Source of the DNA: an uncultured Clostridia bacterium
GTDB lineage: Bacteria > Bacillota > Clostridia > Christensenellales > Borkfalkiaceae
Direction of reading: 5' to 3'
NCBI GenBank assembly: GCA_944359365.1
Contig: CALVST010000014.1
Span: forward strand, 1 to 45,023
DNA length: 45,023 nucleotides
Part shown: positions 1 through 45,023 of the stretch, piece by piece
Layout of the letters: each line of letters opens with the position of its first letter
Numbering within the stretch: the stretch's first letter is position 1
Notes under the pieces: generated by a model
What the model was told of the DNA's origin: nothing
The model's database searches: none
The model's input: the letters and a program-made list of their open reading frames with translations, nothing else
Translations under genes and position numbers: made by a program

Positions 1-117
1 CCTTAAAAAGCGGCAAAGAGGAAAAATCCGAACGCAGAGCCGTTTGCAAAACGGCGAACGTTGGGGTTTTCCTAAAACTCACGACAAATTGCGTGCCTTT
101 GCGCGCAATTTGTGTGA
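1..117 (-). repeat. Structured intergenic repeat, copy a (truncated by window edge)
   Basis: On the minus strand the copy begins with hairpin P1 (117 down to 79). TCAC pairs with GTGA, a single unpaired C lies just before GTGA, and the variable arms AAATTGCG and CGCAATTT are perfectly complementary. It is followed by the family linker GTTTTAG, a second stem (AGGAAAA-type arms at 19-29 and 64-74), and the beginning of the third stem with the conserved loop start TTTTTAAGG at the window edge. It lies upstream of the rpsB promoter in the opposite orientation to rpsB. The remainder is outside the window. Confidence 0.8.
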
Positions 118-134
118 ACACGAACTGTTTTCGC

Positions 135-163
135 TTGCCAAAATTTTTCAGTTATGCTAAAAT
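135..163 (+). promoter_or_regulatory. Promoter of the rpsB operon
   Basis: TTGCCA (135-140), a 17-base spacer and TAAAAT (158-163) form a sigma-A-like promoter. It is the only good promoter seen before rpsB and would start transcription near 170. Confidence 0.7.
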
Positions 164-169
164 AGTAAG

Positions 170-285
170 GCTATAAAATTCACACCGTGCGCGTGCCGCA
201 TACCGTTCCTGCCAAAATCTCAATCGGGCGGGCTGATGCGGCTGTTTATGCGCGTGCGGGAGGAAACAAACGGAGGAATATTTTT
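170..285 (+). promoter_or_regulatory. Candidate structured leader of rpsB
   Basis: About 115 nt lie between the predicted transcription start and the rpsB ATG. GCCGCAT (195-201) is perfectly complementary to ATGCGGC (236-242), giving one long-range stem. Ribosomal-protein operons in Firmicutes often carry autoregulatory leaders that bind the encoded protein, and S2 leaders are known. Whether this matches that family cannot be decided by eye. Confidence 0.35.
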
Positions 286-1077
286 ATGGCAGTCATCACA
301 ATGAAGCAGCTGCTCGAAGCGGGCGTGCACTTCGGTCATCAGACCAGAAAATGGAACCCCAAGATGAAGAAGTACATCTTCGCTGCGCGCAACGACATCC
401 ACATCATCGACCTGCAGCTTACCGTGGGGCTCGTGGAAGAGGCGTACAAGTTCGTCGTCGAAACGGTCAAAGCGGGCAAAAGCATCCTGTTCGTCGGCAC
501 AAAGAAACAGGCGCAGGAAGCCATCAAGGAAGAGGCTACCCGCTGCGGTCAGTTCTACATCAATTCCCGTTGGCTCGGCGGCACGCTGACCAACTTCAAG
601 ACCATCCGTTCGAGGATCGACCGCCTCAACAAATTGCAGAGGATGGAAGAATCGGGCGACTTTGACCTTCTTCCCAAAAAGGAAGTGCTCGGCCTTAAAA
701 AGGAAATGGAAAAGCTGGAAGCGAATCTCGGCGGCATCCGCGAGATGAAGAACCTTCCCGGCGCCATGTTCATCGTAGATCCGCACAACGAAGATATCGC
801 CGTGCAGGAAGCGAGAAAACTGCACATCCCCATCGTCGCCATTACCGATACCAACTGTGATCCCGATCTGATCGACTATGTTATCCCCGGCAACGACGAC
901 GCGATCCGCGCGGTCAAACTGCTCTCTTCGGTCATCGCGAACGCGGTCATCGAGGCGAATCAGGGCGAAGCGGTGAATGCGGAAATGGCTGAAGCGGCGG
1001 CGGAAGTACCCGCAGAGTCCATTGAAGAAGTCGTGGAGCAGGCTTCCGAAGAAGCTCCCGCGGCAGACGCCGAGTAA
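286..1077 (+). CDS. rpsB: 30S ribosomal protein S2
   Basis: The product is a structural component of the small ribosomal subunit, 263 residues. The N-terminus [20 protein letters not shown] and the later [11 protein letters not shown] and FIVDPHNE segments are S2 signatures. The ATG at 286 is preferred over an upstream in-frame ATG at 187 because it has a strong Shine-Dalgarno (GGAGG at 272-276) and matches the family N-terminus. The last ~35 residues form an acidic Ala/Glu-rich tail, which varies between S2 proteins. It heads the operon with tsf 43 bases downstream, the usual bacterial order. Confidence 0.97.
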
Positions 1078-1120
1078 TTGCGGCTGAAATTATAAAATTC
1101 CCAATACGGAGGAGAGATAT

Positions 1121-1780
1121 ATGGCTATTACTGCAAGCGACGTAAACGCCCTCAGGCAGAAAACGGGCGTAGGCATGATGGATTGCAAAAAGGCCCTGCT
1201 CGAAGCGAACGGCGACATGGACAAGGCCGTCGAAATTCTCAGGGAAAAGGGCATGGCGACCGCCGCGAAAAAGGCGGGGCGCATCGCCGCGGAAGGCATC
1301 GTAGACAGCTACATCCACATGGGCGGCAAGGTCGGCGTTCTCGTCGAAGTCAACTGCGAAACGGACTTCGTTGCGCGCGGCGATCAGTTCAAAGAGCTCG
1401 TGCACGACATCGCGTTGCAAATTGCGGCGGCGAAACCCCTGTATGTGACCAAAGAAGAGGTCCCCGCAGAGGTCCTCGAAGAGGAAAAGAAGATCCTTAA
1501 AATTCAAGCGATGAACGAGGGCAAGCCCGAAGCGATCGCGGAAAAGATGGTTGCCGGCAGGATCAAAAAGTATTACGAAGATTTCTGCCTGCTCGAACAG
1601 CCGTTCGTAAAGGATTCTTCCAAGACCATTAACCAACTCATCACCGAAGCGATCGCGTCCATCGGCGAAAAGATCACCGTCCGCAGATTCGCGCGCTTTG
1701 AAATGGGCGAAGGCATCGAAAAGAAGAAAGACGACCTCGCCGAAGAAGTCGAAAAACAAGTTTCCAAGATGAAAGGCTAA
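1121..1780 (+). CDS. tsf: Translation elongation factor Ts
   Basis: EF-Ts is the nucleotide exchange factor for EF-Tu in the cytoplasm. The 219-residue protein opens with the UBA-like domain ([19 protein letters not shown]), followed by the core with NCETDFVAR, the motif that contacts EF-Tu. It is a short-form EF-Ts; the E. coli protein is about 280 residues. GGAGG sits 8-12 bases before the ATG. A strong terminator follows at once, so rpsB-tsf may form a transcription unit partly separate from pyrH. Confidence 0.97.
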
Positions 1781-1789
1781 AACCAGTAA

Positions 1790-1822
1790 GGCACACAATT
1801 TATTTTTGTGTGCCTTTTTTTC
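1790..1822 (+). terminator. Terminator after tsf
   Basis: GGCACACAA (1790-1798) pairs perfectly with TTGTGTGCC (1806-1814), followed by eight T. No clear promoter is visible in the 60 bases before pyrH, so downstream genes may depend on partial read-through. Confidence 0.85.
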
Positions 1823-1881
1823 AAACATGCGGAAAGATCGGCGCGCCGGCGGCGCGTACAAATAAGCGTTCGGAGGTTGCA

Positions 1882-2601
1882 ATGGAAAAGGGTAAACCCA
1901 AATATAAAAGGATCATTCTGAAACTTTCCGGCGAGGCGCTCGCGGGAGAAAGCGGCTTCGGTCTCGACGAAAAGATCATCGCGGGCGTGGTAGACCAGAT
2001 CGTGCGCATTCATGAAATGGGTGTGGAAGTGGGGCTGGTCATCGGCGGCGGCAACTTTTGGCGGGGCAGGCAGGGTACGCAGATGGACAGGTCTACCGCC
2101 GACCATATGGGTATGCTCGCGACCGTCATCAATTCCCTTGCCATGCAAGACGCCATCGAACAGCGCGGCGTTCCCGTGCGGGTGCAGACGGCGCTGAACA
2201 TGATCAGCGTTGCCGAGCCGTTCATTTTAAGGAAGGCGCTCCGCCACTTCGAGCTTGGCAGGGTGGTGATATTCGCCTGCGGTACGGGCAACCCGTACTG
2301 TTCCACAGATACGGGCGCGGCGCTGCGTGCGGCCGAAACGCATGCGGACATACTGCTGCTCGCAAAAAATGTGGACGGCGTGTACGACAGCGATCCGAAA
2401 ACCAATCCGGACGCGAAAAAGATCGACAAAATTTCGCACATGGAAGTCATTAACCGCGGGCTCAAAGCGATGGATACGACCGCCATCACCATGTGCATGG
2501 ACAACGATATCCCCGTGCTCGCGTTCGCGCTTTCCGAAAAGGACGCGATCGTGCGCGCGATATGCGGCGAACGCACGGGAACGCTCATTGCGAGCGAATA
2601 A
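1882..2601 (+). CDS. pyrH: UMP kinase (uridylate kinase)
   Basis: This cytoplasmic enzyme phosphorylates UMP to UDP in pyrimidine nucleotide synthesis and belongs to the bacterial amino-acid-kinase fold. The protein is 239 residues, the usual length. Visible family segments are [13 protein letters not shown] at the N-terminus, [13 protein letters not shown], the [14 protein letters not shown] region, and [17 protein letters not shown] near the middle. The ATG at 1882 has GGAGG 6-10 bases upstream; an in-frame ATG at 1810 lies inside the tsf terminator and is rejected. The frr gene starts 18 bases downstream. Confidence 0.97.
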
Positions 2602-2619
2602 TGCAAGGAGGAAAAAATA

Positions 2620-3192
2620 ATGATCGACAACGAAAAGGCGCAGGAGATCATGCTCGTTTTGGAGGACAAGCTGGATAAAACGGTCAGCGTGCTGCGCGAA
2701 GAATTTGCGGGTATCCGCGCGGGCAGGGCGAACCCCCATGTGCTCGATAAAATAACGGTAGACTATTACGGCACCCCGTCGCCCATCAATCAGGTGGGCA
2801 ACATCGCCGTATCCGACGCGAAGTGCCTCGTCATCAGCCCGTGGGACACGAGCCTTTTGAAGGGCATCGAAAAGGCGATCTTGCAGTCGAACATCGGGCT
2901 TACGCCCACGAACGACGGCAAAGTCATCCGCCTCGTATTTCCCGACCTTACGGAGGAGCGCCGCAGGGACCTCGCCAAGCAGATCAAGGCGCTTTCCGAG
3001 GACGCGAAAGTCGCCGCGCGCAACATCCGCCGCGACGCGATGGAAGCATTCAAAAAGATGAAAAACGGCAAAGAGATATCCGAAGACGAATGCTCTGCCC
3101 TCGAAAAGGACGTGGAAAAAACTGTTTCCAAGTGCATGGAACAGATCGAAAAGCATACCGCCGATAAAGAAAAGGAGATCATGTCGGTTTAA
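2620..3192 (+). CDS. frr: Ribosome recycling factor
   Basis: RRF splits post-termination ribosomes together with EF-G. The 190-residue protein is the usual size. The segments RAGRANPHVLDKI, VDYYGTPSPINQV and IRRDAMEAFKKM are characteristic of the family, and the C-terminal half is a charged coiled coil ending near KEKEIMSV. AAGGAGG precedes the start. It sits between pyrH and uppS as in most Firmicutes. Confidence 0.97.
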   Translation: MIDNEKAQEIMLVLEDKLDKTVSVLREEFAGIRAGRANPHVLDKITVDYYGTPSPINQVGNIAVSDAKCLVISPWDTSLLKGIEKAILQSNIGLTPTNDGKVIRLVFPDLTEERRRDLAKQIKALSEDAKVAARNIRRDAMEAFKKMKNGKEISEDECSALEKDVEKTVSKCMEQIEKHTADKEKEIMSV

Positions 3193-3204
3193 CGGGGCAA
3201 GGCT

Positions 3205-3900
3205 ATGAGAAGGATAAAACTGCCCGTACACATCGCATTCATCATGGACGGGAACGGCCGCTGGGCAAAGCGGCGGTTCCGCCCGCGCGCTTTCGGGCAC
3301 AGGGCGGGTGTGCAGAACATGACGAAAATATGTACGCACGCCTTTAAGCTGGGCGTGCGCATCGTGACCGTTTACGCACTCTCCACGGAAAATTTATCCC
3401 GCCCGAAGGAAGAGCTGGACGAGCTTTTCGACCTCATCCGCACCTACTTCGGGAAAAAGAGGGATAAATTGCTCGAAATGCAGGTGAAGATCAACGTTTT
3501 GGGCGACATATCCGTTCTGCCCGAGGACGTGCAGCGGGATATTCTGGAAGTTACCGAAGAAACGGCTGTTTTCAGCGAAGGGCTGTTCAATATCTGCATC
3601 AATTACGGGGCAAGGCAGGAGATCGTGCGCGCGGTGAACGCCGCCGTTTCCTACGGCAGGTTTGTGGACGAGGCGAGTTTCAAAGACCTTCTTTCCACAT
3701 CGGGCGTGCCCGATCCCGATCTTATCATACGCACGGGAGGAGAGGTGCGTCTTTCCAACTTCCTTCTGTATCAGGCGGCGTATTCCGAGCTGTATTTTTC
3801 AAAAAAAATGTGGCCGGAATTTTCTAAGAGAGATCTCGAGCGCGCCGTGGAAAACTATTCCGCGCGCGACAGGCGCTACGGGAACGTAAAGGAGAGCTGA
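3205..3900 (+). CDS. uppS: Undecaprenyl diphosphate synthase (cis-prenyltransferase)
   Basis: The enzyme condenses isopentenyl diphosphate units onto farnesyl diphosphate to make the C55 carrier lipid for peptidoglycan. The 231-residue protein has the family motif HIAFIMDGNGRWAKRR (catalytic Asp15) and the C-terminal substrate-binding block PDLIIRTGGEVRLSNFLLYQ ending in YSELYFSKKMWPEF. It starts 12 bases after frr and ends 1 base before cdsA, so translation is probably coupled. Confidence 0.96.
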   Translation: MRRIKLPVHIAFIMDGNGRWAKRRFRPRAFGHRAGVQNMTKICTHAFKLGVRIVTVYALSTENLSRPKEELDELFDLIRTYFGKKRDKLLEMQVKINVLGDISVLPEDVQRDILEVTEETAVFSEGLFNICINYGARQEIVRAVNAAVSYGRFVDEASFKDLLSTSGVPDPDLIIRTGGEVRLSNFLLYQAAYSELYFSKKMWPEFSKRDLERAVENYSARDRRYGNVKES

Positions 3901-3901
3901 C

Positions 3902-4807
3902 ATGAAAAAGCGTCTTATCACGGGCATATTGTATATAGGCGTCATTGTCGGCTTTTTCTTTTTGAGGAATATCCACCCTTGGTTTTTCGGCATCCTCGTG
4001 TACGCTTTTTCCCTCATCGGCACTTACGAAATGGTGCACGCGTGCTCCTACCGCAAACCGCTCGAGGACGGTACCGAAGGGGAGCCTGTGTTCGCCATGG
4101 CGACCTCGCAGAAGGCGGCGGTATATGCCTTTGCGGCGCTCTTCACGCCCGTGTACTATTTGGTAGAGTACCTTTTTCCGCAGTCGGGGTTCCGCGGCAT
4201 GCTGAACCTTTCCTTCCTGTTTGCGCTGGCGCTCTTGTGCCTGTTGGTGTTCGACCATAAGCGCTGTTCGCTGCAGGGCGCGGGCGGGGCGATGCTGTGC
4301 GCGTTCTATCCTACGGCGCTGCTTTCTACCATGCTGCTCGCAAACGATCTGGAAGCGGGCACGCTGGCGCTCCTCATCATCTTCGTCATCTCTCCCGTGG
4401 CAGACACCTTTGCGTTCGTCGTGGGTAGTATTTTCAAGGGCAAAAAACTGTGCCCGAACATCAGCCCGAACAAGACGGTCTCGGGCGCGGTCGGCGGCGT
4501 CGTGTTCGGAACGGGCGCGAGCGTGCTCTTATATTGGCTGTATACGCTTTGCTCCGACTATGTATATACCGGATGGGGCAGCGCATACGCGTGGGCGCCG
4601 TGGGTGCTATTCGCGGCGATCGGGCTGATCGCGGCGGTGATGACCGAATTCGGCGACTTGGCGGAAAGCATCATCAAGCGGAAGATCGGCATTAAGGACA
4701 TGGGCAAACTGCTCCCCGGGCACGGCGGCATCTTAGACAGGATAGACGGCACGCTCTTTGCAAGCACCTTCGTCTACATCGTGTTCGAGCTGTTCGTTCT
4801 TTTGTAA
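3902..4807 (+). CDS. cdsA: Phosphatidate cytidylyltransferase (CDP-diacylglycerol synthase)
   Basis: This integral membrane enzyme makes CDP-diacylglycerol from phosphatidate and CTP for phospholipid synthesis. The 301-residue protein has multiple hydrophobic segments and ends with the CdsA signature: GDLAESIIKRKIGIKDMG followed by LLPGHGGILDRIDG with the conserved DR pair. It directly follows uppS and is followed by a terminator. Confidence 0.96.
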   Translation: MKKRLITGILYIGVIVGFFFLRNIHPWFFGILVYAFSLIGTYEMVHACSYRKPLEDGTEGEPVFAMATSQKAAVYAFAALFTPVYYLVEYLFPQSGFRGMLNLSFLFALALLCLLVFDHKRCSLQGAGGAMLCAFYPTALLSTMLLANDLEAGTLALLIIFVISPVADTFAFVVGSIFKGKKLCPNISPNKTVSGAVGGVVFGTGASVLLYWLYTLCSDYVYTGWGSAYAWAPWVLFAAIGLIAAVMTEFGDLAESIIKRKIGIKDMGKLLPGHGGILDRIDGTLFASTFVYIVFELFVLL

Positions 4808-4813
4808 GCAATA

Positions 4814-4842
4814 AAAAATACCCGCCCGAAGCGGGTATTTTT
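4814..4842 (+). terminator. Terminator after cdsA
   Basis: AAAAATACCCGC pairs with GCGGGTATTTTT around a CCGAA loop. Two more small GC-rich hairpins lie between 4850 and 4890, ahead of the dxr ribosome-binding site. Confidence 0.8.
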
Positions 4843-4908
4843 CGTATAAAGCGCCGCAGGGCGCATAAACCGCGCCGTTCGGCGCGTAAACTAATTACGG
4901 AGAAGGCA

Positions 4909-6048
4909 ATGCGTAAAAAAATTGCACTCATCGGCAGCACAGGTTCTATCGGCAGGCAGGTCATAAACGTCGTGAACAGATACCCCGAACGGTTTGAGAT
5001 CGTCGCCATCGCCGCCAATACGGGCGGAGAGCTGTTTCAAAGGCAGATGGCGGAGCAAAAGCCCGCGTTCGCCGCGCTGCGCGCGGAAGGGGAAACGCCG
5101 CAGGGCATCCCTGCAAATACGCGCTTTGCGCGGGGCGAGGGGGCGTTCGAAGAGGCGTGCGCTTATTCGTCCGCAGATGTCGTTTTCGTCGCCGTAACGG
5201 GCTTTGCGGGGCTGAAAGCGGCGCTTTGCGCCATAGGCGCGAAAAAAGACATCGCCCTTGCGAACAAAGAGTGCCTCGTGGCGGGGGGAAACCTCGTCAT
5301 GCCCGCAGCCGAGGCCGCGGGGGTGCGGGTACTGCCTGTAGACAGCGAGCATTCCGCGCTTTGGCAGTGCCTTTCCTTCGACAGGAACGCGCCCTTTTCC
5401 AAACTGATCCTGACGGCGAGCGGCGGCGCCCTGCGCGACGTGCCTCTCGAAAAACTTCCCGATATGACGGCGAAAGACGCGCTTGCCCATCCCAATTGGG
5501 ACATGGGCGCAAAGATCACCGTAGACTGCGCCACCATGCTTAACAAAGGGTTCGAGGTCATCGAGGCGATGCACCTGTACAATGCGCCGCTCGAAAAAAT
5601 AGAGGTGGTCATGCACCGCGAAAGCATCGTGCATTCCATGGTCGCTTTTGAAGACGGCGCGGTGCTCGCGCAGATGAGCTATCCTTCCATGGAACTGCCC
5701 ATACAGTTGGCGCTCACCTATCCCGAACGGCTTCGGGCAAACGCCGCGCCGCTCGATTTTGCAAAACTTTCCGCACTGCATTTTTCCGCGCCCGATCCCG
5801 TGCGGTATCCCTGTTTTACGCTCGCGCTCGAATGCGCGAAACAGGGCGGAGATATGCCCTGCGCGCTCAACGCGGCGGGCGAAGTTGCCGTGCAGGCATT
5901 TTTGCGCGGGCAAATAAAATACACGCAAATTGCCGAAATTATAGAGAGAACCCTCGAAAGGACCGTCCGCCGCAATGCGGAAAGCTACGCCCTTTTGGAG
6001 GAAACGGACGGCGCTGCGCGCGCATTGGCGCGCTCGCTTTTGCCGTAA
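4909..6048 (+). CDS. dxr: 1-deoxy-D-xylulose 5-phosphate reductoisomerase
   Basis: Dxr converts DXP to MEP with NADPH, the committed step of the non-mevalonate isoprenoid pathway, and so supplies precursors for UppS. The 379-residue protein shows the nucleotide-binding GSTGSIGRQV (residues 9-18), ALANKECLVAGG, the metal and substrate block VDSEHSALWQCL, TASGGALRD, and HPNWDMGAKITVDCATMLNK. GGAG lies 6-9 bases before the ATG. It is paired with rseP 9 bases downstream, the usual arrangement. Confidence 0.97.
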   Translation: MRKKIALIGSTGSIGRQVINVVNRYPERFEIVAIAANTGGELFQRQMAEQKPAFAALRAEGETPQGIPANTRFARGEGAFEEACAYSSADVVFVAVTGFAGLKAALCAIGAKKDIALANKECLVAGGNLVMPAAEAAGVRVLPVDSEHSALWQCLSFDRNAPFSKLILTASGGALRDVPLEKLPDMTAKDALAHPNWDMGAKITVDCATMLNKGFEVIEAMHLYNAPLEKIEVVMHRESIVHSMVAFEDGAVLAQMSYPSMELPIQLALTYPERLRANAAPLDFAKLSALHFSAPDPVRYPCFTLALECAKQGGDMPCALNAAGEVAVQAFLRGQIKYTQIAEIIERTLERTVRRNAESYALLEETDGAARALARSLLP

Positions 6049-6057
6049 CGGAGTCGT

Positions 6058-7185
6058 ATGTACCATCTGCTTTCCTTTTCGGGCGTAATGAGCACGATCG
6101 GCTCGGTGCTTTTGGCACTGCTCATACTGCTTGCCATGATCACCGTGCACGAATTCGGGCACTACGTCGCGGGCAAATTTTTTCGTTTTAAGATAAACGA
6201 ATTTGCCATCGGGTTCGGGCCCGCCCTCTTCAAACATAAAAAAAAGAACGGCGAGCTGATCTCGGTGCGCTGTCTGCCCCTCGGCGGTTATTGCGCTTTC
6301 GAGGGGGAAGATACCGACGCCCCGCATCCAGACGCGTTCAACAACAAAAAACCGTGGCAGCGCATCATCGTACTGCTTGCGGGCGCGTTCATGAACTATC
6401 TGCTCGCGCTCGTTTTGCTGATCGTATCCTTCCTTGCCTGCGGGCAGCTTTTGCTGCTCACCTTTACGGAACCTTCGCAGGAAGCGGTGTATAACGAATA
6501 TTCCTTGCACGACAGGGACGTCATCATCTCCTGCGAGGGGAAAGACATTTACCTTACGAGCGACCTTATGGACGCGCTCGAAGGAAAAAAACAGGGGGAT
6601 ATCGTGTCCTTTGTCGTATCCCGCGAGGGGGAGGAAGGTCGCTCGATACAGAGCGTATCCGTCATGCTGCGCGCCGACGCCGCGTTCGACGATTTGACCG
6701 ACACCGCGCCGTTATGGGAAGCGTTGGGGGTGGAAAAGCAGTACGCGGAAGACGGCGAAAGTTTTTCTTACCGCATTTATTCCACTTCGTTTACGGGTTT
6801 CGGCTTTTTTAAAACGGTAGGGCGGGCGTTCACCTATTCGTTCCGTATCGGCGGCACCATTTTCAAGGTGTTGGGGCAGCTGCTTACGGGAGATTTGGGG
6901 CTTTCCGCGTTCGGAGGGCCTGTCAGCACCATAAAGCTGACCTCTCAGATCGCCTCGCGCAGCGTACAGCAATTTTTGGAGATATCCGCCTTTATCGGCG
7001 TGAACCTTGCCGTGTTCAATCTTCTGCCCATACCCGCGCTAGACGGCTCTAAGGTGGTATTCACCGCCATAGAGTGGGTGCGCGGCAAGCCCATCAACAG
7101 AAAGGTAGAGGCGATCATCCACGCGGTCGGGTTCGTGCTTTTGCTCGGCTTTGCCGTATTGGTGGATGTGTTGCAGTTGTTTTAG
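6058..7185 (+). CDS. rseP: Site-2 intramembrane zinc metalloprotease RseP
   Basis: RseP-family proteases cut membrane-embedded anti-sigma factors and residual signal peptides. In the 375-residue protein the zinc motif HEFGH is at residues 31-35 in the first membrane helix, a PDZ-like domain occupies the middle, and the C-terminal NLLPIPALDGSK carries the third zinc ligand motif. It closes the operon. Its stop codon is TAG, which shows that UAG is a genuine stop in this genome and matters for the interrupted gene at 20731. A repeat array begins 10 bases after the stop. Confidence 0.95.
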   Translation: MYHLLSFSGVMSTIGSVLLALLILLAMITVHEFGHYVAGKFFRFKINEFAIGFGPALFKHKKKNGELISVRCLPLGGYCAFEGEDTDAPHPDAFNNKKPWQRIIVLLAGAFMNYLLALVLLIVSFLACGQLLLLTFTEPSQEAVYNEYSLHDRDVIISCEGKDIYLTSDLMDALEGKKQGDIVSFVVSREGEEGRSIQSVSVMLRADAAFDDLTDTAPLWEALGVEKQYAEDGESFSYRIYSTSFTGFGFFKTVGRAFTYSFRIGGTIFKVLGQLLTGDLGLSAFGGPVSTIKLTSQIASRSVQQFLEISAFIGVNLAVFNLLPIPALDGSKVVFTAIEWVRGKPINRKVEAIIHAVGFVLLLGFAVLVDVLQLF

Positions 7186-7194
7186 AAAAGATGT

Positions 7195-7385
7195 TCACAC
7201 ATTTTGTTTTGTGCTGACAAAACAAAATGTCGTGAGTTTGAGGGCGCTGCCCTCTGCGGCGCACTTTTTGAAGGGCACGCCATAAGATGTGCGCCGCATT
7301 CACCCGCCGAGGTCGCAGGAATGCGACAAATTGAGTGCGCTTATTGAAAAGCGCGGTTTTCAAACGCGCCGTAAAATATTTTAGT
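7195..7385 (+). repeat. Structured intergenic repeat, copy b
   Basis: P1 is 7195-7235: 17 pairs of TCACAC plus ATTTTGTTTTG with their complement, a single bulged C before GTGA, and loop TGCTGA. The linker GTTTGA follows. P2 is GAGGGC-GCT-GCCCTC at 7240-7254. P3 is TGCGGCGCAC (7255-7264) with GTGCGCCGCA (7289-7298), and its 24-base loop opens TTTTTGAAGGGCACGC. P4 is GTCGCA-GGAA-TGCGAC at 7312-7327, followed by CAAATTGAGTG. P6 is TTGAAAA-GCGCGG-TTTTCAA at 7344-7363, followed by an AT-rich tail. The next copy starts directly at 7386. Confidence 0.85.
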
Positions 7386-7590
7386 TCACGAAAACCTCGG
7401 CGAGCTGACGCCTGCGGTTTTCCGTGATTTGAGAGGAAACCCGAGCGGTTTTCCCCTCTTTGCGGCACTTTTTAAGGGCACGCAAAATATATAGTGCCGC
7501 AAATTCACCCTTTCCGTGAGCCAAAGCATTGGCAAATTGAGTGAACGGGCAAAAAGTGTCATTTTTGCCCGTTCGAAAAGTATTTGAATT
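7386..7590 (+). repeat. Structured intergenic repeat, copy c
   Basis: P1 is 7386-7427, with arms TCACGAAAACC and GGTTTTCCGTGA, one extra C, and an apical GGCG-AGCTGA-CGCC. P2 is at about 7431-7458. P3 is TTTGCGGCAC (7459-7468) with GTGCCGCAAA (7494-7503) around a loop opening TTTTTAAGGGCACGC. P5 is TTCAC (7504-7508) with GTGAA (7541-7545) enclosing P4, GCCAA-AGCA-TTGGC (7520-7533), then CAAATTGAG. P6 has a perfect 13-bp stem (7543-7555 with 7562-7574) around GTGTCA. It is in direct tandem with copy b. Confidence 0.85.
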
Positions 7591-7637
7591 TACTCGTTTC
7601 TGAGCTGACGCCTGCGATTTTCCGTGAGTTTGAGGGA
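7591..7637 (+). repeat. Structured intergenic repeat, degenerate copy d
   Basis: The segment GAGCTGACGCCTGCG followed by TTTTCCGTGAGTTTGAGG matches the 3' half of P1 and the linker of copies b and c. The 5' arm has lost complementarity, and the rest of the unit is absent, ending at the terminator of the converging gene. It looks like a decayed third tandem copy. Confidence 0.65.
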
Positions 7638-7651
7638 GAAAAAAGATATAA

Positions 7652-7684
7652 AAAAGCGGCGGCTTGCCATCGGCAAGCCGCCGC
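7652..7684 (-). terminator. Terminator of the 7697-8758 lipoprotein gene
   Basis: GCGGCGGCTTGCC and GGCAAGCCGCCGC form a 13-bp stem with a 3-base loop. On the minus strand it is followed by TTTTTT, just downstream of the lipoprotein stop codon. Confidence 0.85.
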
Positions 7685-7696
7685 GTATTTTTCTTT

Positions 7697-8758
7697 TTAT
7701 GCCGTAGGTTCGGTATAATTCGCGCTCGTCAAAACATAGAGGAACGAACCCATCGCATACGAAAGATTGGTCGTAATGCGCAGCGGCAGGTTCCTGTATG
7801 TGTTCGCCGAGGCGTTCGAACTGCGGTTTGCGTAATCTACCGTGTGCGTTGTCCCCGTATTGTCGCCCGCGCCCGAACGCGAAAAGTTCACTACGCAAGT
7901 CGCTATCGTCTGTTCGCTCAGCGCCTGCCCGTTAAAGTTGAAGGAATAGGGCCTGTCTGCCACTTCCGAGCAGGAAAGCGTTACCGCCGCGCCGCCCGCC
8001 GCCGCGCTCACCGCGTTTACCGTGTGCGAGGTGTCCGCCGCAAAGGTCAGCCCTCTTCCCGCAAACATAAGCTGTTCGTTGTCGAATACAGAATAATCTT
8101 CCGTCAGCTTGGAAAAATTCCTTGTGCTGCTTTCAAACGAGCCTACGATCACGCGCTCGTTCGCGCCGTCCGCGTTTTCCGTCACCGTATCGGAGGTGTC
8201 CGCCATGGTGACGGTCGCGCCCGCCGCGTCCGTATTGTATACGATCGAAGTCGTATAGCTGTAGATCGCTATGTTGCCGCTCTGCAAGGGCGTGTGCGAA
8301 TATACTTGCGTACTGCTTTCGAGGGGCAGCGCCTCTTCGCTCGTGTCGCGGAACCATACCGTCGAGCGCACCGTGTCTGCGGGTACGCCCGAATCTCCGC
8401 CGAAGGCGTATACCACGTCGCCGTTTTGGTCCACGATGCTCGCGCTCACCGTCAGCACGCTGTCGATGCGGTACGCCTGATTCACGGTGAGGTCGTCCGA
8501 CGCGCGGTAATAGCTGTCCGCCTGCGTCGTTACCGTGTAAGTGCCGGAAACGTTCGCGTAGTACAAACCGTCGAAAGATTCGCCGTCCCGTTCATAGCGC
8601 ACGTCGTAGGTGAGCTGTTCGTAAAAACTGCTGTCGTACCCGCCCGACGTGTTCGTCTGCCAATTCCTGCCGAGCGAAACCGTAACGCGCGAAGAGCAAG
8701 CCGCAAAGGCAAATACGCACGCAAGGAGCGCGCATACCGCCGCCAATTTCTTTTTCAT
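7697..8758 (-). CDS. Secreted lipoprotein of unknown function
   Basis: The 353-residue product begins with a lysine-rich start and hydrophobic core ending in the lipobox FAAC, with Cys21 as the predicted lipidated residue. It should therefore be anchored to the outer face of the membrane. The rest is rich in Ser, Thr, Tyr and Asn with alternating hydrophobic residues, suggesting a beta-sheet domain, and contains no catalytic motif I recognise. It is a single-gene unit with its own promoter and terminator, divergent from addB. A ribosome-binding site (TGGAG) precedes the ATG. I do not assign a function. Confidence 0.85.
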   Translation of the reverse strand: MKKKLAAVCALLACVFAFAACSSRVTVSLGRNWQTNTSGGYDSSFYEQLTYDVRYERDGESFDGLYYANVSGTYTVTTQADSYYRASDDLTVNQAYRIDSVLTVSASIVDQNGDVVYAFGGDSGVPADTVRSTVWFRDTSEEALPLESSTQVYSHTPLQSGNIAIYSYTTSIVYNTDAAGATVTMADTSDTVTENADGANERVIVGSFESSTRNFSKLTEDYSVFDNEQLMFAGRGLTFAADTSHTVNAVSAAAGGAAVTLSCSEVADRPYSFNFNGQALSEQTIATCVVNFSRSGAGDNTGTTHTVDYANRSSNASANTYRNLPLRITTNLSYAMGSFLYVLTSANYTEPTA

Positions 8759-8797
8759 CGTATAAAAAACTCCATTCTATACAAAAGTATCCTTTAC

Positions 8798-8826
8798 AGT
8801 ATAGCACAAACGGGTGATTTTGTAAA
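8798..8826 (-). promoter_or_regulatory. Promoter of the lipoprotein gene
   Basis: On the minus strand TTTACA (8826-8821), a 17-base spacer and TATACT (8803-8798) lie about 40 bases ahead of the start codon. Confidence 0.65.
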
Positions 8827-8870
8827 AACAAAACAGGTGAAAATCAGTTAAAAAAACGAGAAAAATATGA

Positions 8871-8915
8871 TATACTTAAAATAATCTTACACGGCCGCCC
8901 GCTTTCGCGCGGGCG
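8871..8915 (+). promoter_or_regulatory. Possible addB promoter and leader hairpin
   Basis: TATACT at 8871-8876 is a fair -10 element but has no good -35. A GC-rich hairpin (CCGCCCGC with GCGGGCGG, about 8896-8914) ends at the addB Shine-Dalgarno (GGAAGGA) and could limit translation initiation. Confidence 0.35.
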
Positions 8916-8927
8916 GAAGGATGAACG

Positions 8928-11900
8928 ATGCAGGTAAAAATCATACTCGCGCCCACCGCGCAGGAGCTCGTGCAGTACTTGGCGTCCTTACCCGAAGAGG
9001 GCAGAACGGTCATCTTCTGCGAAGACAGGCTCACGCTCGAAGTCGAGCGCGCCGTGGCGCGCAAAAAGGGCGTCACGTTCGATACGTCCGTTACCACCTT
9101 CGCGCGGTTTTTGCGCGGCGCAAAGGGCAAAAAGGTGCTCTCCAAACAGGGTTCCGTTTTGGTGATAGGTTCGCTCGCCGCGAAAAACGCGGGCAAACTG
9201 CGCTGTTTCGGCAAAGATCCTGCGGGCGCCGCCCTCAAACTGTACGAAACGATCGCGCAGCTGCGCGCGGCGCTCGTAACGCCGGAAATGCTCGAAGATT
9301 CCGCGCGCGAAACGGAGGGGATGCTCGCCGAAAAGCTGGCGGACATCGCGCTCGTATACCGCGAATACCTCGCCTTTTTGGACGGCGGGTATCTCGACGA
9401 AAGCGGCGTGCTCGCCCTTTTGCCCGAGGCGATGGCGGGCAGGGAAAAGGGGATATGCGGCGCGCACGCGGTCTTCGCGGGGTTTGCCTCCTTTACGCGC
9501 CAGGCTTCGGCGGGCATCGCCGCGGCGGTCGGCGCGGCAAAGTCGGTCACGGGCGTGTTTTTCGGCGGCAAAGAGGATATTTATACGATGGAGGCGGCGC
9601 GCGCCTTCGAAAAATACTGCCGCGCGGCGGGTGCGGAGTGCGTATACGAATACCTGCCTTCCCTGCTCCCGCCCGAGGCGGATAAACTGCGCGCGGGCGC
9701 GTTCGGCGCGGAGCGCGGCGAACCGCTCGAAACGGGCGCGGTGCACATTTACGAGGCGGCGGACGCGGACGACGAGCTGACTTTCATCGCCGCCATGATC
9801 AAAAAGGAAGTGTTCGGCGGCTTGCGCTACGGCGACATCGCACTTTTAACGGATCCGAAAGAATATGCCGTGCCCCTCGAAAAGATCTTTACCGAATACA
9901 ATATACCGTACTTTTCCGACGTAAAAAAGAGCGCGGCGGAACACCCGCTGTGCCGCTTTCTCGTCGGTTGGCTGCGCGTTTTGTCCGAAGGGTTCTCGCC
10001 CGAAGAGGTGTACGCCTTCATCGGCAGCGAATTTTTTGCCGAGCCGCACGCCTCGCGCGATATTTACCGGAACTATCTGCTGCATTACGCCAATTTCCGC
10101 GGCGGCGTAAAAAAGGAGATCTCTCCCTCTGCGGGAAGGGACACCATGCTGCTCACCTCACTCCGCGCAAAGTTTTTGTCCGCGTTCGAAGGGGTGAGCG
10201 CGTCGGGCACGGTGGCGGGGTATTGCGCGCGCCTGCGCTCGCTCATGCAGGGGTTCGGCGCAAAAGAGGTGCAGGATTCCCTTTCGAAGGCGCTCTGCGA
10301 GGCGGGTTTCGCGGCGGAGGGCGAATTTATGACGCGCGGGGCGGAAACTGCGGAAAAGGTGCTCGCCGAGGCGGAATTATTGGGCGCGGGCACGCCCGTC
10401 CGCGCGGAAGAGTTCGCGTCCGTTTTGTCGGAAAGTTTTAAGAGCGTGGAAATTTCCCTCATCCCGCAGACGCTCGACAGCGTTTTCGTGGGCAGTTATG
10501 CGGAGAGCAAAAAGACGGCGGCGAAGGTGCTGTTCTGTTCCCGCCTCACCTCCGACGTGCCGCCCGCGGGCGCGGATACGGCGCTCATCACCGACAGAGA
10601 TATAGACCGCCTGCGCGCGCTGAAAGTGGAAATAGAGCCGAAAATGCGCGAGGTGAACGCCCGCGCCGCCGAAAACGCCGCGCTCGCCCTTTCGGGGTTC
10701 ACGCAGAGGGTGTACCTTTCCTATCCGCTTTCGGCGGCGGGAAAAGAGTGCAAGCGGAGCGAGGCGATCGACTTTGCCCGCGCCGCGTTCACGCGCGCAG
10801 GCAGGCCGCTCGGCGTGCTCAGCCGCGGCGCCCTCGAACGCGCCGAACGCACGGACGCGGCTGCATATACGCGCTATCTTGCCTGCGTTGCGAGCGAAAA
10901 GATCCCCGCGCTCCGTCAGATCCTAACCCGTGCGGACGATTATAGGCGCGGAAGGAGCGATTTTTCCGCCCACTCCGGGCTGTATGCCGCTTTGAAAGAG
11001 CGCGGCGAAGATGCGGGCAGGGCGCTCTTTGCCGAGCCTGCGCCGAAGTTCGTGCCGTCTGCGGGCGCGCTCGTGTTCCGCGGCAAAAATACCGCCGCGC
11101 CCACCCTCGCGGAGGGGTACTTCAACTGCCCTTACCGCAATTTTGCCGAGCGGGGGCTCGCGCTCAAAGAGCGCGAAGAGCGCAGCGTGCGCCCCGCCGA
11201 TACGGGGAACTTCATGCACGACGTGCTCAAAGATCTCGCGGAAAACATAGACGGGCTGCACGGCGAACGCGACTGCGCCGCTTTCCTGCGCGAAAGGGCG
11301 GAAGCGCTTCTCGAAAAGCCGCCTTATTCGTACATGAAGGACACGAAAACGGGGGGCTTTTCCGCCGCGGCGCTGGCAAACGAGGCGGTCATGGTGGGGC
11401 TGAACGTGTGCGAACAGCTGAAAAATTCGGAATTTTCCGTGTTGGGCGCAGAAAAAACTTTCGGGTACCCCGATTCGCCCTTTCCGCCCGTCGTGCTCGA
11501 ATCGGGCGAAAACTATATGCGGCTTGCGGGAAAGATAGACCGCGTAGATCGCGCGGGCGATTGGGTGCGCGTCGTCGATTATAAGACGGGCAGTTTCGAA
11601 GTGAGCGCGAAAAGTTACTATACGGGCAGGAAATTACAGCTCGAACTGTACCTTTACGCCGCGTCGAGAGGGGCAAAGCCCGCGGGCGCCTATTACTTCC
11701 CCGCGCGCGCCGCGTTCAGCGGCGAAGATAAGGACAGCCCTTTCCGCATGCAGGGCTATACCGTCGGGAGCGACGAAGTCGTCGCCCTCAGCGAAAAGGG
11801 GATAGAACCGGGTAACAAGAGCCGCTATATCGACGCGTATTTCGGAAAAAAGAACAAAAAGGCGATGAGCGAAGAGGATTTCGAAGATTTTATGGAATAC

Positions 11901-12089
11901 TCGGTGCTCGCCGCGCGCGGGTTCGTGCGGGAAACGCGCGCGGGGTGCATCGCGCCGTCGCCCTATGCGGGCGCCTGCGACTACTGCCCCTACGGCGGGG
12001 TGTGCGGCTTTGACGGCGTCCCCCGCGAAGTGGGGCAGACGGACTATGCCGATATCGTGAACGCCGTCAGAAGGAGAAAGGGAAAATGA
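8928..12089 (+). CDS. addB: AddB subunit of the AddAB helicase-nuclease
   Basis: AddB works with AddA to process double-strand breaks for recombination. The 1053-residue protein has the C-terminal RecB-type nuclease motif VVDYKTG (Asp884, Lys886) and the four cysteines that bind an iron-sulfur cluster in this family: Cys734 in FNCPYRNF, and Cys1017, Cys1020 and Cys1026 (C-x2-C-x5-C) near the end. The N-terminus starts ILAPTAQELVQYL and lacks the GxxGxGKT Walker A seen in characterised Bacillus AddB, so it is probably not an ATPase. Its stop overlaps the addA start by 4 bases (ATGA). Confidence 0.92.
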   Translation: MQVKIILAPTAQELVQYLASLPEEGRTVIFCEDRLTLEVERAVARKKGVTFDTSVTTFARFLRGAKGKKVLSKQGSVLVIGSLAAKNAGKLRCFGKDPAGAALKLYETIAQLRAALVTPEMLEDSARETEGMLAEKLADIALVYREYLAFLDGGYLDESGVLALLPEAMAGREKGICGAHAVFAGFASFTRQASAGIAAAVGAAKSVTGVFFGGKEDIYTMEAARAFEKYCRAAGAECVYEYLPSLLPPEADKLRAGAFGAERGEPLETGAVHIYEAADADDELTFIAAMIKKEVFGGLRYGDIALLTDPKEYAVPLEKIFTEYNIPYFSDVKKSAAEHPLCRFLVGWLRVLSEGFSPEEVYAFIGSEFFAEPHASRDIYRNYLLHYANFRGGVKKEISPSAGRDTMLLTSLRAKFLSAFEGVSASGTVAGYCARLRSLMQGFGAKEVQDSLSKALCEAGFAAEGEFMTRGAETAEKVLAEAELLGAGTPVRAEEFASVLSESFKSVEISLIPQTLDSVFVGSYAESKKTAAKVLFCSRLTSDVPPAGADTALITDRDIDRLRALKVEIEPKMREVNARAAENAALALSGFTQRVYLSYPLSAAGKECKRSEAIDFARAAFTRAGRPLGVLSRGALERAERTDAAAYTRYLACVASEKIPALRQILTRADDYRRGRSDFSAHSGLYAALKERGEDAGRALFAEPAPKFVPSAGALVFRGKNTAAPTLAEGYFNCPYRNFAERGLALKEREERSVRPADTGNFMHDVLKDLAENIDGLHGERDCAAFLRERAEALLEKPPYSYMKDTKTGGFSAAALANEAVMVGLNVCEQLKNSEFSVLGAEKTFGYPDSPFPPVVLESGENYMRLAGKIDRVDRAGDWVRVVDYKTGSFEVSAKSYYTGRKLQLELYLYAASRGAKPAGAYYFPARAAFSGEDKDSPFRMQGYTVGSDEVVALSEKGIEPGNKSRYIDAYFGKKNKKAMSEEDFEDFMEYSVLAARGFVRETRAGCIAPSPYAGACDYCPYGGVCGFDGVPREVGQTDYADIVNAVRRRKGK

Positions 12090-15000
12090 GCGGAAGGATA
12101 CCCACGCCCGAACAGAGGGCGGCAATAGAGGCGGAAGGGCAGGTGCTCGTTTCCGCGTCCGCGGGGAGCGGCAAGACCTTCGTCATGGTCGAAAAGATCA
12201 TTTCCCTCGTGCTTTCGGGGCGGGCGGAAACTTCGTCCGTGCTCGCAGTCACATTTACCAACCTTGCGGCGGCGGAGATGAAGGAGCGGCTGAAAAAGGC
12301 GCTGATCGCCCGCATCAACGAGGAGGGCGACCTTTCCCGCCGCCGTTTTTTGAAGGATCAGCTCTTTGCGGTGAACACCGCCGATATCTGCACCCTGCAT
12401 TCCTTCTGCGCGAACGTCATACGCCGCTATTTTTACCGCACGGACGCGGACGGCAGTTTCCGCGTTGCGGAAGAGGCGGAGGCGGCAAAGCTCAAAACCC
12501 GCGCCACGGAAACGCTCTTTGAAAGCAAATTGGAAGAGGGCGACGCGGATTTTGCCCTCCTTTCCCGCGCGTTTGCGGGCAGCCGCGGTTTTTCGAGGTT
12601 GGCGAACATACTTTCCGATGCGTACGAAAAGGCGGTTTCGCGCGCCGATTACAGGCAGTTTTTGGAAAGCATACCCGCAATGTACACGGAAGAAGGCTTT
12701 TCCCGCCTTGCAGACGAAATGCTCGCACCCGTAAAGGCGCGGGCGGGCAGGCTGCTCGAAGAGGCGTGCCGCGCGGCGGAGGACGCCCTTCCCTTTATAG
12801 AGAAAGGGCTGATGAGCAAAAAGCACGCCGAGTACTGCGATGCGCGCGCGGCTTTTGCGCGCGCCGTTGCGGGCGCGCCCGACCTGTTTTCCGCCGCGGC
12901 AGCGGCGCAGGGCGCGGCGTTCCCTTCTAAACCGCCCAACACGAAATTGAAGGCTGCGGGGCGGGAAGACGCGCTCGCATTAGACGGGCGGATGGCTGCG
13001 CTCAAAGAGTACGCCGACGATATCAGGCAATCGCTCGAAGGGTTGGAAGACGAGGCCGCGCTCAAAGAGGGATTTTACGCCTCGGGCGAGCTTGCGGGGG
13101 CGCTTTCCCGCCTGATCCTCGCCTTCGACGAGAAGTATACCCGGCTGAAAAGGCGGGCGGGCGTGCTCGATTTTTCCGACCTCGAACACAAGAGCCTCGC
13201 CCTTTTGCGCATCCCCGATGTGGGGAAAGAGGTGCGCGGCAGGTATTCGCACGTCTTTGTGGACGAATATCAGGACGTAAACCCCGCGCAGGAAGAGATA
13301 CTTTCCCTCGTTTCCGGCAAAAACGTGTTCATGGTCGGCGACGCAAAGCAGTCTATATACGGTTTCCGCGGCTGCAGTGCGGCGTTTTTCACCGATAAAT
13401 ACGAAAAGTTCAAGGCGGACGGGCGCGCGCTCGAGCTGAACGGCAATTTCCGCACCGCCGACGCCGTCCTCGATGCGGTCAACCGCATATTTTCCGCCGC
13501 AATGACGCGCGAAACCTGTTCGATAGATTATGCCGCCACGTCCGTGATGCGCGGCGGCGGGCTGTATCCGGAAGGCGCGGGCAGGGTGCGCTACGATCTT
13601 CTTCCCGATAAGGAGAAGAAAGAGAAGGAGGCGCCCGAAATTTATTCGGTCGCCGCCCACCTCGAAGGCGGGGAAGAAGAGGAGAGCCGCGAAGGCGCGA
13701 AGATCGCCGCGATCATCGCGGAAGAGCTGTCCGCGCCCCGTTTCGACGCCGCGGAAGGGAAGTTCGTACAGACGGAATTCAAGGACATAGCCGTGCTCAC
13801 GCGCGGCAAAACGGCAAAGGCGGAGCGCATCATTTCCGAGCTCGTCAAGCGCGGCGTGCCCGTCGCCTCTTCCGCCGAGTACAACATCTGCGACTACGCC
13901 GAAGTCAAAACGATGATCGAGATCCTCAAATATATCGACAACGCCGCGCAGGACATTCCGCTCGCCGCCGCGCTCAGGAGCGCCGTCGGGGGCGTTTGCG
14001 ACGAGGAACTCGCCAAAATACGCGCGTCCTGTTCGCAGTATATCTCGAAATTGCCCGAAAACGGCGGCTCGCGGGAAGATCTGCCCTTTTACGTCGCCTG
14101 CGCCGAATATGCGCGCACGGGCACCGACGCGCTCGCGGAAAAACTGAAAAAGTTCTTTTCCCTCGCGGAAAAGTATCGCCTTCTCGCCTCGGTGAAGAGC
14201 GCCGCCGAGATCATGGCGGGGCTGCTTTCGGAAACCGATCTACAGATATCCCTGCTTTCCATGCCGTGCGGCGCCGAGCGGCTCTCGCGCGTGATGCGCC
14301 TCATCGCGGAGGCGGGCACGCTTACGGTGCCGGAATTTCTCGACAAGCTGAAAGCGGGCGGCTATAAGGTCGGCTACTCGGAGAGCGGCGGCGAGAACGC
14401 CGTAAAGGTGATGACCATGCACGCCTCGAAGGGCTTGGAATTTCCCGTCGTCATCGTCGCCGGCATGAACGACCGATTTTCCGTTGAAGACATGAAGGGA
14501 GATTTCCTTTTCGATGAAGAGTGGGGATTCGCCCCCTGCGCCTACGACTTCGATGCCTTTCGGCTGAAAGACACCATTTTGCGCCGCGCGGTGCGCGCGA
14601 GGCTTACGAAAAAGCGCGCGGAAGACGAAATGCGCCTTTTATACGTTGCCGCCACCCGTGCGCAGTTCAGCCTGCATTTCGTGTTTTCCGAAAGAAAACC
14701 GTTCGATATTTACCGCGTGCCCGAGGCGGGCTGTTTTGCGGACTTCATCGATTTTGACCGCTGCGATTACTTCGCGGAAGGGGAGGATGCGCCCCTGCCC
14801 GCCTATTCGCCGCGCACGCTCGTTCTCGGCGAGCCTGACGAAGAGGCGAAACGGGAAGTGCTCAGGCGCTACCGCGCGCCCTATCCGCATGCGGAAAGCC
14901 TTTCCCTTCCCGTCAAAACGAGCGCTACGGAAATATTGAAGTCGTTCGGCAAAATTGCCGAGCCCTATTATCCCGCGGCAAAACTTATGCAAGAGGAACC

Positions 15001-15499
15001 GCTTGCCGCCGCCGATACCGCAACGGGCACTGCGTACCACGCATTTTTGGAACTTGCAGACTTTTTCGCGAAGGATAAAGGTGCGGAAACGGCGCGCGTA
15101 TTGTCCGCCCTCTTCGAAAGCGCGCCCGAACTTGCCGCGTTGATAGACGCCGAAAAGGCGGCGGATATCCTTTCCATGCCCGTATTCGAAGAGCTGCGCG
15201 GGTTTACGCTCAGCCGCGAAAGGGAATTTTTGATGAGCGCGCCCGCCTGCGAGCTGTACGGAACCGCTTGCAAAGACGAGATCCTCGTGCAGGGCGCGAT
15301 AGACCTGATGGCGGTAAAGGGTGAAGAATGCATCCTTGTGGACTATAAGTACTCCTCTCATGACGCGGAGCGTTTGAAAAAGGACTATGCGCCCCAGCTG
15401 AAAGTGTACGCGGCTGCGGCAAAGCGCGCGGCGGGCGTGAAGAACGTGCGGGCATACATCGTCGGTATTTTGCGCGGCGAATGGGTGCGGGTGCTGTAA
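12086..15499 (+). CDS. addA: AddA subunit: UvrD-like helicase and RecB-family nuclease
   Basis: AddA is the motor and second nuclease of AddAB. The 1137-residue protein has Walker A SASAGSGKT (Lys30), TLHSFCANVIRR, the DExx box VDEYQD (residues 392-397), VGDAKQSIYGFRG (motif III), VMTMHASKGLEFPVVIVAG (motif V region) and LLYVAATRAQ (motif VI). The C-terminal nuclease carries GAIDLM (Asp1073) and LVDYKYS (Asp1086, Lys1088). All catalytic motifs look intact. It is translationally coupled to addB by the ATGA overlap. Confidence 0.96.
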   Translation: MSGRIPTPEQRAAIEAEGQVLVSASAGSGKTFVMVEKIISLVLSGRAETSSVLAVTFTNLAAAEMKERLKKALIARINEEGDLSRRRFLKDQLFAVNTADICTLHSFCANVIRRYFYRTDADGSFRVAEEAEAAKLKTRATETLFESKLEEGDADFALLSRAFAGSRGFSRLANILSDAYEKAVSRADYRQFLESIPAMYTEEGFSRLADEMLAPVKARAGRLLEEACRAAEDALPFIEKGLMSKKHAEYCDARAAFARAVAGAPDLFSAAAAAQGAAFPSKPPNTKLKAAGREDALALDGRMAALKEYADDIRQSLEGLEDEAALKEGFYASGELAGALSRLILAFDEKYTRLKRRAGVLDFSDLEHKSLALLRIPDVGKEVRGRYSHVFVDEYQDVNPAQEEILSLVSGKNVFMVGDAKQSIYGFRGCSAAFFTDKYEKFKADGRALELNGNFRTADAVLDAVNRIFSAAMTRETCSIDYAATSVMRGGGLYPEGAGRVRYDLLPDKEKKEKEAPEIYSVAAHLEGGEEEESREGAKIAAIIAEELSAPRFDAAEGKFVQTEFKDIAVLTRGKTAKAERIISELVKRGVPVASSAEYNICDYAEVKTMIEILKYIDNAAQDIPLAAALRSAVGGVCDEELAKIRASCSQYISKLPENGGSREDLPFYVACAEYARTGTDALAEKLKKFFSLAEKYRLLASVKSAAEIMAGLLSETDLQISLLSMPCGAERLSRVMRLIAEAGTLTVPEFLDKLKAGGYKVGYSESGGENAVKVMTMHASKGLEFPVVIVAGMNDRFSVEDMKGDFLFDEEWGFAPCAYDFDAFRLKDTILRRAVRARLTKKRAEDEMRLLYVAATRAQFSLHFVFSERKPFDIYRVPEAGCFADFIDFDRCDYFAEGEDAPLPAYSPRTLVLGEPDEEAKREVLRRYRAPYPHAESLSLPVKTSATEILKSFGKIAEPYYPAAKLMQEEPLAAADTATGTAYHAFLELADFFAKDKGAETARVLSALFESAPELAALIDAEKAADILSMPVFEELRGFTLSREREFLMSAPACELYGTACKDEILVQGAIDLMAVKGEECILVDYKYSSHDAERLKKDYAPQLKVYAAAAKRAAGVKNVRAYIVGILRGEWVRVL

Positions 15500-15611
15500 C
15501 GTTTATAAAGGATCGGGCAAGGGCGGTGCACTTTGCAGAGTGCGCCGCGCGCCTGCCGCAAAGCGGATATTTGGCGCATTTCGCCCCGATATTGCAAAAA
15601 AAGACAAAGCT

Positions 15612-15665
15612 CCCCGAAATTTTTTACCGCAAAAGGGCTATAATTGCGACAGCAGAATTTCGGGG
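15612..15665 (+). promoter_or_regulatory. -10 element inside a 10-bp inverted repeat
   Basis: CCCCGAAATT (15612-15621) and AATTTCGGGG (15656-15665) are exact complements 34 bases apart, with TATAAT at 15639-15644 between them. The right arm covers the likely ribosome-binding site of the next gene. No good -35 is visible. Confidence 0.4.
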
Positions 15666-15675
15666 TGCTTTTTAT

Positions 15676-16425
15676 ATGGAAACATTTTTTTCTCGCGCGG
15701 CTGACTTTTTGAACGGCATTGTTTCGCCTGTAAAGGACGCCGTATATCTCGCGCTGCTCTTTGCGCCTTTGGCGGCGGCAGGCATCGCGGCGATCGCCTG
15801 CGCCTGCAATAAAAAACTGCGGGCGCGCTCAAAAAATTGGTTTTTGTACCTTTCGTGCGCCTTTTGCCCGTTTGCCGCCGCGTTCGGCGTGCTCTCTTAC
15901 GGCGGCGCCGCGCTGTACGCCGCGGCGCTTGCGATGGCGATGTTTGCGCCCTGCCTTGCGGCATATGGCGCGCTCTGCCTGTTCGGCAGGCAAAAGCGCG
16001 TAAAGATCTCTAAGAAGAAGCGCCGCGCGCTTTCCGATATCGGCGAAGAAGAAGTGCTGCCCGACGACGAAAAACAGGACGCTAAAGGTGAAATGCTGCC
16101 GGAAAGCGGAGATATGAAGGCGAATAAGGTGCCTTTCGGCGCGTTCGGGGGAGCGCAGAAGCCCCGCCTCGTGCGCTGTTTCGGGGAACCCGATGCTCAA
16201 ACACAGGCGCATCCGATCAAAGACGTCCGCCTCGATTACGTCCTTTCCGTTGCGCAGCGGCTGAAAGACATGCCGCTCGGCGCGGGCGACAGGTTGGAGG
16301 CGGAAAAAATGGAAGAACTTTTGCGCATTTACCGCGACAAGGGTACGCTCACGCCCGCCGAGGGCGAAACGCTCAACGATATACTCGCCGCACTCTTGAA
16401 AATGATGGCAAAATACGACGTATAA
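15676..16425 (+). CDS. Membrane protein of unknown function
   Basis: From the ATG at 15676 the product is 249 residues. The first ~95 residues hold two or three hydrophobic segments separated by short basic loops (for example CNKKLRARSKNW). A charged cytoplasmic tail follows, with KRVKISKKKRRALSDIGEEE and a helical C-terminal stretch of about 70 residues. An in-frame ATG at 15481 lies inside addA and has no ribosome-binding site, so the later start is preferred (GGGG 11 bases upstream). I do not recognise a family. It may be read from its own promoter or by read-through from addA. Confidence 0.7.
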   Translation: METFFSRAADFLNGIVSPVKDAVYLALLFAPLAAAGIAAIACACNKKLRARSKNWFLYLSCAFCPFAAAFGVLSYGGAALYAAALAMAMFAPCLAAYGALCLFGRQKRVKISKKKRRALSDIGEEEVLPDDEKQDAKGEMLPESGDMKANKVPFGAFGGAQKPRLVRCFGEPDAQTQAHPIKDVRLDYVLSVAQRLKDMPLGAGDRLEAEKMEELLRIYRDKGTLTPAEGETLNDILAALLKMMAKYDV

Positions 16426-16476
16426 AACAAAACGGAGCCTTTTCGGACAAGAAAAATAGCAAGCAATACAATAATT

Positions 16477-16514
16477 CCGCCCGCGCGGCACTGCCGCGCG
16501 GGCGGTTTCGTTTT
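16477..16514 (+). terminator. Terminator after the 15676 gene
   Basis: CCGCCCGCGCGGC and GCCGCGCGGGCGG form a 13-bp stem around ACT, followed by TTTCGTTTT. Confidence 0.85.
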
Positions 16515-16608
16515 ACAACATATCTGCACATCGGTTCGGGCGAAAGATCAAAAAGGACGACACATATCCGCGATTTGCCGACATTTTTTACCGGAATCAG
16601 AAAGATAC

Positions 16609-16678
16609 CGATATTTTATCTGTTTATTCTGTTGCAATTTTTTCATAAAGGCGGTATAATTATTGTGATAAAATATCG
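16609..16678 (+). promoter_or_regulatory. Strong promoter flanked by two GATA-N3-TATC operator-like sites
   Basis: TTGCAA (16632-16637), 17 bases and TATAAT (16655-16660) form a near-consensus promoter for the secretion cluster. CGATATTTTATC (16609-16620) and its exact inverse GATAAAATATCG (16667-16678) flank it. Each arm is itself a GATA-NNN-TATC dyad, and the downstream one falls on the expected transcription start. This is a classical repressor layout: one site at about +1 and one near -50. Confidence 0.65.
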
Positions 16679-16749
16679 ACAGAATCGTTAAAAATCATCA
16701 CACAATGCCGCAAAGCGGCGGAAATGGCAAAGTACCGGGAGGAGCGCAG

Positions 16750-17223
16750 ATGAAAAAAGCCGCCTTGATCGTCATATCGCTGGTGCTTGCAGGCATGATC
16801 GCGCTGTCGGTCGTGCTTATCGTGCAGGCAGTCCGTTCCGACGGCGACGTTATCCGCATACAGACGGACGGCGGCACTGCCGAGGAGAGCGCATTCCGCG
16901 TAGAAGGGATGCTCCCCGGCGATTCTGCGACGCGCACATATATCGTCGGGTGCGGCGAGGGCGGCACGCTCACCGTAACGTTCGAGGCGGGCGGCGAGGC
17001 GGGGCTTTTGCCCTATGTTACCGCGCGCGTGGAGATCGGCGGGGAAGAACGGTTCAGCGGCGCGCTGCAAGATTTGATAGGTTCGCCGCTGGTATGTCCC
17101 GCTTCGGGCGATACATACGTTACGGTGGAATATGGGCTGCCGCTCGGCGTTGGGAACGAGGCGCAGGGCGCGGCGCTCGATCTGAAACTGTCTTTTGCGT
17201 TTACGAACGAAAAAGAGTCATAA
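16750..17223 (+). CDS. Small membrane-anchored companion protein of the TasA-like cluster
   Basis: From the ATG at 16750 (GGGAGGAG upstream) the product is 157 residues, with one N-terminal membrane segment (about residues 4-26) and an exported domain. That domain has MLPGDSATRTYIV and alternating beta-strand patterns (GGTLTVTFEAG, TYVTVEYGLPL). The LPGD-type motif followed by beta-strands resembles the camelysin/TasA fold, but the AxFSD-type motif at the mature N-terminus is missing, so membership is inference. It is the first gene after the strong promoter. An in-frame ATG at 16705 lacks a ribosome-binding site. Confidence 0.65.
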   Translation: MKKAALIVISLVLAGMIALSVVLIVQAVRSDGDVIRIQTDGGTAEESAFRVEGMLPGDSATRTYIVGCGEGGTLTVTFEAGGEAGLLPYVTARVEIGGEERFSGALQDLIGSPLVCPASGDTYVTVEYGLPLGVGNEAQGAALDLKLSFAFTNEKES

Positions 17224-17271
17224 ATACAGGCGTTTCGCCTGCCGATATGAATAATTCAGGAGGAAGAAGAG

Positions 17272-18069
17272 ATGAATGAAACTTTGATGGCTGTCTACAT
17301 CGGAATTTTGTGCGCGGCAATGGTCGTTCTGTTGGCATGGTTCGTCATTCAGCTCGTATTGGAATTCCGCCGCAAGAACCGCGGCGACGACAAGAACATC
17401 GTACAGCTTGACGGCAGGTATTACCGCGTCGTCCCGCTTTCGGGAGCAAACGAAGAGGTCGCGGCTACCGAAGCCCCCGCAGAGGAGATTGCAGAGCCTG
17501 TGCAGGAGGAGCCCGCGCCCGTTGCAGAAAGCGCCGAGCCGACCTCCGCACAAGAGCAGGCGGAAACGGCTGCCGAGGGTACCGAGTTCGTCGCGGTAGA
17601 CGAAAGCACGGTCGTTTTGCGCCGTTCGGAAAACCTCACGTTCGAAGAGGCGTATCCTTCCCTTTCGCAGGAGCAAAAGCGCTTTGCGGGGGATATCCTC
17701 GCATATGCGGTATCTCGGGAAGAGGGCTTGAAGGACCAGGTCAGCGGTAAATATGCGAGCGTATATATCGGCAAAAAACCGCTCATCAGGCTGTTTATCC
17801 GCAAGGGCGTGGTCAATGCCCGCCTTTTGGTGCTCAACAACGACCTTGCCGAGTATGCCGACGCAAGCAATATCAACATTAAAGAAAAGCCCATCGATCT
17901 GAAGGTGGACAGCGCGGAAATGGTCGGGGCGGTCAAAGACCTTATAGACCTCACTTACCGCAACATCATGGAAGACAGGCGCCGCCGCGAAGAGGCGCGC
18001 CGCGAACGCCGCCGCCAAAGGCGCTTGCAGAAAAAGCAAGAAGAGGCGGAAAACGCGCAAGAGCAGTAA
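17272..18069 (+). CDS. Single-pass membrane protein of unknown function
   Basis: The 265-residue protein has one membrane segment near the N-terminus (VYIGILCAAMVVLLAWFVIQ, about residues 8-27). An acidic Ala/Pro/Glu-rich linker runs to about residue 110. A folded domain with SGKYASVYIGKKPLIRLFI and DSAEMVGAVKDLIDLTYRNI follows, then a highly charged Arg/Glu C-terminal helix. CAGGAGG lies 8-14 bases upstream. The orientation of the charged residues suggests the bulk is cytoplasmic. It lies between two cluster genes and may regulate or scaffold the secretion cluster; no known function is claimed. Confidence 0.7.
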   Translation: MNETLMAVYIGILCAAMVVLLAWFVIQLVLEFRRKNRGDDKNIVQLDGRYYRVVPLSGANEEVAATEAPAEEIAEPVQEEPAPVAESAEPTSAQEQAETAAEGTEFVAVDESTVVLRRSENLTFEEAYPSLSQEQKRFAGDILAYAVSREEGLKDQVSGKYASVYIGKKPLIRLFIRKGVVNARLLVLNNDLAEYADASNINIKEKPIDLKVDSAEMVGAVKDLIDLTYRNIMEDRRRREEARRERRRQRRLQKKQEEAENAQEQ

Positions 18070-18109
18070 CGCGCTCTCGGTACGGCGGTTTTTAACGGAT
18101 ACATAGAGC

Positions 18110-18147
18110 AAAACGGGCCCCCCGTTTTTTGTCTGTGTTTACAGACA
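18110..18147 (+). terminator. Double hairpin before the first secreted fibre gene
   Basis: AAAACGGG and CCCGTTTT with a T-rich tail form a terminator-like hairpin. It is followed at once by TTTTTGTCTGT-GTTT-ACAGACAAAAA. Partial termination here could separate the membrane components from the secreted subunits. Confidence 0.55.
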
Positions 18148-18189
18148 AAAACATTTTAGGCGCCCGATGCAATAAACGAGGAGGTATAT

Positions 18190-18846
18190 ATGGGCAGAAA
18201 AAAGATAGGGCTTGCCGCGATGGCGGCGCTGGCGCTCGCGCTGTGCGTTTCGGTATTTCTTTTGACCACTTACGCACTTTTTTCCGACACGGTGGAAACG
18301 GACAACCACCTGTCCGCGGGCACGTTGAAGATCGGCCTGTACCAAACGAGCATGACGGGCAACCAAATCGGCACCGGCGGCACGTTCGGCGACTATTCCG
18401 AGAGCATCCCGTCGGGCGGGCGCGATCTGAAAACGTATGACGGCAAGGTGTTCAACATCGAAAACGCCTGCCCGGGCATTTACCGCGAGGCGGCGTTCGA
18501 AGTGCGCAACGGCGGCATTTCCACCGCGTTCGGCCTGACGCTCGAAATCGTAAATGCTGCTGCGGACGTGCAGGGGGATGCCGCATCTTCGGCGCTCCTT
18601 TCGCAAATGCGCATCACCGTAAGCTGGGGAACGGACGGCTCCGAAACTTTCCTTCTTTCCGAGGAAGAAAAAACGGTCGATCTGGGTACCGTTACCCTGC
18701 CTGAAAACATGGCGGAAAACGCTGTTCTTTCGTCGTTTACGGTCAGGGCAGAATTTTTGAACACGGCAGAAAACAACGGCGCGCAGGGCGGCAGCGTTTC
18801 CTTCGATATCCGCGTTACCGCAACGCAGGTCACGCCCTCGGCTTAA
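18190..18846 (+). CDS. TasA/camelysin-like secreted protein
   Basis: The 218-residue protein has a long hydrophobic signal peptide followed by TYALFSDTVETDNHLSAGTL, which fits the mature N-terminus of TasA/CalY-family proteins (A-x-F-x-D ... N-x-x-x-A-G-T-L) processed by SipW. Downstream, NIENACPGIYREAAFEVRN corresponds to the family's N-P-G-like segment, and the rest is beta-rich. Such proteins assemble into extracellular fibres or act as minor fibre components. GAGGAGG lies before the start. It is not fused to a beta-helix, unlike its two downstream relatives. Confidence 0.8.
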   Translation: MGRKKIGLAAMAALALALCVSVFLLTTYALFSDTVETDNHLSAGTLKIGLYQTSMTGNQIGTGGTFGDYSESIPSGGRDLKTYDGKVFNIENACPGIYREAAFEVRNGGISTAFGLTLEIVNAAADVQGDAASSALLSQMRITVSWGTDGSETFLLSEEEKTVDLGTVTLPENMAENAVLSSFTVRAEFLNTAENNGAQGGSVSFDIRVTATQVTPSA

Positions 18847-18908
18847 CGCCTTTGGACGCAAGTATGATTCAGCATCTAAAAATTAAAATAACATAAGGAG
18901 AAAAAATT

Positions 18909-20624
18909 ATGAAGGCATTAAAAAAGAGCATCATCGTATGCGGGCTTTCGCTCGTGCTGTGCGTCGGTCTTTTGATGGGCACCACGTTCGCATGGTTTAC
19001 CGACACGGTAACCAACTCCGGCAACATCATTCAGGCAGGCACCCTCGAACTCAAAGCGTACGCTTACGACACGGTAGACGCCGCTGCCGAAGGCACGACG
19101 AGCGTTACGGTAGACGATCTCGGCACTTATATATTCGAACCGAAATCCGAAGCGCAGGACCTCGACGAAGACAATTCGCCGATCATCGGCAGTGCGCTTG
19201 CCGAGCCGGGTGCAACGGGCGAACCCGTACTTTTGGAACTTGAAAACGCGGGCAGCCTGCCCTTGCAGTTCAAGCTCGAATTTATCGTCGACGCGGGCGG
19301 CTTGGAAGGCGCGCTTTGGTTCGACTTTATCGGCGTCGATGCAAGCGGCAACGTTTCCGGGCAGTACACGCAGCGCCGGATGGACCAGCTGAATACCGTC
19401 GCGGGGCAGTTGGAAAACACGAGCGCCTCTTACCTCGATCCGAATGAGTCCGTGCGCTATATGTTCGTTTACGGTATGTATGGTACGGCGGGCAACGAAT
19501 ATCAGGGCGAAACGTTCAGCGTGAGCGTTGTCGTCAGCGCGAAGCAGACGGTAGACGATGCCGAGTACGAAACGTATACCACAGTTGCAAACTCTGCCGC
19601 GCTTACCGAGCAAGTACGCGAGGGCGGGTATATCCTTTTGACGGACGACATGGCGCTTGACCTCACTTCCGACGAAGGCAGCAGCGCCGTTACGAAGGAT
19701 ACTACCATCAACCTGAACGGCAAAACGCTGACGAATGAAATGGCTTACACTTTGGTAGCGGCGGAAGGCGCAACGCTGACCATTGAAAACGGCACGCTTG
19801 ATTTTTCCGAATATATTGAAGGCAAAAATTTGGCAACCAGTGATATGGGCATAAGAGAGGGAGCTACCCTCGTATTGCGCAATTGTACGATCACGAGCGT
19901 ACAGGCGGTTGCGTGTATCGGCAGTGAAGATCCGTCAGTTGATTCGGAAAATTCAAAGCTCATTGTTGAAAATTGCACAATCAATACGACAAACAGCACT
20001 GCAATATCCACAAACGCGAAGACCAATTATTATTGCGAAATAGAGATCAGAAATACCGATATTTATTGCGGTCCGATTGACGGGGTTCCTGTATATAGCG
20101 GTTTATCCAGAGCAACAGACAATTGCCCTGTATTTATGAATGTAAAAGGCAAACTGACGATGGATAACTGTAAGATAACGGGGCAGCGTCAGGGAGTTAT
20201 GGTGCGCAGCGGAACGGCAATCATCTCCGATACCTCGATAGTTTTAATGGGTACATATACAGGTAGCGAGAATGGGTACGATAACGATAAATATTGGAAT
20301 GCAGCGTGGGGCGGCGGCAATAATGTACCTATGGCGGCGCTTGTAGTGGGCGACTATTCGAGCTCTTACCCGAACAATGCTGACGTTACGTTGAACAATT
20401 GCATGATAGAATCGAAGAATGCCACCTTGCCTGCTGTTTATATTTGGGGCGACGGTGGGTATTCCGCAACGCTTACATATGACAGCACAACGCAAATAGT
20501 CGGAACGATTGGCATACGCGGCGGTGTTTCGAACGACGGAACTAATTTAGTAAATAACGGCACGACCAGTAAACAGATAGAAGATGTTATTACAGGACCT
20601 ACAACGCCTAATCCGCTGAATTGA
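18909..20624 (+). CDS. TasA-like fibre protein fused to a beta-helix domain
   Basis: The 571-residue protein begins with a signal peptide and TTFAWFTDTVTNSGNIIQAG, the TasA/camelysin entry motif. The first ~215 residues form that domain (GALWFDFIGVD and FVYGMYGTAGNEYQG are shared with the next gene). From about residue 225 the protein is a repetitive strand-turn pattern (INLNGKTLTNE, TLTIENGTLDFSE, LVLRNCTITSV, LIVENCTINTT) typical of a right-handed parallel beta-helix. It is probably secreted and cut by the SipW at the end of the cluster. The beta-helix half is visibly more AT-rich than the N-terminal half, suggesting separate origins. Confidence 0.8.
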   Translation: MKALKKSIIVCGLSLVLCVGLLMGTTFAWFTDTVTNSGNIIQAGTLELKAYAYDTVDAAAEGTTSVTVDDLGTYIFEPKSEAQDLDEDNSPIIGSALAEPGATGEPVLLELENAGSLPLQFKLEFIVDAGGLEGALWFDFIGVDASGNVSGQYTQRRMDQLNTVAGQLENTSASYLDPNESVRYMFVYGMYGTAGNEYQGETFSVSVVVSAKQTVDDAEYETYTTVANSAALTEQVREGGYILLTDDMALDLTSDEGSSAVTKDTTINLNGKTLTNEMAYTLVAAEGATLTIENGTLDFSEYIEGKNLATSDMGIREGATLVLRNCTITSVQAVACIGSEDPSVDSENSKLIVENCTINTTNSTAISTNAKTNYYCEIEIRNTDIYCGPIDGVPVYSGLSRATDNCPVFMNVKGKLTMDNCKITGQRQGVMVRSGTAIISDTSIVLMGTYTGSENGYDNDKYWNAAWGGGNNVPMAALVVGDYSSSYPNNADVTLNNCMIESKNATLPAVYIWGDGGYSATLTYDSTTQIVGTIGIRGGVSNDGTNLVNNGTTSKQIEDVITGPTTPNPLN

Positions 20625-20636
20625 ATGAATTAAACC

Positions 20637-20671
20637 CTTTTCCCTGGGCGGTGCGCCCGCCCAGGGAAAAG
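20637..20671 (+). promoter_or_regulatory. Intercistronic hairpin without U-tract
   Basis: CTTTTCCCTGGGCGG and CCGCCCAGGGAAAAG form a perfect 15-bp stem with a 5-base loop between the two beta-helix genes. The 3' side is followed by A-rich sequence, so it is not a standard terminator in the gene direction. An mRNA-stabilising or processing hairpin is more likely. Confidence 0.5.
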
Positions 20672-20730
20672 AAAAATGTTGTTTTGTCCTTTTGCAATGA
20701 GAAAAAATCGAAAGACACAAGGAGAAAAAT

Positions 20731-22914
20731 ATGAAAGGATTCAAAAGGAGCATTCTGGCTTGCGGCGCGGCGCTGGCGCTCAGCGGGGCCGCGCTTGTGG
20801 GTACCACGTTTGCTTGGTTTACCGATTCGGTCACAAATTCGGGAAACAAAATACAGGCGGGAACGCTGAAAATAAATGCTTTCGCTTTTGACACAGGCAC
20901 GGGCGGCATTACGGTAAACGATGTCGGCGGCAAAAACTACACCTTTGAGGCGGAAGGGGAAGACCTTCGCGCTTCCGCCGCGCCTATCGTAAACGAAACA
21001 AATTTTGCCCCCGGCGATGTAAATGCAAAGCTGTTGGAAGTGACCAACGCGGGCAGCATCGATGCGATGGTAAAGCTGAATTTTACCGTAGAAGGTACGC
21101 TTACCGACGCGCTTTGGTTCGACTTCGTGCGGATAGACGAATAGAACGCGGTAACGGGCACGTTCGGCGAAAAGCCGATGAGTGAACTTGTATCGCTTTC
21201 CGAGACGCAACTGCCGCTCCCTGCGGCGCAAGAGGGCACGAGCAGGGTGCGCTTTGTGCTCGTTTACGGCATGAACGAGGAAGCGGGCAACGAGTATCAG
21301 GGCGGCACCTTTACGGCAGACGTCGCCATTCTCGCCCGTCAAAATGTAAACGGCGCGCAGTATCCTGAAATTGTTACAGATCAGGCAGAGCTTGCCCAAG
21401 CGTTTACCCAAGGCGGGAATATCGTTCTTGGCGCCGATGTGCCGACGTTTGTAGAAGATTCCCATGAAGTGATAGAGGGAGTACCCGGGTTTACGGTTTC
21501 GAATGTGATTACAAATTATACACAGCTCGACCTTGCCGGAAAAACAATCAGCTATACCGAGGCTATGCAGGCATATTATGATACATACCTGTTGATGTTC
21601 GAAGTAGCCGGCGGTACGTTGGAAATCAACGGCGACGGCGTTGTTACAATGGAAGCGGGAAATAACGGAGGTTATGCATTCAATGTGCTTGACGGCGGTA
21701 CGCTTATCATCAACGGCGGCGAATATTACGGTGCTGTAACCGCAATACAAGTACAGAAAGGAACTGCAATCATCAACGGCGGATTTTTTGACGTTTCACC
21801 TACATATAAAAGCAGGGATGATTATGCAAGCAATGTCCGCTATTTGATCAACTGCGTTGACGCTAGCTATAAAAATGGTACGGCAGTTATTGAGATACGC
21901 GGCGGCACGTTCGTGAATTATGATCCGAGCAACAATGCGGCGGAAGGAGAAGGCACAAATTTCGTTGCCGATGGATATACGGTCATTTCCGAAAAGCAGG
22001 CAAACGGCGATACTTGGTACACCGTAGTGCCGATCGAAGAGTCTGCGGATACGGCTCAGTCGTTTGCAGAAGCGTTGAAAGGGCTGAACGTTGCGGGCGA
22101 TGTGGAAAAAATCATAACGATAGAAAACAATATCGAGGACATTACGGGTATTCAAACGGCGGCAGGCAACACGCTTGAAGTTAACTTCGGCGGGCACAGC
22201 GTTTCCGTAGGGACGACGGTCGGTTCGGAGGGTACCGTAACGAACGGTATGCAGCTTTTAGAAGGTTCTAAAGTCACCCTTCGCAACGGCACATACAGAC
22301 CGGGCGATGATAAAGTTTTTATACTTGTGCAAAACTATTGCGATTTGCTTTTAGATAATTTTACGTTGGATGTGCGTGGTTTTGAAAACTGTTATGCGCT
22401 GTCCAATAATTGCAGTTATACAGTTTTAACGGGAAATACAAATATCATTACAGGCGATAACAATCGGTTTGCTTTGGATACTTGCAATTTCGCCTCATAT
22501 ACTTTGCCTACGGTCGAGCTTGACGAAAATATGACGGGAACGGTGGAGGGTATCGTCTATGTGGACGGCGGGTATCTGATCGTTAAAAACGGTACGATTG
22601 TCGGCACAATCAAGTATACAAAACAAGGCGGAAGCCTTGTCATCAGCGGCGGAACCGTAAACGGCAATATCGAAATCGCCGAACAGGTTTTTGGGGAACA
22701 AGACGAAATAAAAGGCGTTTCCCGCAGTATCGTAATCTCCGGCGGAACGATTAACGGAAGAATCATAGACGAATCTGCCGGTCAAGTTACCATAACGGTT
22801 ACAGGCGGTACGTTTATCAACTTCAATCCTACAAATTATATTCAAGCAGGCTACAAAGTCATTTCCCAAGAACAGACGAACGGCGATATTTGGTACACCG
22901 TAGTACCCGAATAA
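20731..22914 (+). pseudogene. TasA-like/beta-helix gene interrupted by one in-frame amber codon
   Basis: Codons 1-137 encode a signal peptide, TTFAWFTDSVTNSGNKIQAG and a TasA-like domain up to ALWFDFVRIDE. A TAG follows at 21142-21144, and the same frame then continues open for 589 more codons to a TAA at 22912-22914. The downstream part has RVRFVLVYGMNEEAGNEYQG, closely matching the paralogue at 18909, then a long beta-helix region with repeats such as TLIINGGEYYG and LVISGGTVNGN. No frame change is needed. The ATG at 21178 has no ribosome-binding site, so independent translation of the second part is doubtful. A nonsense mutation, phase-like switching, suppression or sequence error are all possible. 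Confidence 0.8.
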
Positions 22915-22983
22915 TAAATACAGGCAGGCGCGGGCGGGCGCAAAGCATGCGCCCGCCCGAACATTCCGCAAAAAGGAGCTTTC

Positions 22984-23817
22984 GTGACGGCAAAAGCAAA
23001 AAAAGTTTTTTCTATCATTTCCAAAATTCTGACGGTGCTCATCGTCGCGTTCACGGTTTTGGTCATGGTTTTTACCATCGTATCCGTCACCACGGTAGAC
23101 AGGGCCGACCGCTCCATTTTCGGTTACAGGGCATACATCGTCATGTCCGATTCGATGAGCGACACCTTTCAGGCGGGCGACATCATCTTTTCGAAGATCG
23201 TCGAACACGACGACGGCAACTTACAGCCGGGCACCATCATCACCTTTTATTCCGAAGACTACGGCCAAACGGTTACGCACATGATACGCGAGCAGACCAC
23301 ATACAACGGCGTGCCCGCGTACATCACATACGGCACAACTACGGGCAGCGACGACCAAACGCCCGTATATGCCTCGTTCGTAACGGGAATTTATTCCTTC
23401 CGTTTGCCCAAGTTGGGGTATTTTTTCAATTTTTTAAAAACCCCCGCGGGCTATGTATGCGTCATATTGCTGCCGTTTTTGATCGTCATCGCCATTATTG
23501 CGGTGCACTTCGTGCGGCTTGTGCGCGCCTATAAAAAGGAAAAGGACAAGGAAGCGCTTGCCGCGCAAGAGGCAGTGCTCGCCGCCGCCGAGGCAGACAG
23601 GCAGGAAGCGGCGCGCCTGCGCGAGGAGATGGAAGAGCTGAAAGCGCGCATGGCAGCGCTTACGGGCGAAGATACCGCCGTAAACGGCGGCGACGCATCC
23701 GCGGCAGAGCTGCCGCAGGGAGCGCGCGTATCGGAAGCGGACTTGCATCCTTCGGAAAAAGCAACTGCGGAGAGCGGTGCGCCCGTTCAGCCTGTAAATA
23801 AAGATGACAAAAAGTAA
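22984..23817 (+). CDS. sipW: Signal peptidase I of the SipW (ER-like) type
   Basis: This membrane serine peptidase would process the TasA-like precursors upstream. Translation starts at GTG 22984 with AAGGAG upstream. The 277-residue protein has an N-terminal helix, the catalytic motif VMSDSMSD (Ser57), and VTHMIRE, where His99 replaces the lysine of ordinary bacterial type I peptidases: the ER/SipW class. A second membrane helix lies near residues 160-180. A long charged C-terminal tail, absent from Bacillus SipW, forms a coiled coil (about 185-225) plus an acidic low-complexity end. Confidence 0.9.
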   Translation: MTAKAKKVFSIISKILTVLIVAFTVLVMVFTIVSVTTVDRADRSIFGYRAYIVMSDSMSDTFQAGDIIFSKIVEHDDGNLQPGTIITFYSEDYGQTVTHMIREQTTYNGVPAYITYGTTTGSDDQTPVYASFVTGIYSFRLPKLGYFFNFLKTPAGYVCVILLPFLIVIAIIAVHFVRLVRAYKKEKDKEALAAQEAVLAAAEADRQEAARLREEMEELKARMAALTGEDTAVNGGDASAAELPQGARVSEADLHPSEKATAESGAPVQPVNKDDKK

Positions 23818-23846
23818 ACCGATGAAGAAAATATGGAAAAGTGAGC

Positions 23847-23887
23847 CCGCCCGCCGTCGGACGTATCCGACGGCGGGCGGTGTTTTT
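23847..23887 (+). terminator. Terminator of the fibre cluster
   Basis: CCGCCCGCCGTCGGA and TCCGACGGCGGGCGG form a 15-bp stem with loop CGTA, followed by TGTTTTT. It ends the unit that starts at 16660. Confidence 0.9.
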
Positions 23888-23940
23888 ATATATAATGCGG
23901 CGGCGCCGATTGAAAGCGGCTTTTTACGGTGCGGCGCGCA

Positions 23941-24660
23941 TTAAAAGCGGGGCGTTTCGGCAGAGAGCACGCAAAGCGTCAGTTCGAACAGCTTGTTGTG
24001 CGCCATCGCGCGTTTCAAAACGTCTGCCGTGATGACGGTATCCTTTTTTACGATAACGTTGCCGCGCACGTCGCAAACGTCGGCGGGTACCCGTTTGCCC
24101 GTCAAAAGGGTGCTTCCCGCCTTTTGCCGTGCGCGCGGTTGTTCGCTCAGCACAGCCTGCCGCGAAGGCGCCGTGCCTTGCGCCCCGCGTGCGCCTTCCG
24201 TTTCGGCGGTTTTGTTTTTTTTCTTTGCCGAAGGCTTTTTCGCTTTCAGGGGCAGGGGAGAAGTCAAATCGAACAGCAGTGCGTCCTTCACGCCCGCGAT
24301 GCGCGCCGTTTCCGCCTCTTTTCCGCTTGTAAGCCTTACGGCTTTCACCTGATTGCCCTCTATCATAAAGTCGCATACGTTGCCGAGCGATCCGCCCGTT
24401 TCCGAGTACGCTTCTATGCCGAAGGGCGCGGGCACGGCGTCCGCAAACTGCCGCTCGGCGAGCGACTTTACGATGAGCGCGTCCTGCCCGCAGGCGATCG
24501 CCGCGGCGGGCAGCGTGTGTTCGTCTTCCTGCTCGTCGAAATATTCGAAGGCGCGCAGTGTTTTTAAGTTTTTGGAAAGGAGTGCGTTTTTGATCGTCCC
24601 CGCACGTTCTCCCGCTTTCGTGTAAAGCGCTTTGCCGATAAAATCGCTTAAATTTTGCAT
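23941..24660 (-). CDS. PRC-barrel domain protein
   Basis: The 239-residue cytoplasmic protein starts MQNLSDFIGKALYTKAGERA, a typical PRC-barrel entry. A second barrel-like unit follows (ETGGSLGNVCDFMIEGNQVKAVRL). After a Lys/Ala-rich linker (about residues 140-185) comes a C-terminal segment LLTGKRVPADVCDVRGNVIV with a turn-strand pattern. PRC-barrel proteins bind RNA or protein partners, as in RimM and the photosynthetic H subunit; the specific role here is unknown. GAGGG precedes the ATG. It converges with the fibre cluster and diverges from the GNAT gene. Confidence 0.75.
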   Translation of the reverse strand: MQNLSDFIGKALYTKAGERAGTIKNALLSKNLKTLRAFEYFDEQEDEHTLPAAAIACGQDALIVKSLAERQFADAVPAPFGIEAYSETGGSLGNVCDFMIEGNQVKAVRLTSGKEAETARIAGVKDALLFDLTSPLPLKAKKPSAKKKNKTAETEGARGAQGTAPSRQAVLSEQPRARQKAGSTLLTGKRVPADVCDVRGNVIVKKDTVITADVLKRAMAHNKLFELTLCVLSAETPRF

Positions 24661-24682
24661 GGTATTCCCTCGCTTTTTGTTT

Positions 24683-24711
24683 TATTACTATTTTATGGGC
24701 GCAAGGGCAAA
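24683..24711 (-). promoter_or_regulatory. Possible promoter of the PRC-barrel gene
   Basis: On the minus strand TTGCCC, a 17-base spacer and TAATAA lie about 25 bases before the ribosome-binding site. The match is moderate. Confidence 0.35.
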
Positions 24712-24772
24712 AAAGAACGGCGCGGCGGCGCATACGTTGCCGAAGCGTGTCGCCGTTTGCCGAAAAACACGG

Positions 24773-24801
24773 TTGACAATATTTTTTTTCGGGCGTATAA
24801 T
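24773..24801 (+). promoter_or_regulatory. Consensus sigma-A promoter of the GNAT gene
   Basis: TTGACA (24773-24778), exactly 17 bases, TATAAT (24796-24801): a full consensus match. Confidence 0.9.
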
Positions 24802-24826
24802 AAAGAGAAAAAAGGAGCGTTATACT

Positions 24827-25321
24827 ATGGATAAAATTCAAATGACGCAGAGCAGCGATTTTGAAACGCTCGAAAAAATGGCATATGAAAGCTGGCACTC
24901 CGCTTACGACGGCCTGCTCGGCGCCGTGCAGGTAGACTATATGCTCAAAAAGTTTCAGAGCGCCGCCGCCATGCGCGAACAGACGCAACGGCAGAATTAT
25001 ACCTATTATTTTGTCGTTTGCGGCGGCGAAAGCATAGGCTACTGCGCGTTGCAGGGGCAGGGGAACGAACTGTTTTTATCCAAAGTGTATTTGCTGGAGC
25101 GCGTGCGCGGCAGGGGGATAGGGCAGCAGGTGCTCTCCTTCGTCATGGAAGAGGCGCAACGGCGGGGCGCAAAGCGGGTGTATCTTACGGTGAACAAGCA
25201 CAATGCCCGCGCCATCCGCGCGTATGAAAAATCCGGTTTCTTGCGGGAAGGGGAAGAGTGCACCGCCATCGGCGGCGGATATTATATGGACGATTATATT
25301 TACGCGAAATATTTGCGTTGA
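24827..25321 (+). CDS. GNAT-family N-acetyltransferase
   Basis: The 164-residue protein has the acetyl-CoA pyrophosphate-binding motif VRGRGIGQQVLSF (R-G-x-G-x-G/A type), the following AKRVYLTVNKHNARAIRAYEKSGF (beta5 and the alpha4 Tyr of motif B) and a central beta-strand block. It should transfer an acetyl group to an amine. The substrate is not evident, though the RimI-like spacing suggests a small amine or protein N-terminus. The ATG at 24827 has AAAGGAG upstream and fits the promoter; earlier in-frame ATGs lie upstream of the promoter. It is a single-gene unit. Confidence 0.9.
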   Translation: MDKIQMTQSSDFETLEKMAYESWHSAYDGLLGAVQVDYMLKKFQSAAAMREQTQRQNYTYYFVVCGGESIGYCALQGQGNELFLSKVYLLERVRGRGIGQQVLSFVMEEAQRRGAKRVYLTVNKHNARAIRAYEKSGFLREGEECTAIGGGYYMDDYIYAKYLR

Positions 25322-25422
25322 AGGCGCGGGTTCGGAAAGGGCAAAAGCATACGGCGCAAGGGCGTTCAGGGCATATTCGGGCGCAGTATAAAGTGCGATC
25401 GCGGATAAAAGGGGCAAAACAA

Positions 25423-25449
25423 AAAAGGCACGCAAACGGCGTGCCTTTT
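25423..25449. terminator. Bidirectional terminator between GNAT gene and candidate RNA
   Basis: AAAAGGCACGC (25423-25433) and GCGTGCCTTTT (25439-25449) form an 11-bp stem. It has TTTTTT on the minus-strand exit and TTTT on the plus-strand exit. Confidence 0.85.
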
Positions 25450-25618
25450 CGCATTTGTCATATTATTCAGTTTTAAGAGACTGATAAGACATTCTCCGTA
25501 AACTGCCGTATCGGCCGCGGACGCATTCAGCCTGCAGAGCGCCTGCCTGTCCGCATCGGTCGGATCTTTCTTATTTTACTGTCCCCTTAGAGAAATAGTA
25601 CATCGGACCGTACCCCCG

Positions 25619-25651
25619 TTAAGCAAGTTTCCTTAAATCGGATCTGTACAT
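25619..25651 (-). CDS. Tiny ORF inside the candidate RNA (10 residues)
   Basis: Directly after AAAAGGAGG and a 6-base spacer, ATG opens a 10-codon frame, MYRSDLRKLA, ending in TAA. The ribosome-binding site is near-perfect, which is unusual inside an otherwise ORF-free transcript. It could be a translated regulatory peptide, or the AGGAGG could be a structural element of the RNA. It is also the in-frame end of a longer 77-codon frame that has no good ribosome-binding site at its own start. Confidence 0.35.
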   Translation of the reverse strand: MYRSDLRKLA

Positions 25652-25936
25652 ACAGTACCTCCTTTTGCAAAGGCGCGAATACGTTCGGCTCTCGTTCCTT
25701 CGGGCATCTTTTCCGATAGCTGAGGTGTGATGAAGAGCTTTTTGCGCATTCCGCGGCGGATTTCCCGAAAATTTTCCTTCTCCTTCTTCTTTTTTACCCT
25801 GCTGCGAACAGCTCCCGTAAGCGCTTTTTCCGGATGGGACCGATCGCCGCAATAAAAAATGAGAAAAACCCGCGTGCCTTCCGCGTTTGGCTGTACCGAG
25901 GGAAAATTTTAAGATTTTTTCCCTTTGGTCAATTTT

Positions 25937-25964
25937 ATTATACCATATTTTTTGTGCTTGTCAA
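25937..25964 (-). promoter_or_regulatory. Strong promoter of the candidate non-coding RNA
   Basis: On the minus strand TTGACA (25964-25959), a 16-base spacer and TATAAT (25942-25937). Both hexamers are perfect. Confidence 0.85.
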
Positions 25965-25973
25965 GGGGGTTTT

Positions 25974-25998
25974 GAAAAATTTTTTCAAAAAATTTTTC
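25974..25998. terminator. Perfect AT-only palindrome after the gerAC-like gene
   Basis: GAAAAATTTTTT and AAAAAATTTTTC are exact complements around a single C, just downstream of the gerAC-like stop codon and upstream of the RNA promoter. It may act as a weak terminator or as an A/T-rich upstream promoter element. Confidence 0.45.
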
Positions 25999-26021
25999 TT
26001 TTTATCAGTCTGTCACAATTT

Positions 26022-27377
26022 TCACTTCATGCTCGTAAATTTGATATCGTAGCGGACTTGCACTATTTCCGGAACGCCGTCTTTAAATTCGGCATAACGT
26101 TTATAGTGAAAACGGTGCAGCTTTTCCTTTAAGAAAAACAGGTCGCACCCCGCATTGGTCGCCTTTTGCCATAGGGAAGCCAATTCGCTTTGAAATTTTT
26201 CTTCCGCCGCGCGCAGTATGGTTTCGTTTACGAGCAGGGTTTTCGCCACATCGATAATTGGTTGAGATTTGTCCGTATCGGCAATGCGCGCGTTGGCGCG
26301 TATGGTAAAAGTAAATACCGGCATACCGTTTTCAAAGGTAAGTTTGCGCTTTTTTTTCGATATTTTCATTTTTAAATTGTAGCTCGTCTGTTCGCCGTTT
26401 TCCGAAACGTCTACGCTGCCGTAGGCGTAATCGGTATCCGTTGCGGCAAGGTTGTAGGCGAGCGTCTCTTCCGGCGTAAGCAGGGCTACCCGCTTCCCTT
26501 TATAAAACAGCATGGTTTCAGACGCGTGAAAGACGTCGGCGCTGCTGCCCGAACCGCTTTTACCGCTGCCGCCCTGCCCGCCGCTGCCTTGATTGCCGCC
26601 TTCTGCCGAAACGGGGGCGGCGATGGGAAGGGGACGCTTTTTGGCGCGCCACCACTTGTTGCGCTTGATGGAAGGGGCGAGCGAGAGGGCGTAAGGGGCG
26701 TTTTCCTTTCCGAAAGCGCCTGCGGGCGCAAAGGCTCCGTCCGCGTTCTGCCCGCCCTGGCTGTCCGCTTCCTGCTTTACGGTAATGCAGGGCAAAAAAC
26801 CGCTTTCGCTTTCAGAATAATATCCCACGGCAAAGTTCTTGAGTATGGTAACTGTAACGATACCCGTTGCCTGCGCCTCGGAAGAGAGCACTTTTGTGAT
26901 CGCCGAGGCGGAAATATCGCCTACGGGCGACTGCGCCTGAAAGGTTTCCCTTGCCTTTCCCTTGCAGGCGGCAACGAGGCAGGAATCTTCCACGGCATCA
27001 TTGCGCAAAAAGTAATCGAGCACGTTGAAAACGTCTTCGTTTGCGACCTCTTCGCCGAGGAGTATCAGCCGGCAATGCACGAGGGTGGGGTACCAGCCCG
27101 TTTCGTGGTTGAGTTCCGCCACCGCTTCGCCCACCGTCTGCACGCCTTTTACCGTAACGTTGCCCGCAGAGCTCGTGCCCGTGCTCGCGGGTACGGCTAT
27201 CTGCGCGGTCACGTCGTACCCTTCGCCTTCCTGCGCCGCATCGATGCCGAGCGCCACGACGATCGCCGTTTCCTGTATGTCTATCAGACCAAAGTCGTTG
27301 GAAAAGAACAGGAGCAGGAGCACTGCCGCGGCGACGATGAAAATACGCGTCCAAAGTTTATTTACCATCTTATTCAT
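26022..27377 (-). CDS. Ger(x)C-like spore germination protein lacking the lipobox cysteine
   Basis: The 451-residue product is the third subunit of a GerA-type germinant receptor. Family segments include ETAIVVALGIDAA after the N-terminal helix, ETGWYPTLVHCRLILLGEE and DVFNVLDYFLRNDAVEDSC. The C-terminal half has the expected strand/helix pattern. Canonical GerC proteins have a signal-peptide cysteine (LxGCWD...E); here the equivalent region reads FFSNDFGLIDIQE with no Cys, so it is probably anchored by its uncleaved helix. A Gly/Ser-rich insert lies near residue 290. The ATG at 27377 overlaps the gerAB stop by 4 bases and has GGAGG upstream. Confidence 0.8.
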   Translation of the reverse strand: MNKMVNKLWTRIFIVAAAVLLLLFFSNDFGLIDIQETAIVVALGIDAAQEGEGYDVTAQIAVPASTGTSSAGNVTVKGVQTVGEAVAELNHETGWYPTLVHCRLILLGEEVANEDVFNVLDYFLRNDAVEDSCLVAACKGKARETFQAQSPVGDISASAITKVLSSEAQATGIVTVTILKNFAVGYYSESESGFLPCITVKQEADSQGGQNADGAFAPAGAFGKENAPYALSLAPSIKRNKWWRAKKRPLPIAAPVSAEGGNQGSGGQGGSGKSGSGSSADVFHASETMLFYKGKRVALLTPEETLAYNLAATDTDYAYGSVDVSENGEQTSYNLKMKISKKKRKLTFENGMPVFTFTIRANARIADTDKSQPIIDVAKTLLVNETILRAAEEKFQSELASLWQKATNAGCDLFFLKEKLHRFHYKRYAEFKDGVPEIVQVRYDIKFTSMK

Positions 27378-28441
27378 CCTGCGCGCCTCCTCTTTTTCAA
27401 AAGCAGCGCCGCCGCGGGCAGGGCATAGGCGAATATCAGGAACATGAGCCACAGCTTTTGGGTAAACAGCGTCTGCACTTCGAGAAAGGAATAATTGAGA
27501 AATATCGTCAGCGCGAGAAGAAGCGCGTTTACGGCAAGCGCCGGAATGAACGGTTTACAGCCTATCGCCTTGCATATGCAGTGCACGCACATTTGGGCGG
27601 GCACGCACAGGCGGAAGATCATCACGAGCGCGAGCGCGAAGATGAACAGATAGTCCACCCTGCCCAGCGAGGTAAACGAAGTGGTGTATTTTGATATCTG
27701 CGCGACCGCGTTGTATTGGCGGATGGCGATATCCGAAAAAACGCCGTAAAAAACGGCAAGAAAAAGGAGCACCGCGGCGCTTCCGATCGCGTATGAGGAT
27801 ATAACTTTCAACGCTGCCCGCTTCTCGTATTCGAAGTTTCCGAGGAAAAACAGCAGGAACGCCGCTTCCGTATACCAATTTGCGGAAAACAGGCTGCCCT
27901 TCAGCACGTCTTTTATCGGCACCCCCGCGATGGGCAGGAGCGCGGAAAAATCCGTTTGCGGCAATGCGAGCAGAATAAGCGCGACAAAAGCGATCGCAAA
28001 AACCGGAAGGGCGATGTCCGCCATCCTTCCGATGCTCTTAAAGCCCTTTACGCAGGCGAACAGGCATACGAAAAAGAAGGGCGCGAACGATATGACGGAG
28101 GGCACGTTTTCGTACATGACCAAAAGCACGAAGTTTTTCTGCTCCATCATGGGCAGCAGCGCCGCCGCAAGAAAGAAGAGGGCGAACAGCGCATAAACGA
28201 TCTTTGCCGAGATCTTGCCGAAGGTGTTTTCTATCAGTCCGAACAGGGAAAGTTTCGTCTTTTTTGCAAGCAGCATGACGAGCGCTACCGCCGCGCCTTC
28301 CAGCAGCAGGTTGATAAATGCGGAAAAGAGCAGGTCGTTCGACGAATTGTAAGAGAGCGTCGCGGGGTATACCAAAAACCGCACGACGGGCATCATCGCA
28401 ATAAAATAAAAGCAGATCTGCCGCACTTTCATGTTATCCAT
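27374..28441 (-). CDS. GerAB-like spore germination permease
   Basis: The 355-residue protein is a polytopic membrane protein of about ten helices in the amino-acid/polyamine permease superfamily that includes GerAB, which binds the germinant. Typical features are the start KVRQICFYFIAMMPVVRFL, the internal AWYTEAAFLL-like block (SANWYTEAAFLLFFLGNFE) and the KYTTSFTSLGRVDYLFIF segment. AAAGGAG precedes the ATG, which overlaps the end of gerAA by 8 bases. It is translationally linked to both neighbours. Confidence 0.88.
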   Translation of the reverse strand: MDNMKVRQICFYFIAMMPVVRFLVYPATLSYNSSNDLLFSAFINLLLEGAAVALVMLLAKKTKLSLFGLIENTFGKISAKIVYALFALFFLAAALLPMMEQKNFVLLVMYENVPSVISFAPFFFVCLFACVKGFKSIGRMADIALPVFAIAFVALILLALPQTDFSALLPIAGVPIKDVLKGSLFSANWYTEAAFLLFFLGNFEYEKRAALKVISSYAIGSAAVLLFLAVFYGVFSDIAIRQYNAVAQISKYTTSFTSLGRVDYLFIFALALVMIFRLCVPAQMCVHCICKAIGCKPFIPALAVNALLLALTIFLNYSFLEVQTLFTQKLWLMFLIFAYALPAAALLLKKRRRAG

Positions 28442-29894
28442 TCTTCGGCTCCTTTTTGCCGCTTTGCAGCCTCGTTTCGTTTTTTGTTTTGAAGGTTTTC
28501 GGGCGTTTGTCGAGGGAATACATGGAAGTTTTCATGAGCGAATCCTTCAGGTCGCGCCGCACGAGCGGCGAAAAGGGCGCGAGCATGGGCACGCCGTACG
28601 CGTCGGAAGTGACGAGGTAATACAGCACGAGCGCCGTCATCAGAATGACGCCGTATGTGCCGATGCTGCCCGCCACCACGACGAACGCGATGCGCAGGAT
28701 CGAGGTCGTGCCCACAAGGTCGGGCACGGTATAGGCGGATATGCCGCTCAAAGCCGTAATGATGATGGCGGAAGAGGACACGATGCCCGCTTTCACCGCC
28801 GTGTCACCGAGTACGAGCGCGCCGATGACGGAAAGCGCCAACGCGACGTATTTGGGCATCCGCACGCTCGCCTCTATCAGAATTTCCAATACGAGCAGCA
28901 GAAAAAACAGTTCCAGGCTGGGCGAAAGGGGGATGCCCTGCGTGCTTCCCGATATGGTCAGCAGAAAGGAAAGGGGCAGTATCTGCAATTTGAAAAGCTG
29001 CGCCGCCACATAAAACGCGGGCAGGAATATGGAAACGAACACCCCCAAAAAGCGCAGCAGGCGGGAAATGCTCGCGCGGTAGGGGGATACGAAGTAGTCC
29101 TGCGCGCCCTGAAAATCTTCCACGAGCAGATAGGGAAGGGTAAGCGCGATGGGCGAGCCGTCCACAAGCACCGCCACCCGCCCTTCCAGCATTTTCGCCG
29201 CGAGCACGTCCGGCTTTTCCGTCGTTCCCGTGGGCTTGAACAGGGAATCGGGGCGTTCGGCAAGGAATTTGCCGACGTAGGAAGAATCGGGTATGCCGTC
29301 TATATCGATGCTCTCTATCTTTTTTACGATCTCGGAAACGATGTTTTCGTCGGCAATGCCTTCGAGGTATCCGACGGCGATCATCGTCTTGCTCTGTTTG
29401 CCCGCTGTGAGCGTTTTAAATTGCAGTTTGGGCGTGCGCAGCCTGTTGCGCACGAGCGACATGTTCGTCTTTAAGTCCTCGATGAACCCCTCGCGCGGGC
29501 CCTTCACCGCCACGGCGCCGGGCGGCTCCATGATGGCGCGCATGCTCAGCTTTTTCATGCCCGCCACGAGCGCTTCGTTCACGCCGTCGATAAACAGCAC
29601 GGTATTGCCCGAAAGCACTTCGTCGGCGAGCTTTGTCAGGTCGCTCTCCGTCTTGATCTCGGGCGCCTGCAGCAGTTTGGCGGCATCCTCTGCCGAGGCG
29701 GGCGCCTCTTTTGCGGAAAGCGGGCGTGCGATCTGTTCGCCGAGCAGCGCTTTATCCGTCATGCCGTCCGCATATACCGCCGCGCACGCCGCGCCGTCCG
29801 CCGTTTCAAACGCAAATACGAGTATGTCTTCCGACGTAAGGATGCTTTTGATGAGTTTTACGTTGTCTTTACACTTTTTTCCGAGTTTTTTCAT
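28434..29894 (-). CDS. GerAA-like spore germination protein
   Basis: This is the A subunit of a GerA-type receptor in the spore inner membrane. From the ATG at 29894 it is 486 residues: an N-terminal soluble domain, the conserved GIPDSSYVGKFL and GRVAVLVDGSPIALTLPYLL segments, then about five membrane helices with FVSPYRASISRLLRFLGVF and ISAYTVPDLVGTTSILR, and a basic C-terminal tail. An ATG at 29939 is in frame but lies within the upstream gene's terminator stem. The start at 29894 matches the family better, though neither has a clear ribosome-binding site. TATACT at 29909-29904 could be part of a promoter. Confidence 0.85.
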   Translation of the reverse strand: MKKLGKKCKDNVKLIKSILTSEDILVFAFETADGAACAAVYADGMTDKALLGEQIARPLSAKEAPASAEDAAKLLQAPEIKTESDLTKLADEVLSGNTVLFIDGVNEALVAGMKKLSMRAIMEPPGAVAVKGPREGFIEDLKTNMSLVRNRLRTPKLQFKTLTAGKQSKTMIAVGYLEGIADENIVSEIVKKIESIDIDGIPDSSYVGKFLAERPDSLFKPTGTTEKPDVLAAKMLEGRVAVLVDGSPIALTLPYLLVEDFQGAQDYFVSPYRASISRLLRFLGVFVSIFLPAFYVAAQLFKLQILPLSFLLTISGSTQGIPLSPSLELFFLLLVLEILIEASVRMPKYVALALSVIGALVLGDTAVKAGIVSSSAIIITALSGISAYTVPDLVGTTSILRIAFVVVAGSIGTYGVILMTALVLYYLVTSDAYGVPMLAPFSPLVRRDLKDSLMKTSMYSLDKRPKTFKTKNETRLQSGKKEPKNG

Positions 29895-29920
29895 TTCGCA
29901 AAGAGTATACGCAAAGGACA

Positions 29921-29953
29921 TAAAAATATCCGCGGGCATGCCGCCCGCGGATA
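29921..29953 (-). terminator. Terminator between the 166-residue membrane protein gene and gerAA
   Basis: TATCCGCGGGC and GCCCGCGGATA form an 11-bp stem followed by TTTTTA on the minus strand. It separates the gerA-like operon from the genes behind spoIIE. Confidence 0.8.
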
Positions 29954-29964
29954 CCGTGAGGAAA

Positions 29965-30465
29965 TTAAATGTCTTTCAGCGCCGCAATGAGCAGCTCCGC
30001 CGCCTCTTGCGCCCCTTCGCACAGGGCAAGGATGCGCGTTTTTGCACCCTCTTCGTCCGTTTCGGCAAGCGAGGCGATCTGAGCCGCCTCTTCGTCCGAA
30101 AGTTCCTTATAGGGCGCGAGCATCTCTTTTACGCACGCCGTACGAAGCGTCTGCCTGTCGGGCAGGTTGCCCTTTGTAAAGAGCTGCGCCGCTACGACCT
30201 TCGCCGCCGTTGCGAACGAGCCGCACGAAAAACCGTGCTTTATAAAAGCGCCCGCGTTTTCCGCAACGCCGCCCACGAACAGCGCGCCGTATGCAAAGTA
30301 CAGCACCGCGCCGAGCGCAAAGGGCAGGAATACGAGCAGCTTGTCGCTCACTTTGCCGCCGCACAGCTTTCCGATGAAAAAGCACGCGGCGGCGACCAAT
30401 CCGCCGATGACGACGATGTCCGCGTTATACTGCCTTAAAAAAGCAAATAGCTGTAAAAAATCCAT
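29965..30465 (-). CDS. Small membrane protein of unknown function
   Basis: The 166-residue protein has two predicted membrane segments: DIVVIGGLVAAACFFIGKL (about 16-34) and LLVFLPFALGAVLYFAYGAL (about 43-62). A soluble, mostly helical C-terminal part with conserved-looking acidic residues (ELSDEEAAQIASLAETDEE) follows. AAAGGCGG precedes the ATG. It follows a 26-codon ORF by 11 bases and lies in a sporulation neighbourhood, so a sporulation role is plausible but not shown. I do not recognise the family. Confidence 0.65.
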   Translation of the reverse strand: MDFLQLFAFLRQYNADIVVIGGLVAAACFFIGKLCGGKVSDKLLVFLPFALGAVLYFAYGALFVGGVAENAGAFIKHGFSCGSFATAAKVVAAQLFTKGNLPDRQTLRTACVKEMLAPYKELSDEEAAQIASLAETDEEGAKTRILALCEGAQEAAELLIAALKDI

Positions 30466-30476
30466 TCTACCGCCTT

Positions 30477-30557
30477 TCAGGTGGCGAACAGACTTTTTAC
30501 CGCCTCTGAGACTCCTTCCGCCGCGTCGTGGAGGCGCAGATGAAATGTAAACGGCAT
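30477..30557 (-). CDS. 26-residue amphipathic peptide, possible sporulation peptide
   Basis: GGGAGGTGA, a textbook Shine-Dalgarno, lies 7 bases before an ATG that opens a 26-codon frame (MPFTFHLRLHDAAEGVSEAV then KSLFAT) ending in TGA. The sequence forms an amphipathic helix (Leu, Ala, Val on one face; Asp, Glu, Lys on the other). It lies between spoIIE and the gerA-like operon, 11 bases ahead of a membrane-protein gene. SpoVM, the 26-residue amphipathic spore-coat peptide, has the same length and a similar M-x-F start, but the conserved proline and overall sequence are not matched, so I do not assign that name. Confidence 0.5.
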   Translation of the reverse strand: MPFTFHLRLHDAAEGVSEAVKSLFAT

Positions 30558-30586
30558 TGCCCGTTCACCTCCCGCAAAATAAATTT

Positions 30587-30620
30587 CCCCGCCGCACGGT
30601 CATTATACCGCGCGGCGGGG
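30587..30620 (-). terminator. Hairpin between spoIIE and the 26-residue ORF
   Basis: CCCCGCCGC and GCGGCGGGG pair, followed on the minus strand by AAATTTATTTT. A minus-strand TATAAT (30607-30602) sits in the loop, so the same stretch may end spoIIE transcription and start the next unit. Confidence 0.5.
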
Positions 30621-30659
30621 CGCAAAATCCAGCGTGCCTGCCATATATTTTCGGAAGGT

Positions 30660-32963
30660 TTATTCCGCGCTTTCGTTTTCGGAAGAGAGGAACAGCCGCG
30701 CGGCGACGGCGGTCATGTCGTCCTTGGCGCCGCCCGAACGGGCGAGCGCTTCGGTTATGAGCGAATCGCACAGCGCCTGCGGATTGCGCGGGGAAAGGGA
30801 GGCGAGGAAATCGGCGATGTCCGCACTCGAACCGAATGCGTCCGTCACGCCGTCGCTTATAAAGAGCAGGGCGTCGCCGTCGGAAAGTTTTTTGCGCATC
30901 GTCGTCGGCTTTACGCCGTCGAGTATGCCGAGGGGAAGGGAGTCGCTTTCCAGAACTTCTATCTTGTTTTCCGAAAGCACGAACCCGAGGGGCGAGCCTA
31001 CTTTGACGATGTCGGCATATCCTTCGGAAAGGTCTACCGCCGCGATGTCTATGCAGGCGAAACTCTCTTCTTTGTTGAAAGAAAGCAGGCGGTTCACCGT
31101 TTCCAAGATCAGCGCGGGCGGCATTTTCGCGCGGTAAAAACTTTCCACGAGAGAAACGGTGCAGTCGGATATTTTGCGGGCGTATTCGCCGCTGCCCATG
31201 CCGTCGGAAAGGGCGAGCAGGAATGTCTTTTCGTCTATTTTCAGTACCGAATATGTATCTCCGCTCGCGCTTTCTCCCTCTTTTTTTGCGAGCGCCGAGC
31301 CGAACGCCGCGTCGAATGCGGGCTTTTTGCGGAATTCGTAATAATACTTGTCTGCGGCGAGCGCGCGTTTTTTTGCGAGCACTGCGGGCGCGAACACGCT
31401 TTCCGCCGCGCGCAGGATGCGTTTTGTTTCGTAATTGCCGGCAGCCGTTAACGATACGCATTCGTCCGTTACCATCGCTTCTTGGCAGACCACGCCCGAA
31501 CGGGCGAGCAGGGCTTTGAGCCTGCGCTCCTTTTCCGCGTCGGGCGCAAAGGGGCGCGCCTCGTTTACGGCGAGCTCTTTGAGCATCTCGCTCACGCACC
31601 TTGCCTGGTCGGCAAGCAGCCGCCTGCCGAGCGCGGCGTTTTCCAGCTCCACCGTGTGCCGCCTGTATTCTGCGAGCAGTTTGTTCAGGCAGAACAGCAG
31701 GCCCGAGGCGTTCACGCATTCGGCGGCGAGCTTTGCGGGCAGATCCAAAAGCGTCGCCTTTCCCTTGCCCGCGCCTATGTTCACCAGCTTTTCTATCGCC
31801 TCGCCCATGCCCGTTTCTTCGCACCGCTGCCTGTTTTCGCACTCGGCGCAGACCGAGCCGAACAGCGATTCTTCCATCGCTTTGAGCGCGCCGTCTTCCG
31901 TTTCCGACGCGCTGTCGAGCGCGGTGAACGCGTTCTCTATCTCCCGGAAAACCGCCGCTATGTCGAACAGTCGTTCGCCCGCAAGCGAGCGCTCGGCGTT
32001 GATCGTAAGGCGGGTGAGCTGTTTTTCGCCGTACATTTTGAGCTTTTGCGACCATTTGCCGAGCAGCTTTTCGGGCAGGAGCGCGAATACGAAACATGGC
32101 ACGAGCGAAGTGAGCAGGGCAAGATAAAACCCGCTTGCGGGAACGCTCCCCAGATAATGCAGCACATAGCGCAAAATGACGTCCGTCAGAAACACTGCGA
32201 GGGCTGCGGGCAATTTCCCCGCGCGAAGAAAGGCAAGCCCCGCGCCCGCATAGGCGGCAAATACCGCTACGGGCGCGAGCACCGCTTCGCCTGCGGCGGC
32301 GCTGCCTGCGATCGCTTCCGGCAGAGAGAGCACGAGCGCGCAATAAAAGACGTTGGCGTTTTTCAGCGTCGCCAAGGCGATGAGAAGAATGAATATCGCC
32401 GCGCCCTCGTACGCGTATGTGCCCGCAAGTTTATAAAAGCCGATGCCCGCCGCGGCGACGGCTGTGCCCGAAAACACGAGTTCTTCCGCGGTCAGGCGGC
32501 ATCTGCCCGCGCGGAAAAGCGCACAGCGGAGCGCGCCCGTCATCACAAAGCACAAAACGTATATCACCGCGCCCACGATGAGCGATCTTATGTAATCCGC
32601 ATACACGAACTGCCCGAACACCCAAATAAAGATGCCCGCGGCGGGCAGCAGCCACAGCGCGATCTCCGCCCGCATCGGCCTTTTCGCGCGCGCGTAAAAA
32701 AAGAAGACGGCGCCGAGCAAAAGGCATTCTGCGGCATACACGGCGAAGGGGGCAAAGCCCTCGGCGAGAGATATGCCGCCCGAAAGCAGGAACAGCCCCG
32801 CCGAGGCGAACACGTTCAGCCCGCAGGCGAGCATCGCCGCGTATAGCGCGAGCGAGAACGGTTCGAACGAGTCCATCGTAAAGTTTAAAAAGAGCATCGC
32901 CAAAAAGAGCGCCGCATAGAACAGTACGGACGAATAGCCGTACCTGAGCCGGAATTTCTGCAT
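30660..32963 (-). CDS. spoIIE: Stage II sporulation protein E (PP2C phosphatase)
   Basis: SpoIIE dephosphorylates SpoIIAA to release sigma-F in the forespore and takes part in polar septation. The 767-residue protein has about ten N-terminal membrane helices (to about residue 300), a central regulatory region and a C-terminal PP2C domain from about residue 560. The metal-binding aspartates are visible in SGDTYS (Asp569), LSDGMGSG (Asp587), FISDGVTDAF (Asp704) and GGAKDDMTAV (Asp748/749). Length and order match the Bacillus protein (about 830). It shows that this organism sporulates. Confidence 0.95.
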   Translation of the reverse strand: MQKFRLRYGYSSVLFYAALFLAMLFLNFTMDSFEPFSLALYAAMLACGLNVFASAGLFLLSGGISLAEGFAPFAVYAAECLLLGAVFFFYARAKRPMRAEIALWLLPAAGIFIWVFGQFVYADYIRSLIVGAVIYVLCFVMTGALRCALFRAGRCRLTAEELVFSGTAVAAAGIGFYKLAGTYAYEGAAIFILLIALATLKNANVFYCALVLSLPEAIAGSAAAGEAVLAPVAVFAAYAGAGLAFLRAGKLPAALAVFLTDVILRYVLHYLGSVPASGFYLALLTSLVPCFVFALLPEKLLGKWSQKLKMYGEKQLTRLTINAERSLAGERLFDIAAVFREIENAFTALDSASETEDGALKAMEESLFGSVCAECENRQRCEETGMGEAIEKLVNIGAGKGKATLLDLPAKLAAECVNASGLLFCLNKLLAEYRRHTVELENAALGRRLLADQARCVSEMLKELAVNEARPFAPDAEKERRLKALLARSGVVCQEAMVTDECVSLTAAGNYETKRILRAAESVFAPAVLAKKRALAADKYYYEFRKKPAFDAAFGSALAKKEGESASGDTYSVLKIDEKTFLLALSDGMGSGEYARKISDCTVSLVESFYRAKMPPALILETVNRLLSFNKEESFACIDIAAVDLSEGYADIVKVGSPLGFVLSENKIEVLESDSLPLGILDGVKPTTMRKKLSDGDALLFISDGVTDAFGSSADIADFLASLSPRNPQALCDSLITEALARSGGAKDDMTAVAARLFLSSENESAE

Positions 32964-33008
32964 AGTGTACCCCGCGGATAAATTCGCCCCGATCGGGCGG
33001 TCATGCCC

Positions 33009-33053
33009 ATTATATAACCGCGCGCCGCGCGGAATCTGACCGATTTTGACGAT
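33009..33053 (-). promoter_or_regulatory. Possible spoIIE promoter with Spo0A-box-like site
   Basis: A minus-strand TATAAT lies at 33014-33009. TGACGAT (33047-33053 on the plus strand), one mismatch from the 0A box TGNCGAA, lies at about -45 to -50. In Bacillus spoIIE is a Spo0A-activated sigma-A promoter with a poor -35, which fits the absence of a good -35 here. Confidence 0.35.
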
Positions 33054-33117
33054 TGTGAGAGAATAAACGGGGAACCGTTTTTGTATGAATAAAACTCGTT
33101 TCTGTTTCGGGGAAAGA

Positions 33118-33146
33118 TTGACATTATTTCCGCGATATTGTATAAT
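33118..33146 (+). promoter_or_regulatory. Consensus promoter of cysS
   Basis: TTGACA (33118-33123), 17 bases, TATAAT (33141-33146). Confidence 0.9.
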
Positions 33147-33209
33147 TTATCGGAACAGACGAGGGGCGGAAAAATGCGCCCGCCGCACGCGCGGCACGAG
33201 GAGAACGAT

Positions 33210-34610
33210 ATGAGGATTTACAATACGCTTTCAAGGCAGATCGAAGAATTTGTTCCCCGCGAGGAAGGCAAAGTAAAAATGTACACCTGCGGGCCGACGG
33301 TGTACAACTTTGCGCACATCGGGAACCTGCGCACCTATATGATGGAAGACGTGCTCGAAAAGTACCTGCGCTATGTCGGGTACGACGTGACGCGCGTGAT
33401 GAACATCACCGATATAGGCCACCTTTCTTCGGATGCGGACAGCGGCGAGGATAAAATGCTCCTCGGCGCGAAGCGCGAGCATAAAACGGTGTTGGAGCTT
33501 GCAAAATTCTATACCGACGCCTTTTTTAAGGACTGCGAAGAATTGCACATTAAAAAGCCGGACGTCGTTCAGCCCGCCACGGGGTGCATTGACGAGTTCA
33601 TCAAAGTCATCTCGTCCCTTATCGAAAAGGGCTACGCGTACCTTGCGGGCGGCAACGTATATTTCGATACTTCCAAACTCAAAGAGTATCACGTCTTTTT
33701 CAATTTTAAGGAAGACGACCTCGAAGTCGGCGTGCGCGAGGGGGTGGACGAAGACGGCAACAAGCGCAACAAAAACGACTTCGTTCTTTGGTTCACCAAG
33801 TCTAAATTCGAAGATCAGGCGCTCAAATGGGAAAGCCCGTGGGGCGTGGGGTATCCCGGCTGGCACATCGAATGTTCGTGCATCGCGATGAAGTACCTCG
33901 GCGAATACGTCGATATCCACTGCGGCGGCATCGACAACGTGTTCCCGCACCACACCAACGAGATCGCGCAGAGCGAGGCATACCTCGGGCACAAGTGGTG
34001 CAATTATTGGTTCCACGTTCTGCACCTGAACACACAGGGCGGCAAAATGAGCAAATCGTCGGGAGGATTCCTCACCCTTTCCAAGATGAAAGAGGACGGC
34101 TTTACCCCGATGGAATATCGTTTCTTCTGCCTTCTTTCCCATTACCGCAAATCGCTCATCTATTCGGAAGACAACCTCGCCAACGCCGCGAACGCATATA
34201 AAAAGCTCAAAGCGAAGGTGCAGGCATTGCCCGAGGGCGCCGTGGACGAAGCGGGGTTTGCCCGCTATAAAAAACAGTTCACCGACGCGCTCGACAACGA
34301 TCTGAACACTTCGCTCGCGATCACCGCGCTTTACGACGTTTTGAAGGCGAAAGACATCGGCGGCGGAACGGCGCGCGCGCTCGTTGCCGATTTTGAAAAG
34401 GTGCTTTCGCTCGGGCTTTTTGAAAAAGAAGAGCAAAAAGAGAGTTCGGGCGGCATAGCCGCGGAAGAGATAGAGCAGCTCATCGCGGAGCGCGCGGCGG
34501 CAAAGAAGGCGAAAAATTATGCCGAGGCGGACAGGATCCGCGCTTACCTTGCCGAAAAGGGCGTAACGCTTACCGACACGCCGAACGGTACAACGTATAA
34601 AATAGGTTAA
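33210..34610 (+). CDS. cysS: Cysteinyl-tRNA synthetase
   Basis: This class I synthetase charges tRNA-Cys. From the ATG at 33210 (GAGGAG upstream) it is 466 residues, the usual length. Motifs are [20 protein letters not shown] (zinc Cys and the HIGN version of HIGH), [14 protein letters not shown] and [20 protein letters not shown] (zinc ligands and binding pocket), and KMSKSSGG. The anticodon-binding helical domain occupies the C-terminal third. An in-frame ATG at 33138 precedes the -10 element and is rejected. Confidence 0.97.
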
Positions 34611-34650
34611 AAGTCAAGTACCACCGGCTCTGCCGGTGGTACTTGACTTT
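34610..34650. terminator. Shared long terminator hairpin between cysS and mnmG
   Basis: Two exactly complementary 19-base arms (34610-34628 and 34632-34650) surround a 3-base loop. It starts at the cysS stop codon, 9 bases short of the mnmG stop codon, and serves both convergent genes. T-tracts are short on both sides, so termination relies on the very stable stem. Confidence 0.75.
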
Positions 34651-34658
34651 ACGTTCTG

Positions 34659-36530
34659 CTATTTTTTATGTTTTAAGGAAAGATACACCATCAAAACGGC
34701 GATGTCTGCGGGGTTCACGCCCGAAATGCGCCCCGCCTGCCCGAGGTTTTCGGGGCGTATTTTGTTGAGTTTCTGCCGCGCCTCTAACCGCAGGCCGTCT
34801 ATCTTTTCGTAGTCGATATCTGCGGGCAGTTTTTTGTCTTCCAGCGCCTTTGCCTTCTCTATCTGTTCCAATCCGCGCTTGATGTACCCTTCGTATTTTA
34901 CATCGATGACCGCCGTCTCTATGTCCGCGCGGTTTCTCCCCTGTAAAATGCCGAAGTGTTCGATGATGTCGTTCGGCTCTATGGCGCGGCGTATCATGTC
35001 TGCATAGCTGATGCCGCCGAACAGCGTTTCGAACCCGTGGGCGCGCATAAAACTTTCCGCCTCTTTGGGCGGTACGCGCGTATCCAGTTCGGCGCGTATC
35101 TCTTCCACCGCCTCCTTGCGTTCGAGCATGCGAAGGTAGCGCTTTTTCGTCGCCAGCCCCGCCCGGTACCCGAGTTCGGTCAGGCGGAAATCCGCATTGT
35201 CCTGCCGCAGCTGTATGCGATGTTCCGCGCGCGAGGTCATCATGCGGTAGGGCTCGTTCGTGCCCTTTGTTACGAGGTCGTCGATGAGCACGCCGATATA
35301 CGCCTGATCCCGCCTTAAAATGAGCGGGGGCAGCCCGCGCAGTTTGAGGGACGCGTTCAGTCCCGCGATCAACCCCTGCGCCGCGGCCTCTTCGTAACCG
35401 CTCGTGCCGTTTATTTGCCCCGCCGTGTATAGGTTTTCGATCTTTTTGAATTCGAGGGTGGGGTATACGTCGAGGGTGTCGATGCAGTCGTATTCGATGG
35501 CATAGGCGTAGCGCATGATCTTCACCTTTTCCAAGCCCTCTATGGAGCGGTACATCTCCCGCTGTACGTCGTGGGGAAGGGAAGAGGACATGCCCTGTAC
35601 ATACACTTCGTTCGAATTTGCGCATTCGGGTTCGAGGAATATCTGATGCCGCTCTTTGTCGGCAAAGCGCACCACTTTATCTTCTATGGAAGGGCAGTAG
35701 CGCGGCCCCGTGCCCTTTATGATGCCCGAATAGAGGGGAGAGCGGTGCAGGTTCGCGCGGATGATGTCGTGCGTTTTCTGGTTGGTATAGGTCAGATAGC
35801 AGGGCTTTTGTTTCTGCGGCACCCTTTTGGAAAGGAAGGAGAAGGGGTAAATATCCGTTTCGCCCCGCTGAATTTCGAGCTTTGTATAGTCGATGGTGCG
35901 CCCGTCCACGCGCGCGGGCGTGCCCGTTTTAAACCGCCGCACGTTGAAACCGAGGTCGATAAGGTTCTGCGTCAGAAGGTTTGCGGGCGCGAAACCGTTC
36001 GGCCCGGAGCTTTGCTTGTATTCCCCCGCGATGACTTCGCCTTTCAGGTACACGCCCGTGGCGAGGACGACCGCCTTTGCGGTGAGCACTTCGCCCACGG
36101 CTGTCTTTACGCCCGAAACTTTTCCGTTTTCCACGAGTATTTCCGCCGCTTCGCCCTGCAATATGGAGAGGTTTTTTGTGTTTTCGAGCACCTGCTTCAT
36201 GCGCGCGTGGTATGCGTGCTTGTCCGACTGCGAGCGCAGGCTCTGCACCGCCGCGCCCTTGCCCGTATTCAGCATGCGGATCTGGAGCGCGGTCTTGTCG
36301 GCATTGATGCCCATTTCGCCCCCGAGCGCGTCTATCTCGCGCACGAGGTGCCCCTTCGCCGTGCCGCCGATGGAAGGATTGCACGCCATAAAAGAGATGC
36401 TGTCGAGGTTGAGCGTCAGCATCACTGTCTTTATGCCCGTGCGGGCGAGTGCGAGGGCGGCTTCCGCGCCCGCGTGCCCCGCGCCTACGACCACGGCGTC
36501 GTATTCGGTTGTGTAAAAGATGTTATCCAT
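34659..36530 (-). CDS. mnmG: tRNA uridine-5-carboxymethylaminomethyl modification enzyme MnmG (GidA)
   Basis: MnmG with MnmE modifies the wobble uridine of several tRNAs, using FAD, NADH and a folate. The 623-residue protein has the FAD-binding VVVGAGHAGAEAA, the signature ACNPSIGGTAKGHLVREIDALGG, GPRYCPSIEDKVVRF and TAGQINGTSGYEEAAAQG. The C-terminal MnmE-binding domain ends EIDGLR-like then KIRPENLGQAGRISG. The start is followed upstream by AAAGGC. It lies next to dnaA, as often near bacterial origins, but no mnmE, rnpA or parAB is in this window. Confidence 0.97.
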   Translation of the reverse strand: MDNIFYTTEYDAVVVGAGHAGAEAALALARTGIKTVMLTLNLDSISFMACNPSIGGTAKGHLVREIDALGGEMGINADKTALQIRMLNTGKGAAVQSLRSQSDKHAYHARMKQVLENTKNLSILQGEAAEILVENGKVSGVKTAVGEVLTAKAVVLATGVYLKGEVIAGEYKQSSGPNGFAPANLLTQNLIDLGFNVRRFKTGTPARVDGRTIDYTKLEIQRGETDIYPFSFLSKRVPQKQKPCYLTYTNQKTHDIIRANLHRSPLYSGIIKGTGPRYCPSIEDKVVRFADKERHQIFLEPECANSNEVYVQGMSSSLPHDVQREMYRSIEGLEKVKIMRYAYAIEYDCIDTLDVYPTLEFKKIENLYTAGQINGTSGYEEAAAQGLIAGLNASLKLRGLPPLILRRDQAYIGVLIDDLVTKGTNEPYRMMTSRAEHRIQLRQDNADFRLTELGYRAGLATKKRYLRMLERKEAVEEIRAELDTRVPPKEAESFMRAHGFETLFGGISYADMIRRAIEPNDIIEHFGILQGRNRADIETAVIDVKYEGYIKRGLEQIEKAKALEDKKLPADIDYEKIDGLRLEARQKLNKIRPENLGQAGRISGVNPADIAVLMVYLSLKHKK

Positions 36531-36554
36531 AAAAAGCCTTTCACGAAAGAGAGT

Positions 36555-36786
36555 TCACGCGTTTCTCGTGCAAAGGCACTGCGAAACGCCGTGATTTTGA
36601 GAGACAACCGCCGTTCGCCGACGCGCAGGTCGACTCTGCGGCGTTTTTCTCTCTGCGAAAATATTTAAGGGCTTTCTTATTATAGCAATTTTCGCATTCA
36701 CTCTTTTTCGGCAAGCCGCGTGTCGCGGCAAATCGGGGGCTTATTCCGAAAAGTGCGATTTTCGGAAACGCAAGTAATTATTTAAA
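36555..36786 (+). repeat. Structured intergenic repeat, copy e
   Basis: P1 is 36555-36594 (TCACG plus CGTTTC with GAAACG and CCGTGA, one bulged C; apical GTGC-AAAG-GCAC). P2 has GAGAGA (36599-36604) with TCTCTC (36648-36653). P3 is TGCGAAAAT (36654-36662) with ATTTTCGCA (36688-36696) around a loop with ATTTAAGGGC. P4 is GCCGCG-TGT-CGCGGC (36715-36729) followed by AAAT. P6 is TTCCGAAAA-GTGCGA-TTTTCGGAA (36744-36767). It runs head-on into copy f and begins 25 bases from the mnmG start codon. Confidence 0.85.
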
Positions 36787-37014
36787 AATTTATTTGCGCA
36801 AGGGAAATCGCAATTTTCCGCAGCGCACCCCTATTTGGCAACGCTTTGCCTTACGGGAAGAGGGTGAATTTGCGCCCCTTGCATACTATGTGTGCCCCTA
36901 AAAGGGCGCAAAGAGCGGAGAAACCGTTGTCGAGCCGACAGTATGTCGGCGAGCAATGGTGTCGCCCTCAAATCACGGAAAACCGCAGGCGTCAGCTCGC
37001 CGAGGTTTTCGTGA
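36787..37014 (-). repeat. Structured intergenic repeat, copy f
   Basis: On the minus strand P1 (37014-36973) is identical in sequence to that of copy c. P3 is TTTGCGCCC with GGGCGCAAA (36912-36904 and 36877-36869), with loop TTTTAGGGGCAC. P4 is GGCAA with TTGCC (36850-36837), followed by CAAATAGGGGTG, which pairs back to CACCCT upstream. P6 is GGAAA with TTTCC around a TTGCGA-type loop (36819-36803). The copy starts 10 bases after the dnaA stop codon, in the sense of dnaA. Confidence 0.85.
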
Positions 37015-37023
37015 ACTCCCTTC

Positions 37024-38376
37024 TTATTGTTTAAGGATCATATTGCGTATGTCTTCCACTTCTTTGGCGATGCGGTCGTTCACCTTTATCAGGTTGGTGA
37101 TCTTCTCGCGCGAGTGTATCACGGTGGTGTGATCTCTGCCGCCGAGCGCTTCGCCTATGGAAACGAGGGGAATATTCATAATTTCGCACATGAGGTACGC
37201 GCAGATCTGCCGCGGCTGCACGAGCTCTTTTTTCTTGCTCTTGCCCAAAAGATTCTCGCGGCTGATTTTATAAAAGGAACAGATGCTGCCTATGATTTTG
37301 TCCGCCGTGACCGTTTCGTGCTCTTCGCTCACAGCTTCGCGCAGCGCCGTCATGGCAAGTTCCATGGTAACGGGCTGTTCGTGCAGCTTGCTCGCGAACA
37401 CCACCTTGGTCAGCCTGCCTTCCAATGTCCTCACGTCCGTGCCCGAATCGCGCGCCAAAAATTCGAGCACGTCGGGCGGGATGATCGCTTTTCTTTCAAA
37501 CGCCTTTTGTTTGAGTATGGCGATCTTCGTTTCCGCATCGGGCGGCTGAATGTCTGCGATCAGCCCGCCCTCGAAGCGGGTGCGCAGCCGCTCTTCGAGC
37601 GTGGCGATCTCCTTCGGCGGCACGTCAGACGTCAGAACGACCTGCTTGTTTTCCGCCTGCAAGGCGTTAAAGGTGTGGAAAAGTTCTTCCTGTACCGCCT
37701 GTTTTTTTGCGAGGAACTGCACGTCGTCGATAAGAAGAACGTCTACGTTCCTGTAACGGTTGCGGAACTTTGCCTGCATGTCGCGGCTGTTTGTGCCCTT
37801 GTTGAGGTAAATGGAATCGATGAGTTCGTTGATGAATTTTTCGCACGTCGTATACAGCACGCGCAGGGAAGGTTTATGCAGGTTGATATAGTTTGCGATG
37901 GATTGCAAAAGGTGCGTTTTTCCGAGCCCCGACGCGCCGTAAATGTACAGGGGATTGAAGTTCGCGCCCGGGTTTTTTGCCACCGACTGCGCCGCCGCAA
38001 AAACAAATTCGTTGCTCTTGCCCGCAACGAAGGACTCGAAGGTAAAGCGCGGATCCACCGCGACGGGCGTATAGTCGTCATCGGGCTCTTCCTCTTCGGG
38101 GCGGTAGTAAAATTCGTCGCTGCCCGCAACTTTCAGGGCAAAATCGGTGATGCCCGTGTCCGCCTTGGCGATCGCCGCCTTTATTTTGTCTTTCAGCTGG
38201 TGTACGATGGTCTTGGCAAAAAATTCCGTGTCCGTTTCCAGCACGATGCGCGTCCCGTCTATATCCACGGGGCGCAGCCCCGCGATGTAAGTGGTGTAAG
38301 TGATGTGCGCGAGCGTCTGCTCCAGATTTTCCCCGATCGCCTTCCATAAAATTTCGTACTGATTGTTTTCGGACAT
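37024..38376 (-). CDS. dnaA: Chromosomal replication initiator protein DnaA
   Basis: DnaA binds DnaA boxes and opens oriC. The 450-residue protein has an N-terminal domain I (ILWKAIGENLEQ), a short linker, the AAA+ domain with Walker A IYGASGLGKTHLL and Walker B VLLIDDVQFL, and C-terminal domain IV with the DnaA signature GGRDHTTVIHSREKI. It is divergent from recF; dnaN, which normally follows dnaA, is absent from the window. No cluster of TTATCCACA-like boxes is visible in the 133-base dnaA-recF gap. Confidence 0.97.
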   Translation of the reverse strand: MSENNQYEILWKAIGENLEQTLAHITYTTYIAGLRPVDIDGTRIVLETDTEFFAKTIVHQLKDKIKAAIAKADTGITDFALKVAGSDEFYYRPEEEEPDDDYTPVAVDPRFTFESFVAGKSNEFVFAAAQSVAKNPGANFNPLYIYGASGLGKTHLLQSIANYINLHKPSLRVLYTTCEKFINELIDSIYLNKGTNSRDMQAKFRNRYRNVDVLLIDDVQFLAKKQAVQEELFHTFNALQAENKQVVLTSDVPPKEIATLEERLRTRFEGGLIADIQPPDAETKIAILKQKAFERKAIIPPDVLEFLARDSGTDVRTLEGRLTKVVFASKLHEQPVTMELAMTALREAVSEEHETVTADKIIGSICSFYKISRENLLGKSKKKELVQPRQICAYLMCEIMNIPLVSIGEALGGRDHTTVIHSREKITNLIKVNDRIAKEVEDIRNMILKQ

Positions 38377-38410
38377 AATTACCTCTGAACACTTTATCTT
38401 TTTTCGTAAA

Positions 38411-38422
38411 TTTGCTATAATA
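38411..38422 (+). promoter_or_regulatory. Extended -10 promoter for recF, overlapping a possible dnaA -10
   Basis: TTTGCTATAAT (38411-38421) is an extended -10 (TGN-TATAAT). TATTAT on the opposite strand (38422-38417) could serve dnaA. The -35 regions are weak on both strands, so assignment is tentative. Confidence 0.45.
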
Positions 38423-38509
38423 CCCTTATAGCGCAGACGATATTCTCTCCGCCGTTTATGGCTACCATTATAATATAAATCGGCGAGAAAATCAAATCAA
38501 AACAAAGAG

Positions 38510-39595
38510 ATGAAAATAAAAAATCTGTACCTCAAAAACTTCAGGAATTACGCCGAGGAAACATTTTCCTTCGATGCGGGGCTGAACGTGCTTTACGGCA
38601 GGAACGCGCAGGGCAAGACCAACTGCGCCGAAGCGGTTTTCTACCTTTGCACGGGCACTTCTCCGCGCGCGAGAAAGGACAAACAGCTCATCCGCGCGGG
38701 CGAGAGCGCCGCATTCATCCGTGCGGACGCGGAAAGCCGTTTCGGTACCGTGCGCATCGAGGCGGATATCTACGAAAACAAGCGCGAGATCCGCGTCAAC
38801 GGCATGAAAATAAGCAGGAATGCCGACCTGTTGGGCAACATAAACGGCGTGTTTTTCAGCCCTTCCGAACTCCGCCTGGTGCAGGACGGGCCCGACGAAC
38901 GCAGGCGCTTTCTGAACGTTTCCATATCGCAGCTTTCCAAAAGTTATTATACGGCGCTCATACGCTACAACAAGATACTCGAACAGCGCAACGCGCTCCT
39001 CAAAAACCGCGACCTTTCCGTGGTGTTCGAAACGCTCCCCGTATGGGACGCGCAGCTTTGCCGCTACGCGGCGGAAATTGCCGAAAAGCGGCAGGAGTTC
39101 ATACGCGAACTCTCTCCGTTGGCGGCGGAGCGGCACGCTTACCTCACCGACGGGGCGGAAAAGCTGGAAATTTATTCGGAGAAAAAATATCCCGCCACAA
39201 AGGAAGAGATAGAGAAAAAACTCAACGAGGAATTTGCCGAAAATTACGAGCGGGACGTGCGCCTCGGCTTTACCGCGTCCGGCCCGCACAGAGACGATCT
39301 GAAAATACTCATCGGCGGGGAAGAGGCGCGCGTGTACGGCTCGCAGGGGCAGGCGCGCACGGCGGCGCTCGCCGTAAAGCTTGCCGAGGTTGAAATTTTC
39401 AAAGAGCACGCGGGGGAGTATCCCGTGCTCATCTTGGACGACGTGATGAGCGAATTGGACCTCCCGCGGCGCAGGAAATTGCTTGAAAAATTGGACGGCG
39501 TGCAGACGGTGCTCACCTGCACGCATACCGAAAAGGTGCTTTTCGGAAAAACGGTCAACAAAATACGCATCGCAGGGGGAAAAATCAAGCGCTGA
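38510..39595 (+). CDS. recF: DNA replication and repair protein RecF
   Basis: RecF is an SMC-like ATPase that loads RecA at gaps together with RecO and RecR. The 361-residue protein has Walker A LYGRNAQGKTN (Lys36), the GVFFSPSELRLVQDGPDERRRFL segment, and the C-terminal signature/Walker B region GSQGQARTAALAVKLAE ... YPVLILDDVMSELD. It starts the rightward arm from the dnaA-recF intergenic region. Confidence 0.96.
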   Translation: MKIKNLYLKNFRNYAEETFSFDAGLNVLYGRNAQGKTNCAEAVFYLCTGTSPRARKDKQLIRAGESAAFIRADAESRFGTVRIEADIYENKREIRVNGMKISRNADLLGNINGVFFSPSELRLVQDGPDERRRFLNVSISQLSKSYYTALIRYNKILEQRNALLKNRDLSVVFETLPVWDAQLCRYAAEIAEKRQEFIRELSPLAAERHAYLTDGAEKLEIYSEKKYPATKEEIEKKLNEEFAENYERDVRLGFTASGPHRDDLKILIGGEEARVYGSQGQARTAALAVKLAEVEIFKEHAGEYPVLILDDVMSELDLPRRRKLLEKLDGVQTVLTCTHTEKVLFGKTVNKIRIAGGKIKR

Positions 39596-39713
39596 GGCGG
39601 CAGGCAAAGCGCCGTGCGCGACGCATCCTTTCGTCTTTTTACCCAAAAAATCCCTGTCGCATTTTGCGGTTTTTTCCGCATATTCCGCGCATACTGACAA
39701 AAAAGAGGTCACT

Positions 39714-41006
39714 ATGCGCGAAAAAATCACAAAAGCAACGGCGCTCGCTGTCCTCGCGGGCGCCCTTCTCATATTTTGCGGTGTATTTTGCGGCTTTGCG
39801 GGCGGATATCCCGCGGGCACGTCGGTCGGCGGCGTGGACATTTCGGGGCTGACCTATGCGCGCGCGGAAGAAAAGGTGAGAGAGTCTTTGCGCCGCGAAC
39901 TTTCCGAAAAACAGCTGAAAATCACCGCAGGCGGGAAAAAGTATGTGTTCCGCTATCCCGAGATCAACGTAAAAACAAATCTTTCGTCTGCGCTAGCGGC
40001 GGCTAAAAAGGGCGGCGCGCGCCCGCTCGAAAGGCGGTACCGCCTCGTGTGCAGGGAAAGCGTGCTGCGCGGCATCTGCGACGATTTTTACCGTAAAAGC
40101 GAAAACGCGGAGCTGATTTTCGATGCGTCCGCCGCCGAGCCGTTCACCTACCGCACCGAACGGAGCGGGCAGTTTTTGGACGGCACGGTGCTCGCAAAAG
40201 CGGTAGACAAAGCGCTCGAAGGGGGCTTCGAAGAGATAAAGTTACAACCTGAAAGGGTGCCCGCGCGCATAACTGTGGAAAAGCTGAAAAGAGATACCTG
40301 CCTGCTTTCGCGCTTTTCCACAAAGTACAACGCTTCCGTTACGGGAAGGGCGAAAAACATCGCGCAGGCGGCAAACAAGCTGAACGGCACCGTTATAGCG
40401 GCGGGGGCGGAATTTTCCTTCAACAGAACGGTGGGCGACCGCACGCGGGCGAACGGCTTTTTCGAAGCGCCCATCATTTTCGACGGGGATTTCGTTTCGG
40501 GCGTGGGCGGCGGCGTGTGCCAGGCGAGCACCACCGTGTATAACGCGGCGCTGCTCGCGGGCATGGGGATCAAAGAGTATCATCCGCACAGCCTTTCGGT
40601 GGGGTACGTCGAACCTTCGTTCGACGCGATGGTCAGCGGAAAAAATGCAGACCTGCGCTTTGTCAACCGCACGGGCGCGCCCGTGTACCTCGTTTGCCGC
40701 GCGGAAAACGGAAAAATCTGTGCGGAACTTTACGGCAGAAAGAGCGCTTACTCTTATCGCCGCGAAAGCGTCGTGACCGAAGTGATATCTCCGCCCGAGC
40801 CGGAGTACGCGGAAAACGAAAATACGAAACCGCGCGCCGCCAAGGACGGGCTGAAAAGCTGCGGGTATCTGCTTACCTATAAAAACGGCGTGCTCGTGGG
40901 CAGAAAACGTATCCGCAGCGACAGTTATGCGCCCGTGCGCGGCGTTTTGGCAAAGCCCGAAGACTCTGCGCCCGATGGCTTTGCTGCACGTTTTAAGATC
41001 GCTTGA
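39714..41006 (+). CDS. VanW-domain exported protein
   Basis: From the ATG at 39714 (AGAGG upstream) the product is 430 residues. A signal or anchor helix covers about residues 8-28. A peptidoglycan-binding_4-like region follows (GTSVGGVDISGLTYARAEEKV). The VanW domain from about residue 220 has GAEFSFNRTVGDRTRANGF, VSGVGGGVCQASTTVYNAAL and EYHPHSLSVGYVEPSFDAMV. VanW proteins occur in Gram-positive envelope neighbourhoods; their biochemical function is unknown. It probably acts outside the membrane on or near the cell wall. It follows recF by 118 bases and might be co-transcribed. Confidence 0.88.
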   Translation: MREKITKATALAVLAGALLIFCGVFCGFAGGYPAGTSVGGVDISGLTYARAEEKVRESLRRELSEKQLKITAGGKKYVFRYPEINVKTNLSSALAAAKKGGARPLERRYRLVCRESVLRGICDDFYRKSENAELIFDASAAEPFTYRTERSGQFLDGTVLAKAVDKALEGGFEEIKLQPERVPARITVEKLKRDTCLLSRFSTKYNASVTGRAKNIAQAANKLNGTVIAAGAEFSFNRTVGDRTRANGFFEAPIIFDGDFVSGVGGGVCQASTTVYNAALLAGMGIKEYHPHSLSVGYVEPSFDAMVSGKNADLRFVNRTGAPVYLVCRAENGKICAELYGRKSAYSYRRESVVTEVISPPEPEYAENENTKPRAAKDGLKSCGYLLTYKNGVLVGRKRIRSDSYAPVRGVLAKPEDSAPDGFAARFKIA

Positions 41007-41104
41007 CGGCAAACAGAAAAATGAAATAGAACGGTCTGCATTGAAAGAAACCGGCGGTTTCCATGTATTGGCGGCGAAAGTTGTCAAGAATAATTTACAA
41101 ATCG

Positions 41105-41133
41105 TTGCAAAACTCGACAAAAAGTGGTACAAT
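41105..41133 (+). promoter_or_regulatory. Promoter of the 41166 gene
   Basis: TTGCAA (41105-41110), 17 bases, TACAAT (41128-41133). Confidence 0.75.
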
Positions 41134-41165
41134 GCTGAGGAAAAGAAACGTGAGGTGTTTGAAAA

Positions 41166-42329
41166 ATGATCGTTATAAAAGAAGCGAAAACGAAAAAGGA
41201 GATGCGCGTTTTTGCGGACTTTCCTTTTCAATTATATAAACACTGTCCGCAGTATGTGCCGTCTTTTCGTTCTGACGAAGAGAATATAGCCGACCCGAAG
41301 AAGAACCCCAATCTCGAGGACTGCGAGATACGCTGTTTTCTTGCTTATAAGGACGGAAAGCTCGCGGGGCGTGTGGCGGGCATCATACAGAAAAAATACA
41401 ACAAAGCCGCAGGAAGAAAATGCATCCGTTTTTCCAGGTTCGACTGCATCGACGACGCGGAAGTCGCCGCCGCGCTCATCGGGGCGGTGGAAGCATTCGG
41501 CAGGGAACAGGGGATGGATACCATCCACGGCCCTTGGGGGTTCAACGATCAGGACAGGGAGGGGCTGCTTACTTACGGGTTCGACCGCCGCGCTACATAT
41601 TGCACCAATTACAATTATCCCTATTACGAAAAGCTGATAAAAGATCTCGGGTTTGCCGATGAAAGCGAATGGCTCGAATACGACTTCGAGATACCCGACA
41701 AGGTAGACGAGCGCATCGCGCGTATCGCGGACCGCTTGAAAGACAAATTCAAAGTGCGCGAAGTCGCCGACGACGGTCCTATGCGCAAACTTATAAAAAT
41801 ATACGGAAGAAGGGCGATCGCGCTCGTCAACGAGGCATATGCCTCTCTCGACTGCTATGTCGCAGTCGAGGGAAAAGCCGTTGACAGCATTCTCGATCAG
41901 TTCGGCACAGTCATAAACGCCCGCTATTTTTCGCTTTTGGTCAACGATAAAGACGAGGTCGTAGGCATGGCCGTCATGCTCCCGTCTCTGTGCGAAGCGA
42001 TCAAAAAGAGCGACGGCAGGCTGTTCCCGTTCGGGTTCGTGCGCGTGCTGAAAGCGATCAAACACCCGAAGGAATTGGAGATGGCGCTCATTGCCGTCCG
42101 CCCCGACTATCAGAAGACGGGCATCAATTCCCTTATGATCTCGCGCATCATGGAAAATCTGATAGACGACAAGATCGAAAAAGTGGAAAGCAATCCGGAG
42201 CTCGTATCCAACACGGCGGTGCAGTCGCAGTGGAGCTCGATGGAAAAGCGCGTCATCAAGCGCAGGAAATGCTTCACAAAGAGCATAGCCGAAAGCGCCG
42301 CGGCAAAAGAGGCGGCTGCAACCGAATAA
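41166..42329 (+). CDS. GNAT-superfamily acyltransferase-like protein (YghO-like)
   Basis: The 387-residue protein has an N-terminal GNAT-like half (RCFLAYKDGKLAGRVAGII) and a central MDTIHGPWGFNDQDREGLL followed by YNYPYYEKLIKDLGF. The second half again resembles an acyltransferase fold (YFSLLVNDKDEVVGMAVMLP, IAVRPDYQKTGINSLM). This two-part architecture with the HGPxGFxDxD motif is found in a widespread family with no established reaction. The C-terminus is basic then Ala-rich. GAGGTG precedes the ATG. Confidence 0.7.
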   Translation: MIVIKEAKTKKEMRVFADFPFQLYKHCPQYVPSFRSDEENIADPKKNPNLEDCEIRCFLAYKDGKLAGRVAGIIQKKYNKAAGRKCIRFSRFDCIDDAEVAAALIGAVEAFGREQGMDTIHGPWGFNDQDREGLLTYGFDRRATYCTNYNYPYYEKLIKDLGFADESEWLEYDFEIPDKVDERIARIADRLKDKFKVREVADDGPMRKLIKIYGRRAIALVNEAYASLDCYVAVEGKAVDSILDQFGTVINARYFSLLVNDKDEVVGMAVMLPSLCEAIKKSDGRLFPFGFVRVLKAIKHPKELEMALIAVRPDYQKTGINSLMISRIMENLIDDKIEKVESNPELVSNTAVQSQWSSMEKRVIKRRKCFTKSIAESAAAKEAAATE

Positions 42330-42335
42330 ACAGAT

Positions 42336-42373
42336 AAAACCGGCGGGGCGCAAAAATGCGCCCCGCCGGTTTT
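42336..42373. terminator. Bidirectional terminator
   Basis: AAAACCGGCGGGGCGCA and TGCGCCCCGCCGGTTTT form a 17-bp stem with loop AAAA. It separates the 41166 gene from the converging XRE regulator. Confidence 0.85.
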
Positions 42374-42405
42374 ATGAAAAATGATACGCGACAGCCGCGC
42401 GGTAT

Positions 42406-42615
42406 TCAGTCCTTTGTCCTTCCGGTCAGAAAGTCGAGCGAAACGCAAAAATAGTCGGCTAGCGCCACCAGGTTCGAAAGCGTCGGTTCGCGCAACCCGT
42501 TTTCCCATAAACTTACTATGCCCTTGCTTACCCCGAGCGATTTTGCCAATAAAACTTGGCTCACGCCCTGTTCTGCACGCAGTTCTTTAAGCCTTTCTGC
42601 AAATAATTCGTTCAT
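42406..42615 (-). CDS. XRE-family transcriptional regulator
   Basis: The 69-residue protein is a single Cro/CI-type helix-turn-helix: FAERLKELRAEQGVSQVLLA, then LGVSKGIVSLWENGLREPTL as the recognition region, then LADYFCVSLDFLTG. There is no additional domain. It is divergent from the TM2/DUF2752 pair with three near-identical dyads in the shared intergenic region, so it most likely represses both promoters. The ATG is not preceded by a clear Shine-Dalgarno. Confidence 0.93.
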   Translation of the reverse strand: MNELFAERLKELRAEQGVSQVLLAKSLGVSKGIVSLWENGLREPTLSNLVALADYFCVSLDFLTGRTKD

Positions 42616-42629
42616 AACTATATTAATTT

Positions 42630-42706
42630 TCTCACTTTTGTAAGAAAAATGATTGAATTCTCACTATCGTAAGATGTATAATATCATAAATCTTACTATT
42701 GTAAGA
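42630..42706. promoter_or_regulatory. Three operators and overlapping divergent promoters of the XRE/TM2 locus
   Basis: Three 16-base dyads share TCTyACT..yGTAAGA: TCTCACTTTTGTAAGA (42630-42645), TCTCACTATCGTAAGA (42659-42674) and the perfect dyad TCTTACTATTGTAAGA (42691-42706), spaced 29 and 32 bases centre to centre. The rightward promoter is TTGAAT (42653-42658), 18 bases, TATAAT (42677-42682). The leftward one is TTACAA (42704-42699), 17 bases, TTATAC (42681-42676). The two share one -10 region, and the sites cover both -35 elements. Confidence 0.8.
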
Positions 42707-42733
42707 AAAATATTCAGAGGGAGAGAATTCGGA

Positions 42734-43117
42734 ATGGAAGTATTTGAAAAGGCGGGGACGGCGTATTCGGGCGCGAACGGCAGGGAGGCGCGTGTACAGA
42801 ATTTTTTAACGGTGAACGGAAAGTATTTCGACAACGAACAGCTTGTCCATTTGCGGGAACGCCTGTACAGCATTTCGGAAGACAGATTTTCCATGCTCGG
42901 CGCGTTGAAGTTCAAATCTCCGGGAACAGCGTTGGCGCTGTCGATCTTTTTCGGCGGGATCGGCGTGGACCGTTTTTATATCGGAGATACAGGCATGGGG
43001 TTGGGAAAACTTTTCACGGGCGGCGGATGCGGGATTTGGGCGTTCGTAGACTGGTTTCTGATCAAAAAAGCTGCCCGCAGAAAAAATTATGAGAAGCTTA
43101 TGGCTGCGCTCTTATGA
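42734..43117 (+). CDS. TM2-domain membrane protein
   Basis: From the ATG at 42734 (GAGGGAGAG upstream) the product is 127 residues: a soluble N-terminal part with EQLVHLRERLYSISED, then a TM2 domain with ALALSIFFGGIGVDRFYIGD, GLGKLFTGGGCGIWAFVDWF and the basic tail KKAARRKNYEKL. TM2 proteins are small two-helix proteins, common beside DUF2752 genes, with no firmly known role. An in-frame ATG at 42653 lies upstream of the promoter -10 and is rejected. Confidence 0.85.
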   Translation: MEVFEKAGTAYSGANGREARVQNFLTVNGKYFDNEQLVHLRERLYSISEDRFSMLGALKFKSPGTALALSIFFGGIGVDRFYIGDTGMGLGKLFTGGGCGIWAFVDWFLIKKAARRKNYEKLMAALL

Positions 43118-43436
43118 GCAACGCCTGTCCCGGCTGTTTAAAACGCATATTGCCGCATTGGCGGCGTGCTTGCTATGGGGCGCGTTGGGGAATGTGGGGC
43201 ATGGGTGCCCGTTTTATGGGATCTTCGGCATAGGTTGCCCTGTCTGCGGCACGACGCGCGCGCTGTGCGCGTTGGCGAACGGCGATGTGTACGGGTATCT
43301 TTCCTTTCAGCCTTTCGCGTTATTGCTTCTGATGGCGACGTGGGGGATGATCCACTGCAAAGGCAGATCTGCGCAGATCGTTTGCGGCTGCGTGTTTTTG
43401 TGCAATTTTATACGGTGGGCGGTGCGCCTCGGCTGA
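43089..43436 (+). CDS. DUF2752 membrane protein
   Basis: The 115-residue protein carries the DUF2752 hallmark IGCPVCGTTRALCALANGD (C-P-x-C-G-x-T-R-A), flanked by hydrophobic helices (HIAALAACLLWGALG, FQPFALLLLMATWGM, IVCGCVFLCNFIRW). The function is unknown. The start overlaps the TM2 gene by 29 bases in another frame and has no strong Shine-Dalgarno, so translation is probably coupled. Confidence 0.85.
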   Translation: MRSLWLRSYEQRLSRLFKTHIAALAACLLWGALGNVGHGCPFYGIFGIGCPVCGTTRALCALANGDVYGYLSFQPFALLLLMATWGMIHCKGRSAQIVCGCVFLCNFIRWAVRLG

Positions 43437-43474
43437 ACCGCTTCCGCAGCATACGGTTTTATAAATGTTTCACG

Positions 43475-43501
43475 GAAAAACGGCTTATTTGCCGTTTTTT
43501 T
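43475..43501 (+). terminator. Terminator after the DUF2752 gene
   Basis: AAAAACGGC and GCCGTTTTT with loop TTATTT, followed by further T. Confidence 0.8.
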
Positions 43502-43519
43502 GTTTTCGACAAAATATAC

Positions 43520-43548
43520 TTGATATTTCCGCGCGGATTTGGTACAAT
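43520..43548 (+). promoter_or_regulatory. Promoter of asnS
   Basis: TTGATA (43520-43525), 17 bases, TACAAT (43543-43548). Confidence 0.75.
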
Positions 43549-43593
43549 ATTACGAAATAACAGGCAGAAAAATCAATCTTTCGGAGAAGAAAA

Positions 43594-44976
43594 ATGAAAC
43601 GCACTACGGTAAAAGAAATGTACGGCGCGCCGCAGGAGTTCGGCGGCAAAAAAGTGACCGCCGCCGGGTGGGTAAGGACGCTGCGCGACGGAAAAACGTT
43701 CGGATTCATCGAACTGAACGACGGCAGCTGTTTTAAAAACGTGCAGGTCGTTTTCGAGCGCGACAATATCGCCAACTACGACGAAATTGCCCGTCAGAAC
43801 GTGGGGGCGAGCCTCGTCGTAGAGGGCACGCTCGTTTTAACGCCCGAAAACAAACAGCCTTTCGAGATCAAGGCGGAAAAAGTGACCGTTATGGGCGCGT
43901 CTTCGCCCGATTATCCGTTGCAGAAAAAGAGGCATTCCCTCGAATTTTTGCGCGAAATTGCGCATCTGCGCCCGCGCACGAACACCTTCAACGCGGTGTT
44001 CCGCATCCGCAGCGAGGCGGCGTTCGCCATCCATAAATTTTTCCATGACAGGGGCTTTATTTATGTGCACACGCCCATCATAACGGGCAGCGACTGCGAG
44101 GGCGCCGGCGCCATGTTCCAGGTCACTACCCTCGAAATGGATAAAATAAAGGGCGATGTCGACTATAAAAAGGACTTTTTCGGCAAAAGGGCGGCTCTCA
44201 CCGTTTCGGGGCAGCTCAACGCGGAAACGTTTGCCATGGCGTTTTCCGATGTGTACACCTTCGGCCCGACCTTCCGCGCCGAGCGTTCCAACACCACCCG
44301 CCACGCGGCGGAGTTCTGGATGATCGAGCCGGAAATGTCTTTCTGCGACCTCGAAGGGGACATGGACGTCGCCGAGGCGATGGTCAAGGCGATCATCCGC
44401 CATGTCATGGAAACCTGCCCTGCTGAGCTTGAATTTTTGAACAGCTTTGTAGACAAGGGGCTGATCGAGCGGCTGAAAAACGTGTCGGAAAACGAGTTCG
44501 TCCGCCTGCCCTATACGAAAGCGATAGAAATTTTGGAAAAGGTCAAAGACAGGTTCGAGTTCCCCGTGTATTGGGGGTGCGACCTGCAGAGCGAGCACGA
44601 GCGGTATCTGACCGAGCAAGTGTATAAAAAGCCGGTATTCCTCACCGATTACCCGAAGGAGATCAAGGCGTTTTATATGCGCCTGAACGACGACGGCAAA
44701 ACGGTGGCGGCGGCAGACCTTTTGGTGCCTGCCATCGGCGAGCTGATCGGCGGTTCGCAGAGGGAAGAGCGGGAAGAGGTACTGCTTGCCCGCATGAAAG
44801 AGATGCATTTAAAACCCGAGGACTACGATTGGTATTTAGACCTGCGCAAATACGGCGGCACGGTGCATTCGGGCTTCGGGCTCGGCTTCGAGCGGATGAT
44901 CATGTACCTTACGGGCATATCCAACATCCGCGACGTTCTGCCCTTCCCGAGAACGGTGGGGAATTTGGAATACTGA
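43594..44976 (+). CDS. asnS: Asparaginyl-tRNA synthetase
   Basis: This class IIb synthetase charges tRNA-Asn. The 460-residue protein has an N-terminal OB-fold anticodon-binding domain ([21 protein letters not shown]), motif 2 region [25 protein letters not shown], and motif 3 [21 protein letters not shown], ending [14 protein letters not shown]. The FWMIEPE and RHAAEF segments distinguish it from AspS. CGGAG lies before the ATG. A repeat copy starts 5 bases after the stop codon. Confidence 0.97.
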
Positions 44977-44981
44977 AAAAC

Positions 44982-45023
44982 TCACACGTTTCTCGGCAAG
45001 CTGATGCCTGCGAAACGTCGTGA
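44982..45023 (+). repeat. Structured intergenic repeat, copy g (truncated by window edge)
   Basis: Only P1 is visible: TCACACGTTTC and GAAACGTCGTGA pair perfectly except for the single bulged C, with apical GGCA-AGCTGA-TGCC. It lies 5 bases after the asnS stop codon in the sense orientation. The window ends at the last base of P1. Confidence 0.8.

What the first reader, a model, noticed from the sequence alone, without database searches (positions are those of the whole stretch)
7195..7637. Dispersed multi-hairpin intergenic repeat whose stems covary between copies
Copies at 1-117(-), 7195(+), 7386(+), 36555(+), 37014(-) and 44982(+) all begin with a hairpin whose stem is TCAC...GTGA with one bulged C next to GTGA. 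The rest of the stem differs between most copies yet stays complementary: AAATTGCG/CGCAATTT, ATTTTGTTTTG with its complement, AAAACC/GGTTTT, CGTTTC/GAAACG, GTTTC/GAAAC. A linker TTTGAG follows. Then comes P2, P3 with variable stems (TGCGGCGCAC, TTTGCGGCAC, TTTGCGCCC, TGCGAAAAT, each with its exact complement) around a conserved loop start TTTTWRRGGGC, P4 followed by CAAAT, and P6 with AAAA-KYGYSR-TTTT. Compensatory change in several stems, with conserved loops, indicates selected structure: a new RNA family, or folded single-stranded DNA recognised by an enzyme as in attC or REP elements.
Basis: seen in the sequence. Interest (0 to 1): 0.92.

Follow-up and report, generated by a model that had tools for sequence, protein, structure and literature searches.

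The report
Shuffled DNA-hairpin repeats of Borkfalkia
Gut bacteria of the Borkfalkia lineage carry dozens of copies of a repeat built of five hairpins between their genes; the hairpin stems change letters freely but in matched pairs, in a way that points to folded DNA rather than RNA, so it looks like a mobile-element family of unknown mover.

Summary
A ~190-235 nt unit of five hairpins (P1-P5) gives 55 model matches in this 1.94 Mb draft genome and occurs in 34 of 36 genus relatives, with divergent kin elsewhere in the family and probably in two other families. P1 and P3 covary strongly: 96.9% of cells paired, score 0.745 against 0.216 shuffled; 20 of 25 pairs significant under a tree-based null. 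P4 and P5 arms also match above arm-swapped controls; P2 was not tested. A bulged base beside GTGA is kept in 144 of 166 units. Pairing in P1 and P3 is almost purely Watson-Crick: G-T fills 0.6% of cells and does not exceed A-C, whereas RNase P RNA of the genus has 11.7% and a 37-fold excess. That argues against an RNA family and for folded DNA. Units stand in arrays +...+ -...-, never head to head among those held. Two sites followed lack a detected unit in most relatives, and modules are shuffled. No target duplication or mover was found. Best reading: a new BOX/BIME-like family of non-autonomous, hairpin-recognised DNA elements.

The parts
1..118 (-). unit cut off by the contig start: P1 (TTCACACAAATTGCG...CGCAATTTGTCGTGA), P2 and the start of P3
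   Evidence: nhmmer model positions 1-113; sequence
7194..7381 (+). complete unit b (P1 to P5), short P2
   Evidence: nhmmer 7195-7381, model 1-225; covariance model hit E 2.0e-45 (this unit is in the model's alignment)
7194..7235 (+). P1 of unit b, bulged C at 7231
   Evidence: sequence; shape counted across units
7255..7298 (+). P3 of unit b (TGCGGCGCAC/GTGCGCCGCA) with conserved loop, followed by TTCAC
   Evidence: sequence; arm-swap control across units
7385..7585 (+). complete unit c (P1 to P5)
   Evidence: nhmmer 7386-7576; covariance model hit 7386-7586, E 8.1e-49 (this unit is in the model's alignment); DNA fold z -7.5
7385..7427 (+). P1 of unit c, bulged C at 7423
   Evidence: sequence
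7459..7503 (+). P3 of unit c (TTTGCGGCAC/GTGCCGCAAA), loop TTTTTAAGGGC
   Evidence: sequence; columns 80-130
7520..7533 (+). P4 of unit c (GCCAA/TTGGC) before AAATTGAGTG
   Evidence: sequence; fold; arm-swap control across units
7543..7574 (+). P5 tail hairpin of unit c
   Evidence: sequence; fold; arm-swap control across units
7590..7640 (+). remnant third unit: decayed P1 and start of P2, before a terminator-like hairpin
   Evidence: nhmmer 7599-7640; G011 keeps a like remnant
36554..36783 (+). left arm of a tail-to-tail dimer between mnmG and dnaA
   Evidence: nhmmer 36555-36783, model 1-225
36784..37015 (-). right arm of the same dimer, abutting the left arm
   Evidence: nhmmer 37014-36784, model 1-225; whole dimer DNA fold z -8.5
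44982..45023 (+). unit cut off by the contig end, 5 nt after the ORF of a class II aminoacyl-tRNA synthetase (D/K/N type)
   Evidence: nhmmer 44982-45023, E 3.3e-5; ORF 43594-44976; Pfam tRNA-synt_2

Best explanation
It is a family of non-coding, non-autonomous interspersed DNA elements. The unit is five hairpins; the commonest multi-unit form is two units joined tail to tail with P1 at both outer ends. Shown: wide copy number, strict polarity of the arrays held, site polymorphism between species, exchange of hairpin alleles between copies, and P1 and P3 stems kept complementary almost only by Watson-Crick pairs, with a fixed bulge and conserved loops. Inferred: the hairpins act as folded single-stranded or cruciform DNA read by shape (bulge, loops, end boxes) and not by stem sequence, by an enzyme supplied in trans or by the host's replication and repair machinery, which spreads whole units and swaps modules. 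Also inferred: copies settle between genes, often just after a stop codon or just before a ribosome-binding site, because other sites are selected against.
For: Copy number and genus-wide spread. Covariation with slid, shuffled and tree-based controls. In P1 and P3, G-T 8 against A-C 12 of 1416 cells and 410 two-sided against 5 one-sided paired changes, while RNase P RNA of 27 genus genomes shows 299 against 8 and 189 against 98; in P5 outside the apex, G-T 23 and A-C 23 of 360. Bulged base on the 3' side in 144 of 166 units (C 125, T 18, A 1), none scored on the 5' side, 10 without, 12 unresolved. Filled and unfilled orthologous sites. Tail-to-tail abutting pairs 40, head-to-head abutting 0; none of 172 arrays has - followed by + (both counts include some overlapping loci). 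Association between hairpin alleles is 0.24-0.49 for the neighbours P2-P3, P3-P4 and P4-P5 and 0.07 for P1-P5.
Against: No mobilising enzyme was identified. No target-site duplication in 28 complete +...- arrays. Y1 transposases do not follow the element. Folded single-stranded or cruciform DNA in the cell is inferred, not shown. Few G-T pairs could also arise if arms are corrected by template switching with no selection for a fold. Some cruder counts lean the other way for P1: G-T 12 against A-C 6 in a partly misregistered count and 7 against 6, though 3 against 5 when re-registered.
Confidence: 0.6

Rival explanations
1. Neutral repeats kept palindromic by mutation alone: template switching at hairpins during replication copies one arm onto the other, so stems look compensated without selection, and recombination between copies shuffles them.
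For: Two-sided changes almost without one-sided intermediates. A same-orientation TTCAC, often the 5' half of a P1, lies within 45 nt outside 16 of 146 outer ends, against 5 in the next 45 nt and 3 of the opposite orientation. Template switching is published as a maker and keeper of hairpins (PMC8794818, search listing and start of abstract).
Against: Arm correction might be expected to erase the one-base bulge, yet it is kept in 144 of 166 units and its base is nearly always C or T; correction confined to the inner stem would spare it. Loops and linkers are conserved although stems are not. It does not by itself explain spread to new sites.
Confidence: 0.22
2. Structured RNA: co-transcribed between genes, the hairpins act on mRNA stability, termination or processing, as proposed for transcribed BOX repeats.
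For: Many copies in this genome lie between genes, right after stops or before ribosome-binding sites, as read by eye; very stable folds.
Against: G-T pairs 0.6% against 11.7% in RNase P RNA of the genus, and no excess over A-C. Dimers present one arm in each orientation to any transcript. No Rfam relation. No unit detected at the two sites followed in 23 of 28 and 26 of 29 relatives.
Confidence: 0.1
3. Host-domesticated chromosomal element, for example a binding or pausing site for a host hairpin-binding protein, kept at chosen places.
For: Persistence of the architecture over several genera, with conserved loops.
Against: Site occupancy is patchy: 5 of 28 relatives at rseP and 3 of 29 at dnaA-mnmG. 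Two of 36 genus relatives show no match.
Confidence: 0.08

Closest known systems
BOX elements of Streptococcus pneumoniae (PMC3049150, passages read)
   Same: Composite interspersed repeats of modules predicted to fold into hairpins, with variable module number
   Different: Different module architecture; here stems are hypervariable yet complementary, units are joined tail to tail, and the family is spread over several genera. Sequence similarity to BOX was not tested.
REP/BIME and TnpA-REP (PMC8266576, passages read)
   Same: Palindromes with a bulge (in the E. coli type), combined as mosaics; TnpA-REP acts on folded single strands
   Different: No GTAG directly before P1, unit several times longer, no co-occurring Y1 transposase
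Integron attC sites (PMC2727003, passages read)
   Same: Hairpins with poor sequence conservation, conserved end boxes and extrahelical bases that are read by structure
   Different: Dispersed over the chromosome; gene cassettes and an integron integrase were not looked for
Stem-loop repeat families of 40 bacterial genomes (PMC2267715, passages read)
   Same: Dispersed stem-loop repeats, many of them intergenic
   Different: A 2008 survey of 40 genomes; the word compensatory does not occur in its text

Membership tests
REP/BIME (TnpA-REP) | GTAG tetranucleotide at the foot of the palindrome | tested here: not met
   By eye, no GTAG directly before P1 in the 28 arrays whose flanks are printed
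REP/BIME (TnpA-REP) | cognate Y1 transposase in the genome | tested here: not met
   28 of 56 genomes have a Y1_Tnp match; G001, G008, G026, G032, G035 have 62-67 element matches and no Y1 match; G002 and G005 have Y1 and no element. Many genomes are incomplete drafts.
REP/BIME (TnpA-REP) | hairpin with a conserved bulge (E. coli type) | tested here: met
   144 of 166 units
MITE | terminal inverted repeats | tested here: met
   P1 in opposite orientation at the two ends of +...- arrays; alleles of the two ends often differ; single units and same-strand arrays lack this
MITE | target-site duplication | tested here: not met
   28 arrays; longest exact repeats close to those of swapped flanks
MITE | ends shared with an autonomous transposon of the host | tested here: inconclusive
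   No recurrent transposase seen near the elements by a crude clustering of reading frames (top 14 clusters); IS ends were not surveyed
integron attC | hairpin with extrahelical base and variable stem | tested here: met
   that it is read by structure is not tested
integron attC | recombined by an IntI-type tyrosine recombinase with gene cassettes | not tested
   Neither recombinases nor cassette genes were searched
RNA family (Rfam type) | match to a curated family | tested here: not met
   0 at gathering score in the window; matches at E up to 1 far below gathering scores
RNA family (Rfam type) | G-U pairs tolerated in covarying stems | tested here: not met
   0.6% of cells in P1 and P3 against 11.7% in RNase P RNA
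BOX element | boxA-boxB-boxC modules | not tested
   No BOX sequences were fetched; comparison by architecture only

The most novel reading that the evidence does not exclude
A recombination system that reads folded DNA hairpins by shape, independent of stem sequence (attC-like P1 with a one-base bulge), and uses them to insert, stack and shuffle hairpin modules across a bacterial family, run by an enzyme class not yet linked to such sites.
Probability: 0.22. Interest if true: 0.88.

Novelty: new variant of a known kind. Interest (0 to 1): 0.64.

Why it matters
It gives a natural set of many hairpins whose stems were rewritten while bulge, loops and polarity stayed, which makes shape-reading of DNA directly testable. 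It also shows that strong covariation alone does not prove an RNA: the G-U to A-C ratio, set beside an RNA control from the same genomes, helps to separate DNA-kept from RNA-kept pairing. Surveys for structured RNAs could take such repeats for RNA families.

Tried and rejected
Rfam at gathering and at lax thresholds: nothing credible. Phage and plasmid records by distant blastn: no match. The viral-contig pattern scan gave 17 stretches, none confirmed by the repeat profile. The Y1 transposase as mover: the only copy in this genome lies by a tRNA-like gene with no element in the 3.3 kb locus, and presence across 56 genomes does not follow the element. Target-site duplication: no signal. A gene recurring beside elements: among the 14 largest clusters only what look like orthologous housekeeping neighbours and translations across the element or the opposite strand. 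A first stem count with regular expressions dropped 34 of 172 units for P1 and was out of register for P3 (P1 30 of 50 distinct stems perfect, P3 30 of 81, both far above shuffles). The first P4 test had a shifted anchor and showed no excess of perfect arms (2 against 1.7); re-anchored, it did. The neighbour-gene classification with a crude ORF caller was too noisy to use, and its count inside ORFs is an artefact of masking.

Full report
Check of the observation. A blastn of 7190-7640 against the genome of the window gives 75 matches at E up to 10, 48 of them at E 0.001 or better, and an iterated profile resolves units of model length 225. The genome is a 1.94 Mb draft in 76 contigs. The genus is Candidatus Borkfalkia or its close kin, because genus relative G011 holds a contig of the same length and with the same profile hits as one of B. 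avistercoris (L040 and L165). The window holds dnaA and mnmG.

Anatomy. A unit is P1 (TTCAC, variable arms, a bulged C or T, GTGA), a TTTGAG linker, P2, P3 with a conserved loop, the spacer TTCACC, P4 before CAAATTGAGTG or variants, and P5 with an AAAA-hexamer-TTTT apex. Six of 42 full-length units in this genome carry an extra insert of roughly 90-130 nt. Two units often abut tail to tail at an ATTATTTAAATAAT-like centre, as at 36554-37015. Over all held loci, neighbouring full-length units abut tail to tail in 40 pairs and in tandem in 11; 24 tandem pairs lie 4-30 nt apart, 18 further tail-to-tail or tandem pairs have other spacings, and one tandem pair overlaps. The 4 head-to-head pairs are all more than 300 nt apart. 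None of 172 arrays, of which 94 are single units, has a minus unit followed by a plus unit. These counts include overlapping loci.

Covariation. Among 78 distinct P1 hairpins found by their end boxes and linker only, with 35 different 5' 7-mers, 63 pair 7/7. For P3, 119 of 158 distinct cases (from 172 units) have a perfect 8-nt arm against a mean of 8.8 and a maximum of 16 when arms are swapped. P4 and P5 also exceed their swapped controls: 76 of 102 against 13.9, and 24 of 60 against 3.3. P2 was not tested. On 57 short-type units (alignment A1), RNAalifold predicts 25 pairs, all in P1 and P3, and 22 show two-sided change; 96.9% of cells pair, with score 0.745 against 0.216 shuffled and 0.08-0.14 slid. 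A simplified R-scape-like null of my own (FastTree, parsimony, 40 simulated alignments) finds 20 of the 25 pairs at E 0.05 or better and 12 other column pairs, some of them next to P1 or in P5. Three of the five non-significant pairs never vary. Recombination between copies means that one tree is only approximate.

RNA or DNA. In the same 57 units, G-T pairs are 8 of 1416 cells and A-C mismatches 12; paired changes are 410 two-sided and 5 one-sided. RNase P RNA from 27 of the 29 genus genomes over its cut-off (the two weakest left out), with a structure predicted in the same way, gives 299 G-U of 2564 cells, 8 A-C, and 189 two-sided against 98 one-sided. Selection on an RNA fold normally passes through G-U (established knowledge). 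Its scarcity, and the balance of G-T and A-C, say that both strands count alike, as in DNA. P5 outside the apex gives 23 against 23, and P1 over 48 distinct stems 3 against 5; cruder P1 counts gave 7 against 6 and 12 against 6 (partly out of register). Against a purely mutational account stands the bulge: 144 of 166 units (6 of 172 could not be anchored) have it on the 3' side, 10 have none, 12 were unresolved, and none was scored on the 5' side.

Mobility and shuffling. Downstream of the M50 peptidase gene (rseP), the profile finds units in 5 of 28 relatives examined, out of 35 with the gene. Between dnaA and mnmG it finds them in 3 of 29 examined, out of 35 with the gene, and a fourth, G035, was seen. 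Some of these loci are cut short by contig ends, and a profile from this genome may miss very divergent units. At both sites this genome and G011 carry different sets of hairpins at the same place, at rseP with the same P5 and following flank. Next to a gene that I take by eye for prs, this genome has a lone P1 where G017 and G034 have a whole unit. Association of hairpin alleles is 0.49 for P4-P5, 0.30 for P2-P3 and 0.24 for P3-P4, but 0.07 for P1-P5, just above the largest of 200 permutations (135 of 172 units parsed). A TTCAC in the same orientation lies within 45 nt outside 16 of 146 outer ends. No target-site duplication was seen in 28 complete arrays.

Spread. The covariance model finds 34 of 36 genus relatives plus this genome (about 65 candidates scored per genome, so high copy numbers are lower bounds). 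In the order-wide sample it finds 21 of 248 genomes: this one, 13 of 17 other genomes of the family, and 7 in other families. Of those 7, G119 (8 matches, best 1.5e-9) and G041 (5 matches, best 5.0e-8) look real and 5 are marginal, two of these from the family of G041. Thirteen divergent copies were read; most keep P5 with an AAAAGCGTGGTTTT-like apex, and those from other families keep TTCACCC or a like spacer, while stems differ.

Mover. Y1_Tnp occurs in 28 of 56 genomes without regard to the element. Other transposases and recombinases were not searched for by family. No recurrent neighbour gene was seen. Phage and plasmid records gave no match.

Conclusion. The finding is real and is a new family of multi-hairpin interspersed DNA repeats. 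It resembles BOX and BIME in kind and attC in that shape outlives sequence, but it fails tests for REP and MITE membership. In print: searches for Borkfalkia (15 of 41 papers listed), for intergenic palindromic interspersed repeats (20 of 46 listed) and for Christensenellales or Borkfalkiaceae repeats (10 of 308 listed) showed no title or abstract start that describes it. The library is open-access only, and PMC8040213 (candidate structured RNAs of human microbiomes; search listing and start of abstract only) might hold such motifs in supplements that I could not read.

Noticed in passing
L200 (G000:C15:27231-30548), 1471-1863 +: The only Y1_Tnp match of the genome: a 130-aa IS200-type reading frame just after a tRNA-like gene, apparently shortened at its C-terminus (tRNA and shortening judged by eye).
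   Followed up: partly
L231 (G026) and L232 (G013), between dnaA and mnmG: Where this genome has the dimer, these two relatives have a lone bulge-less P1-like hairpin (TTCGCACAAATC...GATTTGTGCGA).
   Followed up: partly
42630-42711: Three imperfect copies of a 21-nt motif TCTCACTTTTGTAAGAAAAAT spaced about 30 nt (D19).
   Followed up: no
18976-19072 and 20798-20894: Two 97-nt stretches 74% alike inside neighbouring reading frames, probably paralogous genes (D2).
   Followed up: no
1 and 45023 (contig ends); also starts of C29, C44, C60: Several contig ends of this draft genome fall inside the element, so assembly probably breaks at copies and the true copy number is higher.
   Followed up: no
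L109, L110, L118, L158, L166, L170 (isolate HAN107), L083 (HAN108): A lineage with its own P1 type: a fixed loop CTATTCTGCG and variable complementary stems.
   Followed up: partly
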